The position numbers and the translations under genes were made by a program. The notes beneath the pieces are model-generated. The model worked only from the letters and a program-made list of their open reading frames with translations. It had not been told where the DNA came from and ran no database searches. From the NCBI GenBank assembly GCA_029259545.1, contig JAPHEE010000023.1, positions 1 through 32,269 of the forward strand: a DNA stretch of 32,269 nucleotides, given 5' to 3'. The stretch comes from Candidatus Alkanophaga volatiphilum. Its GTDB lineage: Archaea; Halobacteriota; Syntropharchaeia; Alkanophagales; B39-G2. Shown here one piece after another: positions 1 to 32,269 of the stretch (position 1 is its first letter; each line of letters begins with the position of its first letter).

Positions 1-28
1 CGCTGATGTCCACCATTCCCAGTCTCAT
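1..28 (-). CDS. Possible 5' end of an unidentified gene (cut by window edge)
   Basis: After the sec61-beta stop codon on the minus strand an ATG opens a frame reading MRLGMVDIS before the window ends. A G-rich stretch (GGGTGTTGAG) lies just upstream and could act as a ribosome site. Nine codons are too few to identify a family, so no function is given. It may simply be chance. Confidence 0.3.
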
Positions 29-40
29 CTCAACACCCTG

Positions 41-256
41 CTACGGCGGCCACACTCCGTAATATATCTCAAGAGCGAGGACGACGGCGCCTATCAGAAC
101 CCCCATGAGGACTATCGTCTTCGGCGATACTTTTATTGCGGATTCCTCGACGTCGAAATACCTCATCAGACCGGCGGACGACACGAGCCCCGCCCGCTCG
201 CCCCTGCCCCTCCTCGCCCTCTTGCTCTTACCCTTGACAGCCCTCTTCGCAGCCAT
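41..256 (-). CDS. Preprotein translocase subunit Sec61-beta
   Basis: This 71-residue protein is the small, non-essential beta subunit of the archaeal SecYE-beta channel in the cytoplasmic membrane. It has the family layout: a basic N-terminus (residues 4-19, Arg/Lys rich), the conserved SSAGLMRYFD segment at about 26-35, a short IKVSPKT motif, and a single C-terminal membrane helix at about 48-66 followed by YYGVWPP. Family members are about 55-70 residues, so it is full length. The ATG has no clear ribosome site. It follows the K+ channel gene by 23 bases on the same strand. The identification rests on motifs and size and is firm. Confidence 0.93.
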   Translation of the reverse strand: MAAKRAVKGKSKRARRGRGERAGLVSSAGLMRYFDVEESAIKVSPKTIVLMGVLIGAVVLALEIYYGVWPP

Positions 257-279
257 CGTTTTTCATTTTTAGGTTGAGA

Positions 280-1281
280 TTAATGTTTGTTTGCGTCTGA
301 CTTTGTGTGGCGACTGCTAGAGATCAGACCTCTAGCCCTCTCCAGCTCCTCTCTGTTCCCCAAAACCACGAGGACGTCGCCTTTTTCGATTTTTGCGTCC
401 AGCGGCGGGTTCATGAGCAGCTCGTCGCCCCTCCGAATCGCCAGAATCAGGGCGCCTGTTGCCTCCTTGAACGCAGCGACCGTCTTTCCGGCGGCGGCGT
501 CCGCCGCAGGCAGCTCCGCAATGTCGTAGCCGAAGGCTGCCGTGGAAACGTCGTTCAGAAACTTTGCGACGGAAGGCTCGAAGGCGGCGCTCGCAAGGAG
601 CCTCCCGCCGAAGGTCGCAGCGGAGACGACTTCGTCGGCGCCGGCGTGCCTCGCCAGCTCCACGTGATCTCTGCTGTTTATGCAGGTCACGACCCTTGCG
701 TTCGTCAGCCTCTTGCAGAGGAGCGTCGCCATTATCGCCCTCGAATCGTCGTTTAAGGCTATGAGGACGTGCGCGGCGTCCTGTACATTTGCGTTGCGGA
801 GCGTCGCCTCTCTGAGAGCGTCGCCCCTGACGGCGACGGCGCCCCGCCCCCTTATCTCATGGACGTGCTCCCCGCTCTCGTCCACCACGACAACGTCGTA
901 CCCGTTCGCAGCCAGCTCGCTCGCAGCCTCCTCCGCAACCGGATTCCAGCCGATAATCACGACGTGCCTCCCTTTTTCGTACCTCTTCAAGCCAAAAACC
1001 TCCTCTAAAGTGCTTTTCACCCTCCCCTCGATCAAAAGCCCGCCCAGGCTTGCGGCGGCGTACCCGTAGACGCCAAGCCCGCACGTCACGAGTATTATGG
1101 ACACGAGCTTTCCGAGCGGCGTCTGCGGCGTGATGTCCCCGTAGCCGACCGTCGTGCACGTGATGACCGTCCAGTATGCGGCGTCGAAAAACGATATGTT
1201 TTCGGTCCTTGCGAACGAAAACGTCCCGAAAAGGAAGATTACAACGAGCATCAGAAGAACTCGCAGCGCCCGCCCCCTCAT
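280..1281 (-). CDS. MthK-like two-helix potassium channel with RCK domain
   Basis: The protein is a ligand-gated K+ channel subunit. Residues 7-23 form the first membrane helix, 31-52 the pore helix with selectivity filter TVGYGD (44-49), and about 55-82 the second helix. A cytoplasmic RCK_N/TrkA Rossmann domain starts at HVVIIGWNP (about 106); the GW motif is as in MthK. A TrkA_C domain covers about 245-320 (GALILAIRRGDELLMNPP). At 333 residues it matches the MthK length. In the family, calcium or nucleotide binding to an octameric RCK ring opens the pore. The ligand here cannot be read from the sequence. The gene lies between hisG and sec61-beta on the minus strand; no functional link is evident. 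Confidence 0.92.
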   Translation of the reverse strand: MRGRALRVLLMLVVIFLFGTFSFARTENISFFDAAYWTVITCTTVGYGDITPQTPLGKLVSIILVTCGLGVYGYAAASLGGLLIEGRVKSTLEEVFGLKRYEKGRHVVIIGWNPVAEEAASELAANGYDVVVVDESGEHVHEIRGRGAVAVRGDALREATLRNANVQDAAHVLIALNDDSRAIMATLLCKRLTNARVVTCINSRDHVELARHAGADEVVSAATFGGRLLASAAFEPSVAKFLNDVSTAAFGYDIAELPAADAAAGKTVAAFKEATGALILAIRRGDELLMNPPLDAKIEKGDVLVVLGNREELERARGLISSSRHTKSDANKH

Positions 1282-1320
1282 CTCTTTGCTCGTGGCGTGG
1301 CTAGCCGCTCAGCCGCCGCC

Positions 1321-2193
1321 TCACCTAACTATCTTCAATATATCAATTTCGAGGATGTCCTCAGCACCCAGCTCCTTAAGCTTCGGTATCAGAACGTTAA
1401 CTTCCTTCTTACTGACCACGGTCTCGACGGCGTAATATTCCTCGCCGTCGCCGTAGAGTCTTGAGATCGTAGGTCTTTTCAGTGCCGGCAGCGCTCGCAC
1501 GACGCTTTCGAGCCTATCGGCTCGCACGTTCATGCTCAACAGGACTCTGCCGCGGGCTTCGAGGACGCCGAGAAGCAGCGTTTTTATCTCTTCGATAGCT
1601 TTGCGTTTTGTTGGGTCGCTCCACGCGTCTTTGTTCGCAATGAGCCTCGCCGTGGACTCCATAAGCACATCAATGATGCGCCAGTTGTTCTTTGTGAGCG
1701 TCTCGCCGGTCTCTGTAAGCTCGACTATGCCGTCCATCATGTCCTTGGCTTCCGTCGCTCCATATGAAAAGAAGATACGAACTGGGATTCTAAGACGCTC
1801 GAAATAGCGTCTTGTGATGTTTGGGTACTCCGTGCTGATCTTTGCGTTCTTAGGCATTTGCTCCGGACGCTCGATCCCGCTGTCCTGCTGGACCGCCAGT
1901 ACGATCCGCACGGGAGCATCTGTCCGCTTGTTATACCTGAGGTCTGCAACCTCGACGACATCTGCTTCTCTTTCCACAATCCAATCCTTGCCAGTGATGC
2001 CGAGATCAAAGTATCCCTGCTCTACATATTCTGGAATCTCTTGTGGACGCAGGATCTTAACCTTAGAGATGCGGGGATCTTCGATCGTCGGGTTATAGCC
2101 CCGTTCCGTCAACTTAACCTCTAAGTCCGCCTGCTTGAACAGCAGTAGCGTCTGTTCTTCCAGACTCCCCTTTGGGATCGCTATGCTTAACAT
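1321..2193 (-). CDS. hisG: ATP phosphoribosyltransferase, long form (HisG)
   Basis: HisG catalyses the first step of histidine synthesis, joining ATP and PRPP. The protein begins with the family start MLSIAIPKGSLEE. It has the GITGKDW motif (about residues 67-73) and the phosphate-binding segment GIVELTETGETL followed by NNW. A C-terminal ACT-like regulatory domain (about 215-290) makes this the long, hexameric, histidine-inhibited form. The ATG at 2193 is chosen over one three codons upstream because a TATA-like box lies about 27 bases before it, which suggests a leaderless transcript. No other his genes are nearby, so the gene stands alone. It is divergent from purB. Confidence 0.94.
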   Translation of the reverse strand: MLSIAIPKGSLEEQTLLLFKQADLEVKLTERGYNPTIEDPRISKVKILRPQEIPEYVEQGYFDLGITGKDWIVEREADVVEVADLRYNKRTDAPVRIVLAVQQDSGIERPEQMPKNAKISTEYPNITRRYFERLRIPVRIFFSYGATEAKDMMDGIVELTETGETLTKNNWRIIDVLMESTARLIANKDAWSDPTKRKAIEEIKTLLLGVLEARGRVLLSMNVRADRLESVVRALPALKRPTISRLYGDGEEYYAVETVVSKKEVNVLIPKLKELGAEDILEIDILKIVR

Positions 2194-2215
2194 CGTCTTC
2201 ATATTCGTATGCTAC

Positions 2216-2225
2216 GTTTAAATCT
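2216..2225 (-). promoter_or_regulatory. TATA box of hisG
   Basis: The minus strand reads GATTTAAACG here, about 27 bases upstream of the second possible hisG ATG (2193). This spacing would start transcription at or next to the start codon (leaderless mRNA). Confidence 0.5.
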
Positions 2226-2353
2226 TGCGGCGTGCGAGCGTTGAGTTTTAGCAGCTACCTGCTCTGCCAGGGCTAAGCATTACTTAAGCACAAGTGCCAA
2301 CATTAGAGCTGGAGCTGAAGAGTATAGAAGACACTAAAGGCTCAGGTGATAAG

Positions 2354-3856
2354 ATGCGTTGCCGCAGCTGCGGCAAGCAAATACCCAACGGGAGCAACTT
2401 CTGCATGCACTGCGGAGCCTATCTGGGGCGTGTCACAGCCGTAGATGCCGACGTCGAGCGGCGGCTACTGGCGGCAGAGCTCAAGAGTCTCCAGTTCTCG
2501 CCGACCGACTTTAGATACGCCGTCGAGGACCTCAGGAAGTACCTTTCGGAAGAGGCTTACATACGTTATAAAGCTAGGGTAGAGGCGGCGCTCGCAAGGG
2601 CATTTCTGAGGCGAGGGCTGATAGACGAGAAGATTTGTGAGGAGATCGAAAAGGCATGCCGAGAAGTCACGGCGGCAGAGGTCTACGAGGAGGAGCGGCG
2701 TATTAAGCATGACATCCGAGCGTTGGTGAATGTAATCCGGCGGAAGGTAAGCGACGCTGCCAAGCCCTTCGTGCACCTCACCGCCACGTCTTACGACATT
2801 GTAGATACTGCAAACGCACTGCGGCTGCGAGATGCGACGCTAAACGTAGTTCTCCCTGACATGCTGGCACTTGAGCATTGTTGGATTCAGCTCGCGAGAC
2901 GTGAGCGAGCGACGCTGCAGATCGGCAGGACTCATGGGCAGCACGCCGAACCCATAACCTTCGGCTTTGCGATCGCCTTGTACGTGGAGCGTTGGGGCAC
3001 TCGCATCTTAAAGCTCAAGGAGGCTGCCGAAAACCTCGTCGGCAAGTTTTCGGGGGCGGTCGGCGCCTACAACGCGGCGTCGCTGCTGTTTGACGACCCT
3101 GAAGCTTTCGAGCGTGAGGTGCTCGCAGAGCTCGGGCTGGAGCCTGCGAGGATAAGCACGCAGATCGTGCCGCCGGAGCCGCTGAACGACTTCGTCCATG
3201 CGGTCGTCTCGGCGTTCAGCGTGCTTGCGAACTTCTGCGACGACATGCGGCACTTGCAACGCACGGAAATAGGCGAGATCGCAGAAGCTTTTGCGGCGGA
3301 ACAGGTCGGCTCTTCGACGATGCCGCACAAGAGGAACCCCATAACCTTCGAGGGCGTCAAGAGCCTGTGGAAGCGCTTCATGCCGTTCGTCGTGACGGCG
3401 CACCTCGACCAGATCTCGGAGCACCAGCGGGACCTCACGAACTCGGCGTCGCAACGCTACATCCCGGAGCTGCTCGTGATCTTCGACCACTGCGTGCGCA
3501 CCATCCGCCGAGCCTCCGAAAGGCTCGTCGTCGACGCCGAACGCATGCGGCGGAACTTCGAGCTTTCGAAGGATAAGATAATTGCGGAGCCACTATACGT
3601 GCTTCTTTCTATCTATGGGCATCCTGACGCTCACGAGTGTGTGAGAAGGCTCGTAACGAAAGCTGAAAAAGAAGGCAAAACCCTTAAAGAAGTTGTTTTT
3701 GAAGACGAAGAGCTTACAGGATACATTGAGAGGTTCACGCCCCTTCAGAGAGAAATAGCGTTTAATCCCGAGAGGTACATAGGCATCGCTGCAGAGAAGG
3801 CTAAAAGTGTAGCAGATTACTGGGAGAAACGTTTAAATGATTTGTTTGAGGCCTGA
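2354..3856 (+). CDS. purB: Adenylosuccinate lyase with N-terminal zinc ribbon
   Basis: PurB cleaves SAICAR and adenylosuccinate in purine synthesis. The fumarase-superfamily signature SSTMPHKRNP is at about residues 317-326. The TSYDIVDTA segment and the IGRTHGQHAEP catalytic motif precede it. The chosen ATG has AGGTGAT five bases upstream; the open frame extends 20 codons further with no better site. From this start residues 1-24 form a zinc ribbon, with Cys3, Cys6, Cys17 and Cys20 (CxxC...CxxC), ahead of an ordinary lyase of about 450 residues. The ribbon is not part of the typical enzyme. The gene converges with reverse gyrase, with 15 bases between their stops. Confidence 0.93.
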   Translation: MRCRSCGKQIPNGSNFCMHCGAYLGRVTAVDADVERRLLAAELKSLQFSPTDFRYAVEDLRKYLSEEAYIRYKARVEAALARAFLRRGLIDEKICEEIEKACREVTAAEVYEEERRIKHDIRALVNVIRRKVSDAAKPFVHLTATSYDIVDTANALRLRDATLNVVLPDMLALEHCWIQLARRERATLQIGRTHGQHAEPITFGFAIALYVERWGTRILKLKEAAENLVGKFSGAVGAYNAASLLFDDPEAFEREVLAELGLEPARISTQIVPPEPLNDFVHAVVSAFSVLANFCDDMRHLQRTEIGEIAEAFAAEQVGSSTMPHKRNPITFEGVKSLWKRFMPFVVTAHLDQISEHQRDLTNSASQRYIPELLVIFDHCVRTIRRASERLVVDAERMRRNFELSKDKIIAEPLYVLLSIYGHPDAHECVRRLVTKAEKEGKTLKEVVFEDEELTGYIERFTPLQREIAFNPERYIGIAAEKAKSVADYWEKRLNDLFEA

Positions 3857-3871
3857 TGCGTCGTCGTTCAA

Positions 3872-6800
3872 TCATACGCTTTCTATCATTCTTATCTCCT
3901 CTCTGAGCTCCCGCAGGACTTCTTGGTAGTTTGCCTCTCCTCTTTCGATCTCATCCTTCTTCGCTTCGAGGTTGTAGGTGCGGGCTTCCGACACGAACGT
4001 CTCGAAATTGTCAAACAGGTATTTGCAGACGCTGATGCCGCGTTTCGTTGGCAAGAGCCGCCCCTGCCGCTCGTAGACGTATTTTCGGAGGAAGAGTTTT
4101 TCAAGAATCGTTGCATACGTCGAGGGTCTGCCGATGCCCCGCTCCTTCATCAGCCTCACGATGTCCGATTGCGTGAACGGCGGCTTCTCCGGCACCTCCA
4201 GCAGCGTCGCAGTCGTGCGCACCGTCCCTTCGGGCAGCGGGCTGCGGACGCGGACGCTCCTGTAAAGCTCGTAAGCCCTGCCTTCGGCGTGGACGACCCG
4301 CTCCTCTTGGAATTCTAAGCCGTTGAGCTTCAAGTCGTAAGTCTCTTTCTGCACCCTGAAGGGTTTGCACTGCGACGCCATGAACCGCCGAAATACAAGG
4401 TCGTAAAGGGCGAAGTGCGTGCTGCTCAGCGGCTCCGAGACTGTTATGACGTTCTCCTGGATGAGGCGAGCGACGTCACTCCGGTCGAGCGGTCTCGTGG
4501 GGCGTATGCACTCGTGGGCGCCGGCGCTCGTCCAGACCCTCGGCGAGAAGTCGTCCTGCAGGAACTCCTTGGCAACCTGAAGCCCCCGGTCGGAAACCCT
4601 CGTGCTGTCCGTCCTGTGATACGTGATGAGTCCGAGCTCGAAGAGGCTCTGAGCTATTCTCATGGCGTCGGAGGCGCCGAGCTTCAGGATTCGCCCCGCA
4701 TCTTCGAGCAGGGCATCCGTCGTGTACGGCGGCGGCGGCTCCACCTCCTCCTCGGTCGTCCTCACCTTCTCGATCTCCAGCTCCAAGGTCACTTTCCTCT
4801 CCCTCCCCGCCCTCACGGCGTCGCCCAGAACACGCTTGATGCTCGGAGCGTCGAGCTCGATCCGCAGGTCGAGCTCCTGCGCCAGAAGCACGAACTTCCG
4901 CCTCTTACTCGCCTCGTGCCGCTCCACGATCCAGCGGAGCACCGGCGACTGCGCCCGCCCCGCCGACAGATTCCTGTCCTCAAACTCCTCCCAGAGCTTC
5001 TGGCTGAGCGCAAAACCGATCCAGCGATCCTCGACCCTGCGGACGATCTGCGCCTCGACCATGCGCTCGTCGAGCTCCCGCAGCTCGCTCAACGCTCGCT
5101 CTACCGCTTTCTTTGTCACCTCATGGAACTCTGCACGTTTTATTTCTGAAGCAAACGGCTTCAACAAATTCTTTAAGTCCCATGCGATCTTCTCGCCCTC
5201 GCTATCCGGGTCTGTGCCTATGATAACGAGGTCGGTTTCCCAAGCTGCTCGCCGTAATGCCTCTATTCTGTCATAGCTATCGTTTATGTCCTCACTACCG
5301 CACTTCACGCATTTCTCACCCTTTGTGAACTGGTAGCCACAAGCTCGACATCGCTTTATCGTTGCATATACGGGGACGAACTCTTCGTTCTCGAGGACGC
5401 CGTAGAAGCCGACATCTGTGGTCAGGTCGGTGACGTGCCCGAGAGAGGTGGCAATAAGCAGCACGTACCTCGGCGTCATGACCTCGTACACGGGGACGCC
5501 GCCGAAGATGCGGACGCTCGGCATCCCGAAGAACCTCGCTATCTGCCTCGCCTTCGTCGGGCTTTCCACGATGAAAAGCGCCGGCTTTATCTCGAAAGCT
5601 TCGACGCTCTTAAAGCTGCGGCGGCTCTCATCGATCTCCCTTACCAGTTCCTCCACGTCCACCTCCTCAAGCGGCTTGAACTCTATGTCGTGAAGCTTCG
5701 CCCGCTCCACGAACGCCCTCAGCCTGTCCTCGTCGTCTTCGAGGAGGAACGCCGCGCCCCTCGTTATGCCGCCGGCGTGTATCCGGGAGGAGCGTCCTGA
5801 GCCTTGGATGTAAGTCCTGATGTCCGGCAGGAAAATTTTGTTCTCCTTCACAGCAACATCCTTCACGTGCATCTTCGGGCTTCTCATGACCTCCTTCAGC
5901 ACCGCTCGCACTTCATCCTCTTGGGCATTTGCGCCGAGCCTTGAAACCCGCTCGTCATCCCTGAAGACGTAAAGTAGCGTCCTCAGCGTACCCTCTGACA
6001 GTCTGTCGACATCTTCGATCTGCAGCTCGAAAAACGGCGCCCCAAAGAAGACCACGTATCTTATGCGTTCTGGAAGATCGATCCCGCGAACGAGCGTCCC
6101 GTAGTAGTGGGCGGTGCCCACGAGGAAATCCAGCTCGCCTCGCCTGAACTCTTCGAACATGTTGCGCTTGGCGGAGACGATTCCCACCTTGAAAGTCCTG
6201 CTTAACTCTTTGAACAATCGTTCGGCTTCTTCAGCGCTCTTGGTAAATATCAGGGCACCGCCGCCCATTCGCCTGAGGATTCCCACGAGCCGTTCGTAGC
6301 TCTTCTCCGCCGTTATATCTGCGATGTTCCGGGCAGTGTAGTTACTTAGTCCAACGTCGAATCCGAGGAGCTGCCTGAAAAGCTTTACTTTCTCACCACG
6401 CTTCGCCGTCGCCGTCGAGACCATGAGCACGCCCCTCGGCTCGCCGACGAAGCCGCCCCTCGCCTCCTTAAGACCGAGGAGCGTGAGCAGCCGCTCTACG
6501 TTCCTCGAAGCTTTAAGGACGCTATCAACATCATCCACGAATATGAAATCGAACGTCCGCCCTTTCAGCTTTGAGAAATGAATGGAAAGGAACATCGAAG
6601 TTGTGATGAGCACGTCAAAGTCGTTCCTTCCAAGTCTATTGAAAAACTCTTCCTTCTCCCTTTTTGGAAGCTTGCCGTGGTAATAAAGGGGATTTACTCG
6701 TACACTTGCATTATTTCCGATACGTTTTACGATATCCGCCGCTTGCGTCACGAGGAGGCTCGTCGGGACTATGATGAAAGATTTGCGGCGAAGCGTCGCG

Positions 6801-7078
6801 AGAAAGCATGCCATCACCACGCCAAACGTCGTCTTTCCCATCCCTGTCGGCGCAACGGCGGCGAAACTCTCACCTCGTAGCACTCGCTTTGCCCAGAACA
6901 TTTGCAAACTCCGTATCCTACCAACGGAGCGCTCGAAAAAGTCTACGAACGATTCAAGCTCTTCTAAACGCAGCTTTAAGTCCCGACCTTTGGTGTAGCA
7001 GCGCCCCCTATCAACCTCCTCGACGCTCAGGATGCCATTGCATACTGGGCAGAGACTTTCGTACAACGCAGTTGCCAT
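3872..7078 (-). CDS. rgy: Reverse gyrase
   Basis: This enzyme uses ATP to introduce positive supercoils and is the hallmark gene of (hyper)thermophiles. From the ATG at 7078 it has 1068 residues, a normal size. The helicase half holds Walker A APTGMGKTT (about 76-84), the DEAD-like DDVD (182-185) and motif VI QGSGRSSR (425-432). The topoisomerase IA half begins at about 500 with the Toprim motif FIVESPTKA (Glu505) and DPDSEGE (623-629). Its second zinc finger is CxxC-x9-CxxC (577-593), and the catalytic tyrosine is in LITYHRTDST (Tyr820). The N-terminal finger looks incomplete: Cys10, Cys13 and Cys27 are present, but Tyr-Thr-Lys follows Cys27 where a fourth cysteine is expected. A TTG three codons upstream is an alternative start. 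The family call is certain. Confidence 0.97.
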   Translation of the reverse strand: MATALYESLCPVCNGILSVEEVDRGRCYTKGRDLKLRLEELESFVDFFERSVGRIRSLQMFWAKRVLRGESFAAVAPTGMGKTTFGVVMACFLATLRRKSFIIVPTSLLVTQAADIVKRIGNNASVRVNPLYYHGKLPKREKEEFFNRLGRNDFDVLITTSMFLSIHFSKLKGRTFDFIFVDDVDSVLKASRNVERLLTLLGLKEARGGFVGEPRGVLMVSTATAKRGEKVKLFRQLLGFDVGLSNYTARNIADITAEKSYERLVGILRRMGGGALIFTKSAEEAERLFKELSRTFKVGIVSAKRNMFEEFRRGELDFLVGTAHYYGTLVRGIDLPERIRYVVFFGAPFFELQIEDVDRLSEGTLRTLLYVFRDDERVSRLGANAQEDEVRAVLKEVMRSPKMHVKDVAVKENKIFLPDIRTYIQGSGRSSRIHAGGITRGAAFLLEDDEDRLRAFVERAKLHDIEFKPLEEVDVEELVREIDESRRSFKSVEAFEIKPALFIVESPTKARQIARFFGMPSVRIFGGVPVYEVMTPRYVLLIATSLGHVTDLTTDVGFYGVLENEEFVPVYATIKRCRACGYQFTKGEKCVKCGSEDINDSYDRIEALRRAAWETDLVIIGTDPDSEGEKIAWDLKNLLKPFASEIKRAEFHEVTKKAVERALSELRELDERMVEAQIVRRVEDRWIGFALSQKLWEEFEDRNLSAGRAQSPVLRWIVERHEASKRRKFVLLAQELDLRIELDAPSIKRVLGDAVRAGRERKVTLELEIEKVRTTEEEVEPPPPYTTDALLEDAGRILKLGASDAMRIAQSLFELGLITYHRTDSTRVSDRGLQVAKEFLQDDFSPRVWTSAGAHECIRPTRPLDRSDVARLIQENVITVSEPLSSTHFALYDLVFRRFMASQCKPFRVQKETYDLKLNGLEFQEERVVHAEGRAYELYRSVRVRSPLPEGTVRTTATLLEVPEKPPFTQSDIVRLMKERGIGRPSTYATILEKLFLRKYVYERQGRLLPTKRGISVCKYLFDNFETFVSEARTYNLEAKKDEIERGEANYQEVLRELREEIRMIESV

Positions 7079-7154
7079 CTTCAGCAATTGTATCCCGAAC
7101 CTTTTTACTCTTACGCCAGCAATTTAACCGAACAAGAGGAATAGGTGAAAATAA

Positions 7155-7682
7155 ATGCCAGAGCCGCTCGTACATTTCATAATTCCGTTTTTCGTGCTGG
7201 TAAGCGTGGGCGTGAAGCCCAAGCGTGCCGCTGCACTTGCAGCGCTCGCCATCTTACCAGACTTCGACGTGCTCATACATACGCACCGCACGTTCTCACA
7301 CTCCTTCATCGTCCTGCTGGCGCTGTGCGTCCCGGTCTTGCTCTCATTACGAAAGCTGCGCCCGGAGTGGCTTGAGGACGCAGAACTTGCCACACTTTGC
7401 CTTCTTAGTCATCCATTTCTCGATATGTTTTGCTATTACACGGCGGTGCTTTGGCCACTGTTCGATAAGAGCGTCTGGATTTATGCTGAAGCTTTCGTGA
7501 ACCTCAGTAGTCTCCACGTCAGCTTTCAGTTTGATGTCAAACTCCTCTCCACAGGGCTTGAGCCACCAAACATCGACGTGCCCATGATCACGAGCACGGG
7601 CGTCGGCGTCGCCCTCCTGCTGCTCGCCGTCATGGCGCTCTGTAACTTGCGAGCACGCCGTGCTGGCGGGCGACGCGCTTAA
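7155..7682 (+). CDS. YdjM/DUF457-family membrane-bound metal-dependent hydrolase
   Basis: The 175-residue protein has the family pattern: an N-terminal PEPLVHF with a histidine, then ILPDFDVLIHTHRTFSHS (about 33-50), then LSHPFLD (about 83-89). These are the histidine and aspartate residues thought to bind metal. It has four or five hydrophobic helices, the last at about 145-165, and a basic tail. Substrates are unknown for this family, so the role is open. The ATG has AGGTGA eight bases upstream. It is divergent from reverse gyrase and is followed by the FmdE-like gene 57 bases later on the same strand. Confidence 0.8.
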   Translation: MPEPLVHFIIPFFVLVSVGVKPKRAAALAALAILPDFDVLIHTHRTFSHSFIVLLALCVPVLLSLRKLRPEWLEDAELATLCLLSHPFLDMFCYYTAVLWPLFDKSVWIYAEAFVNLSSLHVSFQFDVKLLSTGLEPPNIDVPMITSTGVGVALLLLAVMALCNLRARRAGGRRA

Positions 7683-7739
7683 GTTATTACGGTATTAACA
7701 TGATCCATTAAAGCGCATAACATACTTTTGGGTGATAAC

Positions 7740-8513
7740 GTGAGAGACCCAAGGGCGGATATCATTGAGGCGATACGGAGGCGGGACGCAAGGTGGCTGC
7801 TGGACAAATCGGTAGAGTTTCACGGACATTACTGCCACAAGGTGGTCTACGGAATAAGGGCAAGCCTTCTCGCACTGAAGGAGCTCGGAATGAGCGCTAC
7901 CGACGACGAGATGATGGGAAGTGTCGTCACGCTCGTCGAAACCGCAGGTCCTTTCTGCAACGGCGTCCAGCTCGTGCTTGGAACGCTCGGCGGCTCCGAT
8001 CTCGTAATCCGGGACTGTGGGAAGCTTGCAGTCACGCTACTCAAGAGTGATGGCGCCGCCGTTCGCGTTTCCGTGCGTCCCGAATTCTTGGACGGCTTTG
8101 TGGAGAGGCACCCTGAGATGAAGGGGGTGTTCAGCGGGAGATATGCAACGATCTCCATCGAGGGTGAAAAGCCACCGCTGTCGAAGCTTCGCCTCATAGA
8201 AGTCATGACTAAGGATATAAAGCCTGAGGAACGTGAGAGGCTGATGGAGGAGATGATGGAGCGGCACAGGGCGGCGGTGCTGAAGGAGCTTGAGGCTCCA
8301 GACGAGGAAATGTTCAAGGTTGAGCGCAAGAGACTTGAGTTTTCGGCGTTCGCGCCGATTTGCGAGTGCACGGTGCCCGTCGTCGTATGCGAGGCGTGCG
8401 GCGAAGCCGTCCTCGAAACGCACGTCAGGTTGCGCAACGGGCGGAAACTCTGCTCGGATTGCGCAGGCGAGAAGACGCCAACGCTCATAGCTGGAAGGAT
8501 CTCCTTAAGCTGA
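7740..8513 (+). CDS. FmdE-family protein (formylmethanofuran dehydrogenase subunit E-like)
   Basis: The protein matches FmdE, a family named from methanogen fmd operons. It has FHGHYCHKVVYGIRAS (about 27-42), then an ETAGPFCNGVQ segment with a conserved cysteine, then an RDCGKLA motif. The C-terminal third ends in a zinc ribbon with CEACGE and CSDC (about 215-240). FmdE is not a catalytic subunit and its role is unsettled. Here it stands alone, without fmd/fwd genes, and its lyase-like or redox function cannot be inferred. The GTG at 7740 is chosen because GGTGAT lies four bases upstream; a TTG four codons earlier is weaker. It converges with infB, with a single base between the stops. Confidence 0.82.
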   Translation: MRDPRADIIEAIRRRDARWLLDKSVEFHGHYCHKVVYGIRASLLALKELGMSATDDEMMGSVVTLVETAGPFCNGVQLVLGTLGGSDLVIRDCGKLAVTLLKSDGAAVRVSVRPEFLDGFVERHPEMKGVFSGRYATISIEGEKPPLSKLRLIEVMTKDIKPEERERLMEEMMERHRAAVLKELEAPDEEMFKVERKRLEFSAFAPICECTVPVVVCEACGEAVLETHVRLRNGRKLCSDCAGEKTPTLIAGRISLS

Positions 8514-8514
8514 C

Positions 8515-10311
8515 TTAATGGCTCCTCGCAGCCGCCCTGCTAGCCTTTATCTCCTTTATTTCTTCTAGAGTTTCCTTTTCATCGTCGGTCAGATACTCCT
8601 TGAACTTCTCCAGCTCCCCGATGTGGCTTTCGGGCACGTCCACGTAGAGGATGTCTTGTTCCTTTATCTGACGCCCGACGGTCGGACCGATGATCGAGAC
8701 GGCAACCTCCATACCTTGTCGAGCTTCTGGAATGTTGTTGCCACGATCCTGAATTTCTTTAATGCTGCCAACAGCGACGCCATCCGCTCGCATCAGCGGC
8801 GCCCCGGGCTTTATCCGCCCGCCGAGAACACGCACGCCTACGATCGCAGGCTTGCTCTGTCTGAAGACGTAATCTGGCAGAATCATGAACTTCCCTGGAA
8901 TTATCAGCGCCTCGAGCGCCTTTCGCATCTCTTCCTCCCTGCGGCGTCGAGCCCAGCTTACGTAGTCTTCGATGACTTTATAGATGACGTCGCCGAGAAA
9001 TATCGGGATGTCGCTTTGTTGCGCCATTTCTCTCGCATCAGGCAGGACATCGACGTTGAAGCCTATGATCACTCCCAAGTTCGGATCCTTTTCCTTCACA
9101 GTTGCTGCGTCTATGACGTCACGTTTTGAGATGTTGCCCACCTCTGCCTTCATTATGCTGATGTTCTCTCGCTGGAGCTCGGAGGCGAGCGCCTCTAACG
9201 CGCCGAGCGTGTCCGCTTTTATCACAACGCCTTCCGCCGCGGTTTCAATCCGCAACTCTTCAAGCTCAGCTTGCATCTCTTTTATCGCATCTTCAATCCT
9301 CGTCTCGTCCTTCACGACTCTGAGCTGCGAGCCCGTCAGCACGCTCTCGAGGTTCGGCGCTATTATCTTCACGCCGGCGGCGGCGGTCACGCTTCGCACA
9401 CGCTCGAATTTGCTTTCCGCTCGCATCTCTCGCAGAGCTCTCGGCTTCAGTAAGCCTCGAACCTTCGTCACGATAGGCGAGCGGTCGAGGCTACCAATAA
9501 TTATCGTGTCGCCGACACTCAGCGTGCCGTCGTAAAGAATGACATCGATGGTCGTGCCGATGCCTCGCTCCTCCTTCTTTTCAAGGACGACGCCAACGCC
9601 CTCCGCCTCTACGTGCAGCTGCAAACTTTCCTCTAAAAACCTCTGCGCCAGCCCTATCAGCACCATGAGCAGGTCGGGAATGCCCTCGCCGGTCTTTGCA
9701 CTTATTGGAATTATCGCAACAGTTCTCGTGAAGTCTCGGATCCTGTCGTAGCGTTCTGCTGAAAAACCTTCGTCGTAAAGCGTCCCTACGATCTCATAAA
9801 CCTTCTCGTCGAGAAATCTGCGAGCTTCGTCGCTTTGCTCCTTGTAACTCAGAACGAAAGGCTTCTTCTCGGAACGCCACCCTCTTATTCTGTCTATCTT
9901 GTTTAATGCCACAACGAACGGGGTCTTAAACGTCCTAAGGATGTGCAGCGATTCATAGGTCTGCGGCTGGAAGCCTTCCATGATGTCGACGATGAGGACT
10001 GCAAGATCAGCTAGCGCCCCGCCGCGCTTTCTGAGTGATGTGAACGCCTGATGCCCTGGCGTGTCTATGAACAGCAAACCTGAAACCTCTATCTTCCCGA
10101 CGTCGAGCAGCGGCCCGCAGATTTTCTTTATGACGCTTATCGGGATTTCCGTGGCGCCGATGTGCTGCGTGATGCCGCCGGCTTCACGCTGCGCTATCGC
10201 CGTCCCTCGAATGTTGTCAAGGAGTGTTGTCTTCCCATGGTCTATATGCCCCAGCACCGCCACGATGGGCGTCCTCATGACTTTCTTCTTACTGCCGCCT
10301 CTGTTGCTCAT
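8515..10311 (-). CDS. infB: Translation initiation factor aIF5B (IF-2 homologue)
   Basis: aIF5B is the GTPase that promotes ribosomal subunit joining. From the ATG at 10311 the protein has 598 residues, the normal archaeal length without the long eukaryotic N-terminus. It shows G1 GHIDHGKT (21-28), the T-motif (GGITQHIGATEIP), G3 DTPGHQAF and G4 NKID. Domains II-IV follow, with the C-terminal YVDVPESH region. The start is set by GGAGGTGA three bases upstream; the open frame extends five codons further. Its first 23 bases overlap the end of aroQ, so it is probably translated together with the aroK-aroQ pair. Confidence 0.97.
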   Translation of the reverse strand: MSNRGGSKKKVMRTPIVAVLGHIDHGKTTLLDNIRGTAIAQREAGGITQHIGATEIPISVIKKICGPLLDVGKIEVSGLLFIDTPGHQAFTSLRKRGGALADLAVLIVDIMEGFQPQTYESLHILRTFKTPFVVALNKIDRIRGWRSEKKPFVLSYKEQSDEARRFLDEKVYEIVGTLYDEGFSAERYDRIRDFTRTVAIIPISAKTGEGIPDLLMVLIGLAQRFLEESLQLHVEAEGVGVVLEKKEERGIGTTIDVILYDGTLSVGDTIIIGSLDRSPIVTKVRGLLKPRALREMRAESKFERVRSVTAAAGVKIIAPNLESVLTGSQLRVVKDETRIEDAIKEMQAELEELRIETAAEGVVIKADTLGALEALASELQRENISIMKAEVGNISKRDVIDAATVKEKDPNLGVIIGFNVDVLPDAREMAQQSDIPIFLGDVIYKVIEDYVSWARRRREEEMRKALEALIIPGKFMILPDYVFRQSKPAIVGVRVLGGRIKPGAPLMRADGVAVGSIKEIQDRGNNIPEARQGMEVAVSIIGPTVGRQIKEQDILYVDVPESHIGELEKFKEYLTDDEKETLEEIKEIKASRAAARSH

Positions 10312-10624
10312 TTTCACCTCCCTCAATGCCCGTGGCGCCTAGCATCGCCGCCAGTTCCTTCTGCTTATTTTCATTCATTGTTATCAGTATTTCAAAGACT
10401 TTCGTAACGGAAGCGGCATCAATCCCCCGCTTTGAAGCCTCCCGTGCAACGCGTTCGAGAACCTTCTTACGTTGCTCTTCGTCCACGATGCTCGTACCTT
10501 CTCTGAGCTTAGCTCTTAAGAGTTCTTCGGCTAATGCCGTCCGCTTCGCTATCAGCTCTATTATTTGGTTGTCTATACTTTCGATTTCTTCCCTTATCTG
10601 TTTAAGTGTCTTCAACCCCTTCAT
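10289..10624 (-). CDS. Chorismate mutase (AroQ type)
   Basis: This all-helical enzyme converts chorismate to prephenate for phenylalanine and tyrosine. The 111-residue protein has the AroQ pattern: IREEIESIDNQIIELIAKR in helix 1 and later VLERVAREASKRGID. It starts 10 bases after the aroK stop, and a TTG start overlapping aroK is also possible. Pairing with shikimate kinase makes an aromatic amino acid unit. The C-terminal tail (GENEQQRRQ) is extra and overlaps the start of infB. Short helical mutases are easy to over-call, but the operon partner supports this one. Confidence 0.88.
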   Translation of the reverse strand: MKGLKTLKQIREEIESIDNQIIELIAKRTALAEELLRAKLREGTSIVDEEQRKKVLERVAREASKRGIDAASVTKVFEILITMNENKQKELAAMLGATGIEGGENEQQRRQ

Positions 10625-10634
10625 CCACGACGCC

Positions 10635-11567
10635 TTAATCAAAACAGAGGGTATTGTTCACCTTAGTTTCTATAATCTTGGAGCGTTCGATGCGACCCCA
10701 GACCTCTTTTAAAGCATTCACGCTTTCATCGGAGACAATAGCGGCGTAGGAGGGACCGGTACCCGAAAGGCTGACGCCTCGCACGCCGCACTCCAAAGCC
10801 CTCATCATGGGCTCGGTGCTGAAGCGGAGCGCCGCGCAGTATAAGAAGCCGTTGAGCGTCATCGCCCTCTCAAATTCGCCCCTTAAAGCCAGATCAAACG
10901 CCACCTCGACGTAAGGTGCTAAAAGATGCATCCTTTCGACGTCAGCATCCACTGTGAACGCACGCCTCTCCGGCACGAGCACGAGGACTTTTGCATCTTT
11001 TTCTACCCTTCGCAGCAGCTTCGTTTCCTTATTGTCGGTGACCACGAAGCCGCCGAGCATCGAGGCGCAGGCGTCGTCGAAGGCACCGGTTATCGACACG
11101 CCAGCTTCGAGCGCAGCACGCACGCCAATGCGAATGGCATCAAGCGGGTGAATTTCGTCCTTCAGCTTCGGCAGCGTTTTGTCCTCAAACGGCGGTGGCA
11201 CCCTCTCCGGAGCGTCCCACGAGACGTGAACGCCGAGAGCGTCGAGCGTTGCGAGCGTCGCAGCGTTCGCCGCCGCACTGCTGCTCTTCAAGCCGCTCGC
11301 CAGCGGGATTTCGCTCTCGGTGCGGACGAAGCCGCCGAGCCGTCGCTCGCCGCACGCCTCCAAGGCGAGCTGCACGCACCGCTCTATAAGCATACCGTCC
11401 TTTTCACGCTTGCCCTCGACGAAGATTTCGCTGCTGACGCCCCGGAAATCCCCGCCAAGCTCCACCTCCGCCCGTGTCCACAATTCTATGCCGAATGCCG
11501 AGCCCTTGAACGTCGCAATTGCGTTTATAACGGTGCCAGCGGCGCTCGCACAAGCCTTGCCTCTCAT
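10635..11567 (-). CDS. aroK: Shikimate kinase, archaeal GHMP-kinase type
   Basis: The enzyme phosphorylates shikimate in the pathway to chorismate. Archaea use a GHMP-fold enzyme unrelated to bacterial AroK. The 310-residue protein has the GHMP ATP-binding motif PLASGLKSSSAAANA (about 89-103), the N-terminal AAGTVINA segment, and the C-terminal glycine motif VSLSGTGPSYAAI. Homoserine kinase and mevalonate kinase share the fold, but the adjacent chorismate mutase and the N-terminal pattern favour shikimate kinase. The ATG has a G-rich site (GGGGGCGAG) just upstream. Confidence 0.9.
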   Translation of the reverse strand: MRGKACASAAGTVINAIATFKGSAFGIELWTRAEVELGGDFRGVSSEIFVEGKREKDGMLIERCVQLALEACGERRLGGFVRTESEIPLASGLKSSSAAANAATLATLDALGVHVSWDAPERVPPPFEDKTLPKLKDEIHPLDAIRIGVRAALEAGVSITGAFDDACASMLGGFVVTDNKETKLLRRVEKDAKVLVLVPERRAFTVDADVERMHLLAPYVEVAFDLALRGEFERAMTLNGFLYCAALRFSTEPMMRALECGVRGVSLSGTGPSYAAIVSDESVNALKEVWGRIERSKIIETKVNNTLCFD

Positions 11568-11671
11568 CTCTCGCCCCCATCCATTGACGGTGCTTAAACA
11601 GTTAATTCAGAACTTCAGGCGGCATCAAATCGTTAAGAGAACCGATCACTATGGTTGTTTTTGAACGGCAG

Positions 11672-11699
11672 CACCAATTAAAGGGGGGAGAAAAGAAAA
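11672..11699 (-). terminator. Pyrimidine-rich terminator after cdhE
   Basis: Directly after the cdhE stop codon the minus strand runs through TTTTCTTTTCTCCCCCCTTT. T-rich tracts like this end archaeal transcripts without a hairpin. The call is based on composition only. Confidence 0.4.
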
Positions 11700-13130
11700 T
11701 CAGACTTCAATTCCGGACTCTTTCAGAAGTTCTTTCCACTTCTCTTTGAGGAACGGACCGATCTCCGTCGAGTCTTTTGGGCCGATTATGATTTTCCAAT
11801 CAGGGAGCACCTCTTCCATGTCCTCCTTGTATTCGGCGACGACCTGCCCGACGATGAGGATACGGTGCTTAACCTTCTCTGCCACTTTGAACTCCTCAAC
11901 AGCCTCCTCTAGCATATCGGGCCACTCACCGGTGCCGGCTACGGTGTCAAGCGACAGCCCGCCCGTGTCGACAACAAGCAGCCAACACGGCACCTTTATG
12001 CGTTCAAGCTCGCTTGAGACTACGCCATAGGTCATTGTATAGTTCGTTGTCACGAGCACCGGCGAAAGTTCATCGGGCTCGTTGAACTCATAAATTCCGG
12101 GGTCGACCTTCTCCTCTGCCTTTGGGTGCTTGAAGATGCTCTCTCGTAGCATTACCATCGGGAAGAAGCCCCACGTGTTCGGGTAGTGCAGGATGACAAG
12201 ATTTATACCTTTCGTGATGAGGGCGTTAGCTAGCATAGTTTCGAACTGCGCCGCCTTCTTCCTGTCGCCGACCGTCGTCGTGATAGTCGCAGGCACCGCC
12301 ATCGTCGGATACGAGACTTCTTTAACTCGATCTTCGACGCACGCCCGTCGTAGCATTATCAGGTTGCAAAACGTCTGAAGGAGCGAGCCCGGCTCGGTGA
12401 ACGTTCCTGGGTCCAAGACGAGATCTTCTACGCCGTTTTTCGCAAACGTCTTTGCAATCGCTCCGAGCGTGTCGAGGTCGTTCGGCGAGAATATTGCGAC
12501 CGGCACGTCGTACTTCTTCGCGATCTCCAGCACGTCTGCCCAGTTGTCTTTCGTCGCCGCATACAGCAAAGGACGCTTGTCTTTCACGATCTCAACCGCC
12601 GCCCTCAACGCCTTTGGGTTGAACGAGCAGAGTATGAGAGGCAGGTCGGTCTGCTCCGCAACTATTTTTACGGTCTCTTTGAACTTCTTAGGGTCGTCAG
12701 AAACATTACGGACGGCGATGGCATCGACGCCGAACGCCTCTTTCACTTTCACCGCCTTTATTTCATGTATCTCCTTTAAGCGATCTCTGAGCCGTTCTTC
12801 GCTCATAGTATCCCAGACGTCATAAGCAATGACCGTCTTTCCAAAAAAGCCCAACTCCTCCCTAGTCATCACCTCCTCGCCGCCGATACGCCTTGCGTGC
12901 TCGCCGACGCCTAAAACGACCTCACGCATCGGTGGCGCCAGTAGCTTCGCAAGCGCCTTCTTCTGCGCATCATTGAGCTTCGTGCACTCATCATACCGCT
13001 TCCTGCGGTCGAAGATTGCGAGCGCAAATTCGAAACATGTGTCAAAGCCGCACTCGCCGCAGTCCTCGCCCGGCAGGTGCTTCATTAGCTCCATGGGAGA
13101 GGCTCTCACTTCCTTTCCCTTCTCCGCCAT
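11700..13130 (-). CDS. cdhE: ACDS/CODH complex subunit gamma, corrinoid Fe-S protein large subunit
   Basis: CdhE, with CdhD, forms the corrinoid iron-sulfur protein that carries the methyl group from tetrahydropterin to the acetyl-CoA synthase. The N-terminus holds a 4Fe-4S motif with Cys24, Cys27, Cys32 and Cys49 (C-x2-C-x4-C-x16-C), inside LPGEDCGECGFDTC. A TIM barrel (about 75-310) and a C-terminal B12-binding domain (about 330-470) follow. The start at 13130 is set by GGTGAT five bases upstream, overlapping the cdhD stop; the open frame runs three codons further. It is the last gene of the cdh operon. Length (476 residues) is normal. Confidence 0.96.
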   Translation of the reverse strand: MAEKGKEVRASPMELMKHLPGEDCGECGFDTCFEFALAIFDRRKRYDECTKLNDAQKKALAKLLAPPMREVVLGVGEHARRIGGEEVMTREELGFFGKTVIAYDVWDTMSEERLRDRLKEIHEIKAVKVKEAFGVDAIAVRNVSDDPKKFKETVKIVAEQTDLPLILCSFNPKALRAAVEIVKDKRPLLYAATKDNWADVLEIAKKYDVPVAIFSPNDLDTLGAIAKTFAKNGVEDLVLDPGTFTEPGSLLQTFCNLIMLRRACVEDRVKEVSYPTMAVPATITTTVGDRKKAAQFETMLANALITKGINLVILHYPNTWGFFPMVMLRESIFKHPKAEEKVDPGIYEFNEPDELSPVLVTTNYTMTYGVVSSELERIKVPCWLLVVDTGGLSLDTVAGTGEWPDMLEEAVEEFKVAEKVKHRILIVGQVVAEYKEDMEEVLPDWKIIIGPKDSTEIGPFLKEKWKELLKESGIEV

Positions 13131-13140
13131 CCTTATCACC

Positions 13141-14640
13141 CTAAGGCAGCTCCTTTATCCAGTTCGCAACCTCCTCAGGCTCCACCGCCGGCGGCGACGG
13201 CGGACTTAGCAACCTCCTCACAACACGCTTCCCGGCGTCGCCCAGCCGCTGGCACTTATCAACGTCGGCTTCGCCCTTGAGCACGGCGTCGGCAAGCTCC
13301 CTGCACGCCTCAAAGCCGCACGCCTTGCAGTTCGACCCCGGCAGATGTCTCAGCAACTCTCGTACGCTTTCGATCTTCGGCATGTAGAGCCTGTCGAGGA
13401 AGTTCTCTACCGCCTCTATTGCATACTGGTCGAGCATTACGAGGAGATGCGCGCCAGACATCAAAGCTGCCATCGCAGTACCAAGCTCCCACGCATGCCC
13501 CCGCTGCTCGGTGTCCCCCCACTCCTCAACGTCATCATAGCACTCACGGTACATCCATGCGTTCGCCGGTATGTACAAGAGTGGCATCTGGTAACTCTCG
13601 TCACCGATCAGTGCCTTGTTGTATATGGCATCCATCGCCGAAACCGCCATCTCCACGGCGTAGCCTATTGCCACGGAGCCCGGATCGATCAAAATCTTGT
13701 TCTTCGGCACACCTGTCTCCATTGCTGCTTTGTTCAGCACTGCAATGCCCGGAAGGTTGAGCGGCTGGTATGTAACGATGACGTGTCCATACTCTTTTGC
13801 TGCCCTGAAATACTCGTAAATCTCCTCAGCCAACGCCTCGCCCGCCGCGAGAATCGCGGGCAGCGTGATACTCCCACAGTACAAAACTATATTCTCGCCG
13901 GCTGCGACCTCCGCCACCTTCTTCAAAACCTCAACGTCCTTCTTCATGTCGCCAGAACGCGCGCAGACCGCTAACGGTACGTTCACAGCCTCTAAAACAG
14001 CTTTTACGGTTTTAGCGGCATCCTCTGCAGAGCGGTTCGTGCCATGCGGATCCGTGCTCCTCAAATCTAAGAATATCATCTTTGCGCCGAACTCCTCAAC
14101 GCACTTCCTCGCCCATGCCACCGGATCGTCCTTCACATCCCCGTAGTACTTCAACAGAGTTTCCGGCAGTCCCGGGTCTTCATCGAAGACCAAGTGCGCG
14201 ATCACCGGGCGGTGCGGGAGCTGCCCCTCAAAGGCATGCATCGCTGGCGTCTCGCCGCCGCCGACCGTCAGCGTAAACGCCCTTGTCCCTCCTTCCTCTT
14301 TCGTCGCTCCTATCTTCACCTCTTCGAACTTCCCTACGTAACTTCGCACCGGCTTCTCGAACTTGAACGCCTCAAGCTCCGGCTTCGGCGGCGCCGCTAC
14401 AGCCTCCGCAGCTGCTGGTGCTGGCGCTGCCTGTAAGGCTGCTGACAACAACTCTAATGGCGGTGTGACTCCCTCGATGATTATTTCGTCAGCCTCGATT
14501 TCCACGCCTTTTAGGCCCTCCACACCATCAAGGAGCTTTGCAATTTTTGAAAGCAGCTTAAATAGCTCCTCACCCTCTGCAGAAGGCACCTCCTCCTTCT
14601 TTTTTAACTTAACCTTGAGCTTTTTCTTTTCCTCACTCAT
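13141..14640 (-). CDS. cdhD: ACDS/CODH complex subunit delta with extra C-terminal Fe-S domain
   Basis: CdhD is the small corrinoid Fe-S protein subunit, a TIM barrel that partners CdhE in methyl transfer. The barrel runs from about 85 to 425 (VIAHLVFDEDPGLPE, then IFLDLRSTDPHGTN and ILIDPGSVAIGYAVEM). The N-terminus has a Lys-rich strand (KKLKVKLKKKEE), an acidic IEADEIIIEG segment and an Ala/Pro linker. Unusually, residues 433-475 form a Fe-S domain with Cys438, Cys441, Cys446 and Cys463, the same spacing as in CdhE. At 499 residues it is longer than the roughly 390-440 I recall for the family. The start has GGTGA just upstream. Confidence 0.95.
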   Translation of the reverse strand: MSEEKKKLKVKLKKKEEVPSAEGEELFKLLSKIAKLLDGVEGLKGVEIEADEIIIEGVTPPLELLSAALQAAPAPAAAEAVAAPPKPELEAFKFEKPVRSYVGKFEEVKIGATKEEGGTRAFTLTVGGGETPAMHAFEGQLPHRPVIAHLVFDEDPGLPETLLKYYGDVKDDPVAWARKCVEEFGAKMIFLDLRSTDPHGTNRSAEDAAKTVKAVLEAVNVPLAVCARSGDMKKDVEVLKKVAEVAAGENIVLYCGSITLPAILAAGEALAEEIYEYFRAAKEYGHVIVTYQPLNLPGIAVLNKAAMETGVPKNKILIDPGSVAIGYAVEMAVSAMDAIYNKALIGDESYQMPLLYIPANAWMYRECYDDVEEWGDTEQRGHAWELGTAMAALMSGAHLLVMLDQYAIEAVENFLDRLYMPKIESVRELLRHLPGSNCKACGFEACRELADAVLKGEADVDKCQRLGDAGKRVVRRLLSPPSPPAVEPEEVANWIKELP

Positions 14641-14686
14641 CGCTTTCACCACGTAATTCCTATGCCGGTTTTGAAAAGGAGAAAAA

Positions 14687-14863
14687 CTATTTCTTCAGCG
14701 AGACCTCCTCTATCCGTATCTTCACGCCCCGCAGTGTTATCTTAGGGGCTTTCGCAGCTGTTGCGATAGCTGTCGTTGCAGTCGCTGCCGTCGGCGCCGT
14801 TGTAGCAGGTGCAGCTGGCTCCCCCTTTTTCTTGATTTTAATTTTCAGCTTCTTCCCTGCCAT
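14687..14863 (-). CDS. 58-residue Ala/Thr-rich protein between cdhC and cdhD
   Basis: A short frame starts one base after the cdhC stop, with GGAG in the end of cdhC as ribosome site, and ends 46 bases before the cdhD start. It reads a basic segment KKLKIKIKKK (4-13), an Ala/Pro/Thr linker (16-40), and an alternating strand KITLRGVKIRIEEVSLKK (41-58). The first part mirrors KKLKVKLKKK of CdhD, and the last part mirrors its LKGVEIEADE segment. From memory, CdhC of methanogens ends in a similar Lys/Ile strand after an Ala/Pro linker, so this may be that tail encoded separately. A role in docking ACDS subunits is plausible but inferred. It fits tightly in the operon, so it is probably real. Confidence 0.72.
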   Translation of the reverse strand: MAGKKLKIKIKKKGEPAAPATTAPTAATATTAIATAAKAPKITLRGVKIRIEEVSLKK

Positions 14864-14864
14864 C

Positions 14865-16370
14865 TTACATCTCCAAGACGCCTTCCTCTACGAGCTCGTT
14901 TATAAGCTTTTCTACTTCTTCCTCAGTGACGCCGAACTCCGCAGCGCACTCCTCAAGGTCTATCTCGCCCTCATGCTCCTCTATGTATTCGAGCAACGCC
15001 TCCTTCGTCAGTCCGACCTTCCAGCCTTCTGTGATCTTCTTGCCGTCGACCGGGCGGACCACGCCCTTCACCACCGGATGGTCTTTTTCCATAAGGAACT
15101 TCTTGAGCTCCTCTATGCTGTTCGCCTCTTTTTCTGTCGCTATCTTATCACGCATGTCCTCTGGAATGTAATCCAAAAGCTCCTGTTTCAGGTGCGATGG
15201 CATCCAAACAATGCGATACCAGCCGCCGTCAGCCTGCCAGAACTTCCGGGAGCGGGCATATCCCTTCGAGCAGCCGAGGAGACCCTCGACCTGCATCCCG
15301 CCGCCGGTCCTCGCCGCCATCGTCGAGAACGGTAGCTTGTTCGGGGTGGGCTTCGTGTACTTCCGGTCGACGAGCCCGATTCCGTCAACCTCCGGAATGT
15401 AGAACGCAATCATCTCGAAGCAGCCGCAGCTCGTGTGCGGGTAGCCGAAGAGGCTGTGCAGGTTCACCCTCTTGTTTATTCCGCCCGACCTGTTCTCGAT
15501 CTCCTTGTTCGCACCGCTCCACTCGCCCCGTATCGGGTCGAGGCACTCGCCGGGGTCGAACGGCTGCCAGGCGCCCGTCGGCTCCATCTCATAGCCCGCC
15601 TTCGCATCCGCCCACGTTATGGCGCCGCAGTTCGCCGGACGCTCCGGCGTGATCAGACACACGTGGGCGGACGCGAAACTCTGACATAGTGTGCAGGAGT
15701 ACCAGGGTCTCGTGTCCTCCTCCTTCATCTGGGCGAGCGCCCGCTCCTTCTCCTCATAGTAGCGGCGCATCTCCTCGACGTGCTCCTTCACCTTCTCAGG
15801 CTCGGTGAATATCGTGACCTGACACTTGTGAACCCTCGGGAACTCGGAAACGTAGAGCCTCGCAAGCACCGTCCCGTACTTCTTGAGGTTCATGCCCTTC
15901 TCCACAGCCTCCTTCGAAATCCGGATCCAGATGTCATCCCTCGCATTCAGGTGCATCATCCCGTTTATGAAGTTCGTCCAGTGGTGTATCCTCGCGCTCA
16001 GGTTTATCTCCATCGCCGGGGAAAGCTCGCCCGCACACTCCACCAGCGTGAATATCGGGTAAGAGCCACCCGGCTCCAGCTGGTCGACGTCGGGTCCGAC
16101 GACCTCGACCTTCTGGTCCTCGACCTCCTCCTCGCTCTTTATGACGACACGCTCGCCCTTGTACTCAACCTTGGGACCGCCGAACTCGCAGTACATGTCG
16201 GACGCTCTTATCCGCTCGCCCTCAAACTGCCTGCCCACCGCAACCGGAATGTCGTCCCACGACGCCTCGGTCTTCAGCGAGAGTTTCATGAAATCTCTGA
16301 ACTCGGGACGCTCCCACTCCCGCTCGAACGCCGTCTCCCGCTTGCCGCCCATCACGAATTCTTCGCTCAT
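14865..16370 (-). CDS. cdhC: ACDS/CODH complex subunit beta, acetyl-CoA synthase
   Basis: CdhC makes or cleaves acetyl-CoA at the nickel A-cluster. The cluster ligands are visible: CTLC at 226-229, Cys238 in SAHVC, Cys248, and the CGC motif at 315-317 in HTSCGCFEM, which binds the nickel ions. Like other archaeal forms it lacks the large N-terminal domain of bacterial AcsB. The last 45 residues or so (about 455-501) look like a small winged-helix or helical domain (YIEEHEGEIDLEECAAEFG, then EEVEKLINEL). I do not expect this in the family; methanogen CdhC instead ends in a Pro/Ala linker and strand. The ATG follows a GGGGTGG site. It sits 10 bases after cdhB. Confidence 0.96.
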   Translation of the reverse strand: MSEEFVMGGKRETAFEREWERPEFRDFMKLSLKTEASWDDIPVAVGRQFEGERIRASDMYCEFGGPKVEYKGERVVIKSEEEVEDQKVEVVGPDVDQLEPGGSYPIFTLVECAGELSPAMEINLSARIHHWTNFINGMMHLNARDDIWIRISKEAVEKGMNLKKYGTVLARLYVSEFPRVHKCQVTIFTEPEKVKEHVEEMRRYYEEKERALAQMKEEDTRPWYSCTLCQSFASAHVCLITPERPANCGAITWADAKAGYEMEPTGAWQPFDPGECLDPIRGEWSGANKEIENRSGGINKRVNLHSLFGYPHTSCGCFEMIAFYIPEVDGIGLVDRKYTKPTPNKLPFSTMAARTGGGMQVEGLLGCSKGYARSRKFWQADGGWYRIVWMPSHLKQELLDYIPEDMRDKIATEKEANSIEELKKFLMEKDHPVVKGVVRPVDGKKITEGWKVGLTKEALLEYIEEHEGEIDLEECAAEFGVTEEEVEKLINELVEEGVLEM

Positions 16371-16380
16371 GCCACCACCC

Positions 16381-16923
16381 CTACCTCAATGTTTGAACAA
16401 CTTCTTCTAATGCCTTTCCCCAATCCTCCCTACTCATGTTCGGGAACGACCAATCAGCGTTCGGATGGTGCATGAAGCAGAGCGTCAAAGTCCGCAGGTG
16501 CGGAGCGAAGTGCTTGAGCGTCGCCAGCCCCTGCGATGCCATCCAATAATGGATGCCAAGAAACACTACGAGGTCGTGCGGCTTGTCGTTTGCTCCCCAA
16601 TTCGGGTCTTGGAGTCGGTCGACTACCTCCACAAGCCCCATAATCTTAGTGTTCACGTCCTTTACGTCTTTGAACACCGAAATGGCATTTGCGGTCGTGA
16701 TGGTCACGCAGCCGCGAGCCGAAAGCCTTTTTGCAATCTCTATCGCATACTCCGAAAGCCTCCTCCCGCCCGCCTCCTCGGTGACGAGCATGCTGCCCAC
16801 GACGAACAAGGGGTTCTTCGCCGCATTTATGATCTCGCCGGCGGTCCGCCCATCCACCACGACGGCGGTCAGCGGCCCCGGCACGTTCCCGGTCTTGTAC
16901 GCCTCAGAAATCATACGCACCAC
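16381..16923 (-). CDS. cdhB: ACDS/CODH complex subunit epsilon
   Basis: CdhB is the small partner of the CO dehydrogenase subunit in the archaeal alpha2-epsilon2 component. It is absent from bacterial enzymes, so it marks this as the archaeal complex. The 180-residue protein has the family core: AAKNPLFVVGSMLV (about 34-47), a helix with EYAIEIAKRL, and a LVVFLGIHYWMASQGLATLKHF segment near the end. Its fold is that of a Rossmann-like FAD/NAD-binding domain. The GTG start has GAGGTGAT three bases upstream, overlapping the cdhA stop; an ATG three codons on is the alternative. Confidence 0.94.
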   Translation of the reverse strand: MVRMISEAYKTGNVPGPLTAVVVDGRTAGEIINAAKNPLFVVGSMLVTEEAGGRRLSEYAIEIAKRLSARGCVTITTANAISVFKDVKDVNTKIMGLVEVVDRLQDPNWGANDKPHDLVVFLGIHYWMASQGLATLKHFAPHLRTLTLCFMHHPNADWSFPNMSREDWGKALEEVVQTLR

Positions 16924-16932
16924 CGCATCACC

Positions 16933-19332
16933 TCACACCGTGAACCATCTCAGCCCCCGCCGCATCGCCTCGAACGTCCATAACTTCTCCTTCTCAAGCG
17001 TCGAGACGTCGACAAGCTCCTGCTGCGGCAGCTTCCTCGGCTCCCAGCCCTCCCGCTTCAGCTCCTCGAGGACGACCTCCCGCATTTCCGACGGTATGTC
17101 ATCCTCGCTCCGCACCAGATACTTCAGATCCTCAGGCATCCGCCCGAAAAACTTGAAGTACGCATCCACGTAGTGCCTTATCTTCGACCTGCGCCCCTCA
17201 GTGAAGTCGTTGTACCTCATACAGAGTTTTATCGCCGTCACTATGGCTTCCTCCTTGCTCTCCGCCACGTATAGCAGGTGTTCGGGCATCAGGACCTCGT
17301 CACGCCGCTTCCCGGTCTTCACGTTGTACACGGGCGTCGGCTCCTCCCTCCTGCCGAGGTACAGGCGGCGGTACTTCGAGCCGTGCGGTCCGAGGATCAC
17401 GGGAATGCCGAAGCGGTTGCACGCCGTCGCTATCGAGTACGCCTTCTGCGACATCGCCCCCCAGACGATGCCGCAGGCGCCGGTCCGGCTGAGCCAGTAG
17501 TCGGCGATCTCCGCGAAGTTCCCGCGCATTATCCGTCTTGCGAACACGACCGCGAGCCTTATGCCTGCAGCGATGATATGAGCGTTCGAGACGCAAGAGC
17601 CCACGTTCAGCATGCCACCAGCATCGAAAATGCCGTGATGCTTCTCGTAGAGCGTCTTGCCGTCTTCATCCTTGTACCTCGCGATCGCCATCGCCGCGCA
17701 GCCCGTCGCCACCACAATATAACCACGCTCCAAGAACTCCTTCGCTATCTCGAAGACCTCACGCTCGGACCCCGGATAATTTGCGCAGCCGACGAGCGCA
17801 ATGCAGCCCGGCACGATCCCTGAGCCCCAAGTGTCGGCAACCATCCGCATCTCGTAGTCGGTTATCGGACCCCTGCCCGCCCGTATCTTCGAACGCTCCT
17901 CCTTGAGCTGACGCTCCGCAGCCTTCACTATCATGCTCAGTATTGGAATATTCCTCGAGCACTCGGTCTCGCACTTTCCGCAACCGAAGCACTTGTCCTC
18001 AAGCTCCGCAAGCTTACTTAAATCGCCATCGGCTGCGGCATACATTGCGTCGCTTATCTTCAAGCTGTTTGGACACGCCCGCTCGCAAGCTTTGCAGTGC
18101 TTACAGTATTTTGCGAGACTGACTATCTTCTCGACGTCCGGCAGCCCCTTATACTTTTGGCGGCGAGGCGCTAGCTCCATAGCGACACGTACAGCAACCT
18201 CCGCTACCTTCTCAGGGTCGAAAATCAGCACGCCCGGCGCGCCGTCGAGGAGCTCTTTTACGATTTCGTCAGTCGGTGCGTTCGTCCTATCTGGGAAGCC
18301 GCGCATTGCCTTCGGCGACGTCACGATGACCGCCGCCTTCACTTTACGGGCTTCTTCTTGAAGGTCCGTGTAAATACACTGTTCATCTATGACGACGACG
18401 TCGGCGAATCCGGAACGTACGAACTTCTTCTGCTTCGATATGGGACCTACGATCTTCGCAACCTTGCTCCTGTACCTTGACATGTCGTGGGCGGTGCAAC
18501 AGAGCGCACAGACCTCGACGGAGTCGGTTAGCCCCTTCTCCTCAAGATAGTTCAGGATTTCGCTTCCGGGCGCAACGTTGTGCCCTATACAGAGGATCAC
18601 TGGCTTGTTTATGTCGACGGTGCCGACGCCGAACTCGACGAGCGGGGGCTCTATCTCGCCCTTCGGGAAGTCGAGCGCACAAATTTGAGCGATGTCGGCG
18701 ATCTCCATGGAAAGGGCATCGAGCATGCCCGCATGCAGAACCTTGGACTCGAAGTCGAGAGGGTCGCTCTCCTGTCCTATATGTATCGACGCTACGAGGT
18801 CGCCGATTTCACGCCCGATATAGTCGAGAACGGGCTCAAAATCGCTTATCTTCTTCGGAACTATCCCGGTGACGACCCTCGTTATCGGCGCCTCGACCGG
18901 CGTCTTCTCGCCCATGTCGATCGGGACGTCCGGACCCTTCGTCTCTATCAGCCACTCCACAAGCTCCTTGGCGTGACTGAAATGCGTCGAGAGTCCAGTT
19001 ACGGCTGTCAGAAGCGACCACCGTCCCTGCTGCGCCCTTATATCCATGCCGCACACGCCCTTCTTGTTGCCGGTCAGGTCGCACTTCCCGAACACGCAGA
19101 AGCAACACATGTCGCAGATCGGAGAGTAAAAAGGTTTATAGCGTCGCAGCAGGATCTCATCCCAGTAGCGGAGGTCTTTAATTCCGGGCATCGGCGTCGG
19201 TCCCATCGGCTCCTCGCCTTCCGCAACCTCCTCAGGCCTCTTCACCCGCCCTATGCTTATTTCAAGGTCGCTGAGGCTGAGGTTCGGCGTGCGGAGCGAT
19301 TTCAACCTAGCATTAAACGGTCCCTCCTTCAT
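16933..19332 (-). CDS. cdhA: ACDS/CODH complex subunit alpha, Ni-Fe-S CO dehydrogenase
   Basis: CdhA interconverts CO and CO2 at the Ni-Fe-S C-cluster. Near the N-terminus are the B/D-cluster cysteines (CDMCCFCVFGKC, about 73-84, then GVCGMD). CIGHNVAPG (about 248-256) holds the C-cluster histidine. Two ferredoxin-type 4Fe-4S motifs follow (CKHCKACERACP, about 410-421, and CFGCGKCETEC, about 448-458), which only archaeal CdhA carries. More C-cluster ligands appear in GCANYPG, ATGCAAMA and VGSCVSN. From the ATG at 19332 it has 799 residues, normal for the family. A TTG three codons earlier is possible. It heads the cdh genes and has its own TATA box. Confidence 0.97.
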   Translation of the reverse strand: MKEGPFNARLKSLRTPNLSLSDLEISIGRVKRPEEVAEGEEPMGPTPMPGIKDLRYWDEILLRRYKPFYSPICDMCCFCVFGKCDLTGNKKGVCGMDIRAQQGRWSLLTAVTGLSTHFSHAKELVEWLIETKGPDVPIDMGEKTPVEAPITRVVTGIVPKKISDFEPVLDYIGREIGDLVASIHIGQESDPLDFESKVLHAGMLDALSMEIADIAQICALDFPKGEIEPPLVEFGVGTVDINKPVILCIGHNVAPGSEILNYLEEKGLTDSVEVCALCCTAHDMSRYRSKVAKIVGPISKQKKFVRSGFADVVVIDEQCIYTDLQEEARKVKAAVIVTSPKAMRGFPDRTNAPTDEIVKELLDGAPGVLIFDPEKVAEVAVRVAMELAPRRQKYKGLPDVEKIVSLAKYCKHCKACERACPNSLKISDAMYAAADGDLSKLAELEDKCFGCGKCETECSRNIPILSMIVKAAERQLKEERSKIRAGRGPITDYEMRMVADTWGSGIVPGCIALVGCANYPGSEREVFEIAKEFLERGYIVVATGCAAMAIARYKDEDGKTLYEKHHGIFDAGGMLNVGSCVSNAHIIAAGIRLAVVFARRIMRGNFAEIADYWLSRTGACGIVWGAMSQKAYSIATACNRFGIPVILGPHGSKYRRLYLGRREEPTPVYNVKTGKRRDEVLMPEHLLYVAESKEEAIVTAIKLCMRYNDFTEGRRSKIRHYVDAYFKFFGRMPEDLKYLVRSEDDIPSEMREVVLEELKREGWEPRKLPQQELVDVSTLEKEKLWTFEAMRRGLRWFTV

Positions 19333-19366
19333 CCCTGCCAATACCCCCTAGCTTTAGCAAATCCCC

Positions 19367-19380
19367 AAATTTATAAATAA
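19367..19380 (-). promoter_or_regulatory. TATA box of the cdhA operon
   Basis: The minus strand reads TTATTTATAAATTT, a strong archaeal TATA box preceded by A-rich DNA (GGAAAA) that could serve as BRE. It lies about 40 bases before the cdhA ATG, giving a leader of about 10-15 bases. This suggests cdhABCDE can be transcribed separately from the activator gene upstream. Confidence 0.65.
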
Positions 19381-19414
19381 TTTTCCTGAATGTGGATGGG
19401 GCTATTTAAAAATG

Positions 19415-21409
19415 TTATATTCGCCCCAGCTCCTTCAGCATGGCTGCGGTTTCTGGGAACAGGTCGAGGTTCTTGTTCGGGATGTACATTGCTTCGGGGT
19501 ACACCTTCATGAAGTCGGGGTGTATCGCCGCCTCTATGAACTTCACCCAGTTCGACAGCTTCTCCATCTTCTTGCGGGCTTCTCTGGAGATGAGCGCCAT
19601 CCGTGCGCCGGTGCCGGCGGCGTTCCCGATCGTCCGTATCTTTTCGAGCGGCACCTCCGGGTACATGCCCATCGTCCGTGCGCTCGCCGGGTCTATATAG
19701 CTGCCGAAGGCGCCTGCGATCACCAGCTCGTCTATATCGTCGGTGGTGACGCCCATCTCCTTCATCAGCAGGTAGGAGCCGGTGAACATCGCCGCCTTCG
19801 CCTTCTGCAGCTCCCTGATGTCGTTCTGCGTGATCGTGATGTCCTTGCCGTGTGCTGTCTCGTGCGCCCATGCGATGACGTATTCGAGCTGCCCGTCCGG
19901 ACGCTTCCGCATCCTCGGGTCGACGCCGAGCAGCTCCTTGTTGAACTGCCCGTTCGTGTGTATGATGCCCGCCTTCACGAACTCCGGGAGCACGTCGCAG
20001 AGCGCCGAGCCGCATATCCCGATGGGCTTCGTGATCGTCCGCCGGTACTTGGAGCAGGAGCGCACGCCACGTGCCCAGATACCTGTTATGACCTTGTACT
20101 CCAGCTCCCTCGTCTCTGGGTCTATTCTTATGCGCTCGATGGCGCCGTTCGCCGCCCGCATGCCGCACGAGATCATCATGCCCTCGAACGCCGGTCCTGA
20201 AGCGCACGAGACGCAGTATGCACCATGTCTGTTGCCGAGCGTGATCTCGGTGTTCGTGCCGATGTCGAGTTCGAGCACCATGTTCTCGATTTCGAGGTAA
20301 TTCACGACGAGCTCCGCCGCAACTTGGTCGGCGCCGACGAAGCCCCTGATGATAGGAGCGAACCACGCATAGCCGTTCGGGTGAATCTTCAAGCCGAGCT
20401 TGTCCGCCGGCGCACGCATCGGACGCTTCACGCCCGCCGGGTACGGTGCTAAGGACACGAATTTCGGCCAGACACCGAGGAAGAGGTGCTGCATCGCCGT
20501 GTTCCCGACGAAGACGCCCTCGTAAATCTCTTCAGGCTTTATGCCCGTGAGCTCGCACATTTCGAGGATCATGTCGTTTATGCCGTTTATCACCGCCTGC
20601 TGGACGGTCTTCAGCGCCTCTAGACTCCTCTTAGCATATGTTATTCTTGAGAGGACGTCCTCGCCGTACGGGATCTGCGGATTCATCCGTGAAGAGACGG
20701 CGACGACCTTGCCTGTATTCAGATCCATAAGGAAGCCGGCGAGCTTCGTCGAGCCGATGTCCACTGCGAGCCCGTAGCAGCGGTCGGTCGTGTCTCCCGG
20801 CTCTACTGCTATAACTTTCTTGTCGTCATAAACCACGACGGTGACATCAAAGTCGCCACGAGTCCCACCCTTTTCTCGTAGGATCATCGGGAGGGTGGTC
20901 GCCACCTCCCACGGAATCTCGAGGTCTTCAAAACCATAAAGGTCTCTCATGTAATCGAGAAGCCTGATTTCATCCGCCCTGTCATCTTCGAGCGTCCCCC
21001 GCTTCATTATAAGGTGATACTTACGCACGGCGGGGTCGAGCTTCACGTCCACTTCCAGCCCCTCGGTCTGCAGCCGCTGCGCACCAAGCCTGCTCGTCTC
21101 CGGCACCCTGATGACGAGGCGTTTCACGCCTTCGGGCAACGAAATCATGCACGCAAGGCGGTAGTTCTGCCTCTTCTCCTCCTCAGTGAGATGCGCCTCT
21201 TCCGATGGCGTCAGCGGTCCGAGCGCCTCTGCGCCCTCCTCGATGATAACTTTGCACTTCCCACACTCGCCCTGCCCGCCACAGATCGTCGCAAGGTCGA
21301 CACCAAGCTTCGTTGCTGCCTCAAAAATGCTCGTACCCGGTTCGAAAGTCCCTCTTAACCCTGATGGGAAGAATACTATATTATACTCCTCTAATCTACG
21401 TCCTGCCAC
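19415..21409 (-). CDS. Reductive activator of corrinoid proteins (RACo/AcsV-like, DUF4445)
   Basis: These proteins use ATP and one low-potential electron to return an oxidised corrinoid from Co(II) to Co(I). The N-terminal plant-type 2Fe-2S domain has Cys43, Cys49, Cys52 and Cys87. A middle domain (about 95-205) links to an ASKHA ATPase domain with LAVDIGSTKLAGFLMD (about 214-229), ELDIGTNTEITLGN, and the closing VIAGAFGSYIDPASA. The 664-residue length is normal. It lies 73 bases upstream of cdhA and 40 bases after a corrinoid protein gene, so likely clients are CdhDE, the corrinoid protein, or both. The start is GTG with a GAGGGGG site upstream. Methanogen RamA is ferredoxin-type and different. 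Confidence 0.9.
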   Translation of the reverse strand: MAGRRLEEYNIVFFPSGLRGTFEPGTSIFEAATKLGVDLATICGGQGECGKCKVIIEEGAEALGPLTPSEEAHLTEEEKRQNYRLACMISLPEGVKRLVIRVPETSRLGAQRLQTEGLEVDVKLDPAVRKYHLIMKRGTLEDDRADEIRLLDYMRDLYGFEDLEIPWEVATTLPMILREKGGTRGDFDVTVVVYDDKKVIAVEPGDTTDRCYGLAVDIGSTKLAGFLMDLNTGKVVAVSSRMNPQIPYGEDVLSRITYAKRSLEALKTVQQAVINGINDMILEMCELTGIKPEEIYEGVFVGNTAMQHLFLGVWPKFVSLAPYPAGVKRPMRAPADKLGLKIHPNGYAWFAPIIRGFVGADQVAAELVVNYLEIENMVLELDIGTNTEITLGNRHGAYCVSCASGPAFEGMMISCGMRAANGAIERIRIDPETRELEYKVITGIWARGVRSCSKYRRTITKPIGICGSALCDVLPEFVKAGIIHTNGQFNKELLGVDPRMRKRPDGQLEYVIAWAHETAHGKDITITQNDIRELQKAKAAMFTGSYLLMKEMGVTTDDIDELVIAGAFGSYIDPASARTMGMYPEVPLEKIRTIGNAAGTGARMALISREARKKMEKLSNWVKFIEAAIHPDFMKVYPEAMYIPNKNLDLFPETAAMLKELGRI

Positions 21410-21449
21410 TTCTGCCCGCCCCCTCGGTATAAAAATGAGACAGTGAAAT

Positions 21450-22178
21450 CTATTCTTCTTTCTTTTCCGCCTCCATTCTCTTCTCTATTTCAGCCATTGC
21501 CATTTTTACCTCTTCGACGAGCCTTTTTACGGCGTCAACGCCTTCGACCGCGTCTGCTGCCCATGCATCCGCCCCTATTTCATCTGCAAACTCCCTAGAT
21601 GTAGCGCCACCGCCGATTATCGTCTTTATCTTGCCCTTAAGGCCCTTTTCCTTCAGCTTCTCCTCGATCTCTTCCATGCCCTCGAGGGTTGGCGTCATGA
21701 GCGTCGAAGCTGCGATGACCTGCGCGCCCTCCCTAACAGCAGTCTCTATGAACTCGTCGATGGGCACGTCCCTCCCCAGGTCTATGACCTCGAAGCCAGC
21801 GGCTCGCAGCATCGAAGCCACGATCGTCTTTCCGATGTCGTGGATGTCGCCCTCGACAACGCCGATCACGACCTTGCCTCTGGGCGCGCCCTCTCCGGCT
21901 TTCTCCTTCTCCCGCAGCTCCTGCTCGATGAGCGGCATGACGATCTCCATGGCGGCGTCCATGGCGTCGACGCACATCAGCATCTCAGGCACGAAGTACT
22001 CGCCAGCCTCGTACTTATCGCCCGCCATCGTCATGCCCACGCCCAAGCCGTCCTTCAGAATTTCCAGCGGGTGCGCTATCTTCTCATCGACGCCCTTCTT
22101 CACAAGCTCGACCGTCTTCTCCTTGTCGCCCGCACACAACGCCTCCGCAACCGCCTTCAAATACTCCTCTTTCTCCAT
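21450..22178 (-). CDS. MtbC/MtaC-like corrinoid protein of a methyltransferase system
   Basis: The protein carries a methyl group on a B12-type cofactor. Residues 1-90 form the helical cap (MAGDKYEAGEYFVPEMLM), and about 100-225 the B12-binding Rossmann domain. The cofactor signature is complete: DIHDIG (111-116) with His113 as cobalt ligand, Ser158 in AASTLMT, and the glycine triplet at 189-191. The Glu/Lys-rich tail (about 220-242) is charged. No matching substrate methyltransferase or MtbA-like partner is seen in the window. It may feed methyl groups into the ACDS corrinoid protein or pterin pool, but the substrate is unknown. The ATG has GGGGTGAG upstream. It is preceded by an unusual structured leader. 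Confidence 0.92.
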   Translation of the reverse strand: MEKEEYLKAVAEALCAGDKEKTVELVKKGVDEKIAHPLEILKDGLGVGMTMAGDKYEAGEYFVPEMLMCVDAMDAAMEIVMPLIEQELREKEKAGEGAPRGKVVIGVVEGDIHDIGKTIVASMLRAAGFEVIDLGRDVPIDEFIETAVREGAQVIAASTLMTPTLEGMEEIEEKLKEKGLKGKIKTIIGGGATSREFADEIGADAWAADAVEGVDAVKRLVEEVKMAMAEIEKRMEAEKKEE

Positions 22179-22182
22179 AATC

Positions 22183-22300
22183 TCACCCCGACCTGCCGCC
22201 CATCCGCACCGGGCGGCGCTCGCAACTCAGTTGATCGTGATGGGGAGTGTGCTGTAAAGCGCTCCCCGTCGGGCGGGTCCGCAGGTCATGCCCACGGACT
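22183..22300 (-). ncRNA. Structured leader homologous to IS1341-type omega-RNA/right end
   Basis: Between the TATA box and the corrinoid-protein start codon the minus-strand leader folds into a GGGGAG...CTCCCC hairpin (22242-22267). A 7-bp all-GC hairpin follows (arms 22195-22201 and 22211-22217), immediately before the ribosome site. The segment matches the 3' end of the tnpB element at 30.5 kb. On the plus strand TGGGGAGTGTGC is identical in both, and GCGCTCCCC plus the next 12 bases match at 20 of 21 positions. The order (internal hairpin, then GC hairpin, then flank) is also the same. It is either a solo IS remnant or an omega-RNA-like RNA; transcription is inferred from the promoter. Confidence 0.55.
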
Positions 22301-22310
22301 CGTCACACAT

Positions 22311-22333
22311 ATTATTGAACGCAATAATATAAA
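22311..22333 (-). promoter_or_regulatory. TATA box and inverted-repeat operator for the corrinoid-protein gene
   Basis: The minus strand contains CTTTATATTATTG, a TATA box, at 22323-22333. Overlapping its downstream end is a perfect inverted repeat, ATTATTG-AACG-CAATAAT (22311-22328, 7-bp arms). Placed between the TATA box and the expected start near 22300, it looks like a repressor operator. The transcript would have a leader of about 120 bases, long for an archaeon. Confidence 0.55.
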
Positions 22334-22439
22334 GTGTCCTTACCCCATTGAGAGGGGATTAGCGGCAACGTCGTCTTAAGCGCCTCGTGCCCGCCTCGGC
22401 ACTCCTGAGCTCCACGCCGCCCCGCCCCTCCGAGGAGCG

Positions 22440-23495
22440 TCAGCAGATCCTCGGAACCGGATCGCCGACGGGCGGCTCGACGATCTTGCGCCCGCCGACG
22501 CTCGTGCGCATGACGACGCCCCGCACGTTTTTCGTCGCATACCCTATTATTTCTGCATCCTTCCCCTCTTCGGTCTCTTTCAACGCCTGTAGGACGCTTT
22601 CCGCCATCTCACGCACGACTGCGAGCACGACGCAGCCCTCGTTACCTATCTCCAAGGCGTCGATGCCGAGCATCTCGCAAGCCGCCCACACCGCCTCCCT
22701 CACCGGTATTTTCTCCTCGAAAATCTCGATGCCGACGCCGGACTTCGCAGCGAACTCGTTGAGGGCGTTCGCAAGCCCGCCACGTGTCGGGTCCTTCATG
22801 GCGACGACGCCGCCCTCGTGCAACGCCCGCTCTATCATCTTGTTTAAAGGCTTGACGTCCGATTGTATTTCACTTTCAAATCCGTAACCTTCCCTGAAGG
22901 AGAGTATTGCGATGCCGTGATCGCCTATATACCCCGAAACGATGATGGCGTCGCCGTCACGCACGTTCGAGTCCTTAAGCCAGCGCCCTTCGAACTCCCG
23001 GTATCTGCGAACGACCTCTATGTTCCTGTCGAGGCTCTCGCTCCGCCGCCCGACGCCGGCGGTCGTGACGATGATGCCGTCGAGGGCGTTCCGCTCCACG
23101 ACCTTCGTGTCGCCGGTCACGATCGGGACGCCCGCCCGCTCGCAGGTCCGCCGCATACTCTCCAGAATCCTCTCAAGGTCCTCTATTGGGAAGCCCTCCT
23201 CTATAACAAGGGACGAGGAGAGCGCTAGAGGCTCCGCCCCCATGACTGCGAGGTCGTTGATCGTGCCGCTCACCGCAAGGACGCCGATGTCGCCGCCGGG
23301 GAAGAATATGGGCTTCACCGTGTGGGCGTCGGTCGTGAGCACTATATCCTCGACGACCGCAGAGTCGTCCAAGTCCTCCAAAGAGACCTCCACGGAGACC
23401 TCCGGGTCGAAGCGCAGATGCTTTAGGATGACATCCTTTATGAGGCGTTGCATGGCTTCGCCGCCCGCGCCGTGCGCCATCGTTATTATCTTCAT
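22440..23495 (-). CDS. hypE: Hydrogenase maturation protein HypE
   Basis: HypE dehydrates a thiocarbamate on its C-terminal cysteine to make the cyanide ligand of [NiFe] hydrogenases. The N-terminus has the AHGAGGEAMQRL motif (7-18). The AIRS-type ATP-binding core has LTTDAHTV and FFPGGDIG (about 53-72), and KDPTRGGLANAL comes later. The protein ends in PRIC, so the reactive cysteine (Cys351) is present and the enzyme should be active. No other hyp genes or hydrogenase genes are in the window. Its ATG overlaps the stop of the upstream CARDB-like gene (ATGA), so the two are translationally coupled. Confidence 0.95.
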   Translation of the reverse strand: MKIITMAHGAGGEAMQRLIKDVILKHLRFDPEVSVEVSLEDLDDSAVVEDIVLTTDAHTVKPIFFPGGDIGVLAVSGTINDLAVMGAEPLALSSSLVIEEGFPIEDLERILESMRRTCERAGVPIVTGDTKVVERNALDGIIVTTAGVGRRSESLDRNIEVVRRYREFEGRWLKDSNVRDGDAIIVSGYIGDHGIAILSFREGYGFESEIQSDVKPLNKMIERALHEGGVVAMKDPTRGGLANALNEFAAKSGVGIEIFEEKIPVREAVWAACEMLGIDALEIGNEGCVVLAVVREMAESVLQALKETEEGKDAEIIGYATKNVRGVVMRTSVGGRKIVEPPVGDPVPRIC

Positions 23496-24517
23496 CTTCC
23501 CACCCCGCCGAGCAACCGTAACAGCGAGCCGAGCACGCTCTTGAGGGCTGCACCGCCGTAGAGGACTTCCATCTTGCCCTCCGTCACGTCCTCCTCCCTT
23601 CCAACGGCGTTCAGCCTCAAGCTGAAGTCGCTCTCGTGAGTGTTCACACCGTTCCTGAAAATCACGTTGAACCTTGCGTCACAACCTCCATCATTGAAGA
23701 CCTTCCGCACCTTGAACCTCGCCACCTTCGACTCTCCAGCTTCTATGTCTCCGAGGAACGCCCTTGAAGTTTCGAGCTGCACGCCCTCGACCGCAACGTC
23801 CAAAACGACGCCTCGAATCTCGGAGACGCCGCAGTTCGCAACCTCCACCTCCAAAAACCCCCCTTCCTGAAGGAACTCGCTCAGCGGGACGACCTCGACG
23901 GCGGGCTCGCAGACTACTATCGGAATCCAATAATGGATGCTCTTGGCAGCGTTCCCGTACGTGTCCTCGACATCGACGACGAACTTCACCATGTGGATAC
24001 CGGGGGCGTTCGGTGCTTTTATCTTAAAGTTCAGGGTGAGCGTCCTGTCAGGACCGACGACGCCGACGTTGCTATGGCTGTTGAAGACGGTGACGCCCCG
24101 CTCCACCAAGTACGCCTCCTTAACATAGGCGTCGAGCGTGAAGGTGGTCTCAGTGCTCCCCTCAGCCCCGCCGGCGCCCTTGATGTCAAGACTCCTCGTC
24201 CACTCGTCGATGGGTTTTTCCTGGGAGTTTCTGAGCGTCACCGTCAGAACGCAGAAGTCGCTGGGGAACGGGATTTCGGGGTCGAGGGCGTAGCTCTCGA
24301 CGGAGAGCTGCGGCACGGGCGGCGGCGCCCCCCCGACCCACCTCTCGACCTCCGAGGCGGCGTCCTCGGCACGTGCCGCCCGCAACAATATGGAAAGCGC
24401 AGAAAGCACGAAAAGCAGCACGATGAGCAGCGTTACGATGACAATGAAAATTCTCATAAGCCTCTCCCTTCTCGCCGCTCGTTTTTTGCTCGCAGCGCTT
24501 CTTGGGCGTTTCATCAT
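23492..24517 (-). CDS. Membrane-anchored extracellular protein with CARDB-like repeats
   Basis: The 341-residue protein has a very basic N-terminus (residues 1-20), then one membrane helix at about 22-45, then an extracellular part. The latter contains beta-rich segments resembling CARDB or S-layer-associated (COG1361) domains: LSVESYALDPEIPFPSDFC at about 95, APGIHMVKFVVDVEDTYGN at about 180, and FLEVEVANCGVSEIRGVVLD at about 225. A hydrophobic stretch at the very C-terminus (KSVLGSLLRLLGGVGR) is typical of some COG1361 proteins. Such proteins are surface or transport-associated; the exact role is unknown. It starts the two-gene unit with hypE. The ATG has AAGGAG just upstream. Confidence 0.65.
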   Translation of the reverse strand: MMKRPRSAASKKRAARRERLMRIFIVIVTLLIVLLFVLSALSILLRAARAEDAASEVERWVGGAPPPVPQLSVESYALDPEIPFPSDFCVLTVTLRNSQEKPIDEWTRSLDIKGAGGAEGSTETTFTLDAYVKEAYLVERGVTVFNSHSNVGVVGPDRTLTLNFKIKAPNAPGIHMVKFVVDVEDTYGNAAKSIHYWIPIVVCEPAVEVVPLSEFLQEGGFLEVEVANCGVSEIRGVVLDVAVEGVQLETSRAFLGDIEAGESKVARFKVRKVFNDGGCDARFNVIFRNGVNTHESDFSLRLNAVGREEDVTEGKMEVLYGGAALKSVLGSLLRLLGGVGR

Positions 24518-24534
24518 TCGCTCCTTTTCGGATC

Positions 24535-24546
24535 TGATTTATAACG
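24535..24546 (-). promoter_or_regulatory. TATA box of the CARDB-like gene/hypE unit
   Basis: The minus strand reads CGTTATAAATCA, a good TATA box centred about 24 bases before the gene start, so the transcript probably begins at or near the start codon. Confidence 0.5.
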
Positions 24547-24624
24547 TTTTCGAGTCGCAGCGAGTCTCGGGCGCGCCACGTCTCGGGTCTGGCAGCTTCC
24601 GCCTCGAGGTTTGCTCGTTGTTTG

Positions 24625-26667
24625 TTAAGCTTCTTGCACTCTGGGCAGCGTGAAGAAGAAGCGGGAGCCCCTGCCGACTTCGCTTTCCGCCCAGACCCGC
24701 CCGCCGTGCGCCTCGACGACGCTCCGCACGACGAAAAGCCCGACCCCTATACCTTGGCGGTGCTTCAGGTAGCCGTTGACATCGCGGCTGCCTGCCTCAT
24801 AGAAAGCCTCGAAGATTTTCGGAAGCTCGTCCTTCGGGATGCCGACGCCGGTGTCGGCGACGCAAAACTCGATATTATCCTCTTTGTCCTCAACCGTTAC
24901 TTTTATCGAGCCATCCTCGTCTGTAAACTTCACAGCGTTTTCAAGCAGACAGTAGAGGGCGTGCACGACCTTTTCGGCATCGCACCTCAACCGTATTTCG
25001 GGCGTCGTCACCTCTAACTGCTGTCCTTGCTTCAGCATGGGTCTGACAGCTTCGACAGCGTCCGTCACGAGCGTCCTGACATCGCACTCTTTAATGTCAA
25101 GACGCAGCCCTTCATCTCTGATCATAGCTACCGTTCGCAAGTCGTTTACGAGCCTTGAAAGCCGTCGTAGTGCCCTTTCGATGCTGAGGAGCCGCCCCTC
25201 CTGCTCAGCGTTCACCGCGCCAGGTGAGCCGTTTAATAGCAGCTCGACGTTGCCCTTGATTATCGTGAGCGGCGTAGCTATTTCGTGCATCGCTACCGTT
25301 ATGAGGTTCGACTTTAGCGCCTCAAGCTCGCGTTCTCGGGCGTAAGCTCGCTTCAGAGACTCGTACGCCTTCTTAAGTTCCTCTTCCAATGCTTTCTTTT
25401 CAGTGACATCTTTAGCGATGACTACGACCGCCTCGCTGTCGTCGGGTCTCAATCTGCTGGGACGGCGCACGCAGCTCGCCGTCGCCTCCATGATGAGCGC
25501 TCTGTCTCTCCCTTTGAATCTTAAGAGGCTTGTGATATCTTCACCCCTTATAGCTTTTAAAAAGACTTCTAACGCTTTTTCGCGGTCTTCTTCAAGTATG
25601 AAATCAAGTATGGACTTCCCTAAAAGATCCTCCTTTGAGTGCCCAGATAACTCTAACGCCCTTTTATTCACTTCCAAGATGCGTCCTGCCTTATCAAGCA
25701 CGATGATAGGTTCGGCGGCGCTTTCAAAGAGCTCTTGATAGCTCATTTTCACCTCCGTCAGCTCCTCAAGGAGCGTCGTCTTTGTGATGGCGTAAGCTGC
25801 TAGATCTGCGAGCGCCGAGAGCAACCGCAGTTCGAACTCGCCGAACTCCTTATATTCGGTGGTTGCGATACTGAGCACGCCGATGACCTCGCCTTGCATC
25901 TTTATGGGCACCGTGAGATACGATTTCAATCCATACTTGTCGATGATTTGCTCTCGCACTTCCTCAGGGAAGTTCCGCGTCCGCAAGTCTCTGGTATAGT
26001 GAACTCTCCCGTCGAGCGCTGTTTTGTCCCTCTGGTCAAACCCAAACTCACCGGGCTTTATGCGGTCGCGCAGCTCCCAATACTCCTTGCCAAAGCCCCT
26101 AACAGCGACGGTAACCAACTCATTTCGTTGCTTATCAAGCAGCCTTATGGAAGCATACTTTATATTCATCGTCTTGCATACCGTATCCAAGATGGCGTCG
26201 AGCGTCTCGTTCAAGCTCGCATCGTTAACCACCCTCTTACTGACATCGTAAAGCGCATCAAGCTTAGCCCCTCGCTCTTCGGCGAGTTCTTCGAGCCGCT
26301 TGTTAAGCGCTTCAAGTCGCTCACTGAGTAACGCCGTTACTGCTGCAACTGTAAGGAAAAGCAAGCTCCTTGAGATATCTAGCAAGAACGCCCCAGACGC
26401 AAATCTATAGACAAAGTGAAAACCGAGCAAGAAAGCGGTAGAGGCGCCCGCAACGCTCACACCCCTCCAGCGCCACCAAACTGCCGCGAGCACGATGGGT
26501 ACGTAGAAAAGATGCGTATGGAACGTCTCTACGTAAAGCATTTTACGGAAGTAATAGGCGGTGCAGCAGCAGAGAACAAACGTCGTGAAAACCACGAACA
26601 CTTTAACTTTGGTCCCCGATGCCCGCTTTCGGACGATTTTTTCCTTCCAGATGTCTTTTAACTTCAA
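24625..26667 (-). CDS. Membrane sensor histidine kinase (GAF-PAS-HisKA-HATPase)
   Basis: This orphan two-component sensor has three or four membrane helices at about 22-115, a short coiled coil at about 115-145, a GAF domain at about 150-300, and a PAS domain at about 308-425. The HisKA domain has the phospho-accepting His461 in AMHEIATPL. The HATPase_c domain has LLENAVKF (N box), DTGVGIP (G1), IFEAFYE and GIGVGLFVV (G2). All catalytic boxes are intact, so it should be an active kinase. No response regulator is adjacent, so its output is unknown. The start is TTG with GAGGTCAT upstream. It is divergent from the transposase fragment. Confidence 0.92.
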   Translation of the reverse strand: MKLKDIWKEKIVRKRASGTKVKVFVVFTTFVLCCCTAYYFRKMLYVETFHTHLFYVPIVLAAVWWRWRGVSVAGASTAFLLGFHFVYRFASGAFLLDISRSLLFLTVAAVTALLSERLEALNKRLEELAEERGAKLDALYDVSKRVVNDASLNETLDAILDTVCKTMNIKYASIRLLDKQRNELVTVAVRGFGKEYWELRDRIKPGEFGFDQRDKTALDGRVHYTRDLRTRNFPEEVREQIIDKYGLKSYLTVPIKMQGEVIGVLSIATTEYKEFGEFELRLLSALADLAAYAITKTTLLEELTEVKMSYQELFESAAEPIIVLDKAGRILEVNKRALELSGHSKEDLLGKSILDFILEEDREKALEVFLKAIRGEDITSLLRFKGRDRALIMEATASCVRRPSRLRPDDSEAVVVIAKDVTEKKALEEELKKAYESLKRAYARERELEALKSNLITVAMHEIATPLTIIKGNVELLLNGSPGAVNAEQEGRLLSIERALRRLSRLVNDLRTVAMIRDEGLRLDIKECDVRTLVTDAVEAVRPMLKQGQQLEVTTPEIRLRCDAEKVVHALYCLLENAVKFTDEDGSIKVTVEDKEDNIEFCVADTGVGIPKDELPKIFEAFYEAGSRDVNGYLKHRQGIGVGLFVVRSVVEAHGGRVWAESEVGRGSRFFFTLPRVQEA

Positions 26668-26714
26668 GCGGATGACCTCATTGTGTTTAGTGCCAGCCTT
26701 GCGCTTAGTTGAAG

Positions 26715-26728
26715 TTGTTTAAATAATT
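26715..26728 (-). promoter_or_regulatory. TATA box of the histidine kinase gene
   Basis: The minus strand reads AATTATTTAAACAA about 50 bases upstream of the TTG start, leaving about 25-30 bases of leader with a ribosome site. Confidence 0.45.
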
Positions 26729-26755
26729 AACTGCAAAAATGGCGGCGATGGAAAA

Positions 26756-26766
26756 CTATTTATGGT
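26756..26766 (+). promoter_or_regulatory. Possible TATA box of the transposase-fragment gene
   Basis: CTATTTATGGT on the plus strand lies about 48 bases before the GTG at 26809, giving a leader of about 22 bases that includes GGAG motifs. The fragment may therefore still be expressed. Confidence 0.4.
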
Positions 26767-26808
26767 CCAAAGGCGACAGAACCGTATTCAGGAGCAGGAG
26801 AGTAGCGG

Positions 26809-27225
26809 GTGGAGGGAGAAAAGCCGAAGTTAGAAAAGTTTTCCTGCCCAAATCCTGAGTGCCCGGATTTCGGGGCTCTTGGCAGGGGCAATTTGGTTTT
26901 ACATGCGCCTTACGGTACGCAGCGCACCTACCTTCTCAGGTGTAAGACCTGTGGCAAGACGTTCTCCGTACTCCGAGGGACTCCTTTCTTCAAGTTGCGG
27001 ACTCCTAAGGACAAAGTTATAAAGGCGTTCTGGCAAATAGCTGAAGGGCGCAGCTTCAGAGAGACCGCTAGGGACCTTGGTGTGAGTGAGGATTCCATCA
27101 CAAGATGGGTGAGGCGAGCTTGTGAGCATGTCGAATTCCTCACGCAGTATTTAGAGGAAATCGGATGGGAGGAGGCTCGAATCACGGCGTTGTGGTTTTA
27201 TATTAAGAGGCGCAAAAAGAGCTAG
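26809..27225 (+). CDS. IS1-type transposase N-terminal fragment (zinc ribbon + HTH)
   Basis: The 138-residue protein matches the first half of IS1-family transposases. It has a zinc ribbon with Cys13, Cys18, Cys45 and Cys48 (with [20 protein letters not shown]) and a helix-turn-helix at about 80-105 ([20 protein letters not shown]). It stops right where the DDE catalytic domain should begin. The closing [14 protein letters not shown] resembles the DELWSFVKKK-like start of that domain but lacks the first acidic residue. No catalytic remainder follows, because the pcm gene overlaps the stop by 4 bases. It is either a dead remnant or a retained DNA-binding protein. The GTG start has GGAG sites and a TATA-like box upstream. 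Confidence 0.72.
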
Positions 27226-27884
27226 GGTTCAGAGAAGCCGTACCTCCCGATGAGCGGGACGAAGACGACGCTGCACTTCCGGTGCATGACCACGCCGTCT
27301 TTTTTCTCCACGAGGTAGAGTTCCTGCGAATGCCTACCTATGGGGATGACCATCTTGCCGCCAGATTTTAGCTGCTCTAAAAGCGGTGGCGGGACGTCGG
27401 GGGCGGCGCACGTCACGTTTATCTTATCGTAGGGCGCCGCAGGGGGGTATCCGAGCGTGCCGTCGCCGACGATGACCGTGACGTTCCTGTAGCCTGCCCG
27501 CTCTAAGTTCCGGCGGGCGGTCTCCGCCAGCTTTTCTATTCGCTCTATGGTGTAAACATGTCCGGACTCGCCGACGAGTTCCGCGATGACCGCCGCATGA
27601 TAGCCGGAGCCAGCGCCGATTTCCAAGACCTTCTCGCCTCTCTTCAAGTCGAGCAGGTCACACATCATCGCTACCATGTGCGGCGCACTTATCGTTTGTT
27701 CCTCGCCGATCGGCAACGGATAATCAGCATAAGCTTTATCACGAAGGTGCTCGGGCACGAACAAGTGACGGGGAACCTTCTCCATAGCCCTTAGAACGTC
27801 ATCACTTACTCCGTACAAGCGTAACAATCTGACCATGTTCTTCCTTTCTTCTTCAAACCTATCTTCGTTCATCATCACAAACAT
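27222..27884 (-). CDS. pcm: Protein-L-isoaspartate O-methyltransferase
   Basis: Pcm repairs isoaspartyl damage in ageing proteins by SAM-dependent methylation, useful in thermophiles. It has [12 protein letters not shown] at the N-terminus, VPRHLFVPE, the substrate loop [17 protein letters not shown], and SAM motif [20 protein letters not shown] (about 84-102). The C-terminal motif LVEKKDGVV closes it. At up to 220 residues it is full length. ATG codons at 27884, 27875 and 27872 are all possible and none has a ribosome site. The first lies only 6 bases after the 3' end of tRNA-Val, so the gene probably shares the tRNA transcript. Confidence 0.95.
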
Positions 27885-27890
27885 GAGGAA

Positions 27891-27964
27891 TGGGCCCGAT
27901 GCGATTCGAACGCATGACCTCCGCCGTGTGAGGGCGGCGTCATAACCACCTAGACCACGGGCCC
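27891..27964 (-). tRNA. tRNA-Val (anticodon CAC)
   Basis: A 74-base cloverleaf is readable on the minus strand. The acceptor stem is GGGCCCG/CGGGCCC and the D arm closes GTC/GAC. The anticodon stem CCGCC/GGCGG holds the loop CTCACAC (anticodon CAC, reading GUG). The T arm ATGCG/CGCAT has loop TTCGAAT, and the discriminator is A. There is no intron and CCA is not encoded. Confidence 0.96.
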
Positions 27965-27988
27965 TCTACAAGATAGTTCCTCCGAAGC

Positions 27989-28000
27989 CTTAAAAATTTT
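27989..28000 (-). promoter_or_regulatory. TATA box of tRNA-Val
   Basis: AAAATTTTTAAG on the minus strand lies about 25-31 bases upstream of the mature tRNA 5' end, the position expected for its promoter. Confidence 0.5.
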
Positions 28001-28012
28001 CAGCCGCGACGG

Positions 28013-28022
28013 TCAAAAAAAG
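28013..28022 (-). terminator. T-run terminator after the TRASH-like gene
   Basis: Seven consecutive T (minus strand, 28015-28021) follow the stop of the zinc protein gene within 11 bases, a typical archaeal oligo-T terminator. Confidence 0.5.
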
Positions 28023-28025
28023 AGG

Positions 28026-28310
28026 TTATTGGGTGGTATCTTCGAGCGTGCCGTACGAGGAGCCCTTGCCGCTGTTTATGATTTCCATCCTCTTATTCAC
28101 TTCATCCTCCGGCAGCGCGCTCTCCTCACCGACCCTCGGCTTCTTCAGCTTCGCTATGCCTATTTCGAAAGCCCTCTGGCACCCGTGCGAGCAGAAGTAG
28201 TGCTTCTTGCCGTCGGGCGTTACCGTGACGTAGGGCTCGTGGGGAATCTCAAGATACCCCTCCAGCTCCTTCCCCTCATCGTCATATCCGCAGACCTCGC
28301 ACTTCACCAT
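28026..28310 (-). CDS. Small TRASH/YHS-like zinc-binding protein
   Basis: The 94-residue protein has Cys4 and Cys7 (MVKCEVCGYDD), then Cys40 and Cys44 in YFCSHGCQRAFE, a treble-clef pattern like TRASH domains of archaeal metal sensors and chaperones. The second half is charged and probably flexible, with no DNA-binding domain. It could handle or sense a metal, but the role is unknown. The ATG at 28310 has GGTGAGG just upstream; a GTG four codons earlier is the alternative. It follows rqcH by 78 bases on the same strand and ends at a T-run. Confidence 0.68.
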   Translation of the reverse strand: MVKCEVCGYDDEGKELEGYLEIPHEPYVTVTPDGKKHYFCSHGCQRAFEIGIAKLKKPRVGEESALPEDEVNKRMEIINSGKGSSYGTLEDTTQ

Positions 28311-28388
28311 CCACCTCACCACGACTTACCTTCCAAGTCATACTATTTAAGCCTTACCCCCCGCCGCCTCGAAACGGTCACGAGCGAT

Positions 28389-30458
28389 TCACGCCCCCTC
28401 ACCCCTCGCACCCGCAGGCGGCACGATCCTCGCCCTGCCGGGCGGCAGCACCTTCGCTATCTCGTCGGGCGATGCGATCTGCCGCACGAGCCGCTTTTCG
28501 ACATCGCTCACCTTCTCCATGAAAACGTCGAAAATTCTCTTCGAGAGCTCCGTCCTCTCCACGTCGCCGGGTTCTATCTCCACGCAATATTTAGCACGCT
28601 GCCGCACGGCTTGCGGCGGACCTGCGATAAGCCGCGTCTCCTCGTTGATTTCGAGACCGATGCAAAGGCGTAGCGGCACTTTGAAGTAGCGGCGCTGCCC
28701 TCTGACGATGAAGCTGCCCTTTTTGATGTACTCCCCGCTCTCCGGCGTTTTGCTCACCTGCGTAGCGGCGACGCAGTAACAGTCGGCTTCTGCGAAGCCG
28801 TGCTTCCACATCGAGGAGTACGCAGCGGCGAACTGTGCAGCTTCGTGCAGTGAGCGTTCCGGCACCTCTCGCCCCCCGGTTTTAAGAATCACAACAGGCG
28901 CGCCTGGCGTTTCAGTATGGAAGAAGAGATCTGTGCTTTCCATGTGCTTCTTCACCAGCTCTTCGTTCGTCGTGGCGTCCTTGCCGCCGACGCACAAAAA
29001 GCCGTCCGACGTTTCGAACCACCGGTAACGCTCGTACCAGCGCTCCCGGCGTTTGATGCGGCGTTGCGGGTAAAGCTCAGCTGCTTTCGCTTCGAAAAGC
29101 TCCCGCTCAAGCTCCTCCTCAAGATGCTCTATTTTCATGCGAACTTCTTGAATCGCTTTTTTGACGCCCTCTTTTTTCCTTCTTAGCGCCTTCGCCTCCT
29201 CATAATACCGCTGAGCGCTCCTCTGCACGATTTTTTGAACTTGTGGCGGCGTCAGCTCCCCTTTTAAGAAGGCATCGAGAAACTCGCCAAGCTCGAGTTC
29301 GAAGTCGAAGTCGAGGGTGGGCAGCTGCAATACGGCACGCCTTGCCTTTTTGTTGATTTCTAATTTTTGCGATGCGTCTCCTCCTGTGGCGGTGAGCGCA
29401 GCCTCTACTTCTGCATAGTGCGTGTACAGCGCCTCCGCCTTCTCGACGCACGCCGCCTCCTTCTCCTCAAGCTTTTCCAACGCTTGCTCCTGTTCCTTCA
29501 AAATTCTCCGATACTTTTCCAGCTTTTCGTTCTTCAACTCTTTAAGCTCTTCTTTTACGGCTTCCACTGTCGTCGTGGTGAAGAATTCGTCGAGTGCCTC
29601 GTTAAAGCTGTCAAATGCTATTCTGTTGCGACGCTCGTAAATTTTCAGCTCGAAAGGGAGCACGTCATCGTATTTCTTCTCTGGGGCGGCGTCCATCGCC
29701 TCTGCGCCGTCTGCTGCGGCGAGGACGATATGCGGCTTCAGCTCTCCACGGAAGAGCGGCGAGAAAAGCTCTTTAATGGCGGCGTGTAGCTTTTTGATCT
29801 GCGTGTCGTCAAGGCTTGCGGCGACCTCGTCTTTTTCAACGCCCGCCCGCAAGCAAATCTCTTCTGCGAAGAGCCCGCCGAGGTTGAGCTGCGTGGCGAG
29901 TGTCCTGACGACGTCCTTCTTCGACGCCTTGAAGATTTCTTTTAGCGTTTTCTCGTCGATGTTCAACGGACTCGGTTTCGGCGGAGGAAATTCATAATGC
30001 TCGCCCCGCTTGAGCGCTCGTGCCGAGAACTCGACAGTCTTCAGCGGTAGGAGTATGCGACCGTCTTCGTCAAGAAGCACGACATTCCCTCTAGGCAAAA
30101 GCTCCGCCACGAGTGTCAGCGTCCTTCTCTCACCATCAATCCAAGTTTCAACGTCAATGAGAACTACCCTGTCGAAGTCATGCTGGCGAATCGCCGAGAT
30201 GCGACCGCCGCCGATGTGCTTACGTAGGAACATTGCGAAGTTCGACGGGAACTTCGGCGAGGGCTTTGGATACTTCGTGAGGTGGATGCGTCTGCCAGCC
30301 TCGATGATCAAGTCTAATGAGCCTTTCTCCCTGTGACGGAGGCGAAGCCGGATCTCAGTGGGACCGTGCTGGTACGCCTTTTCTATCTTCGCACCTTTGA
30401 GCCACTGGAGCTCGCCGACCACCGCTGCGACGTCAGCACTGCTCATCCCTTGTTTCAT
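28389..30458 (-). CDS. rqcH: Ribosome rescue protein RqcH (NEMF/Rqc2/NFACT family)
   Basis: RqcH binds obstructed large ribosomal subunits and, in the family, recruits tRNA to add C-terminal tails to stalled peptides. The NFACT-N domain starts at residue 1 (MSSADVAAVVGELQWLKGAKI). Helix-hairpin and coiled-coil parts cover about 290-470, rich in Glu/Lys. The NFACT-R domain begins at about 480 (SSDGFLCVGGKDATTNEELVKKHM, then DLFFHTETPGAPVVIL). At 689 residues it is full length. The start codon lies 7 bases after GGAGGAGGT, which is the edge of the tnpB element. The tnpB stop overlaps the start (ATGA). Gene and mobile element are thus directly joined. Confidence 0.94.
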   Translation of the reverse strand: MKQGMSSADVAAVVGELQWLKGAKIEKAYQHGPTEIRLRLRHREKGSLDLIIEAGRRIHLTKYPKPSPKFPSNFAMFLRKHIGGGRISAIRQHDFDRVVLIDVETWIDGERRTLTLVAELLPRGNVVLLDEDGRILLPLKTVEFSARALKRGEHYEFPPPKPSPLNIDEKTLKEIFKASKKDVVRTLATQLNLGGLFAEEICLRAGVEKDEVAASLDDTQIKKLHAAIKELFSPLFRGELKPHIVLAAADGAEAMDAAPEKKYDDVLPFELKIYERRNRIAFDSFNEALDEFFTTTTVEAVKEELKELKNEKLEKYRRILKEQEQALEKLEEKEAACVEKAEALYTHYAEVEAALTATGGDASQKLEINKKARRAVLQLPTLDFDFELELGEFLDAFLKGELTPPQVQKIVQRSAQRYYEEAKALRRKKEGVKKAIQEVRMKIEHLEEELERELFEAKAAELYPQRRIKRRERWYERYRWFETSDGFLCVGGKDATTNEELVKKHMESTDLFFHTETPGAPVVILKTGGREVPERSLHEAAQFAAAYSSMWKHGFAEADCYCVAATQVSKTPESGEYIKKGSFIVRGQRRYFKVPLRLCIGLEINEETRLIAGPPQAVRQRAKYCVEIEPGDVERTELSKRIFDVFMEKVSDVEKRLVRQIASPDEIAKVLPPGRARIVPPAGARGEGA

Positions 30459-31559
30459 GTTCGTGACCTCCTCCCCCGACTAGGGGGCTTCCACGTGAAG
30501 CTGGGGAGGTTGGGGAGTGTGCAGGATGAACCTGCGCTCCCCGCCGGGCGGGTCACGACAGCCCCTGCCCAGAGCATATAGCCTTGGGCTCGCTTCAGTA
30601 TATTTTTAGCTCCGTTTACATCTGCATTAATCTGGTATCCACAGTCTAAGCAGATGAAAAGTCCCTGAGAAGGTCTTCTCGTGTTCATCGAGCCACACCT
30701 AGAACACTGCTTCGATGTGTTGTATTCTGGAATCTCTACGACTGCAATCCCTCTCTCCAATGCCTTATTGATGTATTCCTTCAAGCGGTAGAAAGGCATC
30801 GAATTAACTTTCCTGTTGACTTTTCTTCCCCTGTTGTTCTTCCTAACTCCATTCAAATTACCTATGGCGATTATTGCGTTGTGCTTCTCAGCCTCATCAA
30901 CGATGTCCTTAGCAATCTTGTGAAGCTCATCACTCACAATTCTCTTTTCTTTGTCTCCTATCTTCTTTATCGCCAGTGTTTTCTTCTCCTTTCCAAGCTT
31001 TCTCCTTAACCAGAAATACTTCCCCCTTACTTCTCTAACTCTCTTGCCATAGAACTTTGGTTTGCTGCGGTGGAGTGCCACCGACACCCCCACCCAGCGA
31101 GCTCCCACATCAATGGCAATGATGGATGAGTATTCTTTTCTTAGTTCAACTTTCTTTTTAGCTGTGACGTGCAAGAAAAATTCTCCATGCTTTCTAACAA
31201 GCTTAGAACCACAAATCTCCCATTCTTCAAAGTTGAAGGGCTGATGGGCTAATGCGACCTTAATACCACCTCTTACACCATAAATGGGAATTCTTGCCCA
31301 GTATTTTGTGAGCTTATTGTTTGTTTTCCGAATGTCCATCAAATCCTTTCGGATTACAAGCGGATATTCTCTGTTAGGATCAATCTTCCGATAAGTTCTC
31401 TTTCCTTGCTGTTTCGTTGCGGAATAAACACCTTTATCTTCTCCTGTCTTCAAGTAGTGTTGGAAGTTGTCGTATTCTCGATTAAGTAGCTCAAGCTTCC
31501 GCTTTGTCAGACCAATGAGCTTACACTTGATTGTCTTTTGCTATCTCCGTTTCCATCAT
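30455..31559 (-). CDS. tnpB: TnpB (OrfB) RNA-guided nuclease with frameshifted N-terminus
   Basis: The intact frame from 31453 (TTG) gives 332 residues. RuvC-I is AIDVGARWVG (Asp115), the zinc ribbon is CSRCG...CLDCG (250-271) and RuvC-III is INADVNGAKN (Asp278). RuvC-II reads AIIAIGNLNG, with glycine (198) where the catalytic Glu normally stands. A Glu in IPEYNTSKQC (243) lies 45 residues later, as in the rearranged sites of Fanzor-like proteins. The homologous N-terminus extends upstream to about 31542. A good ATGATG with TATA box at 31559 (METEIAK) is one base out of frame, at the A4 run 31536-31539. So it is a broken gene, a sequencing error, or a shifted start. The tail after KNILKR is read-through of omega-RNA sequence. 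Confidence 0.85.
30466..30590 (-). ncRNA. Predicted omega-RNA (reRNA) overlapping the tnpB 3' end
   Basis: In TnpB systems the guide scaffold is made from the 3' end of the element. Here the minus strand has a long hairpin, GGGGAG...GCAGG-loop-CCTGC...CTCCCC (30512-30542), and a terminal hairpin (30473-30487). The guide would be the flanking DNA, meaning the first codons of rqcH. The internal hairpin region is copied in the leader at 22.2 kb. The 5' limit is a guess. Confidence 0.55.
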
Positions 31560-31574
31560 TTTTACACTAGCTTC

Positions 31575-31586
31575 AAAGTATAAATT
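31575..31586 (-). promoter_or_regulatory. TATA box of tnpB
   Basis: AATTTATACTTT on the minus strand lies about 21-25 bases before ATGATG (31559/31556). This would give a nearly leaderless transcript and supports that ATG as the original tnpB start. Confidence 0.5.
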
Positions 31587-31622
31587 AACTACCTCCTACC
31601 AGCCCCTCCCGCCTCCCCTCAT

Positions 31623-31641
31623 CCCCGCTTTAAAAGCGAGG
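31623..31641 (-). repeat. Hairpin at the left side of the tnpB element
   Basis: CCTCGCTT and AAGCGGGG pair (8 bp with one G-T) around a 3-base loop on the minus strand, flanked by GAAAG before and ATGAGGGG after. It resembles an IS605-type end hairpin. It could be the left end, or a right end left by a second element, or the terminator of cooC. Confidence 0.45.
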
Positions 31642-31650
31642 CTTTCTTAG

Positions 31651-31898
31651 CTTTTGTAAAAATTTCAAGAAATGCCGTAGCAGTTAGGGTAACTAACTAA
31701 TGGCGACGCTCACCGGCACACTGAGGTCGGTTTACTTCGGGTCAGAGCCGCAGTAGCGTTCTTGCAGATGTTCTCAAGCCTCACAACGTCAATGTCCCTC
31801 ATAGCCCTAAAAAAGCCGTTGAACGAAGAGCAGGACGATACGCTGCCAAATTTCGCCTGCGTATGGAGAAGGATCATTCGCCAACCGTCTGTACTTCA
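31651..31898. other. Intergenic region between tnpB element and cooC
   Basis: No gene is supported between the left-end hairpin and the cooC stop. Short frames on the plus strand here have no family motifs and run antisense into cooC. Together with the tnpB promoter region, about 340 bases (31560-31898) hold no gene; apart from the TATA box and hairpin nothing is recognised. Confidence 0.5.
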
Positions 31899-32269
31899 CT
31901 ACGTCGTTCCTACAATCATTTTCATTATTCTCCTGACAGCGACAGATGCCGGTGAGTCTTCGGGAAGTTCGACGACCGGCTTTCCGAAGAGATCGAACTC
32001 TGCGACCTTCGGGTCGTAGGGTATGATCTCATGGATTTCGATGCCGTACTTCTTCGCCTCTCCCCGCACCTTATCTTCAAGGCCTTCGGGGATTCTGTTC
32101 GCCACGTTTATTATCTTTTTGACGTCTATATCTATTTCTTCGGTTAGTTTTCGGATGCGGAGCGCCGTTAAGATTCCTTTGACGGTCGCATCTGTGATGA
32201 CGAGCATGATGTCCACGTCGCGGGTCGTCCTGCGGCTGAGGTGTTCAAGCCCCGCTTCGCAATCGATCA
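31899..32269 (-). CDS. cooC: CooC-type CO dehydrogenase maturation ATPase, C-terminal part
   Basis: This frame enters from the window edge and covers the last 123 or so residues of a MinD/NifH-like ATPase. Visible motifs are IDCEAGLEHLSRRTTRDVD (the EAGLEH signature of CooC), VITDATVKGILTALRI, a VANRIPE segment, and IIPYDPKVAEFDLFGKPVVELP near the end. CooC uses ATP to insert nickel into the C-cluster of CO dehydrogenase, which fits the cdh genes about 12 kb away. The Walker A part is outside the window. An internal GTG at 32216 would cut the EAGLEH motif, so it is not the real start. Confidence 0.88.
   Translation of the reverse strand, partial: IDCEAGLEHLSRRTTRDVDIMLVITDATVKGILTALRIRKLTEEIDIDVKKIINVANRIPEGLEDKVRGEAKKYGIEIHEIIPYDPKVAEFDLFGKPVVELPEDSPASVAVRRIMKMIVGTT

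Follow-up and report, generated by a model that had tools for sequence, protein, structure and literature searches.

The locus upstream of the corrinoid protein gene

The window, the whole 32,269-nt stretch of contig JAPHEE010000023.1 from Candidatus Alkanophaga volatiphilum, contains a corrinoid protein gene that heads a same-strand run encoding an AcsV-like activator, CdhA, CdhB, CdhC, CdhD and CdhE, extending down to 11700 (Pfam, NCBIfam). Immediately upstream of this gene lie a native leader and the remains of a mobile element, a full-length relative of which is found at 30.5 kb. The features concerned are the following.

21450-22178, minus strand: methyltransferase-cognate corrinoid protein gene (Pfam and NCBIfam)
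22179-22236, minus strand: native 5' leader of the corrinoid gene, 58 nt, with a GC hairpin at 22195-22217 and GGGGTGA at 22183-22189; has an element-free counterpart in the congener
22237-22240, minus strand: terminal TCAC, right-end boundary; TCAC ends 55/58 copies of the family, and native GATCAACTGAG comes next
22242-22267, minus strand: hairpin GGGGAGCGC TTTACA GCACACTCCCC, corresponding to helices 5-6 of the family structure (pattern search, RNA fold and cmsearch)
22277-22299, minus strand: stem-loop 1, GTCCGTGGG CATGA CCTGCGGAC (RNA fold)
22237-22301, minus strand: 65-nt remnant of the omega-RNA scaffold, from which two internal deletions removed 15 nt and about 46 nt (cmsearch and alignment)
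22327-22333, minus strand: TTTATAT, a TATA-like box at -32 from the start of the scaffold, which is the family position
22352-22379, minus strand: left end (LE), which shares 26/28 bases with that of congener copy L100 (E=1e-5)
30463-31655, minus strand: full-length relative of IS605/IS1341 type with tnpB (ORF 30455-31453); complete omega-RNA/right end at 30463-30591, 123.2 bits

Rfam models at gathering thresholds matched a tRNA (27891-27964) alone in the window, no riboswitch or other family being found. An initial annotation of this DNA had described an omega-RNA-like leader before the corrinoid gene that shares sequence with the element at 30.5 kb. The match between the two places is real, with TGGGGAGTGTGC identical in 12/12 bases and GCGCTCCCCG[T/C]CGGGCGGGTC in 20/21, and goes far beyond what chance would give, BLAST returning 34 matches from the own genome (best other copy E=1.9e-8). 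Two further observations of that annotation were reproduced, namely the lack of a tnpB at 22 kb and an internal hairpin whose stem is kept with a different loop, a pattern with 18 exact matches against 0 for the reversed control. The notion of only two related copies had to be abandoned, since the 22-kb element is one of at least 58 in the genome.

The insertion site and the native leader

In a scan of contigs for the corrinoid protein the one close genome was QMVQ01 (Candidatus Alkanophagales B39_G2), hereafter the congener (G001). It shares with the window the gene order hypE, corrinoid protein, AcsV-sized and CdhA-sized ORFs; its site is empty, and hypE and the corrinoid gene lie about 134 nt closer together than in the window. 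The congener leader runs from CTTAG directly into GATTAACTGAG, followed by a hairpin and GGGGTGAAATTATG, that of the window from CTTAA through the element into GATCAACTGAG, a hairpin and GGGGTGAGATTATG. The TTAA in the LE of the 22-kb element aligns with TTAG at the empty site; CTTAR is common to both genomes and may be part either of the target or of the left end, and the alignment is loose along the left flank of the empty site. The element part thus delimited is 22237-22379, with the native leader (22179-22236) outside it. Presence and absence at the same site come without target duplication, as judged by this one congener.

The GC hairpin at 22195-22217 has a counterpart in the element-free congener, as does the ribosome site, and both are therefore native. 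The initial annotation had pointed to a GC hairpin before the ribosome site in both copies; both hairpins exist, but there is no homology between them, that at 30.5 kb belonging to the right end of the element. In the comparison of leaders between sister genomes, which the annotation had proposed, the congener lacks the element but shares the native GC hairpin. This hairpin (22195-22217, minus strand), which lies just before GGGGTGA, occurs in both congeners with loop and register changed, and is a better candidate for a conserved leader element than the IS remnant.

A family of tnpB elements and mini-elements

An alignment of 26 copies, whose consensus spans about 127 nt up to a terminal GGAGGTCAC, served to build a covariance model (R1). 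The search with it, a check that the initial annotation had itself suggested, identified 57 complete copies in the own genome, a lower bound for which 58 candidates were scored. It also located 26 copies in G001, the only congener, and three genomes from the same order yielded a handful more. No family copies were found by R1 in the class-level relatives G055 and G057.

C-terminal tnpB coding sequence lies just upstream in 10/58 copies, while 45/58 have a left end within 140 nt and are thus tnpB-less mini-elements, or PATEs (in the own genome, G000, for instance L007, L013, L014, L021 and L031). These begin with a left end containing GTCGCTAAGAAGG or TTAGGAAGATGTTGCTGCTAATCCCC. A short stretch rich in GC and then TTTATAC separate it from the scaffold, which is followed by GGAGGTCAC and the flank. 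TTTATAY or a similar box is found at -40 to -18 from the scaffold in 28/45 mini-elements, TTTATA[CTG] being present in 0.7% of shuffled 22-mers, and it is mostly placed such that transcription would begin at scaffold base 1. Since the complete element of the window has a similar TTTATACTTTGAAG stretch 5' of its tnpB, the mini-elements appear to have kept the tnpB promoter and dropped the gene. Several tnpB genes of the family are uninterrupted frames in the genome.

The complete element at 30.5 kb sits beside the start of an NFACT gene; the corresponding site in the congener is empty, and NFACT begins there with TTATAAACATGAAACAAGG. In the window the element end (30458-30480, minus strand) directly abuts the start codon of this RqcH-type NFACT gene, hence its terminal GGAGGT may now serve as NFACT ribosome site. 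In the TnpB family of this element (30455-31453, minus strand) an invariant Gly (GNL/GSL/GDL) aligns with the RuvC-II Glu that solved TnpB/Cas12f chains carry, and the Glu of PE[YF]NTS is invariant in 6/6 aligned copies; the active site is possibly rearranged. The tnpB frame is seemingly shifted near the N-terminus (about 31454-31560, minus strand), similarity by eye appearing to run on 5' of the TTG start in another frame. Elsewhere in the window a 138-aa ORF on the strand opposite to its neighbours (26809-27225, plus strand) matches HTH_23 and transposase-type HTH domains.

RNA structure of the family

The family has a real RNA structure. A model of seven helices with a pseudoknot (GTG with the terminal CAC) has 93.8% of cells paired among 74 distinct copies, with 15 pairs changed on both sides and a covariation score of 0.151 that was reached by 0/500 shuffles, figures that lean towards structure given that the alignment was fitted to a partly structured model and the copies are mutually related. 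Sliding the helix partners cuts pairing to below 50%. The pseudoknot pairs are 97% paired and show no double changes; as they hardly vary, the pseudoknot is backed by complementarity and conservation rather than by covariation. Loops are free to vary, which makes a changed loop on a kept stem a property of the whole family. The initial annotation had read retained pairing with a changed loop as a sign of selection on structure; given that variable loops and covarying stems are common to all the mobile copies, the retained pairing is not evidence of selection at 22 kb.

Identity and decay of the 22-kb element

The remnant at 22237-22301 (minus strand) scores 40.1 bits (E=5e-7) with model R1, to both ends of which it aligns; the scores of the 57 other family copies in the own genome range from 66 to 130 bits. 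Homology reaches upstream past the scaffold to the TATA box and to a left end at about 22379; the match of this left end to congener copies and the TTTATAT box at the family position are what set the element at approximately 22237-22379. Besides L100, weaker LE matches were obtained for four further congener copies and one in G052. Missing from the remnant are GCAGGGGCTGCCGTG and then the entire ACCTCC..GGAGG stem-loop, the 5' portion of the scaffold and the final TCAC being kept. Lost with the deletions are stem 2 of the scaffold, the guide-proximal stem (stem 4) and, from the predicted pseudoknot, the 5' strand; none of the other copies among the 58 combines these losses. What is left folds as two clean hairpins (-30.6 kcal/mol, z -3.6).

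Haloarchaea such as Haloquadratum harbour palindrome-associated, transposase-free elements with IS605-type ends (PATEs), which have neither terminal inverted repeats nor target duplications; some arose from tnpB elements by deletion of the core and further shortened copies exist (PMC3119063). The 22-kb element fits this description on every tested feature. It is 143 bp long, below the length of transposase coding sequence, has no tnpB between its left and right ends, and its ends are of IS605 type with a near-terminal palindrome, according to the left-end matches, the right-end model match and the TCAC terminus. It differs from the haloarchaeal PATEs in belonging to a family of an Alkanophagales-type lineage, most copies of which have a TATA box directly before the omega-RNA scaffold. 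A literature search on tnpB-less or standalone omega-RNAs in archaea retrieved PATE papers, none describing the present family. We conclude that the stretch 22237-22379 is very probably not a guide but a decayed PATE specific to this lineage, derived from an IS200/IS605 (IS1341-type) tnpB element, without a tnpB of its own and non-autonomous. The suggestion of a solo IS end or old IS scar was thus essentially right, although a decayed PATE with both ends describes it more precisely.

The insertion could alternatively predate the genus and have been precisely excised in the congener. Single-strand transposition of IS200/IS605 elements leaves a clean donor site, making precise excision possible, and such a site would look like the empty site of the single congener compared. 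We nevertheless consider an older insertion improbable, given that G055 and G057 have no detected copies and that the LE differs from that of the congener copy at just 2/28 positions.

Promoter capture, scar or regulatory leader

In the congener TATTTAAAT lies some 20 nt upstream of the empty site, whereas the flank above the insertion in the window is GC-rich with no TATA-like stretch visible, the clearest nearby TATA-like box being that of the element. This difference makes the box of the element the most likely start, and we tentatively propose, at somewhat less than even confidence, that the corrinoid-AcsV-CdhABCDE cluster is now transcribed from it, with a start near 22302. The two remnant hairpins would then be simply the first 65 nt of the mRNA, upstream of the native 58-nt leader. 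The omega-RNA structure itself is probably under no current selection. The right-end region of a haloarchaeal PATE is expressed as RNA according to a statement in PMC10544981 citing Gomes-Filho 2015, which to that extent gives a promoter-bearing PATE a precedent; the 22-kb copy differs from it in being internally deleted. The element may control the corrinoid gene, mainly by promoter and leader capture; otherwise it is an inert scar. Alternatively, transcription of the cluster might run on from hypE.

Co-option of the remnant hairpins as a regulatory 5' leader of the corrinoid/CODH-ACS cluster, riboswitch-like or acting on translation and kept by selection, is likewise improbable. The remnant does lie within the likely 5' UTR and its fold is stable (see above). 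Its retained stems are free of substitutions, with point differences from the family confined to loops, a pattern that is also expected under weak structural selection. Against co-option, identical stems are found in unrelated insertions, from which it follows that those of the remnant were inherited from the element; moreover, the remnant is absent in the congener and the native leader downstream is intact, with its own hairpin and ribosome site.

The guide question

The last scaffold bases of a TnpB omega-RNA of ISDra2 type form a pseudoknot that is contacted by TnpB and conserved in Cas12 guide RNAs (PMC10097598). Full copies of the present family resemble this type in having several stems, a predicted 3'-terminal pseudoknot (GTG and CAC) and a potential guide flank after the right end. 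The pseudoknot and the guide-proximal stem at the boundary, both present in the family, were lost from the 22-kb copy, which also lacks stem 2. As these defining parts were tested and found missing, it is not a functional omega-RNA and would not be expected to work as a TnpB guide. The earlier idea of a standalone omega-RNA that guides one of the TnpBs of the genome in trans can draw on the TATA box at the right spacing and on the several uninterrupted family tnpB genes, but is extremely improbable in view of these losses, including that of the TnpB-contacted pseudoknot (PMC10097598), and of the 16-nt flank, which has no match in the genome beyond its own site with up to two mismatches allowed.

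Implications

What was a candidate omega-RNA regulator is replaced by a lineage-specific mobile-element insertion. For the question of guiding in trans, the wider set of promoter-bearing, tnpB-less omega-RNA units is a better target than the 22-kb copy. It is conceivable, albeit rather unlikely, that the approximately 45 mini-elements, whose flanks all differ, act in trans as standalone guides for the few intact TnpBs, and that the unit at the corrinoid locus, broken as a guide, was retained because it supplies the CODH/ACS cluster with its promoter and 5' end. If the promoter inference is true, a tnpB-element promoter would have been captured by the CO dehydrogenase/acetyl-CoA synthase cluster, and thus by central carbon metabolism, in an archaeon of the Alkanophagales group.
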